64,000 nucleotides of DNA, from positions 1-64,000 of the forward strand of contig JAFZWH010000134.1 in NCBI GenBank assembly GCA_017617415.1. The letters run 5' to 3'. This document shows positions 1 to 64,000 of the stretch, in pieces (within the stretch, counting starts at the first letter, position 1; each line of letters opens with the position of its first letter). The notes beneath the pieces were generated by a model, which searched no databases, was not told the DNA's origin, and saw nothing but the letters and a program-made list of their open reading frames with translations. The stretch comes from Victivallales bacterium. Its GTDB lineage: Bacteria > Verrucomicrobiota > Lentisphaeria > Oligosphaerales > Oligosphaeraceae. The position numbers were made by a program, and so were the translations under genes.

Positions 1-1131
1 AAGACCGTCCCGTTGCGACGCAAACTCTGGGCGTTGTTGATGAGCCACCTGTGCTGGCGGAGTCTCTGGAACGCGCCGGTGCCACCGATTGCCGCCATCC
101 TCTTCACTTCCGGTTCCGAGACGATGCCCAAGACCGTCCCCGTTGTCCACGAGGCCATCATTGCCGACCTGAAGTGCTCCGTATTGGGAATGCATTTTCG
201 GAAAGACGCCTGTCTTCTGGGCATGCTCCCGCCATTCCATTCCTTCGGCCTCCTACTCAACACGATGTTCACTTGCGTGACCAACATCCGCGTGGTCTAT
301 CACCCCAACCCCACCGAGGGCGCCATGCTCGCACGCCTCACGTCGGCCTACAAGGTCAATTTCTTCTGCGGCACGCCCACTTTTGTGACCAATATCCTGC
401 GCAACGCCACTCCGGAACAAGTCGAGGGACTGGAATTTATCGTCACTGGCGCCGAGAAGTGTACGCGCACCACGCTGGATTTGATGCACGAGAAGGCACC
501 GAAAGCGAATCTCTACGAGGGCTACGGCATCACCGAGTGCGGACCCATCGTCTCGCTCAACCAGCCCGGTTTCGTGAAATTCGGCACCATCGGCCGTCTG
601 ATGGCCTGCTCGGAGGGCATCGTCACTGACGAGGCATGCACGAAGCGCCTTCCCCCAAACACCACCGGCATGCTTTTGGTGCGAGGAACCAACATCTTCA
701 AGGGCTACCTCAACTTCGACGGCCCCTCGCCTTTCGTCCAGTTCGAGGGCAAGGAATGGTACCGCACCGGCGACCTGGTGCAAATAGACGAGGCGGGTTT
801 CGTCACCTTCATGGGGCGCCTCAAGCGCTTCGTCAAAATCGGGGGCGAAATGATCTCGCTTCCCGCGATGGAGGAGGTCCTCCTGGAGAAGTACCCCAAT
901 CCGGCGCTCGACCACGGACCGTCGCTCGCCGTGGAGGCGCTCGGCACGGACGACGCCCCCGTCATCACCCTCTTTGCGACCCTCCCGCTTGAGCGCGACG
1001 AGGTCAACGCCACTCTGCGGGCGAATGGCTTCTCGCCCATCCAGTCCGTCCGGCAGGTCGTCCAGATGCCTGAAATCCCCTGCCTGGGCTCCGGCAAGAC
1101 CGACTACCGCACGCTGAAACAGTGGAAATGA
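1..1131 (+). CDS. AMP-binding acyl-CoA/acyl-ACP synthetase, 3' part
   Basis: This is an adenylate-forming enzyme that activates a fatty acid or other carboxylate with ATP. The frame is open from base 1, so the gene starts upstream and about 376 codons are seen. All late ANL-superfamily motifs are present: a P-loop variant TSGSETMPKTV near base 106 (usual form TSGSTGxPKGV), YGITECGP near 525, YRTGDL near 760, KIGGEM near 835, and the terminal lysine motif GSGKTDYR near 1090. The atypical P-loop and overall character resemble the synthetase domain of Aas-like proteins (2-acylglycerophosphoethanolamine acyltransferase/acyl-ACP synthetase), which recycle lysophospholipids at the inner membrane. 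A preceding acyltransferase domain cannot be seen. The superfamily assignment is firm; the substrate is inferred. Confidence 0.85.
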   Translation, partial: KTVPLRRKLWALLMSHLCWRSLWNAPVPPIAAILFTSGSETMPKTVPVVHEAIIADLKCSVLGMHFRKDACLLGMLPPFHSFGLLLNTMFTCVTNIRVVYHPNPTEGAMLARLTSAYKVNFFCGTPTFVTNILRNATPEQVEGLEFIVTGAEKCTRTTLDLMHEKAPKANLYEGYGITECGPIVSLNQPGFVKFGTIGRLMACSEGIVTDEACTKRLPPNTTGMLLVRGTNIFKGYLNFDGPSPFVQFEGKEWYRTGDLVQIDEAGFVTFMGRLKRFVKIGGEMISLPAMEEVLLEKYPNPALDHGPSLAVEALGTDDAPVITLFATLPLERDEVNATLRANGFSPIQSVRQVVQMPEIPCLGSGKTDYRTLKQWK

Positions 1132-1255
1132 CACTGTGGCACACCCTGACTCTCACCGAATCCACCATCTCGAAAATGCAATTGCCTCCAAGGTTTTATT
1201 TTAACATTATAGTATCCAAAAGAACGGATTGGATGATTTCATTCGGACTGGCAAT

Positions 1256-2812
1256 ATGAAAGTCATTGACACCAGTACATTCGATTTCCCATACATCCGC
1301 ACCAACGACCGGCTGTATGTGGACAAGACGGCATTCGTGCACAAGCTCTTGTGCGGCAGCAAGGAGTACTTCCTCTCGCGCCCGCGGCGCTTCGGCAAGT
1401 CGCTGCTGGTCTCCACCCTGAAGGCGCTCTTCCAGGGACGCCGCGACCTCTTCAAGGGCCTGGCGATCGACCGGATGGACTACGACTGGAAGCCCCACCC
1501 CGTCATCCACCTCGACCTCGGAAGCTGCTCGGCGGACACGCCCGAGAAACTGGACGCATTCCTGGAGGGGCTCCTGGACAGGGAGGCGAGGAGCCTGGGC
1601 TGCACGCTTCGCGGCGAGGGAACCACGATGCGCTTCGGGAACCTCATTGACGACGCAACCCCCGACAGTCAGGCGGTGGTCCTGGTGGACGAATACGACA
1701 AGCCCATCCTCGCCAACGTCACCAGCACGCAGGCCAAGGAGATCCTGAAGGTCCTCAAGGGCTTCTACAGCGTGGTCAAGACCTACGAGGGGAAGATCCG
1801 CTTCGCGCTGATCACCGGCGTGAGCAAGTTCTCGCACGTCTCCTTCTTCTCCGAGCTCAACAACCTCACGGACATCACCCTGCACCCCGATTACGCGGCG
1901 CTGCTGGGCTTCACCGAGGCCGAGATCCGCGAATACTTCGCGGACCGCCTCCCCGCCGCCGCCGCCGCCAACGATGTCCCGGAGGAGGAGCTCATGCGGA
2001 ACATCCTCAAGTGGTACGACGGCTACCGCTTCTCCGTGGCCGAGACGCATGTCTGCAACCCCGTCTCCCTCTGCAAGTTCTTCGACAACTGCGGAAAATT
2101 CTCCAACTACTGGGGCAGCACCGGCACACCGACCTTCCTGCTGGAGCTGGCGCGCCAGAACCGCTTCGACTTCGAGGAGGCACTGGCGGAGACCTACACC
2201 GAGAGCGTCTTCGACGCCTACGAGCTGGACAGCCTCCCCGTGACGGGACTCCTCTGGCAGACCGGATACCTCACCATCAAGGAGACCGTTCGCACGCCCC
2301 GCCTCTCCTGGAAATACCGTCTGGGCTTCCCGGACTTCGAGGTCCGCGAGTCCTTCAACGAGCTGCTGCTCGACTTCTACACCGGCAGACGCCAGCGGGG
2401 GAACCAGGAGTTCCTCTTCCAAATGATGGATGCGCTCTACGCCGACGACCACGAGGCCTTCATGAGGCTCTTCCAGGCCTTCCTGGCCAACATCCCCTAC
2501 GACCTCCACCTCAAGTTCGAGAAGTACTACCAGACCATCTTCTACTGCGTCTTCCAGCTGCTCAGCGGCGCCGTCGAGGCCGAGAGCCGCACCAACGCCG
2601 GACGCATCGACGCCGTGGTGAAGACCAAAAAGGCGGTGTACCTCTTCGAGTTCAAGCTCAACCAGAGCGCCGAGGAGGCCGTCGAACAAATCCAGGACCG
2701 CAGATACTACGAGAAGTACCAGTCCTGCGGACTGCCAATCGTCTGCATCGGCGCGAATTTCGACTTCTCGAAAGGACAGCTCACCAACTGGGCCGAGACC
2801 ACCATCGCATAG
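1256..2812 (+). CDS. AAA-ATPase-like / PD-(D/E)XK nuclease-like protein
   Basis: The N-terminus has the diagnostic sequence of the AAA-ATPase-like family found in many copies in Bacteroidota and related gut bacteria: an LYVDKTAF motif followed by RPRRFGKSLL (residues about 42-51), a Walker A variant, and a Walker B LVDEYDKPI near residue 148. The C-terminus (about 455-485) carries GRID...EFK, the core of a PD-(D/E)XK nuclease fold. The ATG at 1256 was chosen over an upstream in-frame TTG at 1229 because family homology begins right after it; no clear Shine-Dalgarno is seen. The gene stands alone, convergent with the AraC regulator. The function of the family is not established; a role in mobile DNA or defence is often suggested. 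Family confidence is high, function unknown. Confidence 0.9.
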   Translation: MKVIDTSTFDFPYIRTNDRLYVDKTAFVHKLLCGSKEYFLSRPRRFGKSLLVSTLKALFQGRRDLFKGLAIDRMDYDWKPHPVIHLDLGSCSADTPEKLDAFLEGLLDREARSLGCTLRGEGTTMRFGNLIDDATPDSQAVVLVDEYDKPILANVTSTQAKEILKVLKGFYSVVKTYEGKIRFALITGVSKFSHVSFFSELNNLTDITLHPDYAALLGFTEAEIREYFADRLPAAAAANDVPEEELMRNILKWYDGYRFSVAETHVCNPVSLCKFFDNCGKFSNYWGSTGTPTFLLELARQNRFDFEEALAETYTESVFDAYELDSLPVTGLLWQTGYLTIKETVRTPRLSWKYRLGFPDFEVRESFNELLLDFYTGRRQRGNQEFLFQMMDALYADDHEAFMRLFQAFLANIPYDLHLKFEKYYQTIFYCVFQLLSGAVEAESRTNAGRIDAVVKTKKAVYLFEFKLNQSAEEAVEQIQDRRYYEKYQSCGLPIVCIGANFDFSKGQLTNWAETTIA

Positions 2813-2824
2813 AGTCTTATGCTC

Positions 2825-3715
2825 TCAGACGCCTTTCTGATTTTTTCGAAACTGCGTCGGTGAAACATTGAACCGCTTGCGGAAGTGGTAGGCCATGTTG
2901 GGGGCGCTGGAAAAGCCACAACGTTGGGCAATTTCCTCTAGAGGAAAGTTTGTTTTGACTAAAAGTTCCTGGACATCTCGCAGCCGAATGCGCATCAGAT
3001 ATTGATAGGGAGTGTCTCCTGTGCTACGTCGGAAAAGCCGAAAGAAACTCCGTCGGGACATGTTGAAACGGTGTGGTAGCCGTTCAATGTCAACACCTTT
3101 CATATAGTTTCGCTCCATATATTCCAGTGCATCAGGCACGGCGTAGAAATCCGCCTTTTGCCCTTGTTCGGCATCCTGATAGTTGCGTTCCAGCTCCACC
3201 AGCAGTTCAATGAAAAGCGCCACTACGCGGAAACGAAAACTGCTGTGGCGTTCGAGACGCTCCCGCTCAATCGCGTCAGCAAGTTGCTTGACGACTTCCA
3301 GGCTCGCCTGCGAAAGCGTCATCAGCAGTTGTTCCGAACGATGAGACTTGAAAATCCGTTGCGCGAATGGAGTATTGCCGAAGTCCCACAAGGGCAAAGG
3401 CATGCGAAGTTCATTGAACAGAATATTGATAATCTTGAAGTGGTTCTGGTCCAGATAGCCATGACTTCGGCCTCGCTCAATGAGAAAGGTGTCTCCTGCC
3501 TTTAGCGGATAACTCCCGCCCCGAGTCACATGTGTGGCTGTGCCACTATAGACAATGGTCAGTTCGGAAAATTCATGAGTGTGTAATTCGTGAACGGGAA
3601 AACCCTCTATCGACTCCGCTTGCGTGACCCGTAAAGGAAAATCCCGACGCTCAAAATACTCCTGCTCCGGGACAACCAGCAATTTCTCTGATGGATTTAA
3701 GGGAGTATTTGGCAT
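2825..3715 (-). CDS. AraC-family transcriptional regulator with cupin sensor domain
   Basis: A 296-residue one-component regulator. Residues 1-150 form a cupin-like sugar-sensing domain (ELHTHEFSELTIVYSG, then GDTFLIERGRSHGY), like RhaR/RhaS. The last 100 residues hold the two helix-turn-helix units of the AraC DNA-binding domain, ending in EEIAQRCGFSSAPNMAYHF and FNVSPTQFRKN. It is transcribed away from the hydrolase operon that starts at 4100 and shares a 384-base promoter region with it, so it probably controls that operon, which includes a rhamnosidase-like enzyme. The inducing sugar is not visible from sequence. Its stop lies only 12 bases from that of the AAA-ATPase gene. Confidence 0.9.
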   Translation of the reverse strand: MPNTPLNPSEKLLVVPEQEYFERRDFPLRVTQAESIEGFPVHELHTHEFSELTIVYSGTATHVTRGGSYPLKAGDTFLIERGRSHGYLDQNHFKIINILFNELRMPLPLWDFGNTPFAQRIFKSHRSEQLLMTLSQASLEVVKQLADAIERERLERHSSFRFRVVALFIELLVELERNYQDAEQGQKADFYAVPDALEYMERNYMKGVDIERLPHRFNMSRRSFFRLFRRSTGDTPYQYLMRIRLRDVQELLVKTNFPLEEIAQRCGFSSAPNMAYHFRKRFNVSPTQFRKNQKGV

Positions 3716-4099
3716 CTTCGGCTTGTGCTATGGGGAAAGGGAAGGCAAGGCCATGGGCGGTATCGTTGTTCGTCACCATCCATAAGATAATGTATCCTAC
3801 GGGAAAAGTATTCCAAACCGGAGCATCACCAGAAAAGGTCATGAATGACGCCATGCGTGAAGACGTCGGGAGGAAGAGCTGCTAATAATATACTGGAATC
3901 CAATAACTTCTGCTGTTTTTAACTCGCTCAGCGCAGGCTTTTGGCATCAAGGTTGGCACTTATTGATTGTTTTTAGGCACTTTTTATATTATTATTTGGT
4001 TCGTTTTTTCCTATAATTACAGATGTTACCAAAAAACGGTTTTGGAGGCAATCACCTGTTCCGTTTCGGTTCTGCCAGCTGTTTTCCAGTCTCTGCATA
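3716..4099 (+). promoter_or_regulatory. Divergent control region of the AraC regulator and hydrolase operon
   Basis: This A+T-rich stretch has a perfect -10 box TATAAT at 4012-4017 on the + strand with a poor -35 (TTATTA at 3989-3994, 17-base spacer). That fits an activator-dependent promoter. Just downstream, 4029-4045 is an inverted repeat CCAAAA-N5-TTTTGG, a reasonable operator. No convincing gene was found here; a 64-codon frame crossing the AraC start was rejected. Confidence 0.45.
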
Positions 4100-6370
4100 A
4101 TGAGCTTCAAGTTTCCATTCCTGACTCTGCTGTTCCTGATGATGGCGCAATCGGTTTGTCCATCTGCAACCAAGGTCGCGGTTCTGCATTCGGACGAATA
4201 TTCCAGCTTTTGGCTGGAGACCAGGCAACTGGAGGGAGTTGTCCCGGTGGAGCACTTCACGGTCAGTGACCTGGCGCGTCTTTCCGAAAGCCTTCCGCAG
4301 TATGGTCTGGTGGTCATCGGCACTCAGGCCGCTTATGATGCCAAGCGGGATTTCGGCGAATACCATCAGGCCTGGGACGGCTTTGTGCGCAGCGGCGGCA
4401 TCGTGCTGATGCTGGACGCGAACTATGAAGAGACCACTGCGCGCGTTCTCGGGCACCTGGCCGGTGGCACTCCGACCGCTCGGTGGGAGTGCGGCAACTC
4501 CGAGGAGGCGGGGCAAGTCACCCCGCTGGACAGTGCGCTCTTCTGCCATCCATACGTCGGCGGAACGGCGGATTTCCCCTTCGCAATCCGGAGCGGTGCG
4601 CATTTCACCGCAGTTCCGGAGGGCTGGCGCGTCGTGGCGACTTGCCGTCACGGCAATCCGATTCTGGTCGAGCATCCGTTGGGAGACGGCGCAATCCTGG
4701 CCACGACCCTGTTCGCGATGTTCAGCGTGGACGGCAAGCTCTTCCTCCGCTCTCTGGCCTGCAATCTGCTCTTCCGCCAGGAATGCCGACGCGCCGGTGT
4801 GGAGCTTGAGGATTTCCGAGCCGACTACTCCTCGGAGAACGCCCTTTGGCATCTGACGCTGAAGAACTGCAGTGATGCTCCGAAGACCATCTCCGGCCGT
4901 GCGGTAGTCAACGGTGCTTCCCTTGTCCGTCTGGAGACCCGTCTGGCCCCAAATGAAAGCCACACCTTCCAAGGGGAGCTTCCCAAAGTCGGCGAATCGA
5001 CGGTCGGCGTGGTCTTAAACGCCCCCGAGCCACTTGTGTTCACCGGGAACTTTCAGGCGCCCGACCTGACGCCGCAATTCCATCTCCCCGCCCGCGTCTT
5101 CGCTGTGGACCTCTCCCGCATCTCCTTGCCGCTGCAGCACAAAGTCCCGGCCACCTTCACGGCCGTGAAACTCTCTGAGAATGGTCATGAACTGCCCTGT
5201 CATCTGGCCTCCCCACATGCCGAGGCAGTGCTCTGCGACCTCTCTTCGCTGGCTCCGGGAAGCCATCGGCTGCGGATGGAGCTGACTGCGGAGGATGGCA
5301 CGGTCATCTCCTTGCCCGAACAGCAGACCACGCTGGTTCCCCCGGAGCAGATGAAGCTCTCCACCGACGTGCACGGGAATCTGCTGCGGGATGGGCGGCT
5401 CTTCTTCCCGCTCGCCTGGTATCATGTCTCACGGGCGCAGGGCGTCACGGCGGAAGACCGCGCGGAGTGCCTCGAATACGCCGCAACATACGGCTACAAC
5501 ACCATCCTGATGCTTACCTATGGCACTGCAGAGGATGACGCGTTCATGGACGAGGCGGCACGGCTGGGCATCGCCATCTTCTGCGCCGTGCGGAGCTACG
5601 ATGAAATCCAGGAAAAGGCCGCCCGCTGGCCGGCCGCAGTCGGCTGGTTGTACGAGATGGACGAGCCGGAGCACTGGGGATACTCCCCGGAGGAGGTCAA
5701 GCGCAATGCGGACAAGATCTTCAGCCTGGCTCCCGGATGTCCGACCTTCTCCAGCATGGAGACCGTCGCCACCATCCAACGCTATGCTGGCGTGACCGAC
5801 ATCTTCTCCACCACCGGCTATCCGGTACCCGCCTGCCCTTTGCGGCTGGTGACCGACAAATTCCGGCTGCTGGTGAAGCTCGCCAGTCAGTATGGCTTCA
5901 TTCCCATGGCGACGGTGCAGTGCTTCGGCTATCCCGGCTGCCAGGGCGAGGGCTATCCCGTCCTGCCGACGCCGCGTCAAGTCCGCAACATGGTTTACCA
6001 GGCGCTGGCCGCCAACCTGAAGGGGCTGAATTTCTACACCTACTCCGATGGAAACTTCCGGCTGCGGAAGCATCCGGAGCTGGATGAGCTGATGCGCAAG
6101 ATTCCGTCGGAGATCACACCGCTGCTGACATTCCTCCAGCTGGGAGATTACGAGGAACTGCTTCAGGGAGACGCGCAGGGCATCGTCGGTGCCCGCTGGA
6201 CGATGGGAGACCAAGTGCTTCAGCTCTGGATCAACACCACCGAGGAAATAGTCTCCTTGAACAGCCCCGAATGGCAGGACGGCTTCGCCCCCGTGAATGG
6301 CTCCCAGGGCAAGCCCGCGCACGCCACTCTCAGCCTGGCTCCGGAGGAAGTGGTCGTCTGGAGACGATGA
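4100..6370 (+). CDS. Secreted glycoside-hydrolase-like protein (GATase1-like + TIM-barrel)
   Basis: A 756-residue protein with a Sec signal peptide (residues 1-23, FPFLTLLFLMMAQSV core). Residues about 24-215 resemble the glutamine-amidotransferase/ThuA-like fold used as an accessory domain in Lentisphaerota hydrolases (LVVIGTQAAYDAK, GGIVLMLDANYEE). A beta-rich middle follows. From about residue 430 to 700 there is a TIM-barrel (FFPLAWYHVS..., YEMDEPEHW, FMATVQCFGYP-like strands). The DEPE segment near residue 520 is a candidate catalytic loop. It leads a three-gene operon: 13 bases separate it from the rhamnosidase-like gene. No CAZy family could be named with confidence and the substrate is unknown. 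A secreted or periplasmic location is likely. Confidence 0.8.
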   Translation: MSFKFPFLTLLFLMMAQSVCPSATKVAVLHSDEYSSFWLETRQLEGVVPVEHFTVSDLARLSESLPQYGLVVIGTQAAYDAKRDFGEYHQAWDGFVRSGGIVLMLDANYEETTARVLGHLAGGTPTARWECGNSEEAGQVTPLDSALFCHPYVGGTADFPFAIRSGAHFTAVPEGWRVVATCRHGNPILVEHPLGDGAILATTLFAMFSVDGKLFLRSLACNLLFRQECRRAGVELEDFRADYSSENALWHLTLKNCSDAPKTISGRAVVNGASLVRLETRLAPNESHTFQGELPKVGESTVGVVLNAPEPLVFTGNFQAPDLTPQFHLPARVFAVDLSRISLPLQHKVPATFTAVKLSENGHELPCHLASPHAEAVLCDLSSLAPGSHRLRMELTAEDGTVISLPEQQTTLVPPEQMKLSTDVHGNLLRDGRLFFPLAWYHVSRAQGVTAEDRAECLEYAATYGYNTILMLTYGTAEDDAFMDEAARLGIAIFCAVRSYDEIQEKAARWPAAVGWLYEMDEPEHWGYSPEEVKRNADKIFSLAPGCPTFSSMETVATIQRYAGVTDIFSTTGYPVPACPLRLVTDKFRLLVKLASQYGFIPMATVQCFGYPGCQGEGYPVLPTPRQVRNMVYQALAANLKGLNFYTYSDGNFRLRKHPELDELMRKIPSEITPLLTFLQLGDYEELLQGDAQGIVGARWTMGDQVLQLWINTTEEIVSLNSPEWQDGFAPVNGSQGKPAHATLSLAPEEVVVWRR

Positions 6371-6383
6371 GCTTTTTTTTGCC

Positions 6384-8666
6384 ATGAACACATTGAATGC
6401 ACCAACCGATTTCCCTTCCAGGGCGCTCTGGCTCTGGCTGCCGGAGGAGAACTTCCCCGACCGCCAGCTTTCCCCCATCAGCTTCTACACGCCCCACCAT
6501 GGCTTCACCTTCACGGCGGCGCTCTTCCGCCGCGCTTTCGCCCTTGAGCAAGCGACCAGGCCAGTTCACGCCCTGATTGCTGCGGACTGCCGCTTCCGAA
6601 TCTGGCTGGATGGCAAATACTGGTGCGACGGACCACCCGAGACCGGCGGCGACTACGGTTGCCAGACCGTCTTGCCCTGGGCATACTTCACCCGCCTGGA
6701 ACTGCCGGAGGGGCTGGCCGCAGGGGAGCACCGCATTCTCGCGGAAGTCGTCAACTGGAGCGGCCTCCAGAGCGACTACTCGATGGGGCACGGCGGTTTC
6801 CGCTTCGCCCTCATGGACGGCGCGGCGCCGCTGCTGGTCAGTGACGGCGTCTGGGAGTGCACTCTGGATGAGACCAGCCTCCAGCCAGGCTTGACCAGCT
6901 TCCACGAGTTCAACTGGCAACCTGAATGGCGGGCGCCCAGCGTGGTTCCCGCCGAATATGTCACTCGCCGGAAATACCTCGCGTGCAACTTGCCTCGGCC
7001 CGCCGAACAGCCAGTCCGGCCAATCAATGTCTTCGCACCCTTCGAGCCAGAGCGGGTGGAGGACATCGCGCCCTTCCTGGTGGGAAAGGCCCCCCTGCGG
7101 ATACGGAAGGGGCTGCCGTTCACCTTCTACCTGGAGTTCGCCGAGGAGGTCGCGGGTCAGCTGGAAGTGCGGGCCAATTGCCGCGGCGGACTGAAAATCG
7201 TGATGGAGCCGCAGGAGATTCTCGGACGCGGGCCGATTGAGCGCGACTGCCGCGAGACCATCATCACCCAGGCGCAGAAACTCCGCTTCCGCACCCGCAA
7301 TGTTCAGGCCATCCGTTTTGTGCGCTTCACTTTGGATTTCGGCAGCATCGGGCTGGTCGGCCACGAGGACTTCCTGCTGGAGGACCTCATCGCGCACGTC
7401 CGCCATTTCCCCCTGCCGCCCCCGACGCCCTTCCAATGCTCCGAACCCGCGTGGGCGGCCATCCGTCAGACCTGCGTCCGTACATTGGAAATGTGCATGC
7501 AGCAGATGCATTGGGACTCGCCGGTGCATCAGGAGGGGCTGGGCTGCGTTGCCGACTATCACTTGCAGGCCTGGCAGAGCTACGCCATCTTCGGAGAGTC
7601 CCGGCTTGCGCGCCTTGATCTCCAGCGGATCGCGAAGATGCTCCTCTTCAGCAAGGCGAGGCTTTTCCACACCTCCTTTGCGCTCTTCTATCCGATGATG
7701 CTCAAGGAGTACCTCCTGCATTCCGGAGACCTGGAGCTGGCGCACGAGCCGGAAATCGCCCAGGCCCGGGAGCTGGTCTTCGAGACCTTCGCGGGCTACC
7801 TCGGACCGGACGGCGTGGTCAGCGAAGCGCCCAACTACTGTTTCATCGACTGGACCTTCTGGAAGGAGATGACGCTCCACCACCCCAGCGCCTCCGGCGG
7901 CATGGCCCCGATGACCGCCTTCTACGCAATGGCCCTGGAGGCGGACCTGGCCATCGCGGCCTTCCTCGGCGAGCAGGAGAAGGCCACCCGCCGCGCCGCC
8001 CAGTTCGCCGCCGTGAAAACGGCGTTCAACCGACTTTTCTACGACCAGCCCAACACGCGCTACCTCAACGGCATTCCCGGATTGACCCATACCGCACCCA
8101 ACAGTCTGCTACCGCCCGATCCTCCGGAAATCATCGCCACACCCCATTCCGGAATCCTCGCGCTGGCCGCCGGGCTCGATGGTCCAAAAGTCGCCGAGTG
8201 GATCCTTCCGGCATTGCTGGAACAAGTCATGGACAAGCAGACTCAGCCGTATTTCAACAGCTTCCTGTTCATGGCGCTCGAAAAGACCGGACATCTGGCC
8301 GACGGACTCCCGCAGCTCATGACGCTCTGGGAGGAACTGCGCGACAAACACCCCGACTCTTTCATGGAAAGCTGGGACGGAGGGGATTTCTGCCACGCAT
8401 GGTGCGGCTCCCCCGCCATCTGGATGGCCCGCGGAGTCCTGGGCGTCCGGCCACTGACGCCCGGCTTCCGGAAATTCCAAGTCTGCCCCTGCCCATGCGG
8501 CCTGAACCACTTCTCCGGCGAGGTCCCGACGCCAGCCGGCCCCATCCGCGTCCGCTGGAGCAACACGGACCATTGTCTCGAAATCCAGCACCCCGCTTCC
8601 CTCAATCCCCAGGTGGATACTACTTATCTACCTAATAGTAAAGTAGTTATAACAAAACAGCCATGA
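6384..8666 (+). CDS. GH78-like alpha-L-rhamnosidase
   Basis: A 760-residue enzyme with N-terminal beta-sandwich domains (a WLWLPEE start and an FRRAF/FRIWLDG module typical of GH78 N and D domains) followed by a six-hairpin (alpha/alpha)6 barrel. The barrel carries DSPVHQEGLGCVADY near residue 378, the counterpart of the GH78 DCPQRDER catalytic loop, and a C-terminal sandwich after WMARGVLGVRPLTPGF. No signal peptide is seen, so action on imported oligosaccharides is likely. The ATG at 6384 was chosen because the frame upstream runs through the preceding gene. Its stop overlaps the next start (ATGA), implying translational coupling. The catalytic loop deviates from classical GH78, so specificity for rhamnose is inferred. 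Confidence 0.8.
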   Translation: MNTLNAPTDFPSRALWLWLPEENFPDRQLSPISFYTPHHGFTFTAALFRRAFALEQATRPVHALIAADCRFRIWLDGKYWCDGPPETGGDYGCQTVLPWAYFTRLELPEGLAAGEHRILAEVVNWSGLQSDYSMGHGGFRFALMDGAAPLLVSDGVWECTLDETSLQPGLTSFHEFNWQPEWRAPSVVPAEYVTRRKYLACNLPRPAEQPVRPINVFAPFEPERVEDIAPFLVGKAPLRIRKGLPFTFYLEFAEEVAGQLEVRANCRGGLKIVMEPQEILGRGPIERDCRETIITQAQKLRFRTRNVQAIRFVRFTLDFGSIGLVGHEDFLLEDLIAHVRHFPLPPPTPFQCSEPAWAAIRQTCVRTLEMCMQQMHWDSPVHQEGLGCVADYHLQAWQSYAIFGESRLARLDLQRIAKMLLFSKARLFHTSFALFYPMMLKEYLLHSGDLELAHEPEIAQARELVFETFAGYLGPDGVVSEAPNYCFIDWTFWKEMTLHHPSASGGMAPMTAFYAMALEADLAIAAFLGEQEKATRRAAQFAAVKTAFNRLFYDQPNTRYLNGIPGLTHTAPNSLLPPDPPEIIATPHSGILALAAGLDGPKVAEWILPALLEQVMDKQTQPYFNSFLFMALEKTGHLADGLPQLMTLWEELRDKHPDSFMESWDGGDFCHAWCGSPAIWMARGVLGVRPLTPGFRKFQVCPCPCGLNHFSGEVPTPAGPIRVRWSNTDHCLEIQHPASLNPQVDTTYLPNSKVVITKQP

Positions 8667-9658
8667 AAACGACCAAAATCCTCTTTGCCTTTTTGTTGTC
8701 CATCGGTCTGGCCTTGCCGCTCCTCGCGGACCTGGAGGCCGGCCGCGAACTGGAACGCAACTCGCTCATCTGGCGACCCGAGAAGGCCGCCCGCGAGACG
8801 GATTTCCGCATCATCCTCATCTCTTCCCTCAACAAGGACGTCGAAAACCACATCCTGCTGATTGCGCCCGACGGCAAGACCACGCTGATTGACGCGGGAC
8901 AGTGCACCGCCTACCCCGAACTGACCAAGACCTTTGACAAGTACGGCATCCGCCGCATCGACCAGGTCATCCTCACCCACCACCACGACGACCATGTCGG
9001 CGGGCTCCCCGCCATTCTCCCGATGGAAAAGTACACCTTCGGCGAAATCCTCTGGCAGACCATCAGCGACGAGGAGCTGGACTGCGAGGGAGAAGGCGAG
9101 GCCAACCGCCTCCGCATCCAGCAAATCCAGGAGCGCGCCGCCGCCCGCAGAACGCCTATCCGCGAAGTCAAGATGGGCGACGTCATCGACTTCGGCTCCG
9201 GAGCCAAGGGCACCATCCTCATGGACAACCAGCCTGAACTGCATCAGCAGTTCATCAACAACAAGAGCCTGGTCATCCGCTTCGTGTACGGCGAGTTCTC
9301 CATGCTCTTCACCGGCGACATGTGCACGGAGGAATGGGACGTCATCCACGCGCACGGCATCAGCGTGAAGTCCACCGTGCTGGAGACCGGCCATCACGGC
9401 GGAGCCTACGGCACCTGCCCGTCCTTCCTCAAGGCGGTCGCTCCCAAGGCCGCAGTCTCCTCGATGCCCGAATGGCTCTCGCACGACGAGCGCGGCATGG
9501 ACACCGACGCGATGATCCACGCCGAGGGCATCCCGCATTTCCGCGCCTGGGAGGCCTCCGAGACCGGCGAACTCGTCATCGCCACCGACGGCATCTTCTT
9601 CTTCATCACGCCCTACGGGAAGGCCCCTGCGGCTCCCCAAAGTGTCCCACAACCCTAA
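8663..9658 (+). CDS. Secreted metallo-beta-lactamase-fold hydrolase
   Basis: A 331-residue protein with a signal peptide (KILFAFLLSIGLALPLLA). The zinc motif THHHDDHVGG lies at 105-114, with further ligands in FTGDM (about 213) and ETGHHGG (about 238). This arrangement matches the ComEC/Rec2-type branch of the metallo-beta-lactamase superfamily, stand-alone secreted members of which are frequent beside carbohydrate genes. It closes the operon that starts at 4100, with a 4-base overlap at its start. The substrate is not predictable; a phosphodiester or lactone is possible. Confidence 0.88.
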   Translation: MKTTKILFAFLLSIGLALPLLADLEAGRELERNSLIWRPEKAARETDFRIILISSLNKDVENHILLIAPDGKTTLIDAGQCTAYPELTKTFDKYGIRRIDQVILTHHHDDHVGGLPAILPMEKYTFGEILWQTISDEELDCEGEGEANRLRIQQIQERAAARRTPIREVKMGDVIDFGSGAKGTILMDNQPELHQQFINNKSLVIRFVYGEFSMLFTGDMCTEEWDVIHAHGISVKSTVLETGHHGGAYGTCPSFLKAVAPKAAVSSMPEWLSHDERGMDTDAMIHAEGIPHFRAWEASETGELVIATDGIFFFITPYGKAPAAPQSVPQP

Positions 9659-9750
9659 CGCAATCCCCAACCTGTTCCAATTCACCATATAACAAAGGAG
9701 GTCGTCTGCTGAAACTACCACTTTTCATTTCCTTCTGTTGCTTCCCCTAA

Positions 9751-9774
9751 CTCCGAAGAACTTTCTCTTCGGAG
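9751..9774 (+). promoter_or_regulatory. Hairpin in the leader of the prepilin-like gene
   Basis: A 9-bp perfect stem (CTCCGAAGA/TCTTCGGAG) with a 6-base loop. It lies 38 bases before the prepilin start and 93 bases after the metallo-beta-lactamase stop. There is no T-run, so it is not a standard terminator. It may stabilise or control the downstream mRNA. Confidence 0.4.
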
Positions 9775-9811
9775 GATTCGTGTTCAACTCCAACCCAAAC
9801 AAACCACAAAG

Positions 9812-10564
9812 ATGAAACGCAACTCATTTACACTCATTGAATTGCTTGTCGTCATCGCGATCATCGCAATTCTCGCCGGGATGCTTCTTCCCGCACTCTC
9901 CAAGGCCCGCGCCCGTGCGCAGGCCACCTCCTGCATCAGCAATCTGCGCCAGATGGGTACCGCCTTCAACATGTACCTGGTGGACACCAAAGACCACATG
10001 CCCTACGGATGGTGGAACCCGGATACTAACGGCACCTATTGGTTCAATGAGCTATATCCCTACCTGGACAACATCAAGATGTATGTGTGCCCCAGCAGCG
10101 ATGGCAAGCTCTCCAACGACCATGTCTATGGGGATTACGGAGTTTTCACGGAAGATGAAGGACGGATGCCATGGTGCTACGGCTACAACCGCAAGCTAGG
10201 CACGCCAGCCGGGAAGATGGACGGCCCCGGTGATGCAGACGCCCCCAAAGTCGTCACCAGGAGCACGCAGCTGCGCAAGGCCACACCCGTCATCACCGAT
10301 GCCGCCGGCGAAAGTGCCTGGCTATACGCCCACCCCAACTATGAGCTGGACAAGCTGGTAAAAGGCGACGAGGACACTACGAGGAATGGCGCCATCGCCA
10401 CCCGTCGGCACGGCAGCAACGGGAACATCGTCTTCCATGACGGCCATGTCGAAGCCCTCTCCGGTAACGAGATTTTCGGCATCCTCGAAAGCTTCCCCGC
10501 CCGGGCGGCCGACAACAACACCAACGATTGGTACAAGGTCGACTTCTGGTTCACCGGCCAGTGA
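9812..10564 (+). CDS. Prepilin-like secreted protein (type II secretion pseudopilin leader)
   Basis: A 250-residue protein with a short basic leader MKRNS followed by [17 protein letters not shown], a prepilin cleavage and methylation motif with Glu at +5. The segment [13 protein letters not shown] then leads to a soluble domain with GGWW-like and FHDGHVEAL motifs (the H-x-D-G region typical of the Lentisphaerota/Planctomycetota family related to DUF1559). Such proteins are expected to be processed by a prepilin peptidase and anchored in the inner membrane or released by type II secretion. They are present in many copies per genome and their job is unknown. Position -1 is Ser instead of the usual Gly. 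It sits between two polysaccharide-related genes, which suggests a link to polymer binding. Confidence 0.9.
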
Positions 10565-10746
10565 GCCTAACCTGACCTAACCAAGCATTCCAGCCTCAGC
10601 CTCTATGAATGGCCATTGCCCTGCAATCGCGTTCACGGAGGCTTTTCTGTTGTGCACGGCCGCGCGCCGCCAGGCGCGAAAACATCACGGGCGGTGTACC
10701 TGACGTCCGCCCAAGAATCCGGTTTTCCGAACCCAAGGAGAGTTTC

Positions 10747-12569
10747 ATGTCCATGACCACATTTCTCAAGAGCGCCCTGTCCAGCCTCATCTTCCTTGCG
10801 GGGGCGGCGATGGCGCAGACCGAACTCGTGCTTGCGCAACGTGGCGAAGCGCCCGCCTACGTGATTGTCCTTGCCGCCGATGCGGGCGAGTCTGTCAGGT
10901 TCGCGTGCGAGGAACTGCAGAAGACCATCGCGCTTCAGACGGGCGTGACGCTGCCCATTCAGGACGACACGAAGCCGCTGCCGCCGAAGGCCATCCTGGT
11001 CGGCGCACCACGCCATCTGGCTCAGCTGGAGGGGTGCGTTTTCCCTGTCTCCGACAAGCCTGACGACGCTTTCAGCCTGAAGGTGGTCGGCCCGCATCTG
11101 GTCTCATCCATGGCGGCAAGCGCGGCGCGCTCTACGGCAGCTGCGAGGTGCTGGAGCGCTTCGGCGGCTGCCGCTGGTACGCCTCCTGGCGGACAGTGCT
11201 GCCGCGGCTGGAGTACTTCGCCGTTCCCGCTGCGCTGGACGAAACGCAGGTGCCCGCCTTCCTCATGCGCGAATCCTTCTGGGTCGATCACTTTAACACG
11301 GAGATGGCCTACCACAACAAGGGCAACGGCAACAATATGAACCTGGAGAAGCGCCACGGCGGCAAAATCCGCTTCGGCGGCGGCCTCTTCGTCCACACCC
11401 TCGACCAGCTGGTGCCCGCAGACGAGTTCTACGGCACGCATCCGGAGTACTTCAGCGAGATTGACGGCAAGCGCCAGAATGGCTATGTGCAGCGCTGCCT
11501 GAGCAATCCCGACGTCCTGCGCATCGTCACGGAGCGCGTAAAGGAGCGCATCCGCAAGGATCCCGACGCGGGGCTGTATAGCGTCAGCCAGAACGATGCC
11601 TACAAGTTCTGCACCTGCAAGGACTGCAATGCGCTAGCGGAGCGCTACGGCGGCCAGTCCGGCCTGCTCATCTGGTTTGTCAACCAGGTGGCGGAAGAGG
11701 TCGAAAAGGAATTCCCGAACGCCCTCATCGAGACGCTGGCTTACCAGTACACGCGCACACCGCCATCGAATATCAGGCCCCGCCACAACGTCGTCCCGCG
11801 CCTTTGCACCATTGAGTGCGATTTTGCCTCGCCGCTGGATGTCTCGACCCTGCCCGACAACCGCAAGTTCGTGCAGGACATCAAGGGCTGGAGCGGCCTG
11901 ACCGACAAACTCTTCATCTGGGACTACACTACCAACTTCCAGCACTACCTCGGCCCCTTCCCGAACTTCGGCGCGTTGCAGGGCAACCTCAAGTTCTTCC
12001 GCGACCACCATGTCATCGGCGTCATGGAGCAGGGAGCCTACCAGGGCTATCACGGCGAGTTCGCCGAATTGCGTGGCTGGATCCTCGCCAAGCTCCTCTG
12101 GAACCCCGACCAGGACATGGAGGCTCTCATCGACGACTTCATGAAAGGCTATTACGGTGCCGCCGCGCCCCTCGTCCGCAAGTACTTCGACGAGCTGCAA
12201 TCCCTCGTCGCCAACCCTGACATCCACTTCAACATCTGGTTCCCGCCGACCGTTCCGTGGCTCACCGACGACTTCCTCGCTCGCGCCACTATCCTCTGGG
12301 AGGAGGCCGAGGCTCTCGTCAACGATGACCCCTTGCTGCGCTACAATGTCCGCAAGAGTTCGCTTCCCGTCTATTATGCCCGCTACAAGCGTCTTGAAGC
12401 GAATGAGAAACGCGACGGCGAGCAGTTCCGCTCCGTCGCCGCCGAACTGGTGAGGCACTTCGACGAGACCGGCCCCGCCGAGGTTGGGGATCGTCCCATC
12501 TTTATCCGCGAGAGCGGAAATGAGGAGTACTACAACTGGGTCAAGGCCGCCAGCGTTCCCGCACCGTGA
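10747..12569 (+). pseudogene. DUF4838-family secreted protein, frameshifted
   Basis: Two overlapping frames make one protein. The first starts at the ATG at 10747 (AAGGAG eight bases upstream), with signal peptide FLKSALSSLIFLAGAAMA and a GH67-N-like alpha/beta domain (RFACEELQKTI, AILVGAPRH). Sense is lost near 11101-11106. It resumes in the frame two bases on, IHGGKRGALYGSCEVLERFG, and continues to 12569 through the DUF4838 body (GLYSVSQNDAYKFC, CKDCNALAERYGG, YQYTR, LLWNPDQD). A two-base insertion or one-base loss at CTGGTCTCATCC explains the break. It is either a true pseudogene or an assembly error. DUF4838 proteins are presumed glycoside-hydrolase-like; function is not established. Taken alone the second frame runs from 11148. 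Confidence 0.85.
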
Positions 12570-12575
12570 GGCGCG

Positions 12576-12644
12576 GTTCCCCTTGCCTGCGGTACTGCTG
12601 CCCCGCGCTAATAACGCGGCCGTGCAGAACTGCGGGCAAGGAAC
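12576..12644. terminator. Hairpin between convergent genes
   Basis: GTTCC-CC-TTGCC-T-GC at the left pairs with GC-G-GGCAA-GGAAC at the right, making a roughly 12-bp interrupted stem. It encloses a second hairpin CCGCG-N7-CGCGG at 12603-12618. It fills the space between the DUF4838 stop and the phosphatase stop and contains GTACTGCTG, a half-site of the palindromic repeat found elsewhere in the window. No T-run is present. Confidence 0.45.
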
Positions 12645-14809
12645 TATTTCAGGAAGAGGGTCTGGAAGGCCTTGCGGTTGTGGAAAGAATCGCCGGTGGG
12701 ATAGAGCGCGTAGTGCTTGCCTGAGGGCTGGTCGCTGAAGCAGACATTGACCTCCAGCGGCGAAGTATAGTCGAAGAGGCTGATAGGCAGGGCGATTTCA
12801 ACCGTCCAGTTGTCATCGTTCTGCTTTGTGGCAACTTGATACTCCGCCGCATTCCAGTCCTTCTGGTTGGGCAGATTGGCATCCCAGATATTACCGAAGC
12901 GATTGAAGATGAACTGGAAGAAATGCCCTCGGCCATAGCCGCCGACAAAGACCTCGATTTCGTCCTCGTTCCAGAGGGCCAGGTCGCGTTCGTCACCGTG
13001 GTCGGTGCCATTCGGGGTGGTGTCAGGGATAATCGCGCCGACGAAGAGGGTATTGTGGTCGGTGTCGGTGCGGAGATACACCAGCGGCGCATTGTCATCC
13101 GCCATGCCTTGCATAGTGAAGCACTTGAACGGCTCCTGGAGGCTCCAGAGATCATCGTCCAGCACGCCATCAATCGCCGGAGCGGAACCAGAGGGCACGA
13201 CGAGGTAGTTCGGTTCGGGTGCCGAGGGTTTGGCAAGCGTCTGGAGCGTATAGCCGTCCGGAACCTCCGCCCCCGGTGTGACCGCAAGCAGGAAGTTGAC
13301 GCCGACAGGCAGGGTGAAGGCGAAATTGCGCAACTTGGCAGGCGTCCAGGCCGGCGTGCCGTCGGGCTGCGCGTATGCGGTCTTCGAGAGCAGGTCCACG
13401 ACCGTGTAGGCTTCGGCTTCCAAGGTATTGGGGCGCAACTGAATGAAGCGTGGCTCGGCATCGTGGTTGAGCAGCTGGATAAGCGTGCTGCCCTGCCCAT
13501 CCGAAAGAATCTTCTGGACGGGGGTGTTCTTCCAGAGTGGCGCGTTGAGCGGGATGTCCTTGCCAGCCATCTTCATCGTGGCACCGAAAGGATAATACGG
13601 GCGAACTTTGATGGCCTCGGTCTCCTGCGTGTAGGGGGCAGAAAGCGCCAGAATCTTCCGCTGGAATGCACAACCTGGCGTCTCGGCAAGACCGGGTCCG
13701 AGGATAAAGGCGCGGAACATCTCGATTTCGTCTGGCGTAATGCCGACGGCGAAGAAATAGCGCTCGGCCTTGGTGACCCACGACTCTTCGTCCGTGCCGT
13801 AATGGCTCAGGCTGGCGAAGAGTTCATCCGAGGTCTCGTAGCCACGGCGGACGTAGAAACTGGTGAGGACGTAGTCGCGGTGGATGACCTCGGTGTCGGC
13901 GCCCAGGAGCGCCTCCAGCAAGAACGACAGCGAGCCGGTGCGGTCGGCACCGCCGATGCAGTGGTAGTCGATGGGATAGTTGGCGGGATTCAGGAAGACG
14001 CGGAAGCAGTCCGCGTAGGGCTTCGCGCCATTCGGCGTGAAGATGTGGTCGTATGCGCCCACGGGAATCTGGATGTAGTTGATGTCCTCGCCGATTGGCG
14101 AGACGGTCATGCCAGCGGTCTCGCTGTTGCCGCGCAGGTCGAGCTCCGTGCGAAGATGGAGTTCTTCGCGCATACGCCAGACGCCTTCCGCGTTCGCGCG
14201 GGGCGGTCCGGGGGTCTTTCCGCCATCAAAGGAGTTGTTGTTCAGTCCGGAGCTGCGGTAGATGAGTCCCTGCGGGACGACGCGCCCCTCCAAACCAACG
14301 AAGCCTCCGATATCGCGCACATTGTCCACGTCGGGCACATAGAGGAAACGCGGCGTCTGGTTGTCCACGGTGAAGTTCCGCGGCTCGGTCTCCAGGCGCG
14401 TGCCATCGGCATAGACGGCCGTTACTTTCCAATAGTAGGTCTTGCCATTGAACAGATTGTAGAGAGAAAGACTTTGCTCCTTCTCCACGGGAATGATTCG
14501 GGCATTCGCGAAGGCCTCGTTGTCCGCGAGGGCGACCTCGTAGCGGACTTGGCTGCGCACGCCGGTAAAGACCCAGGTCAGATCAATGCCTTTGGGGAAC
14601 GACCGGACCGAATGCTCCAGGAAATGGACCAGTTCAGGATTGTCGAGGACCTTCCGCCCGGCCTCGGAATCCAGATGGCAGAAGAGTTGCTGCTCAGGCT
14701 TGAGCATCGACACCATGGCGCCGTTCTCAGGTCGCGTGAGCGAGATGGTGTCGGCTAGGACAGTCAAGGAAAGACTGACCAGGGTAAGCAGGAAAAATTT
14801 GATTTTCAT
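12644..14809 (-). CDS. Secreted tyrosine phosphatase-like protein with C-terminal CBM9-like domain
   Basis: A 721-residue protein. It has a signal peptide (IKFFLLTLVSLSLTVLA), a fibronectin-like domain (about 25-150), then a phosphatase of the Y_phosphatase3 type: NVRDIGGF (163-170), DLRG (224-227), and the P-loop HCIGGADRTG (283-292) with catalytic Cys284 and Arg290. After an all-beta linker, residues about 545-721 resemble a family 9 carbohydrate-binding module (IDGVLDDDLW, WNEDEIEVFV, NWTVEIALP). The start at 14809 was chosen for the signal peptide. It is transcribed 34 bases after the low-molecular-weight phosphatase gene. An exported phosphatase tethered to glycans is the inference; a phosphosugar or phosphoinositide substrate is as likely as protein. 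Confidence 0.82.
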   Translation of the reverse strand: MKIKFFLLTLVSLSLTVLADTISLTRPENGAMVSMLKPEQQLFCHLDSEAGRKVLDNPELVHFLEHSVRSFPKGIDLTWVFTGVRSQVRYEVALADNEAFANARIIPVEKEQSLSLYNLFNGKTYYWKVTAVYADGTRLETEPRNFTVDNQTPRFLYVPDVDNVRDIGGFVGLEGRVVPQGLIYRSSGLNNNSFDGGKTPGPPRANAEGVWRMREELHLRTELDLRGNSETAGMTVSPIGEDINYIQIPVGAYDHIFTPNGAKPYADCFRVFLNPANYPIDYHCIGGADRTGSLSFLLEALLGADTEVIHRDYVLTSFYVRRGYETSDELFASLSHYGTDEESWVTKAERYFFAVGITPDEIEMFRAFILGPGLAETPGCAFQRKILALSAPYTQETEAIKVRPYYPFGATMKMAGKDIPLNAPLWKNTPVQKILSDGQGSTLIQLLNHDAEPRFIQLRPNTLEAEAYTVVDLLSKTAYAQPDGTPAWTPAKLRNFAFTLPVGVNFLLAVTPGAEVPDGYTLQTLAKPSAPEPNYLVVPSGSAPAIDGVLDDDLWSLQEPFKCFTMQGMADDNAPLVYLRTDTDHNTLFVGAIIPDTTPNGTDHGDERDLALWNEDEIEVFVGGYGRGHFFQFIFNRFGNIWDANLPNQKDWNAAEYQVATKQNDDNWTVEIALPISLFDYTSPLEVNVCFSDQPSGKHYALYPTGDSFHNRKAFQTLFLK

Positions 14810-14843
14810 ATTGGCGAGAGGAAAAACGATGGGAGAAGAAAAA

Positions 14844-15326
14844 TCAACAATTATGCGCCTGACGCAGTTTTTCCAGGAGGGCATGGCAGCCCTCTTCGAG
14901 GTCAAGCCAGGTTTGAGTGAAGTCGCCGGTCCACCAGGGGTCGGCGATGTCGCGTGGGTGGTTAGTGAGGTCCAGCAGCCGGCAGGTCTTGCTTAACACG
15001 GCAGGCCCCACGACACGTGCGAGGTTGCGGATGTTGATGCTTTCCGCGCAAAGGAAGAGATCGTAGTTCGCCAAATCCGCAGGCGTGGCCTGACGGGCGC
15101 GATGCGGATGCAGCGGAATGCCATGGCGCAGCAGTTCTTCGCGGGCGGGCGGGTAGATGGGATTGCCCAGTTCTTCAGCACTGGTGGCGCAGGAGGCGAC
15201 AGATATATTCATAACTCCTTCTTTTTTAATAAGATATGAAATTATTAACTCCGCCATCACAGAACGACAGATGTTGCCGTGGCACACGAACATCAGCCGA
15301 TGAACCTGGCTCCAATCCGGCTCCAT
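14844..15326 (-). CDS. Low-molecular-weight protein tyrosine phosphatase
   Basis: A 160-residue cytoplasmic enzyme. The signature VCHGNICRS (residues 14-22) gives catalytic Cys15 and Arg21 of the CX5R loop, and DPWWTGDF near residue 126 supplies the general-acid Asp. Length is typical of the family. The start at 15326 overlaps the stop of the ABM gene by one base (TAATG), so the two are coupled. Together with the next gene it makes an unusual pair of phosphatases of unrelated folds. Targets may be bacterial tyrosine kinases of exopolysaccharide synthesis, as known for Wzb-like members, but no kinase is visible in the window. Confidence 0.92.
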   Translation of the reverse strand: MEPDWSQVHRLMFVCHGNICRSVMAELIISYLIKKEGVMNISVASCATSAEELGNPIYPPAREELLRHGIPLHPHRARQATPADLANYDLFLCAESINIRNLARVVGPAVLSKTCRLLDLTNHPRDIADPWWTGDFTQTWLDLEEGCHALLEKLRQAHNC

Positions 15327-15628
15327 TACGATTCTGCTGAGGTCAGGATGCGCAGTTCGGACTTGCCCAAACGCATCGGAGAGACCTTCGCGATGAAATC
15401 CTTCATGTGGGCGGAGGCCAGATGCGCATCCAGATGCGCCTTGCTCTCCCAACTCTCCAGCATGGTGACGTAGGGTGCACGGGAGCCGTCCTCGGCATAG
15501 TCGAGCGCAGGTTCGTAGCGAATACAACCGGCTTCGGCACGCACGGTGGGCAGCAACGCACGGACGATTTTCAGGTATTCATCCAGCATTTCCGGCCGGA
15601 TGGAAGCACGGGCAACGACGTGAATCAT
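15326..15628 (-). CDS. Antibiotic-biosynthesis-monooxygenase (ABM) domain protein
   Basis: A 100-residue single-domain dimeric ferredoxin-like-fold protein. It starts with IHVVARASIRPEM, carries GCIRYEP and YVTMLESWESKAHLDAH, and ends in a short tail, all typical of ABM/YgiN-type proteins such as putative quinol monooxygenases. It is the first gene of the small operon leading to both phosphatases. The heptamer repeat array lies immediately upstream of its start codon, leaving no room for a normal ribosome-binding site. The reaction is unknown. Confidence 0.9.
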   Translation of the reverse strand: MIHVVARASIRPEMLDEYLKIVRALLPTVRAEAGCIRYEPALDYAEDGSRAPYVTMLESWESKAHLDAHLASAHMKDFIAKVSPMRLGKSELRILTSAES

Positions 15629-15691
15629 GAGGAATGAGGAATGTGGAAAGAGGAATGAGGAATGAGGAATGAGGAATGAGAAATGAGGAAT
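15629..15691. repeat. Heptanucleotide tandem repeat (GAGGAAT)9
   Basis: Nine consecutive 7-base units, six of them exact GAGGAAT and the rest differing by one or two bases. They abut the start codon of the ABM gene (minus strand reading ATTCCTC repeated, then ATG). Seven is not a multiple of three, so length change would alter spacing to the start but not the protein. A shorter array of the same unit lies at 19719. Confidence 0.9.
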
Positions 15692-15715
15692 GAAAGGCGG
15701 GAGGATCGCGACCGG

Positions 15716-16750
15716 CTAGAGGCCCAAGGTGAGTTGGGGGTCTTCTGGCTGTGGGCGGGGTTCTCGGCCGAAACGCCGAAGCGCGCGATCGGTGACCATG
15801 CGTCCTGCGGGGGTGCGGATGAGGTAGCCTTCCTGGATGAGGTAGGGTTCATAGACGTCCTCGATCGTCTCCTCCTCCTCGCCAACCGCCACGGCGAGAG
15901 ACTTGAGGCCGACGGGGCGTTCTTTGAACTTGACGATGATGGTTTCCAGAATGCGGTTGTCCATCTCGTCGAGACCATCGTCGTCGATGCTGAGCATCTT
16001 AAGTGCGGCAGTGGCAGTCTCGTCGGTGATCTGTGAACCGCCCTTGACCTGTGCGTAGTCACGCACCCAACGCAGGAGATTGTTGGCGATTCGCGGGGTG
16101 CCGCGCGCGCGTTTGGCGATGGCGAGAAGTCCGTCGTTCTCGGCGGGGATGTTCAGGATGCCGGAACTGCGAATGAGAATCTGGCGCAGTTCCTCGGCGG
16201 AGTAGTAATCCATCCGGCACTTCATCGTGAAGCGCTCGCGCAGCGGCGCCGAGAGCTTCCCCTGGCGGGTGGTCGCGCCAATCAGACAGAATTTCGGCAG
16301 ATTCACGCGCACGGAACGCGCTGCCACACCGGAGTCCACCATGATGTCGATGACGAAGTCCTCCATCGCGGAATAGAGGTACTCCTCGACCTGACGTGGG
16401 AGGCGGTGGATTTCATCGATGAAGAGAATGTCGCCCTCGTCGAGGCTGGAGAGCAGCCCCGCCAGGTCGCCGGGCTTCTCGATGACGGGTCCGCTGGTGG
16501 CCTTGAGGGTCTTGCCACAGGCGTTGGCGATGATGTTCGCCAGCGTGGTTTTGCCCAGGCCAGGCGGTCCTGAGAGCAGGATGTGGTTCAGCGCCTCGCC
16601 ACGCGTAGTGGCGGCGGCGACCATGATCTGGAGTTGCTCCTTGACTTTGCCCTGCCCGGGGAAGTTCTCGAACTTCTGCGGACGCAAGGAGCGGTCGAAC
16701 TCCTCCTCGCGGGCGTTCATTTCGGAAGTGATGAAACGTTCTTCTGACAT
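15716..16750 (-). CDS. ruvB: Holliday junction branch migration ATPase RuvB
   Basis: A 344-residue AAA+ motor that drives Holliday junction migration together with RuvA. It has Walker [14 protein letters not shown], Walker [11 protein letters not shown], sensor 1 [12 protein letters not shown], the arginine-finger region PLRERF, and a C-terminal winged helix ([27 protein letters not shown] in part). Start 16750 (MSEERF) is preferred over an upstream TTG. It lies 133 bases after ruvA, and the gap holds a duplicated palindromic repeat. Length and all motifs are standard. Confidence 0.97.
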
Positions 16751-16790
16751 AATTATCACTCGTCCACACACAGACGAGAACCAGGGCAAC

Positions 16791-16886
16791 CTCTAACCTT
16801 TCTGCTGGCGGGGCGCCAGCAGTACCTCTATCCTCTAACCTCTGACCTCTAACCTTTCTGCTGGCGGGGCGCCAGCAGTACCTCTA
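16791..16886. repeat. Two copies of a palindromic repeat between ruvA and ruvB
   Basis: A unit of about 40 bases (CTCTAACCTTTCTGCTGGCG and onward through CGCCAGCAGTACCTCTA) occurs twice, starting near 16791 and 16847. The core is a 9-bp inverted repeat CTGCTGGCG-GGG-CGCCAGCAG at 16802-16822 and 16858-16878. The same core, as a longer perfect palindrome, recurs at 44954 and 45041. The space between holds CTCTAACC/CTCTGACC repeats. Position between cistrons is typical of REP elements. Confidence 0.85.
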
Positions 16887-17513
16887 ACCTTCCTGCTTGG
16901 CGGTCATCTTGCCGAGGGCCTTGGTAATGAGGGCGGAGGTCGAGAGTTTGCGTTCCGGGTCGGCGGCGAGCAATTCACGGATGGCCGTCTCGGCGTCGCT
17001 CTGTTTGAAGCCCAAAGTGGTGAGTGCCTTGACCGCATCGGAGGCCGCCGCATCCAGCGCACCCGGCACGGCGGCACCAGTGGCGGCTGTGGGCAATGCG
17101 CCGCCGAAGTCGCCGAGTTTGCCCTTCAGGTCAAGCACCAACTGCGCGGCGGACTTCTTGCCGACGCCGTTGATTTTGCTCAGGAGTTTGATGTCCTGAC
17201 TGGCAATCGCGGCACAGAAGGCAGAGATGCTCATGGCGGATAGGACATTGAGCGCCAGCCGTGCGCCGAAGCCCTTGACGTCGTTGACAATCAGCGAGAA
17301 GAGGCGCTTCTCGTCGCGGGTGAGGAAGCCATAGAGCGTGAGCGCGTCCTCGCGCACCGCCAGGTAGGTGAAGAGGGTAATCTGGGCATGGGGCATCGGG
17401 AGCTTCTCGGCGGTGCTCAGGGGAATCAGCAGCTCGTAGCCGACACCCTGGACATCCACCACCACGGAGTCCATCGTGTTTTCAACGAGAGTTCCAGTAA
17501 CTTGTGCAATCAT
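16884..17513 (-). CDS. ruvA: Holliday junction branch migration protein RuvA
   Basis: A 209-residue tetramerising junction-binding subunit of RuvAB. It begins MIAQVTGTLVE with the OB-fold (VDVQGVGYELLIP, TYLAVREDALTLYGF). Helix-hairpin-helix repeats follow (VNDVKGFGARLALNVLS, INGVGKKSAAQLVLDLKGKL), and the C-terminal domain III that contacts RuvB (DAVKALTTLGFKQSDAETAI). Start and length are normal. Its ATG directly follows the gspH stop (TAAATG), so it is the tail of the type II secretion transcript. The second palindromic repeat copy touches its stop codon. Confidence 0.96.
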   Translation of the reverse strand: MIAQVTGTLVENTMDSVVVDVQGVGYELLIPLSTAEKLPMPHAQITLFTYLAVREDALTLYGFLTRDEKRLFSLIVNDVKGFGARLALNVLSAMSISAFCAAIASQDIKLLSKINGVGKKSAAQLVLDLKGKLGDFGGALPTAATGAAVPGALDAAASDAVKALTTLGFKQSDAETAIRELLAADPERKLSTSALITKALGKMTAKQEG

Positions 17514-18041
17514 TTAGGACTCCTCTTCCAAGATGGTTGCCTTGCCCAATACGCTGTCGATGATGAGGACGAACTTCCGGTCTTGAATCTCGAAATTCAA
17601 TTCGGGACCGCTGGCCTCGCCGTCCGGAAAGAATTGGAAGGTGATCTGCTGGGAGTTCTCGGCGTCGCCTTCGGGGAGGTCGGTCCAGATGATATCTTTG
17701 GAGACCTCGTAACTCGTTGCGCCAGGCAGGATACCGCCCTGACCATTTTCACCGGTCAGCGGCGGAAGAACTGGCGCGTGCCATTCGTGGTCAAGCGAAT
17801 TGGCGACATTCTGAACGAGAAACTGCCCCGCCTGGAGGTCAAGCGTCAGCGCCAACGGCTGACCACTGGCACGGGCGCGCATCGCGGCCTCGGTGAAGGC
17901 GCCACGCAGATTCGAGAGCGCATTCTCCACGATCATCCGCTTGGTGCCGCCGCCGAGACGCGGAGCCACCAACGCCGTGATCAGCAGCACAATCACGCAG
18001 ACCACGAGCATCTCGATGAAGGTGTAGAACCTGCGATGCAT
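17514..18041 (-). CDS. Type II secretion minor pseudopilin, GspH-like
   Basis: A 175-residue pseudopilin with N-terminus MHRRFYTFIEMLVVCVIVLL: Glu at +5 of the hydrophobic helix, but Phe at the -1 cleavage position where Gly is usual. The soluble domain has ALSNLRGAFTEAAMRARASGQPLAL, matching the GspH helix and following strands. It overlaps the gspG stop by one base (TAATG), so it is coupled to GspG. Minor pseudopilins form the tip of the periplasmic pseudopilus. Assignment to GspH rather than GspI or GspJ rests on order and length. Confidence 0.75.
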   Translation of the reverse strand: MHRRFYTFIEMLVVCVIVLLITALVAPRLGGGTKRMIVENALSNLRGAFTEAAMRARASGQPLALTLDLQAGQFLVQNVANSLDHEWHAPVLPPLTGENGQGGILPGATSYEVSKDIIWTDLPEGDAENSQQITFQFFPDGEASGPELNFEIQDRKFVLIIDSVLGKATILEEES

Positions 18042-18466
18042 TAGTTCCAGCAGGAGATATCCGCGTTGTAGCCCTCGCCGCCGGAGGTCTTGTCCGCACC
18101 ATAACTGGTGATGTCGAAAGGCTGGTTGTCCGCGCCAGGGACGGTATAGACGAAATCGTTGTCCCAGCCGTCCTTGGGGAGGTTTTTGGCGTCCAGGTAG
18201 GGTCCGTCCCACTTGGCATTGGAGGTCTTGACCATCAGGTCGTCAAGGGTGTTGGGGTACTCGCTGCAGTCCATATAGAAGCGCTGCACGCAGTCCTTGA
18301 GGTTGACCAGTTGGGTTTTGGTCGTGGTCACGCGCGCCTTGTCCAACGAGCCGATGATACGGGGACCGACCAGCGCGGCCAGCATGCCGATGATGACCAC
18401 GACGATCATGATCTCGATGAGGGTGAAGGAACGGCGAATGGCGCGGTTGTGGGTGCGCTTTCTCAT
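18041..18466 (-). CDS. gspG: Type II secretion major pseudopilin GspG
   Basis: A 141-residue protein with leader ending RRS then FTLIEIMIVVVIIGMLAALV, followed by the GspG-specific core: GSLDKARVTTTKTQLVNLKD, YMDCSEYPNTLDDLM, WDGPYL, and PKDGWDNDFVYTVPG (the calcium-site region of GspG). It is the main subunit of the type II pseudopilus in the inner membrane and periplasm. It lies 45 bases after gspF and is coupled to gspH. Confidence 0.93.
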   Translation of the reverse strand: MRKRTHNRAIRRSFTLIEIMIVVVIIGMLAALVGPRIIGSLDKARVTTTKTQLVNLKDCVQRFYMDCSEYPNTLDDLMVKTSNAKWDGPYLDAKNLPKDGWDNDFVYTVPGADNQPFDITSYGADKTSGGEGYNADISCWN

Positions 18467-18511
18467 TGTATTACATAACTCCTTTGTATTAAACAGGTTA
18501 TTAAAAATTCT

Positions 18512-19705
18512 TTAGATGACGTGTTGCATGTCCATGATGGCGGTGAACATCAGCAGCACAATGACGAAAATGCCCAGTCCGAGCAGAATGATGACCACCG
18601 GCTCGAAGAGCGAGAGCAGCCGCTTGACATTTTTGCGCAGATCGGTCTCGTAGCGGTCGGCGACACGGTCCAGCATCTCCTCGACATTGCCGGTCTCCTC
18701 GCCGACGGCTACCATCTTGAGCATGAGCGACGGGATGTATTTGCTTTTGGCGAGTGCGGAGGAGATTTTCTGCCCCTGGCGCAATTCCCCTGAGACCTCG
18801 TCGAGCGAGCGCCGGATGACCCAGTTCTGGATGACGCGATTGGCGATGGAGACGGTGTTGAGCAGGTGGACTCCGGAGCGCATCAGGATGGCCATGGTTC
18901 GGCTGAAGCGCGCAAGGTTACTATAAAGAACGAGCTTCTGGAAGAGCGGAAGCTTCATCAGCAGCGCATCCCAAGAACGCCGGATGGCGCCGTCAGGTTT
19001 GCGGATTTGATTGATGAGCCAGCACACCAGAACAACAAGAACAATGCTCACCCACCAGTAGTTGCGGACGCCGTTGGACATCGCCATGAGGAACTCGGTG
19101 GCCTGTGACTTTACTCCCGCGCCAGCCAGCGAAGTCGCGAACTTGGGCACGATGATCCCCAGGAGGCACCCCAGCATCACCAGACCGGTAATCGCGATGA
19201 AAGCGGGATAGATGGAATTGGAAATCAGGAAGCTCTTGAGTTCGGCGGCAGAAGTCATGAAGTTTCTCAACTGTCCCATCACTTGCGCCAAAGCACCAGC
19301 CTCCTCGCCCGCCTCGACCACGCCTGCATAGACTGACGGGAAGACGCTTCCCTGGTCACGGATGAGGTCAGAGAGCTTTCGGCCCTCATGAAGCCCACGG
19401 CGCAATTCGCCGATCATCCGGGACATCGCGGGGTTCTCATTGCCATCCCCAAGTATCGCCAAGGCGCGTTCGAGCGGAATATTGGCCTCCAACAACGGCA
19501 CCAGCCGATCCGTGAAGTCCACGACATCCACCCGCGAGTGCCGACCGCGAGCGGATGTGGCAGCAGCACCCTCCCCCAGGAAAGCAAGTGGAAGCAGCCC
19601 GCGCCGCTGAATTCGGCGAGTCGCATCTGCCTGCGAGTCACCGTCAATCAGCAGTTCGCTGACCTTTCCGGCGGAGTCACTGACTTTGAACTTGAATAAA
19701 GGCAT
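18512..19705 (-). CDS. gspF: Type II secretion inner-membrane platform protein GspF
   Basis: A 397-residue polytopic protein. It has an N-terminal soluble part (ATRRIQRRGLLPLAFL) and two repeats of the GspF/PilC domain: FTDRLVPLLEANIPLERAL...VEAGEEAGAL and FSRTMAILMRSGVHLLNTV...VAVGEETGNVEEML. Three transmembrane segments lie near 170, 220 and 375. It anchors pseudopilus assembly to the GspE ATPase. Neither gspE nor gspD lies in the window, so the system is split. It is the first Gsp gene here, preceded by short GAGGRAT repeats. Confidence 0.94.
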   Translation of the reverse strand: MPLFKFKVSDSAGKVSELLIDGDSQADATRRIQRRGLLPLAFLGEGAAATSARGRHSRVDVVDFTDRLVPLLEANIPLERALAILGDGNENPAMSRMIGELRRGLHEGRKLSDLIRDQGSVFPSVYAGVVEAGEEAGALAQVMGQLRNFMTSAAELKSFLISNSIYPAFIAITGLVMLGCLLGIIVPKFATSLAGAGVKSQATEFLMAMSNGVRNYWWVSIVLVVLVCWLINQIRKPDGAIRRSWDALLMKLPLFQKLVLYSNLARFSRTMAILMRSGVHLLNTVSIANRVIQNWVIRRSLDEVSGELRQGQKISSALAKSKYIPSLMLKMVAVGEETGNVEEMLDRVADRYETDLRKNVKRLLSLFEPVVIILLGLGIFVIVLLMFTAIMDMQHVI

Positions 19706-19718
19706 CCGCTAAAATAAT

Positions 19719-19739
19719 GAGGAATGAGGGATGAGGGAT
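19719..19739. repeat. Short GAGGRAT heptamer array
   Basis: Three 7-base units (GAGGAAT, GAGGGAT, GAGGGAT) lie 13 bases upstream of the gspF start on the minus strand. They match the unit of the nine-copy array at 15629. Confidence 0.75.
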
Positions 19740-19777
19740 GAAGGGCAACCGACTACGAACAGGGTGAAAACCGTCGG

Positions 19778-20191
19778 TCAAGACAATGGTGGCGGAGGCG
19801 GGACCTGGACTTCGGTGACACGTAGTGGACGAGTCATCAGTGTCACTTCGTCAATCATGAATTTCACCCAGTAGGTGTCCTCATATTTGAACTGAAGCGC
19901 AGGGAGAGTAAAAACCAAATCCACGACCTGCGTGGGATTCTTGAACTTGAGGCGTCCGCGACTGGAGAAGATCTCTTCATTTTGCGAGGCGCTCAGAATC
20001 TGGAGCCGACAGGGGTATTCTCCACGGCCACTGGTCAAGGACACCAGGAGATGCAACGCAGGATAGCGCAGTGGGAACTTGTTTGCGCGGATTTCCCCGA
20101 TGACGCCAATCAGACTTTTTTTGCCCGTGAGACGATCCTCGATGATCTGATCACAAGGAATCAGCCCGATGCCCATCGGCATTTCCAGCAT
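19778..20191 (-). CDS. Hypothetical beta-sandwich protein, DUF6941-like
   Basis: A 137-residue protein without signal peptide. The pattern SLIGVIGEIRANKFPLRYP, LVSLTSGRGEYPCRLQIL, VVDLVFTLPALQFKYEDTYW, VKFMIDEV and PLRVTEV resembles the DUF6941-type family of small cytoplasmic beta proteins found in Planctomycetota and Lentisphaerota. It ends in a proline-rich VPPPPPLS tail. The ATG at 20191 was preferred; a GTG at 20203 in frame is possible. It precedes gspF by 72 bases on the same strand and may share its transcript. Function is unknown. Confidence 0.7.
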   Translation of the reverse strand: MLEMPMGIGLIPCDQIIEDRLTGKKSLIGVIGEIRANKFPLRYPALHLLVSLTSGRGEYPCRLQILSASQNEEIFSSRGRLKFKNPTQVVDLVFTLPALQFKYEDTYWVKFMIDEVTLMTRPLRVTEVQVPPPPPLS

Positions 20192-20360
20192 GGAGCTTGG
20201 CACTTCCCTTTCCCCTATAACGCAAAAGTGGTTGGTTTATTGAGTGGCTTCATGGATTCCAAGAAAATATATCCTGCTTTTTTGTGGTTGTACGAAGAAT
20301 GCGCCAGGAAATCTGGGTTAAATTAGTTTCCAACCACATTCTCATTGAAATCCGCATCCC

Positions 20361-21455
20361 ATGAGTAAACTCAACCATTTCTTCGGCCTGCTGACATGCT
20401 TCCTGATGATGACTGCAGTCGCCCTGCGGCACTCCGGGAAGCTTTGTGGCATCACGCCTGGGCAAGACGTTTCTGAGACCACTGCTGGAAACTCACAAGA
20501 TTCCTCTGCGGTCCCGGAAGATGGAATTATCGTTATTGACACCACTGGACTCGGCATGCATATCCAGGGCTACGCCGGACCGACACCACTGAAGATTTAC
20601 TTGAAGGACGGGCGAGTGCAACTCATCGAAGCGCTGCCCAACCAAGACACGCCCGAGTTCTTCTCTGCCACAGAGGAAGAGGGCTTTCGCGAACATTGGT
20701 ACGGCAAATCGGCGCAAGAGGCGCTGGCGGTCGCGGTAAAGCCGGTCACGGGAGCGACTTACTCATCCACTGCATTCATCCAGAATGTCCAGGCGGGTCT
20801 GGCTGCGTATTTGACCGCACAGGGCGAGACGACCACACAGCCAGCCGCGCGTTCCCCATGGCATCCTAACCTGAAATTCATCTGCGGGCTCCTTGTGGCA
20901 CTGGCGGCGGCAATCCTTCCTTTCTTCATGAAACACAGATATTATCGCATTGTGCAATTGACGCTGAATGTGGTGGTGCTGGGTTTCTGGTGCGGTGCCT
21001 TCGTCTCCCACACGCTGATGGTCAAATACCTCTCCCAGGGGATTCACGACTGGAATGCCCTGCTACCGCTTTTACTTTTGGTGATGGCATTCATCTACCC
21101 GTTTTTCGGACGCAAGAGCCACTACTGCCTGCATGCGTGCCCCTTCGGCTCGCTCCAGGAACTCGCCGGCAAGTGCTCTCAACGCAAACTGCGCATCTCT
21201 CCGCAGTGGCTCAAACGTCTGGAGACCCTCCGGCAATTCCTCTGGGCAATGCTGATGTTCGTGATGTGCTGCGGAACCGGCTTCGCCTGGATGGACAACG
21301 AGCCCTTCGCGGCATTCCTTTTCCGCACCGCGCCGCCAATCGCCCTCGTGCTGGCCATCGGGTTCACGTTGCTCTCGTTCTTCGTGCCCCGCCCCTACTG
21401 CCGATTCGTCTGCCCCACCGGCACCCTGCTGAAATACGCCGAAAAAGAATCGTAA
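20361..21455 (+). CDS. Membrane FMN-binding and [4Fe-4S]-type NosR/NapH-like protein
   Basis: A 364-residue electron-transfer protein. After an N-terminal membrane helix comes an FMN-binding domain with PVTGATYSS (128-136); Thr133 fits the site where ApbE attaches FMN covalently. Five or six transmembrane segments follow, with two CX3CP motifs (YCLHACPFG near 255 and YCRFVCPTG near 348) as in NosR and NapH. This suggests electron passage between quinone and an extracytoplasmic flavin. The polyferredoxin tail of NosR is absent. Twenty-one bases separate it from the flavin reductase gene, so the two probably work together. The partner reductase substrate is unknown. Confidence 0.82.
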   Translation: MSKLNHFFGLLTCFLMMTAVALRHSGKLCGITPGQDVSETTAGNSQDSSAVPEDGIIVIDTTGLGMHIQGYAGPTPLKIYLKDGRVQLIEALPNQDTPEFFSATEEEGFREHWYGKSAQEALAVAVKPVTGATYSSTAFIQNVQAGLAAYLTAQGETTTQPAARSPWHPNLKFICGLLVALAAAILPFFMKHRYYRIVQLTLNVVVLGFWCGAFVSHTLMVKYLSQGIHDWNALLPLLLLVMAFIYPFFGRKSHYCLHACPFGSLQELAGKCSQRKLRISPQWLKRLETLRQFLWAMLMFVMCCGTGFAWMDNEPFAAFLFRTAPPIALVLAIGFTLLSFFVPRPYCRFVCPTGTLLKYAEKES

Positions 21456-21476
21456 TCCAACCATTAAAAGACACCT

Positions 21477-22169
21477 ATGAACTTTGCCAAACTCCTGAAT
21501 GTCGTGCTGGCGCTGGCGCTGGCGGTCGTCTGCTTCCAGTTGGTTCGCGCACACCAGACAACGCCGCCACCATCGGCGGTATCAGTGGTCGTCGAAACGC
21601 CGACGCCACCCGCCACCCATGCGACGCCCGCCCACGAGGAACCCGCTGTGCCGAGTGGCGAACTGCAGGAGTTTGAGGTCTCCGCCGACTTCGATGTGAA
21701 CCCCTTCCGATTCTTCCAGAATGACGGCGGGTTGATTCTCTGCGCCGGAAACCAAGAGCAGAGCAACGCGATGACCATCGGCTGGGGCGGGCTGGGCATA
21801 TTGTGGGGACAACGCGTGGTCACCGTCTATGTCGCCCAGGCACGCTATACCCGTCAGTTCATGGACGCCTCCAAATACTTCACAGTAATGGCCTTCGGCC
21901 CGAATCAGCAAAATGTCCCCGATTACCTCGGACACAATAGTGGGCGAGATGGCGACAAGGCCGCCGCATTGGGATTGCATACGCTCTACACCGAAAACGG
22001 CACGCCATATTACGCCGAGGCCACGCTGGTACTGGAGTGCGAGACGATGTACGCCCGCCCCTTCGATGCCGAAAATATGAAAGAAATTCCCAGCCGACTT
22101 TATGCGAATTTCCCCGCCGGCGTTCACACGATGTATATCGGGCGGGTGGTCAAAGCGTGGAAACGGTAG
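21477..22169 (+). CDS. Membrane-anchored flavin-reductase-like protein
   Basis: A 230-residue protein with an N-terminal membrane anchor (LLNVVLALALAVVCFQLV), a Pro/Thr-rich linker (about 28-60), and a flavin reductase-type split-barrel domain: FRFFQNDGGLILCAG, NAMTIGWGGLGILWG, TVYVAQARYTRQFMD and FTVMAFG. Members normally bind FMN and often act in the cytoplasm; the anchor and linker place this one outside the inner membrane. It follows the FMN/NosR-like gene and may accept electrons from it. It converges with the WaaP-like gene. Confidence 0.85.
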   Translation: MNFAKLLNVVLALALAVVCFQLVRAHQTTPPPSAVSVVVETPTPPATHATPAHEEPAVPSGELQEFEVSADFDVNPFRFFQNDGGLILCAGNQEQSNAMTIGWGGLGILWGQRVVTVYVAQARYTRQFMDASKYFTVMAFGPNQQNVPDYLGHNSGRDGDKAAALGLHTLYTENGTPYYAEATLVLECETMYARPFDAENMKEIPSRLYANFPAGVHTMYIGRVVKAWKR

Positions 22170-22182
22170 CTTTCAGTCGTCT

Positions 22183-22830
22183 TTATCGATATTCTTCGGG
22201 CAGCAGGCTAGTGAAGCGATCATGCTGTTTGGCACGATATGCCGCACTAAGCACTTTTCCTGTGAAGCGTAGTCGCTCCACGTCCAAGATAGTGACTTCT
22301 CCGTCTTCACAGTAGAAGAAATGCTCTGGCTTGCAGTCGATGTTCCAGTCGAAACCGGCGTCTTGAAGAGCGGTCAGACACTTCCGCGCCTTGGCCAGAG
22401 CATCGCGTTTCGTCCCCTCGGCGACTGACGGCTCTGCGACCAGACGGTCCACGGGCACGCCGGGCACAGCTGCTTCGACCAGCACACCAGTGGTAGGCGG
22501 CAACCACCGTGGATGCCATGAATGAGCGATTACCTCCGGCATACGGAAGCCGTGACTGCGCACGACCTCCATCTGGCGATACTCCCGCTCGGTGTTGGTC
22601 TCCGGCCAGCGGAAATGGATGAGCGCCCGCAGGATGGGCTGCAATTTGGTATAGTAGTCCTGCTTGATGAAAATCACCCGCCCGTCCGAGAGCGTGTGTC
22701 GCCACGTGGCGCCGCGAGTGTGTTTGGAACAACAGTTTTCCCCGCGATAGCCATGAAGTGCCTCGAAAGTGCCCAGATGGTCATGGGTAAGAATGTCTTG
22801 CCAGGCCGGCTCTATGATCAAGTGCGTCAT
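22183..22830 (-). CDS. Lipopolysaccharide kinase (WaaP/Kdo kinase)-like protein
   Basis: A 215-residue protein-kinase-fold protein without signal peptide. RVIFIKQDYY supplies the ATP-binding lysine, and DWNIDCKPEHFFYCEDG with ILDVERLR (about 165-190) is the catalytic loop and metal-binding Asp in the pattern of the WaaP/KdkA family. That family phosphorylates heptose or Kdo of LPS inner core on the cytoplasmic side. It is a single gene, 50 bases downstream of the DUF3137-like gene on the same strand. The acceptor is inferred. Confidence 0.8.
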   Translation of the reverse strand: MTHLIIEPAWQDILTHDHLGTFEALHGYRGENCCSKHTRGATWRHTLSDGRVIFIKQDYYTKLQPILRALIHFRWPETNTEREYRQMEVVRSHGFRMPEVIAHSWHPRWLPPTTGVLVEAAVPGVPVDRLVAEPSVAEGTKRDALAKARKCLTALQDAGFDWNIDCKPEHFFYCEDGEVTILDVERLRFTGKVLSAAYRAKQHDRFTSLLPEEYR

Positions 22831-22879
22831 CTTAAAAAATTAATTACAACAAATTATTTATTAAGTAGTTATTTGATTA

Positions 22880-24700
22880 CTACTTGCGAAAGAAAGCCAA
22901 AATGGAACGCCGGACGCCGACGGGCGTGGCGAATTGCCCTACCCGTCCGATGAGGTCCCGCCAACGGTCAGGGGAACCATACGGCGCGTCATTCTCCGGC
23001 GTGACTGGCGGTGGCTCCTGCTCGGCGATGAGCAATTCGGAAGTGCGTTCCACCGGAAGGTATTCCAGCCATTCGACAGGCACCTCGTGGCACCGTCCAT
23101 CTCCGCCCCATTTGGAGACATATTCGACATGTTTGACAGTGCGGTATCCGTGCGCGGTCACGGCGAGACTGGTTGTGCCCTGCGATTCCCCACTGACGTG
23201 AGTCTTGAGGATATTGCGGGTCACGCACTGATGGTGCGCGAACTTCGCCTCGCCACAGTAGTTGGCCAACGACTCGTGCTCCCAGAAGCAGGAACGCTTT
23301 GAGAGGACGTCCCGGTAGATGTTCTCATGGGTGCGGATCTGCTGATAGAGCGGAATGGCAAGCAACGGTGCCAGACTAAAGTAGGTCACTTTGAAGAACT
23401 GCTCCAGCCGTTGCTGGAAATTCTGCCGAGCGCGTTCCAAGTCGCTGTCGTAGAACTGTTTTGGATTCGTGTCCAGCGGAAAGCCCTGAAGATGTTCGGG
23501 GAAGAGCGCGTTGATTTTGTGCTGTTTCAGGAACGTGAAGTCGTCGCCATAGCCGACCTGGGTGTCCTCCAGCAGTTTGAGCATCTGAGTCTGCGCAAGT
23601 GGCGTGAAAAGCAGGCGGAACTCGATCTCGTCGTTGCGGTCATCCGCATGGAAAAGCACCTCGAAGTCGTGGTTGGACATCATGGTGTACTGCGAGGCGT
23701 CGTCCAGGTTTTCGGAGAATTTCTTGAGTTTTTTGAACTCGTGTTTCTTCTTCATCTTGGCCCACAGTCCGTCCTTGCCGGCGATGCCAGTCGGCTTGTG
23801 AGTGAAGGTGAGATTCGGAGCAGCGTCGTTGCCGTAAATCAAACAACTGCTCTCGGCATAGACGGGGCTGGGTTTGGTCACGGTGGCATGGAGGGTTTCG
23901 TGACGGGTCACGGTGTACCAATTTCCCTTGGAATCCCGCACCCGCTCCGTCCAAGAGATTTCCTTGTAGCCGTGATAGGTGGTGCTCCCCCAGTGCATGC
24001 TCAGAAACCGCCCGAAGACAAAGGGGTTGCCGTTGATGACTCCGCTTTGTGCGGCAAGAACCGACTTGTCTTCGTTGAACGAGTCATCCCAGCCGAATTG
24101 CGTGTAAAGTTCGTCAAGCCGCCCCCGGGTGAGATAGGGGTCGAATTCGAGGCGCGGGACAGTGCGTTGGATAATCCGCGGTGCGATATCCCAATCATAG
24201 AGGGCATTGAGAGGAGCCATCTGGTTCCAGGCCTCCTGCTGAAGCCGCTCAATCTCGTCTTCGAGCCGGCCGATTTTCTCGCGGAGGGAACGAAGATTTC
24301 GCAGAACGACACGCAGGAAGAAAATGAAAGTCAAGTAGGCGACCGCCGCGCCACCGCCAGACACCAAGTACCAATAGGGCTTGAGTGGCTTGACAAAATC
24401 GTGCCAGAAGTCGGGGGAGAAAAGGTCTTCCGGAATAAACGGCCAGACCACCGCAGCGGCTCCGCCCAGAATCAGCACCCAGGCCAGAAACCCCAGAAGC
24501 CGCCAGTTACTACGACTCGAACGGCTACTTTCCAGCTCTTCGTGGCGATTCCGCAGTTGACGGTTGGTTTCTGCATTCGCTGCCGCGTCCACCCCAGAAG
24601 CACGAACGAGCCGCTCGAACTCCTGGGAGGCGTTTCGGGCAAACGCCTCGCGAAATTCGTTCTGGTATTTCTCCAGCGGCTCGTAAACGTCCTGAATCAT
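22880..24700 (-). CDS. DUF3137-like membrane protein paired with LemA
   Basis: A 606-residue protein. An N-terminal helix (IQDVYEPLEKYQNEFREAF) comes first, then two transmembrane segments near residues 68-92 (LLGFLAWVLILGGAAAVVW) and 115-140, then a coiled coil (LREKIGRLEDEIERLQQEA). The large C-terminal region includes SCLIYGNDAAPNLTFTHKP and DDASQYTMMSNHDFEVLF, resembling DUF3137 proteins that are usual neighbours of lemA. The start at 24700 was chosen because the frame upstream runs through repeats. A REP-like array ends three bases before this ATG, so no Shine-Dalgarno is present. Function is unknown; a membrane-remodelling role with LemA is speculative. Confidence 0.72.
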   Translation of the reverse strand: MIQDVYEPLEKYQNEFREAFARNASQEFERLVRASGVDAAANAETNRQLRNRHEELESSRSSRSNWRLLGFLAWVLILGGAAAVVWPFIPEDLFSPDFWHDFVKPLKPYWYLVSGGGAAVAYLTFIFFLRVVLRNLRSLREKIGRLEDEIERLQQEAWNQMAPLNALYDWDIAPRIIQRTVPRLEFDPYLTRGRLDELYTQFGWDDSFNEDKSVLAAQSGVINGNPFVFGRFLSMHWGSTTYHGYKEISWTERVRDSKGNWYTVTRHETLHATVTKPSPVYAESSCLIYGNDAAPNLTFTHKPTGIAGKDGLWAKMKKKHEFKKLKKFSENLDDASQYTMMSNHDFEVLFHADDRNDEIEFRLLFTPLAQTQMLKLLEDTQVGYGDDFTFLKQHKINALFPEHLQGFPLDTNPKQFYDSDLERARQNFQQRLEQFFKVTYFSLAPLLAIPLYQQIRTHENIYRDVLSKRSCFWEHESLANYCGEAKFAHHQCVTRNILKTHVSGESQGTTSLAVTAHGYRTVKHVEYVSKWGGDGRCHEVPVEWLEYLPVERTSELLIAEQEPPPVTPENDAPYGSPDRWRDLIGRVGQFATPVGVRRSILAFFRK

Positions 24701-24703
24701 AAG

Positions 24704-24852
24704 GGAAGACCCGCGCTGAAAGCGCGGGCGCACAGGGGAAGACCCGCGATTGGCAGCGCGGGCGCACAGGGGAAGACCCGCGCTTCTATGTGCGGGCGCA
24801 CAGCGGCGCGGCACACAGCCCGTGGGGCACTCGCGCATCCGGCGCGGATGTG
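24704..24852. repeat. Tandem array of REP-like palindromes between lemA and the DUF3137-like gene
   Basis: Three direct copies of a 33-34 base unit (24704, 24737, 24771) share GGAAGACCCGCG, a variable 4-9 base loop, and GCGCGGGCGCACAGG. The arms CCCGCGC/GCGCGGG pair. A separate hairpin CGCATCCG-GCG-CGGATGTG lies at 24834-24852 just after the lemA stop. The unit is the same family as those at 36561, 36829, 38207 and 44908. Confidence 0.92.
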
Positions 24853-24855
24853 CGA

Positions 24856-25524
24856 TTAGAAGAAGACGCCACGGGCCTGCGCCTTGGTTTCGGCAGAGGC
24901 AGTGAAGGGGATTCGGGTGGTGTAGCCATTGGCGGCTGCCACAATCTTTCGGGCGGGCAACTCGTAGATGCAGGTGTTCCACTGCGTCACCGTGTCATTG
25001 TAGAGTCCACGGGCGGCGGTGATCTCCTTCTGGAGATAGCTGTTCTGCTGCATCGCGTCGGCGATAGCGGCGTGCGCCTTGAGTTCGGGATAGGCCTCGA
25101 CCTGCGGAAAGAGTCGTGCGAAGCCACCATTGAGCGTCTCGGCAATCTGGTTGCGGTTGGCATCGGAGATGTTCACGCCACCGCGGAACGCCGCCACCGC
25201 CTTCATCACATCCTTGTCCAGATCAACCGCCTTGGTGACCAGCGCGGCGACATTCTGAAGAATGACCACGCGTTGTTCCAGATAGTTGTCAATCTGCGAC
25301 GCCTCGGCCTGGAGTTTCTGCTGGAGTTTCAGGAAGTAGTTGCGTGCGCTCATCCGCATAAACCAGAGGACAAGTCCAGGAATGATGAGCAGGAACCAGG
25401 GCAAGTAAACGCAGAAGAAGGTCTCGGCCGCCGTCGTGGTCACGGTGAGTTGCTTCTCGATCACATTGACATCGCGCCCCTGGGGATTCACATTCGCATT
25501 GAGTTCGTCAAGTTCGTTGGCCAT
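24856..25524 (-). CDS. LemA family membrane protein
   Basis: A 222-residue protein. One transmembrane segment (FCVYLPWFLLIIPGLVLWFM, about 38-57) is followed by the long-helix LemA domain: NYFLKLQQKLQAEASQIDNY, ILQNVAALVTKAVDLDKDV, LFPQVEAYPELKAH, LQKEITAARGLYNDTVTQWN and LPARKIVAAANGY. Start codon has AAGGAG six bases upstream. LemA proteins are membrane-anchored helical bundles of unsettled function. It is the first gene of a pair with the DUF3137-like protein, separated by the REP-like array. Confidence 0.93.
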   Translation of the reverse strand: MANELDELNANVNPQGRDVNVIEKQLTVTTTAAETFFCVYLPWFLLIIPGLVLWFMRMSARNYFLKLQQKLQAEASQIDNYLEQRVVILQNVAALVTKAVDLDKDVMKAVAAFRGGVNISDANRNQIAETLNGGFARLFPQVEAYPELKAHAAIADAMQQNSYLQKEITAARGLYNDTVTQWNTCIYELPARKIVAAANGYTTRIPFTASAETKAQARGVFF

Positions 25525-25662
25525 GGTCGGCTCCTTGTTTTGTTGAGGTTAGAACACGCTTTTGAAAACTCTCCCGCAACAAATGTCCACCGTTGCGGCA
25601 ATTTCATTGAAATGACATTTCCAATAATGTACCACCGCAACGAAGGACATACCCGCCAACAT

Positions 25663-26169
25663 TCATTTTTTTTCAAAATCGCGATCGGGATTTCCTAAGC
25701 GCTCCAAGAACTTTCGGATGGTGTCCTGAATGACCTGGTCAATGGATTCAAGAAACGCGGCACCCAATTCTGGATAATCGGCCTGGCAGAGTTGATAGGT
25801 CTGGCTGGCCCGCTCAAGACACTGATCCACTGCCAGCGGGATTCGACGCGAAGTAGGAGGCTTGGCAAAGATGTCCTGACGACTTATTGAGTGCATCTGT
25901 TCGTCAAACTCCCCGGCCAGAAACCTGTTAATGCGCTTGATGTGCCGCGGATGGCATGAACAGGTGACTCCCGCTTCCCACTTGCGAATTGTGGACCAGT
26001 GAATTTTCAGAAACTCACCGAGTTGCTGCAACGAGAACCCGACGGCCAGACGTTTGGCGCGGAAGATCTCACGCATTTGGTCATCAAAACGCCCCTGGAA
26101 CAATGGCTGTTCCACGGGCGACGGAATTATGGCGGAATTGAGCTTGGATTTCGATGTTTTTCTTGGCAT
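25663..26169 (-). CDS. XRE-type helix-turn-helix regulator
   Basis: A 168-residue DNA-binding protein with a helix-turn-helix at about 40-90 (FRAKRLAVGFSLQQLGEFL, HWSTIRKWEAGV) of the Cro/CI family, and a C-terminal helical region of unknown role. Unusually, a CSCHPRHIKRINRFLAG segment follows the recognition helix. ATG at 26169 with GAGG seven bases upstream. It is transcribed divergently from the alpha-galactosidase gene and 138 bases upstream of lemA, so it could control either. Ligand unknown. Confidence 0.82.
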   Translation of the reverse strand: MPRKTSKSKLNSAIIPSPVEQPLFQGRFDDQMREIFRAKRLAVGFSLQQLGEFLKIHWSTIRKWEAGVTCSCHPRHIKRINRFLAGEFDEQMHSISRQDIFAKPPTSRRIPLAVDQCLERASQTYQLCQADYPELGAAFLESIDQVIQDTIRKFLERLGNPDRDFEKK

Positions 26170-26473
26170 GGCTTTTCCTCTTTTTTGATTCCTCTCAGAA
26201 TGACATTGCCTTAAATGTACTCCCCAAAAACGACTTTGCAAACGATTTGACCGGCTTTCTCAAACCTTCCTGGAAAGTCCTGTTTTATCCCCATGCAGGG
26301 AGACATCCCGTCACAAGCCGAATGAAATGACACCGTTGCCATTTGCCTTGTTGTATTTTTACTCCACCAAGCCAACAAAGTTCCTCAAAGCGATTAAAGT
26401 ATTCTTCGTATCATTTCGGGAGCCCCCAAGTTCATTTCCCTTGACGTATCATTAACTACACGGAGAATTTTTA
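26170..26473. other. Divergent intergenic region, regulator / alpha-galactosidase
   Basis: 304 bases with no supported gene. The alpha-galactosidase start has GGAGA eight bases upstream. A TTGACG at about 26440 is a possible -35 box but no good -10 box follows at the right distance. No strong inverted repeat was found. Confidence 0.5.
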
Positions 26474-27667
26474 ATGTTAGTGAATCTGCCTCCATTGGGC
26501 TGGAACAGCTGGAACACCTTCGGCGAGGACATCAACGACGAACTGATCCGCCAGAGCGCGGACCAGATGGTCGCACTTGGATTGAAGGACGCCGGCTACG
26601 AGTACATCGTCATCGACGACTGCTGGTCGGAGCGCCAGCGCGACCCCGAAACTGGCCGAATTGTCGCCGACCACGTGAAATTCCCGAACGGGATGAAGGC
26701 GGTGGCGGACTACGTCCACTCCAAAGGGCTGAAGTTCGGGATGTACTCCTGCGCCGGCGTGCGCACCTGCGCCGACTATCCCGGCTCCTTCGACAATGAG
26801 TTCCTGGACACCAAGACCTTCGCGGAATGGGGCGTGGACTACCTCAAATACGACTACTGCAACTTCCCGAAGTCTGCGAATGGCCCCACCGCCTATCGCC
26901 GCATGGGCAATGCGCTGCGCGCCTGCGGGCGGGACATCGTCTATTCGTTGTGCAACTGGGGTTCTGACGACGTGTGGAGCTGGGTGCGCTCCGCCGGCGG
27001 GCACCTCTACCGCTCCACGGGGGACATCTTCGACAGCAACACCTCCTTCGCGTCCATCGCCCGTAGCCAACTCCAGAAGTTCTGCTATTCTGGCAACAAC
27101 TGCTTTAACGACATGGACATGCTGACGGTTGGGATGTTCGGCAAGGGCAATGTCGTCCGCGGCGATGACCGCTGCACGATGGAGACCTACAAGACTCAGT
27201 TCGCCCTATGGTGTCTGATGGGCAGCCCGCTGATGCTGGGCTGCGACCTGCGTGCGATGACGCCTGAGATCCTCGCGCTGGTCACCAACAAGGAACTGCT
27301 GGCCTTCAACCAGGATCCGGAGGCGCGCCCCGCCTTCATCGCCAACCAGTGGCTCCACGGAAACGGGGCCAGCCAACTTCCCGACCACGTGGTGCTGGCG
27401 AAACTCCTCGCCGACGGCGACCTGGCCCTCGGCTTCTTCAATCTCTCCGACCGCCACGGACAGTTCTTCCTGCAGTTCGACGACCTCGGCTTCCCCGCCT
27501 CCACCGGATATGGCCTGCGCCTCACGGACGTCTTCACCGGAAAGGAGTTCGGGCTCCTCAGCGAGCAGATGAAGATGGTCGGCGAGCCGTTCCACTGCGC
27601 GGTCTATCGCGCCCACCCCGAGCCCTGCAAGGCCCGCATCGCCGGGTTGGGATATAATTTCGGCTGA
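26474..27667 (+). CDS. GH27 alpha-galactosidase
   Basis: A 397-residue enzyme that releases terminal alpha-galactose. It opens with PPLGWNSWNTFGEDI, then YIVIDDCW, YLKYDYCN with nucleophile Asp127, YRSTGDIF with general acid/base Asp184, the NDMDMLTVG strand, and the C-terminal beta domain. No signal peptide, so it acts on imported oligosaccharides in the cytoplasm. Length fits bacterial GH27. alpha-N-Acetylgalactosaminidase is a possible alternative within the family. A long hairpin follows the gene. Confidence 0.95.
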   Translation: MLVNLPPLGWNSWNTFGEDINDELIRQSADQMVALGLKDAGYEYIVIDDCWSERQRDPETGRIVADHVKFPNGMKAVADYVHSKGLKFGMYSCAGVRTCADYPGSFDNEFLDTKTFAEWGVDYLKYDYCNFPKSANGPTAYRRMGNALRACGRDIVYSLCNWGSDDVWSWVRSAGGHLYRSTGDIFDSNTSFASIARSQLQKFCYSGNNCFNDMDMLTVGMFGKGNVVRGDDRCTMETYKTQFALWCLMGSPLMLGCDLRAMTPEILALVTNKELLAFNQDPEARPAFIANQWLHGNGASQLPDHVVLAKLLADGDLALGFFNLSDRHGQFFLQFDDLGFPASTGYGLRLTDVFTGKEFGLLSEQMKMVGEPFHCAVYRAHPEPCKARIAGLGYNFG

Positions 27668-27680
27668 GATCGGATCACCC

Positions 27681-27712
27681 CGAATGGTCCGGCTTTGAAG
27701 CCGGACCATTCG
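27681..27712 (+). terminator. Long perfect hairpin after the alpha-galactosidase gene
   Basis: A 14-15 bp perfect stem CGAATGGTCCGGCTT/AAGCCGGACCATTCG with a minimal loop, 14 bases after the stop. It is followed only by GATTTATT rather than a full T-run, so it may be a terminator or an mRNA-stabilising hairpin. Confidence 0.6.
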
Positions 27713-27845
27713 GATTTATTAATGGGAATGATATACTTACTTGGGGAATAAAACCTGAACGACTTAAAATGTGGAATAGGGTATCAAGTCGTTCCAAGAC
27801 TTGGCGGCAAGGGCTAATACGCCCCGTCGTCGGCTGACTCTTTCT

Positions 27846-29129
27846 TCAGAACATCTTTTCGCGGACGATGGTCCGGTCGCGCTCTGGTCCCACGGAGACG
27901 ATGCCGACACGGGCGCCGGCCAGTTCGCCAATGCGCTCGACATAGCGTCGGCAGTTGGCGGGCAACTGGTCGTATTCCTTGATGTCGCTGGTCGGAGTCA
28001 TCCAGCCTGGGAGGGTCTCATAGACCGCCTCAACCTCGCCGAGCACCTTGAGGCTGGCGGGGAACTCGTTCAGGAGTTTCCCCTGATATTTGTAGCCTGT
28101 GCAGATTTGAATTTCGGGGAACTCGTCGAGAATGTCCAGGCGGGTAAGCGCGATGCAATCGAGACCATTGAGCATGGTGGCGTAGCGCACCACGCAGGAG
28201 TCGAACCATCCGCAACGGCGCGGGCGGCCTGTGGTCGCGCCATATTCGTGGGCGGTCTCGCGGATTTGTTCGCCGATGGCGTTGAGTTGCTCGGTGGGGA
28301 AGGGACCTTCGCCCACGCGGGTGGCGTAGGCCTTGACCACGCCGATGACCTTGCCGATTTGCTTGGGACCGAGCCCCAGACCGACGCAGACCGCACCGGC
28401 GGTCGGATGGCTACTGGTCACGAAGGGATAGGTCCCGTGGGAGAGGTCGAGCATGGCTGCCTGGGCGCCTTCGAAGAGAATCTTCTTGTCGGCGGCCAGT
28501 TCCTCGTGGATGAGGGCGCAGGTGTCGCAGACATAGGGGCGAAGCTGGTCGGCGTAGCCGCAGTATTCGTCATAAATCTGCTGGAAATCCAGCGGTGGCT
28601 CGCCGAAGACCTGGGTGATGATGCGGTTCTTGTAGGCCAGGGTGGTCTTGAGTTCCTGCGCGAAAGCCTCGCGGTCCATCCAGGAGACCACGCGGATGCC
28701 GATGCGGTTCGCCGCGTCTGCGTAGCAGGGGCCGATGCCGCGGCCGGTGGTGCCGACCTTGGAGTTGCCCTTCATCCGCTCCTCCAGTTTGTCGAAGAGC
28801 TTGTGGTAGGGCAGAACGACGTGGGCGCGGTTGGAGATGCGCAGCCCCGAGGCGTCCAGCCCCTCGGCCTTCAGCGCCTCAAGTTCCTCCAGAAGCACCA
28901 CGGGGTCCAGCACGACGTCGTTGCCGATGATGCAGGTGCAGCCGGGGTAGAGGATGCCGGAGGGCAGAAGATGCAGTTTAAAGGTCTTGCCCTTCGCCAC
29001 CACCGTGTGGCCGGCGTTCGCGCCGCCCTGGTAGCGTGCCACGACATCCGCCTGCTCGGCCAGATAATCGACGATTTTGCCTTTTCCCTCGTCGCCCCAT
29101 TGGGTGCCGACGACTACGATACTAGACAT
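27846..29129 (-). CDS. purA: Adenylosuccinate synthetase
   Basis: A 427-residue cytoplasmic enzyme that joins IMP and aspartate with GTP in AMP synthesis. The N-terminal GTQWGDEGKGKIVDYL contains the catalytic Asp and P-loop. QGGANAGHTVV, GRGIGPCYADAANRIGIRV, FEGAQAAMLDLSHGTYPFVT and TTGRPRRCGWFD follow. C-terminal GPERDRTI is the guanine-recognition region. Length and all motifs are standard. It lies 69 bases after hisF on the same strand. Confidence 0.97.
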   Translation of the reverse strand: MSSIVVVGTQWGDEGKGKIVDYLAEQADVVARYQGGANAGHTVVAKGKTFKLHLLPSGILYPGCTCIIGNDVVLDPVVLLEELEALKAEGLDASGLRISNRAHVVLPYHKLFDKLEERMKGNSKVGTTGRGIGPCYADAANRIGIRVVSWMDREAFAQELKTTLAYKNRIITQVFGEPPLDFQQIYDEYCGYADQLRPYVCDTCALIHEELAADKKILFEGAQAAMLDLSHGTYPFVTSSHPTAGAVCVGLGLGPKQIGKVIGVVKAYATRVGEGPFPTEQLNAIGEQIRETAHEYGATTGRPRRCGWFDSCVVRYATMLNGLDCIALTRLDILDEFPEIQICTGYKYQGKLLNEFPASLKVLGEVEAVYETLPGWMTPTSDIKEYDQLPANCRRYVERIGELAGARVGIVSVGPERDRTIVREKMF

Positions 29130-29157
29130 GGTTGCCTCGTGGGTTGAAAGAAACGGG

Positions 29158-29180
29158 AGGGACGCGCTCCTGCGCGCCCT
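29158..29180. repeat. GC-rich hairpin between hisF and purA
   Basis: AGGG-A-CGCGC, loop TCCT, GCGCG-CCCT: a 9-bp stem with one bulged A between the two cistrons. It could be a REP-type element or a processing site. There is no T-run. Confidence 0.45.
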
Positions 29181-29198
29181 AACCAGTGATTGAAAGAA

Positions 29199-29981
29199 CT
29201 AATGCGTCAGACGCAGTGGTAAGGTGGTTCGTTTGGCCAATTCGGCCTTGATACCGTCGCAGGTGTAGCCGTCAAGATGGACCATGGACGCGACCAGCGC
29301 GGCGTCCGCATGGCCTTTCTCGAAGGCGTCGATGATGTGGTCGATGGTACCCGCGCCGCCAGAGGCGATGACGGGCACGGAGACGGCGTCCGCGACCTTT
29401 CGGGTGATTTCGAGTTCGTAGCCGTTCTGCACGCCGTCGGTGTCAATCGCATTCAGGCAGATTTCGCCGGCGCCGAGCGAGACGGCGTATTGCGCCCAGG
29501 CGACTGCGTCCCATTGGGTGGGCTTGCGGTAGCCTTGGATGAAGACCTGGTAGCCAGAGGGGAACTCGCGGGAGACGCCCACGCGCTTGGCGTCCATCCC
29601 CAGCACCACGCACTGGCTGCCGAAGGCATTGGCGCTGGTGGTGAGGATGGAGGGATTTTCGACCGCCAGGGAGTTCAGCGACACCTTGTCCGCGCCGGCC
29701 AGCAGCGCGTTTCGCATGTCCACGGCGGAGCGGATGCCGCCACCCACGCAGAAGGGGATGAAGACGCGCTTGGCGGCGTCGGCGACCATCTCGATGTCGA
29801 TGGGACGGTGTTCGGCGGAGGCGGTGATGTCGTAGAAGACCAGTTCGTCCGCGCCTTGCTTGCAGTATTGGTCGGCCAGCGCGATGACGTCTCCGACATC
29901 GACGTTGTCCTTGAATTTCACGCCTTTGGTGACGCGGCGGTTGCGCACATCCAGGCAGACGATGAGTCGTTTGAGGAGCAT
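29199..29981 (-). CDS. hisF: Imidazole glycerol phosphate synthase cyclase subunit HisF
   Basis: A 260-residue TIM barrel that, with HisH, makes IGP and AICAR in histidine synthesis. RLIVCLDVRNRRVTKGVKF contains the catalytic Asp, and ELVFYDITAS, PFCVGGGIRS, ADKVSLNS, DTDGVQNGYE with the second catalytic Asp, and PVIASGGAGT follow. It lies nine bases after hisH, and the two products form the heterodimer. Most of the other his genes are not in the window. Confidence 0.97.
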   Translation of the reverse strand: MLLKRLIVCLDVRNRRVTKGVKFKDNVDVGDVIALADQYCKQGADELVFYDITASAEHRPIDIEMVADAAKRVFIPFCVGGGIRSAVDMRNALLAGADKVSLNSLAVENPSILTTSANAFGSQCVVLGMDAKRVGVSREFPSGYQVFIQGYRKPTQWDAVAWAQYAVSLGAGEICLNAIDTDGVQNGYELEITRKVADAVSVPVIASGGAGTIDHIIDAFEKGHADAALVASMVHLDGYTCDGIKAELAKRTTLPLRLTH

Positions 29982-29990
29982 AGCGTGGAA

Positions 29991-30623
29991 TCAGGGCCGA
30001 CCGTCCCAGGTCAGGAAGTTGTGGAAGAGCCTCAGGCCGGCCTCGCCGGAACGTTCCGGATGGAATTGGGTGGCGACCAGGCTGCCTTGGGCGGCCACGC
30101 TGCAGAAGTGCTTTCCGCCGTATTCGGTGGTCCCGAAGGTGAGCGTGGCGTCGGCGGGCTCGCAGTAGTAGCTGTGCACGAAGTAGAACGGCGTGCCGGA
30201 ATCCACGCTCGCGAAGATGGGGTGACTCTGGGTGAAGGTCACGGCGTTCCAGCCCATTTCGGGAATCTTGAGCGTGGGGTCGCCAGGGAAGTCGAAGCGT
30301 TGGACGCGGCCGGGGAGGAGGCCCAGGGCGGTCTGTCCGCCATCCTCGTCACTCCAGTCGAAAAGCAACTGCATGCCGATGCAGATGCCCAGCACGGGGC
30401 GTCCTGCCTCGATGGCCTGTCTCAGATAGCGGTCGTAGCCACGGGCGCGGACGGCCTCCAGGCAGCTCTTGGCGGAGCCGTCGCCAGGGAAGATGACCGG
30501 TCCCTCCAACAATGCCTCTCCAGCGGCGGTGGCCACCAGCGTGTCGTAGCCGAAGCGTTCGCACGCCAGTCGCACGCTGGTGAGGTTTCCTGCGCCGTAG
30601 TCAAGTATGGTGATGGTACTCAT
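29991..30623 (-). CDS. hisH: Imidazole glycerol phosphate synthase glutaminase subunit HisH
   Basis: A 210-residue class I glutamine amidotransferase that supplies ammonia to HisF. LDYGAGNLTSVRLA, the nucleophile elbow GICIGMQLLF, EMGWNAV, FVHSYYCEP, and the His-Glu pair in TQFHPERSG complete the Cys-His-Glu triad. Start MSTITILDYG is typical. It lies 52 bases downstream of the metallophosphoesterase gene on the same strand. Confidence 0.97.
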   Translation of the reverse strand: MSTITILDYGAGNLTSVRLACERFGYDTLVATAAGEALLEGPVIFPGDGSAKSCLEAVRARGYDRYLRQAIEAGRPVLGICIGMQLLFDWSDEDGGQTALGLLPGRVQRFDFPGDPTLKIPEMGWNAVTFTQSHPIFASVDSGTPFYFVHSYYCEPADATLTFGTTEYGGKHFCSVAAQGSLVATQFHPERSGEAGLRLFHNFLTWDGRP

Positions 30624-30675
30624 AACAGTTCTTTAATATAATCGGTATAGGATGATTCGCCTGAGTAACTGTGGA

Positions 30676-31626
30676 TTACCGCAATATCAAGTCCACGGGC
30701 TGGTACTTTCCGGTAGCCTCCTGCCACCAGAAGACGCGGGCGGTGGCGTGTTCGCCATCCACAAAGAATTTGATGAACATCCGCGAAGCGGTCCACTCGC
30801 GGTCGGCGCAGACCTGCCAGAGGTTGCCATCCTGCACTATACCATAGAGATGCGTATGCCCGCAGACAAAAGCCACCACGCGCGAATCCGCCTTGATGGC
30901 TTTCCAGAGGCGTTCGCAGTCGCCACGTGGCATATCACCGCCCGCCAGGGAAATGGGCTGCGGGGTTTCATCCAGCGCCTCGACACCGTGGAAGAACTTC
31001 AAGGGCTGATGGCAGAAGACAAAAACCATCGGCTGCGTGGTCGCCTGGAGGTCCTGCTCCACCCAATCGATGAGCGCATCATCAACGGTGAGCATCTTCA
31101 CCGGATAGACGTCCAGGACGATGAAGTGGCAGTTCTGGTAGTCGAAGGAAAAAGTGGTCCATTTGGCACCGTCGGGCTGGTAGTCCTGGCGGATGGAGCG
31201 TGATGCGGGGCCATGCTTTAAGTTGAAAGGCAAGGACTTGTTGCGCTCGATAATATGCGCGATATTGGGCTGGTCGGCATTGCGCGTGGGATTCGCCTGC
31301 GGCTGGTTGGCGGTGCCGGCGGGGTCGTGGTTGCCCACCAGCACCACGCACGGGTAGGGCTTGCCTTCGGCGCGGGCGGGTTTCAGCAAAAGGCGTTCGA
31401 GCGCCTTTTCGCATTCGGGGAAGTTGTCGTAGTCGCCGCCGAGCACCAGAAAATCGCCCGGACCCTCCTTAAGAATCTGAGCGGAGGAGAGCGCCAGAGC
31501 CTCCTCCGGCCAGCGGTCCTCCCAGAAATGCAGGTCGCTCATGAAGTCGAAAGAGAAAGAGGATGCGTGGCACAGCGAGGTCGAAAGCATGATGGTGAGA
31601 AAAAGAGACAGAATGGTGGATTTCAT
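30676..31626 (-). CDS. Secreted metallophosphoesterase
   Basis: A 316-residue protein with a signal peptide (TILSLFLTIMLSTSLCHA) and the calcineurin-like metal motifs in order: FMSDLHF (Asp, His), GGDYDN (Asp), VGNHDP (Asn, His), FCHQP, and CGHTHLY. Close in pattern to periplasmic 3',5'-cyclic nucleotide or sugar-phosphate phosphoesterases. The start was set at 31626 for the signal peptide; the frame upstream is open only because it runs through a minisatellite. No Shine-Dalgarno is seen. Substrate unknown. Confidence 0.9.
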   Translation of the reverse strand: MKSTILSLFLTIMLSTSLCHASSFSFDFMSDLHFWEDRWPEEALALSSAQILKEGPGDFLVLGGDYDNFPECEKALERLLLKPARAEGKPYPCVVLVGNHDPAGTANQPQANPTRNADQPNIAHIIERNKSLPFNLKHGPASRSIRQDYQPDGAKWTTFSFDYQNCHFIVLDVYPVKMLTVDDALIDWVEQDLQATTQPMVFVFCHQPLKFFHGVEALDETPQPISLAGGDMPRGDCERLWKAIKADSRVVAFVCGHTHLYGIVQDGNLWQVCADREWTASRMFIKFFVDGEHATARVFWWQEATGKYQPVDLILR

Positions 31627-32277
31627 ATTGAGGCGAGATGGTGAAAGGCTAAAAAGACAAATGGTTGAAAGGGTCAGGTCCATCGGACGACAGGACGACA
31701 CGGCGGACGACAGACGGCGGACGACAGACGGCGGACGACACCGCGGCACGGCGGGACGACAGACGACAGACGGCGGACGGCGGACGACGGGACGGCGGAC
31801 GACACTGCGGGACGACAGACGACAGACATCGGACGGCACCGCGGGACGACAGACGACAGACATCGGACGACACCGCGGGACGAAAGACGACAGACATCGG
31901 ACGGCACGGCGGGACGAAAGACACCGGACACGTCGAGACAACGGACGACGGGACGGCGGACGACACGGCGGGACGGCGGACGCAAGTCCTCCCGGTCTTG
32001 ACATTCAGAAACCGCCTGAGAATCAATCAACGAGGGATTACCGCGAACCCGCCACCCACCTAAAAAAGCGCCCCTAATTTCTTGAGGATGGTGGGTTACC
32101 CCCCAACCGCCCGCCCTTCAAATTTAACGCGTCAAGAAGGGGCATGCAAGTCCATTCTCAGAAAGTCATTAAAGTCACATTGCGGAAGAAGAATCTTATG
32201 TTTTTCTGGGAAAGTGTGAAAGGTCTCGCCTTATCGGTTTTCTTCGTCAGGAAAAGTCAGAATCAGGCGATTTCAAC
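31627..32277. other. Long intergenic region upstream of the metallophosphoesterase
   Basis: 651 bases without a supported gene. The first half is the minisatellite at 31684-31982. The rest (31983-32277) is of ordinary composition and holds a C-rich stretch near 32098-32115; no promoter, hairpin with T-run or RNA gene could be supported there. Confidence 0.6.
31684..31982. repeat. Minisatellite, nearly T-free on the + strand
   Basis: About 300 bases built from GACGACAG, GACGGCG and GGGACGAC words. Within it a 34-base unit repeats three times in a row (31807, 31841, 31875), beginning GCGGGACGACAGACGACAGA, with a degraded fourth copy. The + strand is almost free of T. The frames that stay open across it on both strands (Ser/Arg/Val/Pro-rich) are products of composition, not genes. 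Confidence 0.92.
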
Positions 32278-34083
32278 TCAAGTCGCCAGACCGGCGAATT
32301 GGGTCATGTAGAGTTCGTGGTATTTGCCATTGTGGGCGAGCAGTTCGGAGTGGATGCCTTGCTCCACAATGCGGCCCTGGTCCATCACCACGATGAGGTC
32401 CGCATCCCGGATAGTGGAGAGCCGGTGCGCGATGATGATGGAGGTGCGGCTCCGCATCACCTGACGCATCGCCTTCTGAATCGCCTTCTCCGTGCGCGTG
32501 TCCACTGAGGAGGTCGCCTCGTCAAAGACCAGAATGCGGGGATCCGCCACAAACGCACGCGCAATCGCAAGCAGTTGCCGCTGCCCCTGGCTCAGCTTCG
32601 CGCCCGCATTGGTCAAGACGGTCTCCAGCCCCTCGGGAAGATGCTCAATCACTTCACGACAATGACTGGACTCTATCGCATGCCAGAGTTCCTCCTCCGT
32701 CGCCTCCGCATTCGCGAACAAGAGGTTGTTGCGCACTGTGTCGGTGAAAAGCACCGTCTCCTGAAGCACAATCGACACTTGGCGACGAAGGCTGTCGCGG
32801 GCAATCATGGATAAATTCTGACCATTGACCAAAATTTGTCCATCGCAGTCATAAAATCTTAGCAATAAATTAGCAAGAGTGGTTTTCCCGGAGCCAGTGG
32901 CACCGACGAGGGCGACCTTCTGACCTGGTTTGACGGTAAGACAGAAGTCGTGGATGACTTGGTGTCCAGGCACATAACCGAAGTTCACATGCCGGAATTC
33001 GAGTTGCGCCGCCTCGGCGGGTGTCATGGGTTCTCCGTCAAGGTCCTCGGATGGCTCGTCCAGGACGGTGAAGACTCGTTCGGCACCGGCGACAGCGGTC
33101 TGGAGTTGTCCGTAGATTTGCGCGATCATATTGACCGGGCGTGAGAACTGCTTGACATATAGGATGAATGCGGAGATGATGCCGACGGAGATGATGCCCT
33201 TGTAGGCAAAGTAGCCGCCGAACGCGGCGATGATAACGAAGCCGATATTTCCGATGCAGTTCATCACGGGTCCCATCACTCCGGCAAAGATCTCCATCTT
33301 GATGCCGGCAGCGGTGAGGCAGTCGGAGGTCTGGGTGAACTTGTCGATGGTGGTCTCCTGGTGGTTGCAGGCGACCACGGTTCGGTAGCCGGCGACCTGT
33401 TCCTCCACGGTGCCGTTAAGCGCGCCCAACAGTTCCTGACGTTTCCGAGAGAATTTCCGAACCTTCATGGAGAGGAAGCGGGTGGCACCAAGGGTGAGGA
33501 GGACGGAGAAACAACTCAGGAGCGTGAGTTGCCAGCAGTGCCAGAGCATCACCACGACCACGCCGATGATGGTGAGAATGCCGGAGAAGAAAGTCGGCAG
33601 CGCCATCGCGACGGTAGAGGAGAGCATCTCGACGTCATTGGTCATCCGGCTCATCAGATCGCCGTGGGAATGGCTGTCGAGATAGCCTAATGGCAAATCC
33701 ACGGTCTTTCCGAAGAGTTCCTCTCGCAGACGTCTCACGATGCGCAGGCTGAGTTTCGCAGTGGCCAGCCCCTGGAGCAACTGGAAAGCCTCGGCAGCGA
33801 GATAGAGGAGCACCAGTGTCAGCAGGGTAGCGGGCAGGCTTCCGGCGATAGTCTGCGCGATAAGGTCGATGGCGTGGCTGATGACCGTCGGGGTGGCAAC
33901 GGTGCAGAGGGTGCTTCCCAACACCACCGCGAGAGTTCCCAACACCAGCGGAAGTTCGCCCGCAAAATAACGCCCCAGCCGTCGCAACGTGGGTCCCACA
34001 CGAATTGCACGCTCGACTTCGGCAAAATGCCCTCCGCGCGGGGGACGCATGGGCGGAGACGGGGCCTTCGGTACATTAGCCAT
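32278..34083 (-). CDS. ABC exporter subunit (fused permease-ATPase), second half of a pair
   Basis: A 601-residue half-transporter. Six transmembrane helices (about 45-330) carry the exporter-type loop YLDSHSHGDLMSRMTNDVE. The nucleotide-binding domain has Walker A ALVGATGSGKTTLA, Q-loop, signature KLSQGQRQLLA, Walker B ILVFDEATSSVD and switch IAHRLSTI. AAGGAGG precedes its ATG by about seven bases. It overlaps the upstream ABC gene by eight bases, so the two form a heterodimer. Substrate (lipid, peptide or drug) cannot be told. Confidence 0.93.
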   Translation of the reverse strand: MANVPKAPSPPMRPPRGGHFAEVERAIRVGPTLRRLGRYFAGELPLVLGTLAVVLGSTLCTVATPTVISHAIDLIAQTIAGSLPATLLTLVLLYLAAEAFQLLQGLATAKLSLRIVRRLREELFGKTVDLPLGYLDSHSHGDLMSRMTNDVEMLSSTVAMALPTFFSGILTIIGVVVVMLWHCWQLTLLSCFSVLLTLGATRFLSMKVRKFSRKRQELLGALNGTVEEQVAGYRTVVACNHQETTIDKFTQTSDCLTAAGIKMEIFAGVMGPVMNCIGNIGFVIIAAFGGYFAYKGIISVGIISAFILYVKQFSRPVNMIAQIYGQLQTAVAGAERVFTVLDEPSEDLDGEPMTPAEAAQLEFRHVNFGYVPGHQVIHDFCLTVKPGQKVALVGATGSGKTTLANLLLRFYDCDGQILVNGQNLSMIARDSLRRQVSIVLQETVLFTDTVRNNLLFANAEATEEELWHAIESSHCREVIEHLPEGLETVLTNAGAKLSQGQRQLLAIARAFVADPRILVFDEATSSVDTRTEKAIQKAMRQVMRSRTSIIIAHRLSTIRDADLIVVMDQGRIVEQGIHSELLAHNGKYHELYMTQFAGLAT

Positions 34084-35812
34084 CGCTCTCCTCCTTCTCG
34101 CCCAGTTGCGAGGCGTAGATTTCCTGATAAGCCGCCGAGGTCTGCATCAACTCGGCGTGGGTGCCAACCGCGCTCACCGCGCCATTCTCCAGCACCACGA
34201 TGCGGTCCGCATGACGCACCGAGGCAATGCGTTGCGCAATCACAATGCGCGTGCGCAACGGACAAAACTCCCGCAGGGCGGCGGTGAGGAGCGCCTCGGT
34301 CTTGAGATCCAGGGCGCTGGTCGCGTCGTCGAAGATGAGGATGTCCGCATTGCGCAGGATGGTTCGGGCAATCGCGATGCGCTGGCGCTGTCCGCCGGAG
34401 AGACTGTTTCCGCGCTCGGCGACGGGCGTGTCGTAGCCCTGAGGCGATGCGAGGATGAACTCCTCTGCCTGCGCGACGCGGGCGGCGGCGCGAATCTCCT
34501 CCTCGGTGGCGTCAGGCCGTCCCCAGGCGATGTTCTCCCGTAACGTCGCGCTGAAGAGTTCGCTCTTCTGAAGCGCGACGGCGACCTTCGCGCGCAAGGC
34601 GCTCTGACGGTATTCGCGCACGTCCACGCCGTCCACAAGCACCGTCCCCTCAGTCGCGTCGTAGAAGCGCGGGATGAGGCTGGCCAGGGTAGTCTTGCCA
34701 CAACCCGTTGCACCGATGATGGCGACGGTCTGGCCAGGTTCGATGGTCAGGCTCACATGCCGTAGTGCGGGGCTGGCGGCACCAGGGAAGGTGAACGAGA
34801 CATCGCGAAACTCGATGCGACCATGGGTGGCGGTCTCCCCCGCGAAATCCCCTTCCGGCAATCCGGGTTCCATATCAAGAATTTCGCGGAGGCGTTTCCA
34901 AGAGGCAGTGCCGCGGGCGACGGACTGGAGAATCATCGTCGCCATGAAGAGTCCGTTGCCCAGAGTCATCGTATAGGTGGTGGCGGCCATGATGGCACCC
35001 GGTGTGGCGATGCCCTCCCCCACGCCCAGCGAACCGACGTAGAGAATGGTGACCATCGCCAGCGAGATCAGCATATTCAGCGTGGGAAACATAAAGGCGA
35101 AGAGAAGCATCATCGTCAACTGCGTCTTGAGCAATTCACTGTTCGCCTTGCCGAAGCGCAACTTCTCGTATGCCTCGCGTACGCACGCCTTGATGATGCG
35201 AATGCCGGTGATGTCCTCCTGCATTAGTGCGTTAAGCGCGTCCAACTGCGACTGCATTTTAGCGAAGACGGGATTCACCTTGCGCAGACAGAGCAGCAGC
35301 ACCGTCGCCATCAGCGGCAGGAAACACAGAATCACCAGCGCGAAACGTGGCGCCAGCTGGAACAGGAAAAAGAGGCTTCCCAGCGAGAGCATCGTGGTGC
35401 GAATCATCCCGCGGATGGACTGCGAGACCAACTGCTCTACTTGCGAGACATCGTTGGTCACCCGCGTGATCAGCGCACCCGCGCCGAGACGGTCCACCTG
35501 CGGAAAAGAAAAACGCATCACTCTTCGGAAGCACTCCTTGCGCAGCAGATTTCCGACATTCTGGCTGGCTAGATTGGTGAAGGCGTTGTTCAGCGAGCCG
35601 CACACACCGCCCAGGAACACCAGCCCAAGCATCAGCGCACCCAGACGCAGGATAAGTCCCAGCGCGTCGGCGTTTTCTCCCGCCGCCATCACGCCGTCAT
35701 CCACGATGCGGCGCATCAGGCTGGGCTGAAGCAGGTCCATCAGGACCTCTCCCAGCATGAAGAGCGCGGCGATGACCGCCCAATGCGCGTAGGATTTGAG
35801 ATACCGCCACAT
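34076..35812 (-). CDS. ABC exporter subunit (fused permease-ATPase), first half of a pair
   Basis: A 578-residue half-transporter: membrane domain (FPQVDRLGAGALITRVTNDV at the coupling region) and ATPase domain with Walker A AIIGATGCGKTTLA, signature NSLSGGQRQRIAIA, Walker B ILIFDDATSALD and IAQRIASV. The Walker B catalytic Glu is Asp (DDATSALD) and the switch His is Gln (IAQR), so this is the degenerate ATP site of a heterodimeric exporter. Its start lies two bases after the RAYT stop, with which it may share a transcript. Confidence 0.93.
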   Translation of the reverse strand: MWRYLKSYAHWAVIAALFMLGEVLMDLLQPSLMRRIVDDGVMAAGENADALGLILRLGALMLGLVFLGGVCGSLNNAFTNLASQNVGNLLRKECFRRVMRFSFPQVDRLGAGALITRVTNDVSQVEQLVSQSIRGMIRTTMLSLGSLFFLFQLAPRFALVILCFLPLMATVLLLCLRKVNPVFAKMQSQLDALNALMQEDITGIRIIKACVREAYEKLRFGKANSELLKTQLTMMLLFAFMFPTLNMLISLAMVTILYVGSLGVGEGIATPGAIMAATTYTMTLGNGLFMATMILQSVARGTASWKRLREILDMEPGLPEGDFAGETATHGRIEFRDVSFTFPGAASPALRHVSLTIEPGQTVAIIGATGCGKTTLASLIPRFYDATEGTVLVDGVDVREYRQSALRAKVAVALQKSELFSATLRENIAWGRPDATEEEIRAAARVAQAEEFILASPQGYDTPVAERGNSLSGGQRQRIAIARTILRNADILIFDDATSALDLKTEALLTAALREFCPLRTRIVIAQRIASVRHADRIVVLENGAVSAVGTHAELMQTSAAYQEIYASQLGEKEESDG

Positions 35813-35814
35813 CG

Positions 35815-37119
35815 TCAGTCAGGTTCTATGATTTTGGCCGCCCGGCAGGCGAGTTCATCGATATTTTCGGGACGCATCCCATGATAATGGATCTCATCGT
35901 CCATGATGCCTGACAGCCATTGGCAGAGGCGGTTCATCGCGGTGGCGTCATCGCGCGTCATCGCCTTTTCGCCAGGCTGATATGGCCAGGCCGCCGGGGC
36001 CAGCATCAGCAGCCGTCCATCCGCGCAGGCGTCGAAATGACGGCCGGTGGGCTTCTGGAGATTGGAAAAGCTCTTGTTGTGCATCGTGACCAGCGGGAGT
36101 CCGGCAGCCAGCGCCTCGTGGGCGATTTGCCGTTCGCCGTCGGACACGCAGGGACTAATCAGCACCACACCGTGCTGCGCCTGCGCAAACAGATAATCGC
36201 GGAGTTCCTGATACTCCTGGGTATAAAACTCCACCTGCGGTTCACCGGATTGGTCACAGACAATTTTCAGACTACCATTTGGCGTAGCCACGCGGGCATA
36301 ACGGAAAAAACTCCGCGAACATTGAACCCACGCCATTGGCCGTCGCAACAGGCTTGCATTGCCGATGGCCGAAAAATGACCAACCAGCCGGCCGCCAGCC
36401 AGAGGCAAGACCAAATCCCGTACCGCCTTGAATAAATCCGGATGCTGACGCTTCTCCGCCAGCCGGCGCGGATTATCGGCCACGTATGCCAACATCGCAT
36501 CCAACTGCCCTTCGCGGAATAGAATGGTATCGCAGAAACCAGGACTCCAGCGGGGGATGCCCTTACCCGCGCAAGAATGCGCGGGCACGGAACCGTTCTG
36601 TGCTTGCGCATTTTTGCGCAAGTCTTCCCACCGTTTGGCGGCCCCGGCCTTGAAGCCCCGCACCAGAACGCCCAGGGGCCGTGGAAGCGTTTCCGTAACA
36701 AACGGAACAAAGTGAAAATGTTCCGGCATCAGTTGCGCGGCCAGAATTTTCACTTGCGGATAAAGGCGCGGCATCTCTGCCAGAGAATCCAGCACGGCGG
36801 TGCCATCTGGCGTGGGTTCGATAAACCACTTACCCGCACTTTTACCCGCGCTTTTACCCGCGCTTTTACCCGCGCTTTTACCCGCGCAAGAATGCGCGGG
36901 CACAGAACACGCGGGCACGGAACACGCGGGCACGGAACACGCGGGCACAGGGTCGTTCTGTGCTTGCGCATTCTTGCGCAAGTCTTCCATTCGCAGATGC
37001 CCCAGCCACTCGCGCGATCGATCCGCCAAGGTGCAGGTGATCATATAGATTGCGCGCTGGGTATAATCCCAGTTTCGCAGACGGCGCGTCATTCTATGGA
37101 ATGTTTCCCGATATTGCAT
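35815..37119 (-). CDS. REP-associated tyrosine transposase (RAYT) with two in-frame REP insertions and C-terminal Rossmann-like domain
   Basis: A 434-residue Y1-family transposase. Residues 18-30 (WDYTQRAIYMITCT) are the first strand. LMPEHFHFVPF (130-140) holds the metal-binding pair His134-x-His136, and MLAYVADNPRR (209-219) gives the catalytic Tyr212. Two loops are filled by translated REP-like palindromes. Residues about 45-97 read EDLRKNAQAQN, then VPACS repeats and AGKS repeats; residues 165-187 read EDLRKNAQAQNGSVPAHSCA and GK. Residues about 300-420 (GVVLISPCVSDGERQIAHEA, LPLVTMHNKSFSNL, RLLMLAP) resemble a DprA/LOG-like Rossmann fold. ATG at 37119; TTG at 37164 is also possible. RAYTs mobilise REP/BIME sequences as single-strand DNA. 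The domestication state is unknown, but the reading frame is intact. Confidence 0.85.
   Translation of the reverse strand: MQYRETFHRMTRRLRNWDYTQRAIYMITCTLADRSREWLGHLRMEDLRKNAQAQNDPVPACSVPACSVPACSVPAHSCAGKSAGKSAGKSAGKSAGKWFIEPTPDGTAVLDSLAEMPRLYPQVKILAAQLMPEHFHFVPFVTETLPRPLGVLVRGFKAGAAKRWEDLRKNAQAQNGSVPAHSCAGKGIPRWSPGFCDTILFREGQLDAMLAYVADNPRRLAEKRQHPDLFKAVRDLVLPLAGGRLVGHFSAIGNASLLRRPMAWVQCSRSFFRYARVATPNGSLKIVCDQSGEPQVEFYTQEYQELRDYLFAQAQHGVVLISPCVSDGERQIAHEALAAGLPLVTMHNKSFSNLQKPTGRHFDACADGRLLMLAPAAWPYQPGEKAMTRDDATAMNRLCQWLSGIMDDEIHYHGMRPENIDELACRAAKIIEPD
36561..36628. repeat. REP-like inverted pair inside the RAYT gene (distal copy)
   Basis: Two hairpins face each other. CCCGCGC-AAGAAT-GCGCGGG (36566-36585) and CTTGCGCA-TTTT-TGCGCAAG (36603-36622) are flanked by TTA/GCACGGAAC and GTTCTGTG/TCTTCC, which mirror each other. 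This is the layout of a BIME. It is read in frame as about 23 residues of the transposase. Confidence 0.92.
36829..36988. repeat. Expanded REP-like inverted pair inside the RAYT gene (proximal copy)
   Basis: The same BIME as at 36561 but expanded. Five left arms (TTTTACCCGCGC, 12 bases each), one AAGAAT loop, four right arms (ACGCGGGCACGGAAC, 15 bases each), then the inverted partner CTTGCGCA-TTCT-TGCGCAAG ending TCTTCC. Both unit lengths are multiples of three, so the frame is kept and the protein gains AGKS and VPACS repeats. Confidence 0.93.
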
Positions 37120-37198
37120 GGCAGATACTATAACCCCTAATGGTCGATAATCTGTATCTGCCAACTTTTATCTGCCACAGATGACTAGCCCATGTGGG

Positions 37199-37972
37199 CT
37201 ACAATTCGGGGTCGTAGCCCCAATTGTCCTGAGTGATAAAGCCAGTACGTAAGCCGTCGCCTGCGAAGGGGACAGTGTATATCCTGACGGTGGTTGCGAC
37301 ATGGCAATCCGTATAGGAGACCACTGCGGAGCCTTCGTGTCGGAAATCGACCGTGCCGGACTCATGGTAGGCGCCGAAGCCCTTGTCGCCCTCTTCGGGA
37401 GCGCGGAGATAACTGGTGACTTCGTAGATGCCGGTGTAACTATCCCGGTATCCGGCGTCCGCATTCAGCAGGATGCGAGCCGGACGCCTCACGAGCGAGG
37501 CCTTGAAGCACCGCTTGGTTTTCGCGTTGTAGATATCGAAGCCCAGGCATTCGTTGTAGCCATAGCCAGCATACGGCGTGACATACGACTTGGTATAGCC
37601 GTGTGCAGAGGGACACTGGTAGAGTTTGCTGCTGTCGGCAGACTCATGGGCCGCCAACCCGATGGCCAAGAAGCCAGGTTTGTTCATGGACCAGTTTTCG
37701 TCGTAGCAGGCGTCCCAGCCGCCTTCATAGGTCAGCAGGGTAACGAAATCGTCGTCGAAGTCTGCGGTATAGAGGGTGTGGAACAGCCCGATTTGCCGGA
37801 GATTGTTCACGCAGCTAATACGCTTTGCTTTCGCTCGTGCCTTCGCGAGAGCCGGCAGGAGCATGGCCGCCAGGATGGCGATGATGGCGATGACGACGAG
37901 AAGTTCGATAAGAGTAAAGGAATAGAACGACGATGCGCGATTGCCGCGCACTTTTGCTTTGACCGATGTCAT
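37199..37972 (-). CDS. Prepilin-like secreted protein under a cobalamin riboswitch
   Basis: A 257-residue protein with a 20-residue basic leader ([17 protein letters not shown]) then [17 protein letters not shown] and [17 protein letters not shown], the prepilin motif with Ser at -1 and Glu at +5. The soluble domain carries [38 protein letters not shown], and a C-terminal [18 protein letters not shown] that matches the family's H-x-D-G end. ATG at 37972 with AGGAG about ten bases upstream. The 5' leader contains a cobalamin riboswitch (38036-38165), which is not expected for this family. No B12 gene lies nearby. Confidence 0.9.
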
Positions 37973-38035
37973 GCTGGCAGTTCTCCTGTGTGACGCGCAC
38001 AGAATCTTCCCAGTTTCGTGGGAAATGGTGGAACT

Positions 38036-38165
38036 TCCCGAAGGCTCAGGATCCGACTTCGTTTCTCCAGGACTCCTGGAGGAATGCCATACGGTTGCGC
38101 GACAGCCGGGGATTCTCACCCCGATTCACTGTTGGTGTGCTTTTATAGCACACTTACCTTCGGAT
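38036..38165 (-). promoter_or_regulatory. Cobalamin riboswitch
   Basis: Read on the minus strand, P1 is CCGAAGG (38163-38157) pairing perfectly with CCTTCGG (38044-38038). Between them stand a GTGTGC/GCACAC hairpin and the conserved core GTGAATCGGGGTGAGAATCC followed by CCGGCTGTCGCGCAACCGT, then AAGTCGGATCCTGAGCC. These match the B12-box consensus of cobalamin riboswitches. Downstream, GGGAA...TTCCC and TTCCC...GGGAA can form mutually exclusive hairpins, and CTGTG-N7-CACAG ends at the Shine-Dalgarno AGGAG, which suggests control of translation of the prepilin-like gene. The long P7-P12 arms of the classic class are short here. Confidence 0.85.
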
Positions 38166-38206
38166 GTACAATATGCTTAATGTAACTCCTTTTGGGGGAA
38201 CGGTTC

Positions 38207-38254
38207 ACTTACCCGCGCAAAAACCCGCGAGCACAGAACACGCGGGCAAGGAAC
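38207..38254. repeat. REP-like element between the zinc permease gene and the riboswitch
   Basis: CTTACCCGCGCAAAAACCCG, then GAGCACAGAAC and ACGCGGGCAAGGAAC: two left arms and one extra right arm of the same family as in the RAYT gene. It ends three bases from the permease stop. Confidence 0.85.
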
Positions 38255-38256
38255 AT

Positions 38257-39549
38257 TTATTTCATCAACGAGAAGCCCGCGTTTTGAAGGTGGCAGTACT
38301 TTTTGCCGGCGTGCTCCACGGTGGTCATATCGCCGGTCAGGATAATCTGGGTCCCTTCGGTGGGATAGGGACTGGCGTCTGCGAACTCGAAGCGCATCTG
38401 GCAACATGCGGTCGCGTCGGTCACGATGCAGGCGGGGATATCCTGATTGGTGGCAGGGTCCTTCACATAGCCAAAACGTCCGGCGATGCGAACATACATT
38501 CCGGTGTAGTCGTCGGGATTCTGGTCCATATAGTATGCGAGCGTCCAGGCCATTGTGGCATTCTCCTGGGTGAGGTCGATGTCGAACTTGCGTTCTTCGG
38601 CGGGAGCATTTGTCTGCGCGGGTTTAGCAGAATCATTTTTGGAGCAGGAACACCCGCTCACCAGCAACACGCAAGCCACGCCGGCGGCGGCCGCCGCCGG
38701 AAGGCTCACGCGGAAGCGCCGTTGGGCCAGCCCATAGAGACTGAAGAGGATAAAGACCGCCAGGTCGCAGCAGACAATCGTGGAGCCCACCGGCGTGCCG
38801 CCCAGGATGGAGATGAGCATTCCAGAAAGCGAGCAGACCACCGAAAGCACGGCGGAGCAGATGGTCACCGCCAGGAAGGAACGGAAGACACGCATCGCCG
38901 AGAGCGCGGGGAAGATGATGAGTGCGGAAATCAGCAGTGCGCCCACCAGTTTCATCGCCAAGACGATGATGACCGCGATAACCACCGCGATGAAGAAGTT
39001 ATAGGCGGTCACCGGCGTGCCGGTGGCACGGGCGAAGTCCTCGTCAAAGGTGCACGCGAAGATCTTGTTGTAGAAAAGCACAAAGATGGCGATGACAGCC
39101 AAGGAGAGGCCCGTACTCAGATACACGTCGAATTTGGAGAGCGTGAGGATGGAGGTCGAGCCGAAAAGCGTCGTGCAGACGTCGCCGGTGAGGTTCGTGG
39201 AAGTCGAGAAGAGATTCACCAGCAGGTAGCCGATGGCCAGCGAGGCGACCGACAACAAAGCCACGGCGGCGTCCCCCATGATTGCGGTATTCTGCCCCGC
39301 CCGCAGCATCAAAACCGCGCAGACGATGGTCGCCGGCAGGATGAAATACATATCGTGGGCAAAATGCAGAACGCCGGCGATCGCCATCGCGCCAAAGGCC
39401 ACATGCGAAAGACCGTCGCCGATCAGCGAGAAGCGCTTGAGCACCAGCGTGACGCCCAAAAGCGAGGCACACAGCGAGATGAGAACACCCACCAGCAGCG
39501 CGTGACGAACAAAGGGATACTGCAGATACTGAGCAAGCTGCGCAAACAT
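38257..39549 (-). CDS. Zinc/manganese-type ABC permease fused to a C-terminal lipoprotein-like domain
   Basis: Residues 1-275 are a ZnuB/MntB-type ABC-3 permease (SLLGVTLVLKRFSLIGDGLSH with the coupling motif, LVGALLISALIIFPALSA, SILGGTPVGSTIVC). After a basic RRFR stretch, residues 282-300 look like a lipoprotein signal with lipobox LLVSGC (Cys300). Then comes a polar domain of 130 residues (WTLAYYMDQNPDDYTGMYVR, ACCQMRF, GTQIILTGDMTTVEHAG) that resembles a small OB-fold. Permeases of this family normally end near residue 280. The frame is continuous, so this is a fusion of two genes. The product pairs with the ATPase and the binding protein upstream. Confidence 0.88.
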   Translation of the reverse strand: MFAQLAQYLQYPFVRHALLVGVLISLCASLLGVTLVLKRFSLIGDGLSHVAFGAMAIAGVLHFAHDMYFILPATIVCAVLMLRAGQNTAIMGDAAVALLSVASLAIGYLLVNLFSTSTNLTGDVCTTLFGSTSILTLSKFDVYLSTGLSLAVIAIFVLFYNKIFACTFDEDFARATGTPVTAYNFFIAVVIAVIIVLAMKLVGALLISALIIFPALSAMRVFRSFLAVTICSAVLSVVCSLSGMLISILGGTPVGSTIVCCDLAVFILFSLYGLAQRRFRVSLPAAAAAGVACVLLVSGCSCSKNDSAKPAQTNAPAEERKFDIDLTQENATMAWTLAYYMDQNPDDYTGMYVRIAGRFGYVKDPATNQDIPACIVTDATACCQMRFEFADASPYPTEGTQIILTGDMTTVEHAGKKYCHLQNAGFSLMK

Positions 39550-39568
39550 TGTTGTATCTCGTTTATAA

Positions 39569-40303
39569 TTAACTATTTATGTTATTATTTAAACCTTCGC
39601 CACCCTGGGTCAGCGCGGTGAAATGCTTCCCGAGGTCGCTGGCGAAGTATTCCTGGTTGGTCCCGAAGAAGGTCGTTCTTCCGATGTGAAGAATGTGGGA
39701 AGCGTAGAGTTTTGCCGCAGCGAGGTCATGAGTAACCATGATGATGGTGATGTTTTCCTCGCGGTTGAGCTTCTCGATGAGGTGGTACATCTCGGCGGTC
39801 ATGCGGGGGTCAAGTCCGGAGACCGGCTCGTCCAAAAGCAGCAGCCGTTTGGTGGCACAGAGTGCGCGTGCCAGCAGCACGCGCTGCTGCTGGCCGCCGG
39901 AGAGTTCGCGGTAGCACCGGCGGGTTAGTTCGGTGAGGTTCATTCGGGCGATGTTCGCCTTTGCCAGTGCCTTGTCTGCTTTGCTGTAGAAGGGCCAAAG
40001 TCCGCGGTGTCCCTGGCAGCCGGAGAGGACAATTTCCCAGACGGTTGCGGGAAAGTCCTTCTGCACCACCGTCTGCTGTGGCAGATAGCCAATCTGGTTC
40101 AGCTTCAGGTTGTCGCCAGGCACAATGGTGCCTGCCGCCGGGGCTTGAAGCCCCAGCAGACAGCGCACCAGCGTGCTTTTTCCCGAACCATTCTCGCCGA
40201 CGATGCACAGGTAGTTGCCGACTTCCACGGTGAAATTCAGATTCCGCAGCAGAAGCCGGTCGCCATAGCCCAGAGTGAGATTATTGGTAGAAAGCAATGA
40301 CAT
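39569..40303 (-). CDS. znuC: Zinc-type ABC transporter ATP-binding protein
   Basis: A 244-residue ABC ATPase: NLTLGYGDRLLLRNLNF, Walker A GENGSGKSTLVRCL, Q-loop IGYLPQQTVVQKDFP, signature YRELSGGQQQRVLLA, Walker B LLLLDEPVSGLD, switch VTHDLAAAKLYA. These are ZnuC-type features. Start set at 40303 because the frame upstream runs into the binding-protein gene. It lies 25 bases after that gene and 19 bases before the permease gene. It powers metal uptake, most likely Zn2+. Confidence 0.92.
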   Translation of the reverse strand: MSLLSTNNLTLGYGDRLLLRNLNFTVEVGNYLCIVGENGSGKSTLVRCLLGLQAPAAGTIVPGDNLKLNQIGYLPQQTVVQKDFPATVWEIVLSGCQGHRGLWPFYSKADKALAKANIARMNLTELTRRCYRELSGGQQQRVLLARALCATKRLLLLDEPVSGLDPRMTAEMYHLIEKLNREENITIIMVTHDLAAAKLYASHILHIGRTTFFGTNQEYFASDLGKHFTALTQGGEGLNNNINS

Positions 40304-40328
40304 GAAATCAGCGAAATGGGAGCCAAAA

Positions 40329-41405
40329 TCACCTTTGTAGCGCCTGCCGCAGCACCGCAAGGTTCGCCTCCATGGCGCCGAGGTAGGTCTTGCCCGCCTG
40401 GGCATCCAGGGCGGTGGTCGCCTGAAGGGAATCCAGAACCAGGATCGGGCGGTCCTGGGCGGTCTTCGTGGTCTTCACAATCGTCTCGGCAAGACGATGC
40501 TGCGGTCCCTCGATGGCCAGCACGCATGGCAGGTCGAGTTCATCCACCTTGCCCGCCAGGAAAGCGACCGTCTTGAAACTCGCCTCGGACTCGGCCGAAC
40601 AGCCAGTAAATGCCGCAAAGTATTGCAGGCCGTAGTCGTCGGCAAGATAGCGGAAGGGGAAGCGGTCGCCGAAGAGGAGCGTCTTGACCGGCGAGGCATC
40701 CACGACCGCCTGGAACTCGGCATCCATTGCGGCAAGTTTGGCGATGTATGCCTCGCAGTTCGCCTGGTAGTCGGCGGCATTCGCGGGGTCAACCTCTGCC
40801 AGTGCCTCGACAATGGCGCGGCAGGCGCGCTGCGTCAGCCGCAACGAGAGCCATACGTGCTCATCCAATTCGGCATCGTCATCATCGTGATGATGGTGGT
40901 GCTCATGTTCTTCGGCGTCATGGTCATGGTCATCGTCATCATCGTCATCGTCATCATGCTGATGTTCCGCATCATCGTCATCGTGGTGATGATGTTCCAT
41001 CCCCTCGACCTCCTCTTCCTCGCGGACCGCATCGCCGAGAACCGCCAGGAGATTCACCACCTGCCGGCGTGAATTCGGAACCGACTTGAGCGCACTGTCC
41101 ACCCACTTGTCCGAAGCCCCGCCGACATGGATGAAGAGGTCGCTTGCCCCCACGGTGAGCAGATCCTGCGCGGTCGGCTCGTAGTTGTGGAGGTCCACGC
41201 CCGAATCCAGCAGAAGCCGCAATTCCGTGTCGGCCTGATGGCTGCCGAGAATCTCGCGAGTCCAGTCGTAGATGGGAAAGATGGTGGCGACAATCTTGAT
41301 CTTGCCTTTGCCAGATGATTGAGGCTGATTGTCAGACCGCGAACAGCCACATACCAGGCACAAACTCACCGCAAAAGCCATTAAAAAAGCAACTAATTTA
41401 TTCAT
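40329..41405 (-). CDS. znuA: Zinc-binding lipoprotein of the ABC transporter, with a very long His/Asp loop
   Basis: A 358-residue cluster 9 metal-binding protein. The lipoprotein signal is LVAFLMAFAVSLCLVCGC. Metal ligands occur in SGVDLHNYEPT and ELDEHVWLSLRL; GDRFPFRYLADDYGLQYFAA is the third region, and GCSAESEASFKT follows. Between ligand regions 1 and 2 sits a 50-residue loop of almost only His and Asp/Glu, as in zinc carriers but longer than usual. The DNA there is CAT/CGT/ATC triplet repeat. ATG at 41405 preferred over TTG at 41414. It leads into znuC and the permease. Confidence 0.92.
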   Translation of the reverse strand: MNKLVAFLMAFAVSLCLVCGCSRSDNQPQSSGKGKIKIVATIFPIYDWTREILGSHQADTELRLLLDSGVDLHNYEPTAQDLLTVGASDLFIHVGGASDKWVDSALKSVPNSRRQVVNLLAVLGDAVREEEEVEGMEHHHHDDDDAEHQHDDDDDDDDDHDHDAEEHEHHHHHDDDDAELDEHVWLSLRLTQRACRAIVEALAEVDPANAADYQANCEAYIAKLAAMDAEFQAVVDASPVKTLLFGDRFPFRYLADDYGLQYFAAFTGCSAESEASFKTVAFLAGKVDELDLPCVLAIEGPQHRLAETIVKTTKTAQDRPILVLDSLQATTALDAQAGKTYLGAMEANLAVLRQALQR

Positions 41406-41487
41406 TTTAAACAAGTTAAGTTGTATTTATGGTTGCATCCCGGAAACTCCAGGAATAACATTTAGCAAACTAGGGATGCAACTCGTC

Positions 41488-41802
41488 TCAATTGTTGAGG
41501 CGGACTTTACGGTAAACCAGGGTGTCTGCCACCGCCATTACCTGCGCCCGAAGACGCGTCTGAGCGGTGGGAAGCGGGTAAAAAGCCACTACCGCCGACA
41601 GCGTTGCAGGCTTGGTAATGAATGTCAGGCTCGTGCGGGTGACCAGAACCAGCTGGCAGACTGGGCAATCCTCACCGGAACACTCGTGTCCCGCTTCCAG
41701 CAAAACCACCGCCGTGCCCCCCAATACGCACGCCATCAGCGCCATGCCTAACAACAGGCTGGCAATCTGACGGCGACAGGAGGTTGTGCGGTAATTGGGC
41801 AT
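41488..41802 (-). CDS. Small membrane protein with HECSGEDCPVCQ motif, zinc operon leader
   Basis: A 104-residue protein. One N-terminal membrane segment (LLLGMALMACVLGGTAVVLL) is followed by HECSGEDCPVCQLV (about 39-52), three cysteines and a histidine facing the outside, then a C-terminal region without clear features. It is first in the operon, 82 bases before znuA. Similar small Cys/His proteins accompany zinc uptake genes in gut Firmicutes, from memory of that context. A periplasmic zinc-handling or sensing role is a plausible inference, not shown. Confidence 0.75.
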   Translation of the reverse strand: MPNYRTTSCRRQIASLLLGMALMACVLGGTAVVLLEAGHECSGEDCPVCQLVLVTRTSLTFITKPATLSAVVAFYPLPTAQTRLRAQVMAVADTLVYRKVRLNN

Positions 41803-41985
41803 GACAAGGCGGATGAAATGAAAAATTGGACACCGCCAGCGGAAAAAAGTTTCAGATGCTTTACAAGTAACTTATATAATATAATAGGAATAGATGAAAA
41901 AATCTCCCACAGCCCCGTCAAACTGTTCCAGAGGGTTTATTTTATGCAAAATTACGACAATTCCTGAAAATTCTGGACAATTTTT

Positions 41986-43812
41986 ATGGACCAGTCTAAA
42001 ATTCGCAATATCGCCATCATCGCCCACGTTGACCATGGCAAGACCACCTTGGTGGACCAGCTCTTCAAGTTCAGCGGGGTCTTCCGGGACAACCAGAAGG
42101 TTCTGGAATGCATGATGGACTCCAACGACATCGAGCGCGAACGGGGCATCACCATCACCTCCAAGAACGGCTCGTTCCCCTATAAGGACTACACCATCAA
42201 CATCATCGACACTCCCGGTCACGCCGATTTCGGCGGTCAGGTGGAGCGCGTGCTCAAGATGGCGGATGGCGCGTTGCTGCTGGTGGACGCACAGGAGGGT
42301 CCGATGCCCCAGACCTTCTTCGTGCTCAAGAAGGCGCTCTCCTTGGCATTGCCCATCATCGTGGTCATCAACAAGATTGACAAGCCTGCCGCGCGTCCCT
42401 ACTGGGCGGTGGACCAGGTCTTCGACCTCTTCGTGCGGCTGAATGCCCCCGACGAACTGCTGGATTTCCCCGTGGTCTATGCCTCCGGCCGCGATGGCTG
42501 GGCGGTCAATGACCTGGAAGACGAGCGCAAGGACCTCACGGCGCTCTGCGAGCACATCATCAAGGACATCCCTGCGCCCAAAGGCTCCCCCGATGGTCCG
42601 CTCCAGATTCTAATTTCCACATTGGACTACTCGCCCTACCTGGGCCGTATCGGCATCGGCAAGATCACCTCCGGAAAGATCAACATCAACGAGATGACCT
42701 CGGTGGCAATGCGCGACGGCACCCTCAAGCCCGCCCGCATCACCAAAATCCAGCGCTTCACCACCAATCAGAAGTACTCTGTGGAAGAAGCCACCTGCGG
42801 AGACATCGTCGCCATTGCCGGCATGAACGACGTAACCGTCGGCTGCACCTATGTCTCGCCAGACAATCCGCAGCCGCTGCCGCCGATGCCCATCGACCCG
42901 CCCACCATCTCAATGAATTTCCTCCCGAACGCCTCGCCCTTCGCGGGTCAGGAAGGCAAATTCGTGACCTCGAATCACCTGCAGGAACGACTGCTCCGCG
43001 AGACGATGTCCGACGTCGCCCTGCAAGTCAAGCCGTTAGGCGTGGGCCAGGGCTTCGAGGTCTCCGGGCGTGGCGAACTCCATCTCTCCGTTCTCATCGA
43101 GCAGATGCGTCGCGAGGGCTACGAGATGGAATGCACCCGCCCGAAAGTCATCTTCCAGACTGGTCCCAATGGCGAGAAGTTGGAGCCCTACGAGGAACTC
43201 ACCGTCGATGTGGACCAGAACTACATCGGACCTGTGATGGAGAAGATCGGCCTCAGAAAAGGTCGCATCCAGTCGATGGACACTGACAACGGCATGGCAC
43301 GCATTGTCTATACCATTCCCACTCGTGGTCTCTTGGGCTACCGTTCCGAATTTCTCACCGACACCAAGGGCCTCGGTGTGATGAACTACATCTTCTCCGG
43401 CTATGACGCCTACGCTGGCGACATCACCTACCGCCAGCACGGCGCGATGGTTTCCATGGTTGCATGCGAAACCGTGCCCTACGCGCTCTTCAACCTCCAG
43501 GAACGTGGGCGACTCTTCTTGGGTCCAAATGTAAAAATCTACGCCGGTCAGATCATCGGCGAAAACTCCCGTGAGGGCGACATGATGGTGAACCCCGGCA
43601 AAGCCAAGAAACTCACCAATGTCCGTGCCGCCGGCTCCGACGAGAACATCATTCTCACCCCCCCGCTCCAGCTCTCGCTTGAAGACTGCATCTCGTTCAT
43701 CAACGACGATGAACTCATGGAAGTCACCCCGAAATCCATCCGGCTCCGAAAAGTGACACTCAAGAAATGGGGCTGGGCCGCGCCGAATCTGGAAGAGAAG
43801 GAAAAAGGCTGA
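41986..43812 (+). CDS. typA: Translational GTPase TypA/BipA
   Basis: A 608-residue ribosome-associated GTPase with roles in 50S assembly and stress. G1 [15 protein letters not shown]2 region RERGITI, G3 [17 protein letters not shown]4 [10 protein letters not shown], then domain II and the EF-G-like C-terminus ([51 protein letters not shown]). Length is standard. The upstream region is AT-rich and shared with the zinc operon. A hairpin and T-rich stretch follow the stop. Confidence 0.97.
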
Positions 43813-43817
43813 AAATA

Positions 43818-43846
43818 CCCCAAATGAGACATTCTGGGGGTCTTTT
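43818..43846 (+). terminator. Probable intrinsic terminator of typA
   Basis: CCCCA...TGGGG with an inner ATG/CAT pairing, followed by TCTTTT, six bases after the typA stop. The stem is interrupted, so strength is uncertain. Confidence 0.55.
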
Positions 43847-43890
43847 GACATACTTTCTTCAAAAACCATTGAAAAAAAATCGAAAAAAAC

Positions 43891-43918
43891 TTGATATTGT
43901 GAAAAAAAATCCTATAAT
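43891..43918 (+). promoter_or_regulatory. Sigma-70-type promoter of the prepilin-like gene
   Basis: TTGATA (43891-43896), a 16-base A-rich spacer, and a perfect TATAAT (43913-43918). The predicted transcript starts near 43925, about 136 bases upstream of the start codon. The same 16-base spacing is seen at the prepilin-like gene starting at 60837. Confidence 0.7.
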
Positions 43919-43924
43919 TATGTT

Positions 43925-43995
43925 TGGACCCTGATGAAAAACCGGGTTGTAACCGCAAGGCAGACGGATTTCTGCTCTGCGTTTTTGCTTTTTTT
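43925..43995 (+). promoter_or_regulatory. Attenuator-like structured leader
   Basis: Immediately after the promoter, 43954-43981 forms an 11-position stem (CGCAAGGCAGA/TCTGCTCTGCG, one mismatch and one G-T pair, loop CGGATT), followed by TTTTT-GC-TTTTTTT. Upstream of it, ACCC (43929) and GGGT (43944), and GGTT/AACC, give alternative pairings. Read-through is needed to reach the prepilin-like gene. It could be an unidentified riboswitch, a protein-dependent attenuator, or a short separate RNA of about 70 bases. Confidence 0.55.
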
Positions 43996-44060
43996 CATTT
44001 AACAATAAGGCTTTCGCCTTTCAACTGAAACACCAAAACCACAAAGAAGGATACGATTCC

Positions 44061-44759
44061 ATGAAGAAGCAAACCGTCTTCACCCTGATTGAACTTCTGG
44101 TCGTTATCGCGATCATTGCCATTCTGGCTGGTATGTTGCTGCCCGTGCTGGCAAAGGCCCGTGAGAAGGCCCGCAACATCTCCTGCGTCAACAACCTCAA
44201 GCAGCTCAATCTGGGCGTGCACATGTACACTGACCAGTTTGATGACAACCTGCCCGTCGTCAAGACTTCTTATGAGACCAAATACACCAACCTGGACACT
44301 CATGGCAACAGCTGGTACGGACTGATCAACATGTACGTGACCAACGAGAAGACCTTCGAGTGCCCGGCTGACACCGTGAAGACCAACGCCTACAAGGCCG
44401 GTCAAGGCGATGCCAAGTTCCTCCTCTCCTACGGCATGAACGGCGTCTCCAACGCCACCGCTGCGGCCAACTACGGCACCTGCGCCAACATCTCCCCGAA
44501 CATGACCACCGAGAATCCCTCCGCCACTCTGATGATCGCGGACTGCGGTGCCGTCGCGGCGCTCCTCTATCCCTACTGCGGTTCCGCCATCGAGGCTGAG
44601 GGCTATCTCGCCTATCGCCATGGCGATCGCTTCAACGCCACCTACTTTGATGGCCACGCCGAGTCCGTCGACTGCATGATTGGCAAGAACCCCGACGACG
44701 ACAGCTGGATTGGCGCTCCCGAGAAAATCAAGCTCGGTCTGACCAGCACCCAGTTCTAA
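44061..44759 (+). CDS. Prepilin-like secreted protein
   Basis: A 232-residue protein: MKKQTV then [17 protein letters not shown] and [20 protein letters not shown]. Val at -1 is unusual for prepilin peptidase. The soluble domain has [15 protein letters not shown], a CP-type Cys site in TFECPADTV, a Ser/Ala-rich middle, and [20 protein letters not shown] near the end (H-x-D-G region). It has its own promoter, leader and strong terminator, so it is a single-gene unit, probably well expressed. Function unknown. Confidence 0.92.
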
Positions 44760-44790
44760 TTGACTGCTGAGCCATCCGGCTCAATAGACA

Positions 44791-44825
44791 AAGGGGCATC
44801 GCTTTTTAAGCGGTGCCCTTTTTTG
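44791..44825 (+). terminator. Intrinsic terminator of the prepilin-like gene
   Basis: AAGGGGCATCGCTT/AAGCGGTGCCCTT, a 13-bp stem with one bulged G and loop TTT, followed by TTTTTT. A second small hairpin GAGCC-ATCC-GGCTC lies at 44769-44782. Confidence 0.9.
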
Positions 44826-44907
44826 TTTGATACGCCGTGCTGTCGCGCATCTACGCAACCCCGCAAGGGAATTGCTACAAGATGGGGCGCAGTGCTGCGG
44901 AAAAAGC

Positions 44908-45115
44908 CCCTGTGCGCCCGCGCTGCAAAGCGCGGGTCTTCAATACCTGCCAAGTACTGCTGGCGGGCGCCAGCAGTACAAAACGCCCCCCCGCACCTGT
45001 ACGCCCTCGCTGCCAAGCGCGGGTCCTCAATACCTGCTAAGTACTGCTGGCGGGCGCCAGCAGTACAAAACGTCCCCCGCACCTGCGCGCCCGCGCTGCC
45101 AAGCGCGGGTCTTCC
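44908..45115. repeat. Composite array of two REP-like palindromes, order A-B-A-B-A
   Basis: Three copies of the A unit (minus strand GGAAGACCCGCGCTTGGCAG and on to GCGCGGGCGCGCAGG) at 44908, 44996 and 45081 alternate with two copies of B, a perfect palindrome GTACTGCTGGCG-GG-CGCCAGCAGTAC at 44954-44979 and 45041-45066. The linkers are also conserved (AATACCTGC and AAAACG). The array fills the space between the prepilin terminator and the porin stop; the last unit ends two bases from that stop. Confidence 0.93.
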
Positions 45116-45116
45116 A

Positions 45117-46469
45117 TTAGAAATTATATAGCACTTGAAGTTGAATCCAATGTGGATTTCTGCCATTGCGGTAATAGTTTCCGGCTTTCAGGCATGTATA
45201 TTCGCCCCAGAATGACAAATGCTCATTCAAACGATAGCCAACGAAAAACGAGTTGAGCCAGCCGATGTAGGAGCCGCCGCCAGTAGAGCCTTTTAGAGCG
45301 GGGCCGTCAACGGCATTATCGTGCACGGCATAGACTGCGGCGGTACGCAGTTTCACCTCCATCTTTGCGATGGGCGAGAAAGTGAAATCCGCCTGGTAGA
45401 AATTGAGATTGCTCCAATAACTGTTCAACAGCACCGGGAAGAGATTCTCCCCCCAGAGCGGACATGCGGACCAGAGTGGCACCCATCCTTCGTTCTTGCC
45501 AGTATTCTTATGATCTCCAGAGAAATGCGTATAAGCCAAGCCGATGGAACTCTTGAGCCACTCTTCGGGCAACAGGAAGCGCAGTCTGGCATCCGCCATC
45601 TTGCCTTGGTTGGCGCGTCCATCAGGATTGCGACCAAACTGCATTGCGCCCTCCGCGCTGTATTCCAAGAAAGACATCGGTTTGCCGAAGAGTCGCCCGC
45701 CGACCGTATGGAGGGAGTAGTTCATATCCGCTGCGTAGCAGGCCTCTTTTTCATCTGGGAAATCATCATCAATGTCGTCATAGACATAGTAGAGGTCGAA
45801 TTGGAAGGCATCATTGACCTGATGCGTCCAATAGGCTGCGGCCGTGAAGACATCGCCGGCGCGCAACCGGCGGTTGCGGTCGTTAATGCGCGGCCAGTGG
45901 TCTTTCCAGGTATTGTAGAGTACCAGGAGGTTCGCGTCATCCGCATCGTCCTTATAGCGTAGCCGCAGTCCGTCCCAATAACTGGTTCGTGCCTGATCGA
46001 ACGGAGTGCCTTCGGAGAAAATCATCCCGTTGCCAAAGGAGAACCCCTGCCGTCCAAGCGTGGCGGAAAGCCCTTCGACACCGCCGATGTTTCGCCACTC
46101 GATGTTAGCCAAGTCAAGTATCGTCTCATCTGGGAAATCCCAAGTGGAACCGCCACGATGGATATTATTGGGGTCAAGGCGATGACTGGTGAACCATTGG
46201 CTTCGGTTGACCAGCCGCAGATTTAGCGTGAGATCCTCGCCAATGTTCAGGGCACCCCAAGCGCGTGTCCGGAAGCGGTAGTATTGGATGGCGGGTCCTT
46301 TCATCCCCCCGTCCACGTTAAGAGTGCTTCGGCTATAGCTCTCATAGCGGATACGCTCGTCCAGGCCAAGATGGAGTTTTACACCTTCGCCTAATTCAAA
46401 ATCCCAGCCGGTACCAGCAAATACTCCTACGACCATCAGCAGCAACAACAGAGAAAGGCAGTGTTTCAT
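45117..46469 (-). CDS. Outer-membrane porin, alginate-export type
   Basis: A 450-residue beta-barrel with signal peptide (CLSLLLLLMVVGVFAGTG). It has the alginate-export domain pattern: LHLGLDERIRYES, YYRFRTRAWGALNIGEDLTL, ANIEWRNIGG, LSATLGRQGFSFGNGMIF, DGLRLRYKDDAD, and closing strand WIQLQVLYNF with C-terminal Phe typical of outer-membrane proteins. ATG at 46469 gives a clean signal peptide; ATG at 46499 adds ten polar residues and is possible. It probably passes anionic or other oligosaccharides. Transcribed away from the GH38 operon. Confidence 0.9.
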   Translation of the reverse strand: MKHCLSLLLLLMVVGVFAGTGWDFELGEGVKLHLGLDERIRYESYSRSTLNVDGGMKGPAIQYYRFRTRAWGALNIGEDLTLNLRLVNRSQWFTSHRLDPNNIHRGGSTWDFPDETILDLANIEWRNIGGVEGLSATLGRQGFSFGNGMIFSEGTPFDQARTSYWDGLRLRYKDDADDANLLVLYNTWKDHWPRINDRNRRLRAGDVFTAAAYWTHQVNDAFQFDLYYVYDDIDDDFPDEKEACYAADMNYSLHTVGGRLFGKPMSFLEYSAEGAMQFGRNPDGRANQGKMADARLRFLLPEEWLKSSIGLAYTHFSGDHKNTGKNEGWVPLWSACPLWGENLFPVLLNSYWSNLNFYQADFTFSPIAKMEVKLRTAAVYAVHDNAVDGPALKGSTGGGSYIGWLNSFFVGYRLNEHLSFWGEYTCLKAGNYYRNGRNPHWIQLQVLYNF

Positions 46470-46499
46470 GGAATCAAATGATTTCGTGTGGAGGTTCAT

Positions 46500-46941
46500 A
46501 TTGCGGATAATTCGCCAACTACATACAATATATGCTGAAAACCGAATTGCGAATTGCCAGTTGACATTTTACCATTCGCAGTCACAGCTGTCCAGTAAAA
46601 CTACAGTCCCAAGACAAAAATCATAGGAAAACTAAGATTCCGTTTCCTTTCCTGACAACGAACTTGTAATCGTCCGAAATCGAATTACATTACTTCCGAA
46701 GGGGGTGGGGGCATGCCTCCCTTAATGTGGAACGCGCATGCGCGACCATGCAAAAAAAGTGCCGATGGCGGCTGGTTATAACCGCTCTCCTAACAACCTT
46801 GCCTTGCTTCTGCCGCGCATAGCGCAAGGCACGTTTTTTACCGGACAGCATTGGCCGCAGTAGAATTGACCGCCATTCATACTTTATATTAACAACAGGT
46901 ATAGCATTACTCTTACCGTTTGACTTACATCTTTTCCAGCA
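46500..46941. other. Divergent intergenic region, porin / GH38 operon
   Basis: 442 bases without a supported protein gene. It contains several short palindromes (GGCATGCC, GCGCATGCGC, GGTTATAACC between 46710 and 46782) and a good + strand terminator at 46800-46839, which is listed with a candidate RNA. Confidence 0.6.
46698..46839 (+). ncRNA. Candidate small RNA or attenuated leader
   Basis: A plausible promoter (TTGTAA at 46664, 16-base spacer, TACATT at 46686) is followed about 110 bases later by an intrinsic terminator: TGCCTTGC (46800-46807) pairs with GCAAGGCA (46824-46831), then CG and six Ts. Between lie GC-rich palindromes. The terminator lies 102 bases before the GH38 start, so it ends either a separate RNA of about 140 bases or a regulated leader. 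No known RNA family was recognised. Confidence 0.35.
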
Positions 46942-49206
46942 ATGAAGAAGCTCTACGTCATCTGCAACTCCCACATGGATCCAATTTGGGTCTGGCGACT
47001 CCGTGAAGGTCGCGCGACCTGGGCAAATACCTGTCGTGTGGCAGTCTCAATGCTCCAAGAGTATCCCTTTCTGAAATTCACCCGTTCCTCCAGTGCCTGT
47101 TACGAATGGCTGGAGCAGAATGACCCCGCGCTCTTCCGCCAGATTGCGAAACTTGTCGAGGCAGGGCGCTGGGAGGTCACGGGAGGCTGGGTCGAGCAGT
47201 CTGACACCATCATCACCCCTGCCGAGGCACTTCTCCAACAGGCCGCCCACGCCAAGGATTACTTCCGGCGCAAATTCGGCGTGGAGGTCAAGACCGCCTA
47301 CAGCGTGGACGCCTTCGGTCAGAACGCCGGACTGCCTGCCATTCTGGACGCATCTGGCTTCGCCAACTACTGCTGGATGCGACCGATGAAGCACGAAAAG
47401 GAGATGCCGGACAAGTTCCGCTGGGCAATTCCGGGAACCCGACGAAGCATCCTCTCCTTTCGCATCCAGGAGGCCTACTGCACCAGCGGAAACCTTGCCT
47501 TCGATGAAAAACTCCTGCGCGAGCGCATGGAACGCCATCTCGCCATGGATGAACCGCAGAGCTTCTTCTTCGGACTGGGCGACCACGGCGGTGGCATCAA
47601 CCATAAGAACCTCAAGGTCTTGCTGGAAATCGGCAAGGACATCCCGCTGGAGTTCTGCACCCTCGACGAGTATTTCGCGGTCCTTGACCGTCGCTGTGAC
47701 CTCCCTACCCTTGACGGCGAATTCACCCACCACTCCCCCGGTTGCTACACCACATGCCATGACATCAAGCAGTGGATGGCCGACGCCGAGAAGCTCCTTT
47801 TCAAGGCCGAGAAGATCACCCTCCAGACCCACGACCGCAAAGGCGCATCACTCCTCCACGACGCGTGGCACGAACTCCTTTTCAATTATTTCCATGACAT
47901 CTACAGCGGGACCGCACTCAAGCCCTCCTACGACCACGAGGCACGCGACCTGACGGGCTACGCCGTCTGGCAGGCCGCCAAAGTGCTGGAGGGCAACCTT
48001 CAGCGCTTCGCGGCACAAGCCGACACCCGTTTCCTCACCGAGGGCGGCGTATTGCTCTGGAACCCCCTGCCTCGTCCCGCACGTGCCGTCTGTGGCTACT
48101 TCGCCTTCCACGACCCCAACGGCGCAGGCAGCGACTTCGATGCCTTCCGTGATGCGCAAGGCAACTACCTCCCGCTCCAATGGATTCAGGGGCATGCGAA
48201 CATCTTCAACCGCCACAACTCCGCATTGGTCATCGCGCCGCTAAAGGCTTCGGAGACCAAGGTCCTGGCTTACGCGCGACTACCAAAAGACCACGCACCC
48301 TTCCCGAAACTCGGCGTTAAACGCCAGAAAGCCGCGCTCCAACGCCTCTCCTTCGTCACGCTGGACGATCCATACGACACCTGGGGGCACGGCGCCACCT
48401 CGCTCGGCAAGCCATCCCGCGCCATGGTCCGCCAGCTCGGCAAGCCCGAAGTCCACCAGGACGGACCGCTGATGAGCGAACTGCGCATCCGCTATGCCTT
48501 CCGCAAATCCACCTTCGCTCTCTCGCTCTTCGCCTACAAAGGCATTGAGGCACTTCAGGTGCGCATATCGGGCGACTGGCTGGAGACGGATACCGACCTG
48601 AAGCTCGCCTTGGCGACCAAAGTGTGTAAAGGTACAATTGTCTCAGGACAGGCAGGAATGCTCCTTACCAGAAAGCCGGACAAGTGCGAACAGCCCTTCA
48701 TCGACTGGTGCGCCGCCATCGATGCCAAGTCCATGAGCGGGTTCGTCGCCCCCGACCTCCACGGCTACGACTCCGTCGGCAGCGCCGAGCTGCGCCTTAC
48801 ACTCTTGAGACCGGTCTTCTACGCGGAGCATGTCCCCAAACCCGCGCTGGGCGACGAAGGCCGTGCCGACTACGGTCCCTTTGTCCGCGAGACCTGGCTG
48901 CTCCTTGACCAGAGCGCCGATGTGACCGCCTTCGACGCACTCGCCCGCGAGCGCCTCTGGTTCCCGGAGCACTATGAAATCACGAAAGCCGGCGACGGAA
49001 CAAACTTCCGACCGGACATCTGGAGCATCACCCCCGAAAACCAAGTCGTCATTCTTGCGCAACGCCTACAACCCGATGGAGCCACGCAATTCGATCTGGC
49101 CGCCCTGGCCAATGCAAATGTGGTTCTTCGTTGCAACGGCAAACCCGTCGCCAAAGTCAGGCTCCGCCAGAACGAGATCAAATCCTTAACCCTCGGCCGG
49201 CCATGA
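46942..49206 (+). CDS. GH38 alpha-mannosidase
   Basis: A 754-residue zinc enzyme. CNSHMDPIWVW at the N-terminus holds the zinc ligands His11 and Asp13, YSVDAFGQNAGLP holds the nucleophile Asp123, DHGGGINHKN and FNYFHDIYSGTA supply further active-site residues, and a C-terminal beta-sandwich domain follows. No signal peptide, so it degrades imported mannosides in the cytoplasm. Its TGA overlaps the next ATG by four bases. Linkage preference cannot be told from sequence. Confidence 0.95.
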   Translation: MKKLYVICNSHMDPIWVWRLREGRATWANTCRVAVSMLQEYPFLKFTRSSSACYEWLEQNDPALFRQIAKLVEAGRWEVTGGWVEQSDTIITPAEALLQQAAHAKDYFRRKFGVEVKTAYSVDAFGQNAGLPAILDASGFANYCWMRPMKHEKEMPDKFRWAIPGTRRSILSFRIQEAYCTSGNLAFDEKLLRERMERHLAMDEPQSFFFGLGDHGGGINHKNLKVLLEIGKDIPLEFCTLDEYFAVLDRRCDLPTLDGEFTHHSPGCYTTCHDIKQWMADAEKLLFKAEKITLQTHDRKGASLLHDAWHELLFNYFHDIYSGTALKPSYDHEARDLTGYAVWQAAKVLEGNLQRFAAQADTRFLTEGGVLLWNPLPRPARAVCGYFAFHDPNGAGSDFDAFRDAQGNYLPLQWIQGHANIFNRHNSALVIAPLKASETKVLAYARLPKDHAPFPKLGVKRQKAALQRLSFVTLDDPYDTWGHGATSLGKPSRAMVRQLGKPEVHQDGPLMSELRIRYAFRKSTFALSLFAYKGIEALQVRISGDWLETDTDLKLALATKVCKGTIVSGQAGMLLTRKPDKCEQPFIDWCAAIDAKSMSGFVAPDLHGYDSVGSAELRLTLLRPVFYAEHVPKPALGDEGRADYGPFVRETWLLLDQSADVTAFDALARERLWFPEHYEITKAGDGTNFRPDIWSITPENQVVILAQRLQPDGATQFDLAALANANVVLRCNGKPVAKVRLRQNEIKSLTLGRP

Positions 49207-50102
49207 AACAATTTACTTATCTATTTGATTTTGAGAATGTTATAGAAGCTGGTCGCAGTTGGGTGATGCACGAGTTCGCACGCCAGGGCACCAAGCACTT
49301 GGTGCTGACGGACACCCTCATCAGCACCATTATGCGCTCACCCAACCTCCAGAAGACGCTGACGGATGAGATGTCCGCCGAGGGTCTGACATTCGTGGAT
49401 GCGCACTCGCCCTTTGGCACCGAGAACGACCTCTTGAACCCCTATGAGGAGAGCCGCCCGCGCATGTTGGCACGACATCGGCTCGCCATGCAGATTGCCT
49501 CGGACATGGGCGTGGACACCATCTGCATCCATGTTGGAAACCCCAACTGGTTCGATGTCAATCAGTTCCCGTTGAGCAAATCCATGGAGAACATCCGCCG
49601 GTCCCTGGACGCTTTGCTGCCCTTCGCAGAGGAACTCAAAATCACCATCTGCATCGAAAACATCTGGTTCCCCACCTCCACGGCGGAAAAATTATTGCAA
49701 ATCAAAGAGCTCTTCCCCACCGAGGCACTGGGCTTCACCTACGATGCAGGACACGCCAATCTGATGGACAAGGGACGCGGCTACGACGAATGCGCCGCCC
49801 GCAAAGGCTGGATCGCCTCCGGATTCTCTGAAGTCCCCTGGGAGGACCATGCCCTCGAAAAGATGCTCCCGCACATCGTGAACTGTCATCTCCATGACAA
49901 CCACGGCCAGTGGGACGAACATCGTTGCCCCGGACACGGCAATGTCGATTGGCCGCATGTCCTTGGTCTCCTGAAGCAGGCGCCGCGACTTAAGAATCTA
50001 CAGTCCGAGGTCATCCCTTGCGCCCGCCACGAAGCGCTCTGCGACATCATCGCCGCCTTCCGCGGACGTTTCGCCGCCGCCGATTTCCAGACCGACGCCT
50101 AA
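49203..50102 (+). CDS. Sugar phosphate isomerase/epimerase-like TIM-barrel protein
   Basis: A 299-residue xylose-isomerase-like TIM barrel (AP endonuclease 2 superfamily). Metal-site strands CIHVGNPNW, ITICIENIWFP, GFTYDAGHANLM, IVNCHLHDNHGQWDEH and PCARHEAL carry the expected His, Glu and Asp ligands. Start at 49203 overlaps the GH38 stop (ATGA). Neighbourhood suggests action on the sugar released by the mannosidase. The exact reaction is unknown. Confidence 0.88.
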   Translation: MKQFTYLFDFENVIEAGRSWVMHEFARQGTKHLVLTDTLISTIMRSPNLQKTLTDEMSAEGLTFVDAHSPFGTENDLLNPYEESRPRMLARHRLAMQIASDMGVDTICIHVGNPNWFDVNQFPLSKSMENIRRSLDALLPFAEELKITICIENIWFPTSTAEKLLQIKELFPTEALGFTYDAGHANLMDKGRGYDECAARKGWIASGFSEVPWEDHALEKMLPHIVNCHLHDNHGQWDEHRCPGHGNVDWPHVLGLLKQAPRLKNLQSEVIPCARHEALCDIIAAFRGRFAAADFQTDA

Positions 50103-50108
50103 GCACAA

Positions 50109-51755
50109 ATGTTCAAGGATTTTCGCAACAACCTACGCCCCGGGCGACTGGTGCTGCTCATCATGGGGACCGTCCTGGTCACCTGGATGATTCTATGGCT
50201 GTGGGGCGGTCCAACTGCGTCTATCGCCAAAGACCAGGCGTTGCATCTTTCCAAGAATACGACCGCCCACACGCCAGGGCGCCAGAACCGACGCCGTCAC
50301 TCCGCGACACAGACCACTGCAAAAAGCCCTGCTTCTTCGTCTGGCGGAGTGTCATCCGACGAAACAGTGAATCGGGACGCGCATATCGTTTTTCTCCGCA
50401 ATTCCGAGGACTACCAGCGTCTGAGAGACTGGGCGACCGCCAACGGATTTGACCCCATCGGTGAAATCCCCCAGCTCCGTGCGCTCAAATTCTCCTTGAG
50501 CGACGAGGATTTCCATCGGCTGCTCCGAGATTCCGGCATCGAATTGGAAGAGGAATCGGATACCCTGGTTAGCATCCCTGACCGCCTCAACGACAAATAT
50601 CCCGCATGGACCGGCAATCCGGGACCCGCTTTCGGAGACACCTACCGTGCTTTTTTGGGCGTGGACATCGACAACCCGGAGCGTGGACACGGCATCACCA
50701 TCGCATTGCTGGACACCGCACTTTTCGACCACCCCGCTCTCAAAAACGCGAAAGTCACTTCGGTGAGCCACCAAGACTCGCAAGATGAAGCAATTGCAAC
50801 TCACGGCACTGCCGTTGCCTCCATTCTCACCGGCGAAACCGGAATCTCAAACGCCGAACTCCTTGCCTATAATGTACTGGACACCGAGGCCGGCAACGGC
50901 TCAGCCTTCGACCTGGCAGCCGCCATCGTGGACGCCGTGGACCGCGGCGCAGCTCTCATCTCCATGAGCCTGGGGACCTATGATGACTCCGGCGTCCTCC
51001 ATGACGCAGTCAATTATGCCCTGGCCAACAACGTGCTTCTCGTGGCGGCCGCCGGCAACAACGGCGTAGAGGATGTCTGCTACCCCGCCGCCTACGAGGG
51101 CGTGCTTGCCGTCGGCGCCATCGATGCCGACGGCAATGTCTCCGGCTTCTCCAATTACGGGGAGGGCCTGGCCTTAGTCGCCCCTGGCGTGGGACTTCAA
51201 GTCGCCGCACCCAATGACGAATATGGCTACTTCAGCGGCACCAGCGCGGCAGTCCCGTGCGTCACCGCCGTCCTGGCGAATTATCTCTCTGCGAACCCCG
51301 CCGTTACACCCGCCGAGGCATACGCACGGATACTCTTGAACTGCACGGACACCGAGGAACCCGGCTTCGACGCGATTAGCGGCTATGGAATCCTCGACGC
51401 AGAACGCCTCGCGGAACAAGATGAGCATGGAATCTATGATGCGGCCGCTGCCGGCATTACTTTGGACGATGCGACCGACACCCTCACCGTCGCCGCCCAA
51501 AACACGGGAACCGAGACCATCGGCAGGTTGGTTCTCACCACCGAAATCCATGGCGTGGAACTGGTCAATGAATTTGAGGATGTCGCTCCCGGCACCATCG
51601 TCAGTGCCCAGGGAAATCTCCCCGATGACATATGGAAAACTACGGACACTCTGACGATTCGTACCACCGTATCCACACCCGATGTCGCTGATGTCCGGCA
51701 ACGCAACCAGACGCACCGCCAGACCTTTGAGGTACCTGTTCCCGCCGACCAATAG
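50109..51755 (+). CDS. Membrane-anchored subtilisin-like serine protease (S8)
   Basis: A 548-residue protease. An uncleaved-looking N-terminal membrane helix (LVLLIMGTVLVTWMILWLW, 14-32), a Ser/Thr/Arg-rich linker and a small propeptide-like domain precede the catalytic domain with Asp202 (ALLDTALF), His232 (THGTAVASIL), oxyanion Asn317 (AAAGNNG) and Ser379 (SGTSAAVP). A C-terminal beta domain follows. It lies six bases after the TIM-barrel gene and ends the operon. A protease in a mannosidase operon suggests glycoprotein breakdown. Confidence 0.92.
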   Translation: MFKDFRNNLRPGRLVLLIMGTVLVTWMILWLWGGPTASIAKDQALHLSKNTTAHTPGRQNRRRHSATQTTAKSPASSSGGVSSDETVNRDAHIVFLRNSEDYQRLRDWATANGFDPIGEIPQLRALKFSLSDEDFHRLLRDSGIELEEESDTLVSIPDRLNDKYPAWTGNPGPAFGDTYRAFLGVDIDNPERGHGITIALLDTALFDHPALKNAKVTSVSHQDSQDEAIATHGTAVASILTGETGISNAELLAYNVLDTEAGNGSAFDLAAAIVDAVDRGAALISMSLGTYDDSGVLHDAVNYALANNVLLVAAAGNNGVEDVCYPAAYEGVLAVGAIDADGNVSGFSNYGEGLALVAPGVGLQVAAPNDEYGYFSGTSAAVPCVTAVLANYLSANPAVTPAEAYARILLNCTDTEEPGFDAISGYGILDAERLAEQDEHGIYDAAAAGITLDDATDTLTVAAQNTGTETIGRLVLTTEIHGVELVNEFEDVAPGTIVSAQGNLPDDIWKTTDTLTIRTTVSTPDVADVRQRNQTHRQTFEVPVPADQ

Positions 51756-51809
51756 CATATTCGCCTTAGACTGACCTCACTAGTCTGGGACGCCTGGGAC
51801 ACGGAAAAG

Positions 51810-51844
51810 AGCCCGCCCCATCGCATAGACCGATGGGGCGGGCT
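51810..51844. terminator. Bidirectional terminator between convergent genes
   Basis: A 14-bp perfect stem AGCCCGCCCCATCG/CGATGGGGCGGGCT with loop CATAGAC. On the minus strand it is followed by CTTTTCC, on the + strand by TGTGTG, so it serves the minus-strand gene best. Confidence 0.85.
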
Positions 51845-51867
51845 TGTGTGCATTTCAGGAGCGATGG

Positions 51868-52215
51868 TTATTTGGCCTGCGTGGCCGAGTCAATCTGCCC
51901 TTGCAGATCCTTTTCCGCGGCATACAACTCCGCCAAATCCGGTGCCACTGCCACATAGAGACTCTGCCGTTCATTCTCCAGCTGGATCACTTTTTCCTCA
52001 AGGCTCGGATCAGCCGCCAAAGCGGCACGCTCCAGTTTCCGAATCTGATTCTTCTTGTAAAGCAACTTGCCACGCAACTGCTTCACCGGATCCTTCTGAG
52101 TAGTGACCACCTGCGGACGCGGCGAAGGAACAATGTCCTCCCCATTCTCCGCCGCAAAGCCGACGCCGGAAAACGCCAGCAACGCAGCCAACAACAACAC
52201 ACGGATTTGCTTCAT
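51868..52215 (-). CDS. Small periplasmic coiled-coil protein
   Basis: A 115-residue protein with a signal peptide (QIRVLLLAALLAFSGVGFAA) and a helical, charged mature part (KQLRGKLLYKKNQIRKLERA, LEEKVIQLENERQSLY, ELYAAEKDLQGQI) that should form a coiled coil. ATG at 52215 was chosen for the signal peptide. A single gene with a strong terminator. No family recognised; function unknown. Confidence 0.75.
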   Translation of the reverse strand: MKQIRVLLLAALLAFSGVGFAAENGEDIVPSPRPQVVTTQKDPVKQLRGKLLYKKNQIRKLERAALAADPSLEEKVIQLENERQSLYVAVAPDLAELYAAEKDLQGQIDSATQAK

Positions 52216-52480
52216 ACTAATTCTCCTACAGCAATTCCTGACCACAAATGACTGGGCTGATAGAGTCCAGAACGAAATAACAGCGCATCAGCAGAGCGTC
52301 CGGAGGCCAGGAGTAATCCAAAACGCCCCGCCAACGACTGTACGCCCCTTAAAGTAGCATTATAATTGCAAATTGCAAACAAAAATGACAATATTTTGAA
52401 AAATAATTTGAAAAATCTCCATTTCATGTTAAAGTATTTTGGGAACGAATTTTCATTTTGACTTTCATTTTTGCAATTCT

Positions 52481-54148
52481 ATGGACATCGTGATTTCCCC
52501 TACTCCTCTGGACATCGTCACCCGTGATGACATTCGACTATCGGGACAATACTGGACGCCTTCCGCGGACTCCTCGCCATCACTTCCGATTGTGCTCTGC
52601 CGCACTGCGCAACCGCTTTCCCACATGGAGGCATTTGCCCGAGAACTTGTTCAACAGGGTTATCCAGTCGTATTGCAATCGGTGCGCGGGCGTGGTTCCT
52701 CCCGTGGGAGATTTCGCCCTTACTTTCAGGAATTGGAGGACGGCGAGGACACCGTTCTGGCATTGCAACGCAAGAACTTGCTAAGTAGTCGCACAGTATT
52801 GCCCGTCGGTCTGGGATATGACGGTCAATCGGCATTATCACTGTCACTCTCCGCCCCGTGCGAGTGTCTCTGCGCCCTGGCGGCTTCCGCCCCTTCGGCA
52901 TCGCATTTTCATTCAGGGCTATGCACCAACGGCATACCAACAGGCTTTGCGCTCTATCGTCTGGCTCGGTGGCTTCCTAAGTACGCCTATCTCAGCCGTG
53001 CCGCCTTTTCCGCCTGGCTGGCCCAGCCGCGCTGGGGAAATGGTCTATCGCCCTTCTCTGCCTCTCCCGCCTTAGAGGAATGGGTGCTGGAACTCCGAGC
53101 CAGCCCGACCTTCAATTCTTTCTGGAAGCATCCGACGCTCTGTCCGCGCTCCTTTCTGCGAAATCTGCCCGATCTACCGACCTTCCTGGCAACTGGCACC
53201 GCCGCAACCACCTGCGCCGGCACGATGAGCCTGGCACAGCAAATCTCCGCACGCAACTCCGAACCCCTGGAACTGTGGATGGGAGACTGGGATGACGATG
53301 TGCTGGAGGACTATGCCCCTACCGCTCCCGTCACCCAGCGGCTGATTGATTGGCTTCAGAGATTTTCTCAGAAAAATGGCACGAACGCCCTCGGAGACCA
53401 AAATATCCACTATCTTATTCAGAAAGGTGATGGCCAGCCACATTGGCAAGGTTGGACCAACTGGCCCAGCCTTAACCAAGTGCCCCAGAAGTTCTACCTG
53501 ACACCTGGAAGCCTTTCGCCCACACCGCCAGAAACCACCGCCACCAGCGACTACTTTGACAATCCGCTGGAATCGCCGCCCTCCGGCAACGATTGGTCCT
53601 TCACGTCATGCGAACCCCGTTTCGGGGAATTTCGGTTGCCTCTGGCGATTCGAGGCGATGTCCTTGCCTTCACCTCACCGCCTTTCAGCGCAACGACAAC
53701 GCTTCTGGGCAGTCCGCGCCTCCGTCTTCGCGTCTCCTCCAATCGCGCAGACACGCAGTTCCTCGTCCGGCTGGTGCTTGTCCCTTCCACGGGAAGTGCC
53801 CACGCCATCGCTTTCGGTGCCGCTCGATTAGCGCTGCGCTATGGTCCCGAAAACCTGGTCGCCTTCTCGCCTGGGGCGGACATGCCTGCGACGCTGAATT
53901 TCTCCATGCAGCCACTGGCATGCGAACTCCCGCCCGGCAGTCGTCTGCGGCTGGAAGTGTGCACCAATGACTTTCCGCGTTTTCCACTCGCCACCAATGC
54001 ATTGCCCAAAAAAGGCGTCATCGCCTATCCACGTCCAGTCCGCAATGCCATCGAATTCGACCCACGCGGTACCAACCGCCTGATTCTGCCCATCTTCAAC
54101 AAGGCTCCGCCGACAACCGTCGTTCCTGACGGCACCCTTCGGAAATAA
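52481..54148 (+). CDS. CocE/NonD (S15)-family protein lacking the catalytic triad
   Basis: A 555-residue protein with the layout of the CocE/X-Pro dipeptidyl-peptidase family: an alpha/beta-hydrolase domain with a helical insert, then a jelly-roll domain from about residue 360. The nucleophile motif GxSYxG is GLGYDG (110-115), so Ser is Gly112. The Asp motif GGWYD is GTAAT (Thr243), and the His motif GPWxH is GDWDD (Asp272). All three catalytic residues are replaced, so hydrolase activity is unlikely. No signal peptide. ATG at 52481 preferred over a frame start at 52439. It precedes ssb by 34 bases. Confidence 0.85.
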   Translation: MDIVISPTPLDIVTRDDIRLSGQYWTPSADSSPSLPIVLCRTAQPLSHMEAFARELVQQGYPVVLQSVRGRGSSRGRFRPYFQELEDGEDTVLALQRKNLLSSRTVLPVGLGYDGQSALSLSLSAPCECLCALAASAPSASHFHSGLCTNGIPTGFALYRLARWLPKYAYLSRAAFSAWLAQPRWGNGLSPFSASPALEEWVLELRASPTFNSFWKHPTLCPRSFLRNLPDLPTFLATGTAATTCAGTMSLAQQISARNSEPLELWMGDWDDDVLEDYAPTAPVTQRLIDWLQRFSQKNGTNALGDQNIHYLIQKGDGQPHWQGWTNWPSLNQVPQKFYLTPGSLSPTPPETTATSDYFDNPLESPPSGNDWSFTSCEPRFGEFRLPLAIRGDVLAFTSPPFSATTTLLGSPRLRLRVSSNRADTQFLVRLVLVPSTGSAHAIAFGAARLALRYGPENLVAFSPGADMPATLNFSMQPLACELPPGSRLRLEVCTNDFPRFPLATNALPKKGVIAYPRPVRNAIEFDPRGTNRLILPIFNKAPPTTVVPDGTLRK

Positions 54149-54182
54149 ATCCTCTCACTTTTCACTTTTTTCCATTACATTT

Positions 54183-54689
54183 ATGAGCGCAAATTTAAAT
54201 AAAGTTTTGCTGGCTGGTCGTGTCAGCATCCCCCCGCAACTCAAGTCCTCCATCGGCGGAGTGACTCTCTGCAACTTCAATATCGCCATCAACCACCGTT
54301 TCCGTGCCTCTGACGGCAGTCAACGCGAGGAGACGGACTTCATGGAGATCACCACATTTGGCAAGACCGCCGACCAATGTGCCAATTACCTCAAAAAGGG
54401 CAACCCCGTCTTCCTGGAGGCACACCTCAAACAAGACACCTGGGTGGACAAAAATACCGGCCAGAACCGATCCCGTCTAACCCTCGTCGCCGACCGTGTG
54501 CATTTTCTGGGCGGCGTCCCCACCCCGGAAGCCGTTCCTATGGATCCAGAGGTCCAACAGGCTTTCCGCCAAGCGGCAGCCCCGCCGCAACGCGCGCCAG
54601 CCATCCCCCAAATGCCGTCGCCGACAAGTACCCCGTCAGCAGAAATACAGTCGATGCCAGAACAGGAATACGGCGACGTGCCATTCTAA
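54183..54689 (+). CDS. ssb: Single-stranded DNA-binding protein
   Basis: A 168-residue OB-fold protein: NLNKVLLAGRV, LCNFNIAINHRF, DFMEITTFGKTADQCANYL, VFLEAHLKQDTW, LTLVADRVHFLG. A Pro/Ala-rich linker leads to the acidic tip EQEYGDVPF that recruits repair and replication proteins. It is 34 bases after the CocE-like gene. Length is typical. Confidence 0.96.
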   Translation: MSANLNKVLLAGRVSIPPQLKSSIGGVTLCNFNIAINHRFRASDGSQREETDFMEITTFGKTADQCANYLKKGNPVFLEAHLKQDTWVDKNTGQNRSRLTLVADRVHFLGGVPTPEAVPMDPEVQQAFRQAAAPPQRAPAIPQMPSPTSTPSAEIQSMPEQEYGDVPF

Positions 54690-54695
54690 CCTCAA

Positions 54696-54718
54696 GGAGG
54701 TGGATTCTCCACTTCCTC
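54696..54718. terminator. Hairpin after ssb
   Basis: GGAGGTGGA-TTC-TCCACTTCC forms a 9-bp stem with one G-T pair, seven bases after the ssb stop and in front of the convergent small gene. No T-run on either side. Confidence 0.4.
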
Positions 54719-54736
54719 CAGAATTGGTCTTACATA

Positions 54737-55075
54737 CTATTCCCCATGTGCATGCCGCATACGACGCCATGCCTTCCAAGCACGTGGGATGCGGGCACGG
54801 AAGCTGCGCACAGTGCCACGGCCGGCCAATAGAATTCCCACCCCCAGCATCAGCCAGGAGCCGAGGTAGATCAGCGCCGCCAGCCGATAGCAGATTGGAG
54901 AATCGCAATGCACTGCCAAGAAAAGGCATAGAGCAGAACCTCCCCAGCCCACCGGGACATTCAGCGCGACCATCAGCAGCCCCAGCAATGTGTGAAACGA
55001 ATAATGTTCTGTGAAAAACAACCGCTTCAGCGTATGCGAGAGAAATTCACAAAAGTTGGGACAGTGACCAATCAC
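54737..55075 (-). CDS. Small hypothetical membrane protein
   Basis: A 112-residue protein with two predicted membrane segments (about 28-50 and 62-85: LLGLLMVALNVPVGWGG, LAALIYLGSWLMLGVGILLA) and a basic C-terminus (RSFRARIPRAWKAWRRMRH). It starts with GTG that overlaps the rsmE stop by four bases (GTGA), so translation is coupled; this supports it as a real gene. No family was recognised. Confidence 0.65.
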   Translation of the reverse strand: MIGHCPNFCEFLSHTLKRLFFTEHYSFHTLLGLLMVALNVPVGWGGSALCLFLAVHCDSPICYRLAALIYLGSWLMLGVGILLAGRGTVRSFRARIPRAWKAWRRMRHAHGE

Positions 55076-55818
55076 GAACTCCTCCCATCCGGCTCAGGCA
55101 AACGGCCAAACAGAAATCCAGTCAGCGCCGGCACCGCCGTCTCCACGCGCAGAGTGGCAGTACCAATGGTGACGGGGATGACGCCTGCGGCAAGCAAAGC
55201 CTTCTCCTCATCGTCAGCAAAGCCGCCCTCCGGCCCCACCCAGAGGCGTTGCACGCGTCGGGCGGTTTCAACTGAAAGCGGTTGATGGGGTGTCGCCTCG
55301 GCGGCCGGCGATGCCCCGAAAACTCCCGGAACGCCATCCGCCAGCACTGCCGAGAACTCCCGTGGCGAACGCACCTCCGGCAACCAGGGATTGCATGACT
55401 GCTTGAGCGCGGCAATCAGCGTCTCCTGCCAGCCATCCGCAATTCCATCGGGACGCGCCACGCCGTAACGACAAAGAATCGGCTGAATGACTGCATACCC
55501 AAGTTCCGTGGCGGCTTTGAGCACCAAATCAAAGGCCTTGCCACGCGGTGGAGCCACGCACAACTCCAGCGTTGGTTCACTCTGCTGATATAACTGCATG
55601 TCCAGAATTTGGCACATCGCCTGATGCACACGGCGCACGCCTGGTTCCGGTGGAAGTAACTTCGCGCGGGCGACTACCCCCCGCCCATTGAGCAGGAGCA
55701 GTTCGTCACCGGGCTGCATCCGCAGCACGCGGAGTGCATGCTGGCTCTCGCCCGCCGACAAAGCCACGGCAGAGTCTCCCGCAGTCAACTCTGGAATGTA
55801 GAATCGTCGCAACTGCAA
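55072..55818 (-). CDS. rsmE: 16S rRNA (uracil-1498-N3)-methyltransferase RsmE
   Basis: A 248-residue SPOUT-class methyltransferase acting on 30S subunits. An N-terminal PUA-like domain (RRFYIPE, ESQHALRVLRMQPGDELLLL) precedes the knotted domain with KAFDLVLKAATELGYAVIQP, ALKQSCNPWLPEV, LWVGPEGGFADDEEKALLAA and GTATLRVETAVPAL. These are the family's conserved blocks. The start is a TTG at 55818; no ATG fits. It lies 15 bases after the FAD oxidoreductase gene. Confidence 0.94.
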   Translation of the reverse strand: MQLRRFYIPELTAGDSAVALSAGESQHALRVLRMQPGDELLLLNGRGVVARAKLLPPEPGVRRVHQAMCQILDMQLYQQSEPTLELCVAPPRGKAFDLVLKAATELGYAVIQPILCRYGVARPDGIADGWQETLIAALKQSCNPWLPEVRSPREFSAVLADGVPGVFGASPAAEATPHQPLSVETARRVQRLWVGPEGGFADDEEKALLAAGVIPVTIGTATLRVETAVPALTGFLFGRLPEPDGRSS

Positions 55819-55833
55819 AATGTTATCCGTATT

Positions 55834-57102
55834 TTAGACATGTCCAAAGGCAGGGGCGTATTCGCCAGTGGCAGCGGAGCCATCTGGCACCAGCGCATCG
55901 TCAAAATGAATCCGCACATTCTGGGCGTCCTGTCGTTTCTGGAGTTCCTGCACCTCTATTGAATCGAAACCCCGCCCAGTGTCCAGCGCCAGACACGCGG
56001 CGTTTCCGATGGCCTGTCCGGTGAGAATCGCCGGCGGAATCACCCGCAGGACATCCCATCCGTAGCCAGTGCCCGCTGCGCACCGTCCGGCGGTCGCGAT
56101 GTTGTCGTAGCCCTTTTGGAACAATGTGCGATAGGGCACCTCATAGAGGAAATCCCGACGGTCGAAATCACAGATGGCGGCGACCGAGTCGTCGAAATGC
56201 CGATAGGCATCTTCTGCTTTCAGGACATACTCGCCCGCGATACGGCAACTGGTACGCGACTGCGGCATCAGAGGAATCAAGAGTTCGTAGGTATTGGCTG
56301 GCACCTGCTCGTATTTTCGAAGCAAGCACTTCTGGTTGCGCAGAAGATACGCGGTCGTCTCGTCAGTGGAGGTCCCGTGCCACAGCGGGATTTCTTCCGG
56401 CTGTTGGTGTCCATAGAGGTCGGCCGGACCACCGAAACTCAACTCGAAGGCACGCCCAATATCTCCGCTTTCCGCCGCCTGGCGGCAGGACTCCAGGGTG
56501 ATCGCCTTCGCCATGTAGGTCTCGAAATTCTCGCCGACGACCACTTGCATCCCCGCGCGACGCATCAGGTCGCCGTCGCCAGTCACATCAATGAACATCT
56601 TGCCGCGGATGAACTCGCGACCGGATTTTCCCTCGACGATCACGCCGCGGCAGTGCCGCCCGTCCATCACCGGCGTGGAGACAATGGTGTCCAGCAGGAG
56701 ATCCACGCCGGAGTCCTCCAGAAACTTAAGCATCGCCATCCCGAAGCAGACCGGCGAATAGCGCACGCAGTAGCGGACCGCCGTTGGCTCGGCCGGCTGC
56801 CCGTTCGCCCACTCCTTGGGCACCTGCGCCCAGCCGTATTTTCGGGAGAGTTGCGCCAGTTCCTCGCAGAGTCCGAAGATAATCTGCGTGCCTCGCCCGT
56901 TGCACATCGGCACAAAGAGGTTCACCTGCCCCAGCGTACCCAGCCCACCAAGGAGGTTGCTCTTTTCAATCAGGAGCGCCCGTTTGCCTGAGCGAGCAGC
57001 CGTCAGCGCGGCTGCCACGCCGGCCACGCCGCCGCCCGCCACAACAATATCGTAACTGTTCGCACGCACGGGAATCTGTTCGCGATAATCTAAAGTTTCC
57101 AT
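55834..57102 (-). CDS. FAD-dependent oxidoreductase (FAD_oxidored type)
   Basis: A 422-residue flavoprotein. YDIVVAGGGVAGVAAALTAA is the dinucleotide-binding fold, followed by LLIEKSNLLGGLGT with the second FAD contact, KMFIDVTGDGDLMRRAG, and the C-terminal IATAGRCAAGTGYGWDVLRV with the ligand-binding block. This matches the FAD_oxidored family, common in polysaccharide loci of Lentisphaerota and Planctomycetota. No signal peptide. Start set at 57102. It lies 41 bases after the large secreted protein gene and shares its operon with rsmE. Substrate unknown. Confidence 0.9.
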   Translation of the reverse strand: METLDYREQIPVRANSYDIVVAGGGVAGVAAALTAARSGKRALLIEKSNLLGGLGTLGQVNLFVPMCNGRGTQIIFGLCEELAQLSRKYGWAQVPKEWANGQPAEPTAVRYCVRYSPVCFGMAMLKFLEDSGVDLLLDTIVSTPVMDGRHCRGVIVEGKSGREFIRGKMFIDVTGDGDLMRRAGMQVVVGENFETYMAKAITLESCRQAAESGDIGRAFELSFGGPADLYGHQQPEEIPLWHGTSTDETTAYLLRNQKCLLRKYEQVPANTYELLIPLMPQSRTSCRIAGEYVLKAEDAYRHFDDSVAAICDFDRRDFLYEVPYRTLFQKGYDNIATAGRCAAGTGYGWDVLRVIPPAILTGQAIGNAACLALDTGRGFDSIEVQELQKRQDAQNVRIHFDDALVPDGSAATGEYAPAFGHV

Positions 57103-57143
57103 GACGACTATTCTTGCAGGACTATGAAAATACCTCGGAACTC

Positions 57144-59759
57144 TTACTCCTCCGACTCCAGCAGGAAGGGCGTGACGGCAAAGAAATTCACGCCGAGGTT
57201 CTCGCCTGGCTGCGCAAGCGCATTGTCCAGCGTGATGGCGACCTCTGGGGCAGTGGCGATGAAGACGATGTGATGAAGATTCGGACGAACGCAGTCGTTG
57301 TTCTGCGCATAGCGACCCGTTTGACGACGGTCGATATGATGCCAAGAAAGGTCGTCGCGGACCACGGCGCCATCGCCAAGCGTGGCACGGATACCGATGT
57401 CTTTGCCATTTACCCGCTTGGCGTGAGCATCATCGGCGTCGAAGGCAATGAACTGGAGCAAGTAGGCACGGCCGGGTTCCAGCCCCGTGGCGGTCTGGGT
57501 CAAGGTGCTGGTTTCCTCACTGGTCTTGTGGAAGACCGCGAAGGTGTCGCCGATGCCGCCGTTGCCACCCCAGCGGTTCTGTGAAGTCGCGGCCAGGCCG
57601 GGGCAGGAATCCAGCGTGACATCGCCCTGTGCCTTCCAGCCGTCAAAGTTCCTCCGGAAGTCTCCATTGATCACATGTCCAGGGAGATAACTGAAACCGT
57701 ATTCATCGGAGAGCATCGTGGTCTTGCCCTCGACGCAGTAATGACGCAGAAGCATGTATGCCCAGCGGTGCAGTTCGTGGTCGGCGTAGTAACTTCCCCA
57801 GTAGCCGATGCAGCCCAGTCCCGCAAACTCCGGATTGTTGGCAATCAAGTTGAGCTGCATGTCCAGGTAGTACTTGTAGTCCACTTCGGGATGGTGGTGC
57901 AAGGAGAGGATGGGCAGTTGGTTGAAGTCGCCAAAGATGACACCGGTGGAGCCGATGACGCCTGGGAGGGTCTGCCGGAACTTCCGCACCGTGTCGGTCA
58001 CATAGTCGTCCAGATACTCCCGTGCTGCCTGCTCGGTAGCCTTGGTACGGCAGTATGCCTCGATAAGCAGCTTGCCCTGGCCATGCGATGCATCCACGCA
58101 GGCGGCCATGAAATCATGGTCCACGCCGGGAGTGTTGGGCTTCCCGACAATCCAGGTGTAGATGAGACGTGCCGCCGTCCGCAGATCGTTGCCTTCTGGA
58201 GATGGCTTCCCGACAATCCAGGTGTAGATGAGACGGTCGTTGGGATTCTGGTAGGCGCGGACGCCCTGAGTGAAATTGACCAGGGAACCGGGCTGGTTGA
58301 AGAACTGCTCGTCGCAGGTCACGCCGTCATACTGCGGCGCGTTCATGCCGGGACTCCCGCTGAGCAGTTCAGGCATCGTCTCCGGAGTGGCCGGACGCGT
58401 GCAGTTGAGGTTGCCCAGCCAGCGGTATCCCTGTGCGCGGAACCACTCGCGGTACTCTGGCGGAATGTTCCCACCATTCTGCGTGGTGATGGCCGGAAGG
58501 CCATACCGTTGCTGGAAAGCCCAGTCATAGGGGGGATTCTCCGTGACCAAACTGTTGGTACATGGGCAATAGTTAAACACCTCGGCAATTGAGCGAACCA
58601 CCAGATGCGCACCGGCGGATGCGTCACCACTGACCGTGAGCGTGTGGTCGCCAGCGGGAATGTTCCGGAAGGTCTCGTGGCGAGGCGTCTCTTGGGTGAC
58701 GACTTGTCCGGACTTGTCCAGAATTGCCACGAATTGCCCTGAATTGTCTGTTTCGATTGCAATAAACACCCAGCCGTCTCTCGGTGTGTTGAAATGCAAT
58801 GTCTGACCATCGGTTTCCACCGTGGCATTCAGGACTTCAGTGACCAAGTTGTTGAGGCGGCGGTGGCCGACCGTGGAAAGCGATGGCGGCTGGATAACCG
58901 TAAACTCTTGGGAACTAGAAAAGAGTTCCTCGCCGGTAGCACGATTGCGAATGGTTACCGTGAGAACACCCTCCCGCGCACCAGAGGGCAGCGAGACGGT
59001 GGTCAGTCCACGCTGAAGAGGTTCCGCCATGGTCCCAGCGGCGTCCGAGGCAGATAACGTCAACTCCAAATCTGTCAGGTCGAGCTGGTCTGAGGCGAAG
59101 AGCCGGAAGGCAAGCTGCGGATTGTCGGCAGGAATCTGGTGTGGGCGTGGCTCCCAGGGAACCAGCAGTGGTTTGCTGAGAATCCGTCGGAGAGGTGAGG
59201 AGCTGGAATCCTCCTGCGCCCGCTGGCTGACGGCGGTGACCTGGAAGTCTGCCACATCCAGTTCTCCAGTAAAACGGCAGGCATAGATAGCGCTGAAGTA
59301 GGACCCGTCAGGAGAGTCCACCATCGTATAGTCGCTCTCCACGAATGTCCAGTCCTGCGTGCCTTGGAACTTCGTGGGACCGACTGCTTTGGTCCAGCCT
59401 TGGTTGCCGACGATGGCACCGGCATTGGGCGAGGCAAAGTCCCGAGTTCGCACCCATGCAGAGATGTGGTAGAGTTCCCCAGGAACCACGAACAGACCAT
59501 ACTGGCGCAACACCGTCTCGCCGACGGTGGGCGTGTCGCCAAAATTCACGAAACTCACATACGGTCGATCCTCCGGGCCGCCATTGGCATAGTATGTCAG
59601 ATACTGCCCCTCGCCTTCCACACCCCAGTATTCCGGTGGCGTGTCCGTACGGTCGCTTTTCAGCTTGCCATTGAGAAGGAGATTCTCGCCCGGCTGAACG
59701 GCCGCCAGCAACGACATGACAAAAATGGGCAGAATTGCACAGGCTTGTCGGATAATCAT
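57144..59759 (-). CDS. Large secreted multidomain protein, glycoside-hydrolase-like
   Basis: An 871-residue protein with signal peptide (CAILPIFVMSLLAAVQ). An N-terminal carbohydrate-binding-like beta-sandwich (ENLLLNGKLKSD, YHISAWVRTRDFA) is followed by beta domains, a probable TIM-barrel region (GLPAITTQNGGNIPPEYREW, YDGVTCDEQFFN, YLDMQLNLIANNPEFAG, GLGCIGYWGSYYADHELHRW), and a C-terminal sandwich (VINGDFRRNFDGWKAQGDVT) like the first. A 22-residue in-frame duplication repeats RLIYTWIVGKP near residues 510 and 532. First gene of a four-gene operon. No CAZy family assigned. Confidence 0.8.
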   Translation of the reverse strand: MIIRQACAILPIFVMSLLAAVQPGENLLLNGKLKSDRTDTPPEYWGVEGEGQYLTYYANGGPEDRPYVSFVNFGDTPTVGETVLRQYGLFVVPGELYHISAWVRTRDFASPNAGAIVGNQGWTKAVGPTKFQGTQDWTFVESDYTMVDSPDGSYFSAIYACRFTGELDVADFQVTAVSQRAQEDSSSSPLRRILSKPLLVPWEPRPHQIPADNPQLAFRLFASDQLDLTDLELTLSASDAAGTMAEPLQRGLTTVSLPSGAREGVLTVTIRNRATGEELFSSSQEFTVIQPPSLSTVGHRRLNNLVTEVLNATVETDGQTLHFNTPRDGWVFIAIETDNSGQFVAILDKSGQVVTQETPRHETFRNIPAGDHTLTVSGDASAGAHLVVRSIAEVFNYCPCTNSLVTENPPYDWAFQQRYGLPAITTQNGGNIPPEYREWFRAQGYRWLGNLNCTRPATPETMPELLSGSPGMNAPQYDGVTCDEQFFNQPGSLVNFTQGVRAYQNPNDRLIYTWIVGKPSPEGNDLRTAARLIYTWIVGKPNTPGVDHDFMAACVDASHGQGKLLIEAYCRTKATEQAAREYLDDYVTDTVRKFRQTLPGVIGSTGVIFGDFNQLPILSLHHHPEVDYKYYLDMQLNLIANNPEFAGLGCIGYWGSYYADHELHRWAYMLLRHYCVEGKTTMLSDEYGFSYLPGHVINGDFRRNFDGWKAQGDVTLDSCPGLAATSQNRWGGNGGIGDTFAVFHKTSEETSTLTQTATGLEPGRAYLLQFIAFDADDAHAKRVNGKDIGIRATLGDGAVVRDDLSWHHIDRRQTGRYAQNNDCVRPNLHHIVFIATAPEVAITLDNALAQPGENLGVNFFAVTPFLLESEE

Positions 59760-60030
59760 TTTCGTCAGGGGATTAATAATGGTCGAAAAAGGTTTTGTAT
59801 GGAGGCAATTGCAAAACTACCGTCCAACCGCAAAAGCGCCGCCAGCGAGAGGACTTCCACGCAGAACTTGAGCGATGAGGCCATCGAATGGCGTAGCGGA
59901 GGCGGGCGGGGCAATTGCCTCTAATGTATTGCGCTTTTGGCTATGTGGCGAAGTCTGCAGGGAAATTTCTCGCAAAAATGGAGCACACAGACCGACCGTT
60001 TGGTTTCAACAGGGTGCCCTCTCGGAGAAC

Positions 60031-60071
60031 CCACAAAAATAAAGGGCTAAGCCTTTGGAAAGCTTAACCCT
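60031..60071 (-). terminator. Intrinsic terminator of the prepilin-like gene
   Basis: On the minus strand, AGGG-T-TAAGC pairs with GCTTA-G-CCCT around loop TTTCCAAAG, followed by TTTATTTTTG. It lies 32 bases after the stop. The rest of 59760-60102 holds no supported gene and presumably the promoter of the large secreted protein. Confidence 0.8.
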
Positions 60072-60102
60072 ATAACTTAGAATACCTAACTGGGAACTGC
60101 AA

Positions 60103-60837
60103 TTAGTTTCTGCAAGGCCACCAGGTGCCATCGCCACTCTGGACGGGGCGGAGGTATTTGCAGAAATCATAATTTGCGATCTCCGCATTGCTGAAGGAGA
60201 CCACACTGCCATCGAAGGTGACCCCATTGCACTTGCCGGCGTGGCGGTCCTGAAGGGCATAATACGAATCTTCGTTATGCGAACGGAAGGTCGGGCGAAG
60301 GGCTTGCGCCGCCCAGGTACAGTCCCAAGTCACCGACTTGGAGGGCACCTCCGGACCATCTCCGAAGATGACCGGGCGCTCGCCGCAGTTGAAATAGCTG
60401 GAAATGGTCGCGTGAGTACGCGGTTTCTGCGAAGAATGGTCGTATGACCAGCCATAGATGTCGTAAACGTGCGCATAGGAGGTGCGGGTGGCATTGGTCC
60501 AGCCAGGATTTGCACCGTAGTCCATCGGTGGCTGGCGATGGTCGGACGGGCACTTGAACATCTTCCAGGCGAGGTTCTCTTTCCGGATGAAGTATTCCGC
60601 GACATAGTAGTCCCATCCGGTCGGTCCGTCTTGACGGATGTGGGTAGCTGGGAAGTAGTCATCGTTTTCGTCCACGTATATCAGCGAGAAGAGACCGATA
60701 TTCTTGAGGTTGCTTATGCAGGAGACGCTCCGCGCCTTCTCGCGTGCCTTGGACAAGGCAGGCAGGAGCATGGAGGCCAGAATCGCGATGATCGCAATGA
60801 CAACGAGGAGTTCAATCAGGGTGAAGGACTTTTTCAT
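60103..60837 (-). CDS. Prepilin-like secreted protein
   Basis: A 244-residue protein: MKKS then [17 protein letters not shown] and [17 protein letters not shown], Glu at +5, Ser at -1. The soluble domain has [43 protein letters not shown], and [17 protein letters not shown], the H-x-D-G region. It has its own promoter and terminator. Fourth member of this protein class in the window. Function unknown; presumably exported by type II secretion. Confidence 0.92.
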
Positions 60838-60884
60838 GGGGAGTGCTAAAGTTAAAGGTTAAGAAAAGCGTTTTATATGTATTT

Positions 60885-60912
60885 ATTATAGGGAAAAAAA
60901 ACGGAAAAGCAA
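60885..60912 (-). promoter_or_regulatory. Sigma-70-type promoter of the prepilin-like gene
   Basis: On the minus strand, TTGCTT (60912-60907), a 16-base T-rich spacer and TATAAT (60890-60885). The predicted start near 60878 leaves a leader of about 40 bases. Confidence 0.6.
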
Positions 60913-61071
60913 GAGATTTCCCTAAATTATGTATAAATAAGCCCTTTTCAGTTCATCCATCTCTGCTAGCCATGCCAGCAGTGAAAAACGCCCTGCCTAC
61001 GCACGAAACCCGAAATTCGCTCTATAGTACGCATAAAATGCGAAAACTTCTCAAAATCATGCAGTAACCCC

Positions 61072-63279
61072 ATGAAACGATTTTTCGTCCTCACGATGCT
61101 CCTGGCGAGTCTCCTCGCCTTGCGCACCACCGCCGAAACACTGCCACTGAAGGAGGGATGGAGTCATCTCGCACACTCCGTCGTCGAACCAACCGGCGGG
61201 CGTGATGGGCACGAGTGCCTCCATGTTCACGCTGAACTCCCTTCTTGCACGATGCAGGACTGGGAGGGCGATGCCTACAGCAAGCATTCCTCCAGCGCCT
61301 TCCTGCCCATTACGCCAGGGCAGCCATATTTCCTCGCCGTCTGGGCAAAGGGCGCGGCGGACTTCTGGCTGCATGTGTGGACCTACGAGGAGAAAGATCT
61401 GTCCACATTCGTCCTCAGCACCTCCGCTGCGGACTACTCGGACCGCTTTGCCATTCTCGAGGACGGCGAATGGCATTTTTGCGTCTCTCCGCTGCTCACT
61501 TTTCCAGAGAACGCCCATTACGCCAAAGTGGTGCTGGAGGTAATCAGCAACCTTCCCGGAACTCCCTACCTCGACCTGCGTCTCTCGGATGTGGTCTTCA
61601 CTGAGTCCGCTGCACACCCCGACCCTCGCATGACAGTGGTGAAACCCATCACTGACCGTTTGCTCACACCGAAGGCAGAAGTACTTCCCGCCCAACCAGC
61701 AGACGTACTTTCCTTCCGGCTTGCTCGTGGCGAGACCTCCGCCGCGAGTTTCGTGGTGGAAGGCGCGCCGACCGCCCCATTGGAGACGCTGCTACCCAAG
61801 GCATCTGCGCTGGAATCGGAAAACAGCGGTCTCATTCCCGCCGATTCGCTGGTCATCCGCCATGTGGCAACCTGGTACACCGGTGTGCCGTCCATCACCA
61901 TCAAACAACCCGGTTTCCGTACCCTTACCCCAGAGCTGCTGCTCAACGACCCAACGCTGGTAAAGGCCTGCTCCGCCGACCGCGGGAACTACGTTCGACT
62001 CGACTTCCCGGAACGCTCTTACTACTCCTACATTTCCGCCGAACTGGATGAACAATACGGTCTGCCCAAAAAAGAATATTTCCACCTCGACATCAAGGAG
62101 TTCCCGGTACGGGACAGTGTGGAACTCCAGCCCGTTCGCCTCAGTCCAGGCGAACGTCGGCAGTTCTGGGCGACATTCCACGTGCCGGAAGACGCGCTAC
62201 CCGGAACCTACCGCGGAACTATCGCGCTTACGAATGAGGGCAAGACATGTATGGAATTGCCCGTCACCGTTGAGGTCCTCCCGTTCGACCTGCTTCCCCC
62301 TGAGAACTACATCTCATCCATCTACTACAAGGGATATCTCGGCCCCAACGGCGCCATCGGTGCGGGAAACTACCCCGACAGCAAGACCCCCGAGCAATAC
62401 CTCGCCGAAATGCGCAATCTCAAGGCCCATGGCGTGGACAACCCGCCAATCTTCCTATGGTGGCGCAGCGAAGACATCCACTACCTCGATGAATGCCTCA
62501 CTCTGCGCGAACTCGCTGGAATGGACAACCACACTCTCTTCCTGTGGGGCAGTAACACCGGCGACTCCGAACGACCGGAAGATTTGGTACAGCTGCGTGA
62601 ATCCGTGGAAAAGGCCATCGCCATCGCACATGAACACGGTGCTGAGGAAATCTACTTCTACGGCATCGACGAGGCGCGGCCGGAGGTCTTGGCAAGAGAA
62701 CAGGCAGCCTGGCAGGTCGTCCACGACGCTGGCGGCAAGATTTATGTCGCGGTGATGGACCTCTCCGACAGCCTGGACACCTCGCTTGACCTGGCCGTGG
62801 TCGCCGGCGAGCGCTTCACCCCCGACGAGTTCGCCCGCGCCAAGGCGAAAGGCATGAAGCTCCTCAGCTACGGCCACCCACAGGGCGGTTGCGTGACACC
62901 GGAGACCTATCGCCGAAACTACGGGCTGCTCCTCTGGCAATGGGGCTTCGACGGCGCGATGACCCACGCATACCAATGCGGATACGGCTTCATCTGGAAT
63001 GACTTCGATGGACTCTACCGCGACGAGAACATGACCTACCCCACCGCTGACGGCGTCATCGACACCATCCAGTGGGAGGGCTACCGCGAGAGCGTGAACG
63101 ACCTGCGCTATCTGGCTACCCTCCAGCAAGCCATCCGCCAGGCGCCGAATACGCCCGCCGCCATCCAAGCTGCCGCCTTCCTTGCCGACCTGAAAACCGC
63201 CGACCTCGCCACCCGCGACCTGGATGAAATCCGTTCCGAGATGATTGACTTCATTCTCGCATTGCACGCACAACGCTAG
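61072..63279 (+). CDS. Secreted DUF4091 (GH123-like) glycoside hydrolase
   Basis: A 735-residue protein with a signal peptide (FFVLTMLLASLLALRTTA). A carbohydrate-binding-like domain (about 25-190) and a beta-sandwich (200-420, SFRLARGETSAASFVVEG, PEDALPGTYRGTIAL) precede a TIM barrel ending in the DUF4091 hallmark YPTADGVIDTIQWEGYRESV and NDLRYL. EEIYFYGIDEARPEVL at about 525 offers the acid pair expected in GH123-like enzymes (Asp-Glu). N-acetylgalactosaminidase activity is known for some relatives, so this is an inference. The MFS gene starts two bases after its stop. Confidence 0.85.
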   Translation: MKRFFVLTMLLASLLALRTTAETLPLKEGWSHLAHSVVEPTGGRDGHECLHVHAELPSCTMQDWEGDAYSKHSSSAFLPITPGQPYFLAVWAKGAADFWLHVWTYEEKDLSTFVLSTSAADYSDRFAILEDGEWHFCVSPLLTFPENAHYAKVVLEVISNLPGTPYLDLRLSDVVFTESAAHPDPRMTVVKPITDRLLTPKAEVLPAQPADVLSFRLARGETSAASFVVEGAPTAPLETLLPKASALESENSGLIPADSLVIRHVATWYTGVPSITIKQPGFRTLTPELLLNDPTLVKACSADRGNYVRLDFPERSYYSYISAELDEQYGLPKKEYFHLDIKEFPVRDSVELQPVRLSPGERRQFWATFHVPEDALPGTYRGTIALTNEGKTCMELPVTVEVLPFDLLPPENYISSIYYKGYLGPNGAIGAGNYPDSKTPEQYLAEMRNLKAHGVDNPPIFLWWRSEDIHYLDECLTLRELAGMDNHTLFLWGSNTGDSERPEDLVQLRESVEKAIAIAHEHGAEEIYFYGIDEARPEVLAREQAAWQVVHDAGGKIYVAVMDLSDSLDTSLDLAVVAGERFTPDEFARAKAKGMKLLSYGHPQGGCVTPETYRRNYGLLLWQWGFDGAMTHAYQCGYGFIWNDFDGLYRDENMTYPTADGVIDTIQWEGYRESVNDLRYLATLQQAIRQAPNTPAAIQAAAFLADLKTADLATRDLDEIRSEMIDFILALHAQR

Positions 63280-63281
63280 TC

Positions 63282-64000
63282 ATGTCTTCCCGCGCCCCCC
63301 TCCACTTCCAACCCTGTGACTATGCGTGCTTCCTGATTTACACCACCTATGCATGGTGCGCATTCTGCATCCCGAATGTCCTGGGGCCGCTGACGGAAGA
63401 ACTTCATTTCGCCATCGCTGAAGGCAATGCCGCGCTGGCCGGAACCCTCGCTCTCTGGCGGGGCTGCTTCGTACTGCTGTCCATGATGGCATGTGGCTTC
63501 ATCGCAGGACGATGGGGAAAGCGCCACTCGCTGGCCATAGCCACAGTGCTGGTCGGCGGAGGAATCCTCTTTGGCGCCACCGCGAATTGTTATACGACAC
63601 TGGTCGCCGCAATCGTCGTCTCGTCAATCGGCCAAGGCTTTTTCGAGGGACTTCTCACGCCGCTGGTGAATGAAAACCACCGTGCCGAGCAGGACGCCGC
63701 ACGCTATGTGAACATCACCCACTCCTTCTGGGCAGTGGGTTCCATCAGCATCATGCTCCTGGCGGGTTTCCTGCTACAGCATGGCGTGTCGTGGCGAATC
63801 GTCTTGTCGCTCGTGGGCTTTGCCACGATCTTTCCCGGAGCCTTCTTCTTTCGGCAACGCCGTCAGGACCAGTTGTTCCAAAGCGAGGTTCGGAATTTCC
63901 ATCAAACCTGGGAACAAGTTCGCAAGGCATTGGGCAGGATGCGGTTCTGGCTCTTTCTTGCCGCCATGCCTCTGGCCAGTGGAGTCGAACACAGCCTGCT
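63282..64000 (+). CDS. Major facilitator superfamily transporter, 5' part
   Basis: The frame from ATG 63282 stays open to the end of the window (239 complete codons). It encodes several membrane helices (CFLIYTTYAWCAFCIPNVLG, TLALWRGCFVLLSMMACGFI, LAIATVLVGGGILFGATA, TLVAAIVVSSIGQGFFEG) with the loop-2-like GFIAGRWGKRHSLA that marks MFS proteins. Two bases after the DUF4091 hydrolase gene, so probably co-transcribed and importing its product. The 3' end is outside the window. Confidence 0.85.
   Translation, partial: MSSRAPLHFQPCDYACFLIYTTYAWCAFCIPNVLGPLTEELHFAIAEGNAALAGTLALWRGCFVLLSMMACGFIAGRWGKRHSLAIATVLVGGGILFGATANCYTTLVAAIVVSSIGQGFFEGLLTPLVNENHRAEQDAARYVNITHSFWAVGSISIMLLAGFLLQHGVSWRIVLSLVGFATIFPGAFFFRQRRQDQLFQSEVRNFHQTWEQVRKALGRMRFWLFLAAMPLASGVEHSL

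Follow-up and report, generated by a model that had tools for sequence, protein, structure and literature searches.

In-frame REP elements inside the RAYT genes of a clade with DprA-like tails: evidence for probable recurrent insertion

The window studied here (the whole 64-kb stretch of DNA that was analysed) contains on its minus strand an open reading frame, 37119..35815, that encodes a RAYT with two REP-bearing inserts and an additional C-terminal domain (Table 1). An alternative TTG start lies 45 nt upstream of the ATG and would give a product of 449 aa. The RAYT identity, proposed in a first-pass annotation, is borne out by the HFH motif (aa 149–151), by Tyr227 inside YVADNP, by a match to the NCBIfam model NF047646 (REP_Tyr_transpos; E = 7.9e-8, below the model's curated cut-off) and by the structural match of the core to 4er8 found with Foldseek. 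The Y1 transposase fold, the HUH motif and the single Tyr in YxxxNP by which a RAYT is recognized are all present. NF047646 also matched 7/7 clade members tested (best E = 2.2e-19), and the motifs P[DE]HxH and YxxxNP are found in 80 and 81, respectively, of the 81 clade genes. A Pfam search with the window protein returned no match. In its AlphaFold2 model the mean pLDDT is 76.6, with good prediction over most of the core. The gene is adjoined by a pilin-like ORF with a prepilin-type N-terminal motif (37199–38125), which shows 90–93% identity in genomes G001 and G002 and is conserved clearly above its neighbours.

Table 1. Features of the RAYT locus (coordinates in the 64-kb window)
Feature	Position	Strand	Remarks
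RAYT with C-terminal DprA-like domain	35815..37119	-	ATG start at 37119; NF047646, Foldseek core to 4er8
Insert A, in-frame REP pair with arm expansions	36829..36988	-	β-hairpin loop before helix A
REP copy A1	36955..36982	+	tag GTTCTGTG + hairpin CTTGCGCATTCTTGCGCAAG; covariance model
Left-arm and tag expansion, insert A	36901..36950	.	15-nt units, gene strand GTGCCCGCGTGTTCC
REP copy A2	36881..36908	-	tag GTTCTGTG + hairpin CCCGCGCATTCTTGCGCGGG; covariance model
Right-arm expansion, insert A	36829..36880	.	12-nt units, gene strand GCGCGGGTAAAA
Insert B, in-frame REP pair	36563..36628	-	between HUH and Tyr motifs
REP copy B1	36595..36622	+	tag GTTCTGTG + hairpin CTTGCGCATTTTTGCGCAAG; covariance model
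REP copy B2	36566..36593	-	tag GTTCCGTG + hairpin CCCGCGCATTCTTGCGCGGG; covariance model
C-terminal DprA-like Rossmann domain (predicted)	35818..36390	-	AF2 pLDDT 92.4, Foldseek

The last 191 residues of the protein are predicted to adopt the DprA Rossmann fold. The best structural match of this tail is ShosA (Foldseek E = 5.7e-4), DprA structures are matched with Foldseek probabilities of 0.80–1.00 and TM scores (query) of 0.43–0.50, and other folds were not competitive. Comparison with DprA by hhalign (probability 1, E = 0.054) fell short of significance and the Pfam DprA family gave no match; on the sequence profile alone, the relationship to DprA does not reach significance. A separate, normal DprA is encoded elsewhere in the same genome, and our literature search found no paper joining DprA to a REP transposase. 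Such a tail suggests a way for the enzyme to reach single-stranded DNA.

The two in-frame pairs of head-to-head hairpins described in the first-pass annotation were found at the coordinates given there, free of stop codons, and their location in loops agrees with the disorder that AlphaFold2 predicts for aa 64–109 (insert A) and aa 189–200 (insert B), both with pLDDT<50. The peptide EDLRKNAQAQNGSVPAHSCAGK is encoded by the distal pair and EDLRKNAQAQNDPVPACS..VPAHSCAGKSAGK.. by the proximal one, both in one frame. Over the whole window, a covariance model recovered exactly four elements (E<=3e-5), with everything else at noise level; the number of tagged hairpins expected by chance in the window is 0, and the z-scores of ssDNA folding range from -4.7 to -6.6. 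All four lie inside the ORF and the model found no REP outside it in the window, so that the expected arrangement of a RAYT flanked by REPs in inverted orientation is not seen here. Thus, the window gene is a RAYT by virtue of its fold and REP association but not a classical REPtron. The same tendency is seen across the 81 genes, where tag density is 4.8/kb in the inserts versus 0.43 and 0.70/kb in the two 400-nt flanks. The arm repeats of insert A consist of 4.8 copies of a 12-mer and 3.6 copies of a 15-mer. Separate tandem multiplication of both arms of a single hairpin was observed in this insert (36829–36988), in L071 (about 2950–3080) and in L051 (898–1251), with units of 12 + 15 nt in the window and 12 + 18 nt in L051 that form nested stems in ssDNA.

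Homologues were collected from 60 related genomes and from 84,980 species (80 loci kept). Their hosts are metagenome-assembled genomes of Victivallales, Kiritimatiellae, Lentisphaerae and Verrucomicrobia, many from ruminants, together with small numbers of Prevotella, Muribaculaceae and Bacteroidales. Three sites vary in the alignment. Site A is in the hairpin preceding the first helix, site B falls between HUH and Tyr, and site C is in the linker that leads into the C-terminal domain. They hold inserts of >=8 aa in 31, 35 and 44 of the 81 genes, respectively, and these inserts contain 90 perfect hairpins (8 bp / 4-nt loop / 8 bp) in 49 of the 81 genes. The in-frame REPs of the clade stand singly or as head-to-head pairs. 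Hairpin density is 7.6/kb in the inserts, 0.95/kb elsewhere in the ORFs and 0.31/kb when the inserts are shuffled, the related genes being non-independent. An unsupervised search of the hairpin flanks (score 425 against a null maximum of 137) revealed a common 5' tag, GTYCTGYG, next to stems that are lineage-specific. As covariation counts on hairpins that had been picked as perfect would be circular, these were dropped in favour of a stem-blind comparison, in which genes were matched on loop and flanks; of 31 stem pairs changed on both sides, 28 had retained Watson-Crick pairing (comparisons non-independent). The inserts of L056 (G008) lack the tag and were left out of the REP class counts. 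A subclade comprising L124, L125, L128, L130, L131 and L135 has a variant REP with 8–12-bp stems and 3-nt loops around ATCGGCGAT, whose tags resemble GTTCAGTT or CACAGGAC. A second clade RAYT in the window's genome, L059 (G000:C56:77619-78716), carries another hairpin (CCCGCGCT...AGCGCGGG) both inside the gene and upstream.

Insert-site occupancy mapped on the tree implies at least 6, 17 and 13 changes at sites A, B and C, respectively; hence insertion, loss or replacement has been recurrent. Distant homologues had either no inserts or different ones at the same places, which is in line with the first-pass annotation, whereas empty sites in the closest ortholog (L039/L123, genome G003) were not found: both sites are occupied there, and the insertion is therefore older than that split. 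At site B of this ortholog, the first hairpin has decayed and the second has multiplied. Related RAYTs L040, L044 and L047 have no inserts at A and B. The element is a member of a dispersed family and is not exclusive to the window gene, as most clade RAYTs hold their own version. We do not claim that sites A and B evolved in concert, the identities being too short and mixed.

Of 60 tandem arrays in the ORFs, 51 have a period that is a multiple of three, versus 38 of 77 in flanking DNA. If the inserts were functional protein linkers and the DNA repeats incidental, it would make sense that all of them fall in three loops, one of which is the linker to the C-terminal domain; we nevertheless consider this highly improbable, as the peptides are unrelated between lineages, the inserts are disordered in the predicted model and the DNA unit that encodes them is also intergenic and is read in other frames elsewhere.

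Genome-wide REP counts were obtained from pattern and model searches. The core hairpin (<=1 mismatch) occurs at 39 places in the window's genome, compared with one for a reversed-pattern control. The predicted spread of copies through the genome was thus confirmed, and other copies too lie within genes. Exact copies number 18 in this genome (G000), 21 in G003, 5 in G002 and 0 in G001, and 0–1 in the remaining 25 genomes of the family. With a covariance model of tag and hairpin, and with three or more copies taken to define a REP-rich genome among the 60 genomes, a clade RAYT is present in 10 of the 11 REP-rich genomes versus 11 of the 49 others (Fisher 4e-5). The dispersed REP family expected to accompany a RAYT thus exists, both in the 39 places and in a REP class that follows RAYT presence. 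This co-occurrence is the basis for regarding the window RAYT as the probable mobiliser of the REP. Four congeneric genomes share synteny at the RAYT locus; G000 and G003 have the gene intact, G002 and G001 have lost it by deletion, and its fixed place indicates a resident rather than a mobile gene. The deletions in L121 (G001:C38:1217-1546) and L122 (G002:C114:8507-8662) start near aa 50, just before site A.

Three observations count against this association. G002 and G001, which have lost the syntenic RAYT, keep other clade RAYTs (L049, L043); REPs are few, by the covariance model, in 11 genomes that encode a clade RAYT; and G024 has 25 REP matches with no clade RAYT detected. Genomes of genus g6 (G024, G018 and G008) carry 25–44 tagged REPs each. 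Since no clade RAYT was detected in G024 and the inserts of L056 in G008 are untagged, another RAYT may act in these genomes.

Core hairpins were also found in frame in genes for a DUF6259/CBM9 protein, a GH63-like enzyme, the helicases HrpB and SNF2 and an ABC-F protein. In the gene of a glycosyltransferase-like membrane protein (a name read from the sequence, Pfam having given no match), one site holds in-frame REP arrays in G000, G002 and G003 and, in the RAYT-deleted G001, one degenerate copy. The frame and strand in which one and the same REP is read differ from host gene to host gene, which argues that the encoded peptides are by-products. In two congeneric genomes, all 10 of the in-gene spacings between REPs are multiples of three, versus 2 of 15 outside genes, the in-gene class having been assigned by hand and the related genes being non-independent.

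REPs in further genes mean that simple dispersal accounts for some of the pattern. It could be that nothing else is involved, i.e. that REPs insert genome-wide and RAYT loops tolerate them as other loops do, with no preference for their own gene, and in-frame copies in the glycosyltransferase-like and five other kinds of genes listed above speak for this. Such a purely neutral process appears rather unlikely to us in view of two sites in a single 1-kb gene among about 16 in 3.2 Mb, of the location of three of the four REP matches of G001 in its RAYT gene and of the 49 of 81 RAYT genes that carry hairpins. If insertion were uniform, the chance of finding 2 of about 16 insertion sites of the 3.2-Mb window genome in this 1-kb gene would be about 1e-5, which suggests either cis preference or selection, two causes that these data cannot separate.

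Another reading is autoregulation, in which REPs would be kept for the binding of the enzyme to its own mRNA or to single-stranded DNA of its gene, or in which the hairpins would slow translation and so limit the RAYT. Strong folding of the hairpins, their retention through stem replacement and their presence over much of the clade are consistent with such a role; it is made improbable by the variation in sites and copy number and by the 32 of 81 genes without perfect hairpins at the insert sites. Equally hard to favour is an origin of the REPs within the RAYT gene, where they would arise and diversify and then seed the genome. The window RAYT copies are indeed perfect hairpins and most REP matches of G001 are in a RAYT, but the absence of inserts at A and B in L040, L044 and L047 and the repeated changes of occupancy suit gains and losses, with parsimony counts giving no direction.

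We consider it likely that cognate REPs recurrently insert into the resident RAYT gene of a previously undescribed, DprA-tailed clade and that copies survive where they keep the frame in a loop. The probable substrate would be a 28-nt REP in which the tag GTYCTGYG stands immediately 5' of a hairpin made of an 8-bp stem and a 4-nt loop. By analogy with known RAYTs, the clade enzyme would cut the folded single-stranded REP beside the tag and rejoin it elsewhere, and its own gene would be struck above the chance rate, perhaps in cis. The survivors would be insertions whose length is a multiple of three in disordered surface loops, and the encoded peptides would therefore be by-products. REP copies would be renewed while the RAYT is present and decay after its loss. 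More tentatively, these genes may form a RAYT subclass of their own, whose REP transposase, fused to a DprA-like ssDNA-binding module, would recognise REPs of the new GTYCTGYG tag class; the live substrate copies in the coding sequence may then act as a seed that is inherited, renews itself and possibly has an autoregulatory effect.

The notion that a RAYT can harbour REPs of its own has precedents in Quentin et al. (2018; PMC6006769) and Di Nocera et al. (2013; PMC3733652). The former described in-frame REP insertions in tnpAREP genes as unique to and predominant in subclass 2.4 (RAYT group 4), mostly in the interval between HUH and Tyr; as in our clade, the REPs sit in the RAYT gene in a variable HUH-Tyr loop and the frame is kept. 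According to Table 1 of that paper, subclass 2.4 is marked by NH[IFV]H and lacks a tail; it further has a WQ motif and REPs of the long or double-foot kind, tagged GT[AG]G, that also flank the gene. Unlike it, the window clade has the tag GTYCTGYG (as given by the tag PWM, with no GT[AG]G), 8-4-8 hairpins, P[DE]HxH, a DprA-like tail and three sites; among the 81 genes, none has N before the first H of HUH and two have WQ. Di Nocera et al. (2013) catalogue intragenic REPs in many genes and, like the Rickettsia palindromic elements, these are in-frame palindromes in loops or linkers, occurring as singles, dimers and clusters; their tags are GTAG or CGTC, and the section consulted describes no RAYT self-insertion. 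Classical REPtrons (E. coli TnpAREP, 4ER8; Nunvar et al., 2010; PMC2817692) share the HUH/Tyr fold, substrates made of a hairpin and a 5' tag and head-to-head pairs (BIME), but their REPs flank the gene, the tag is of the GTAG type and there is no DprA-like domain. TnpAREP cleaves the folded ssREP beside the tag, and its GTAG tag helps in the choice of cleavage site (PMC8266576). DprA and ShosA resemble the window RAYT in the predicted fold of its C-terminal domain, which differs from them in having no significant sequence match and in being fused to a transposase. The novelty lies in the clade with its tag and tail, in insertion sites ahead of HUH and beyond Tyr, and in how widespread the phenomenon is. 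This RAYT clade of gut Lentisphaerota and Kiritimatiellae lies outside the eight class 2 subclasses of Quentin et al. (PMC6006769) and adds a third type of tag beside GTAG and CGTC. In over half of its genes the presumed substrate lies inside the reading frame, so that single genes yield matched enzyme/substrate pairs, with which co-evolution of tag and stem with the enzyme, as well as action in cis, become testable.
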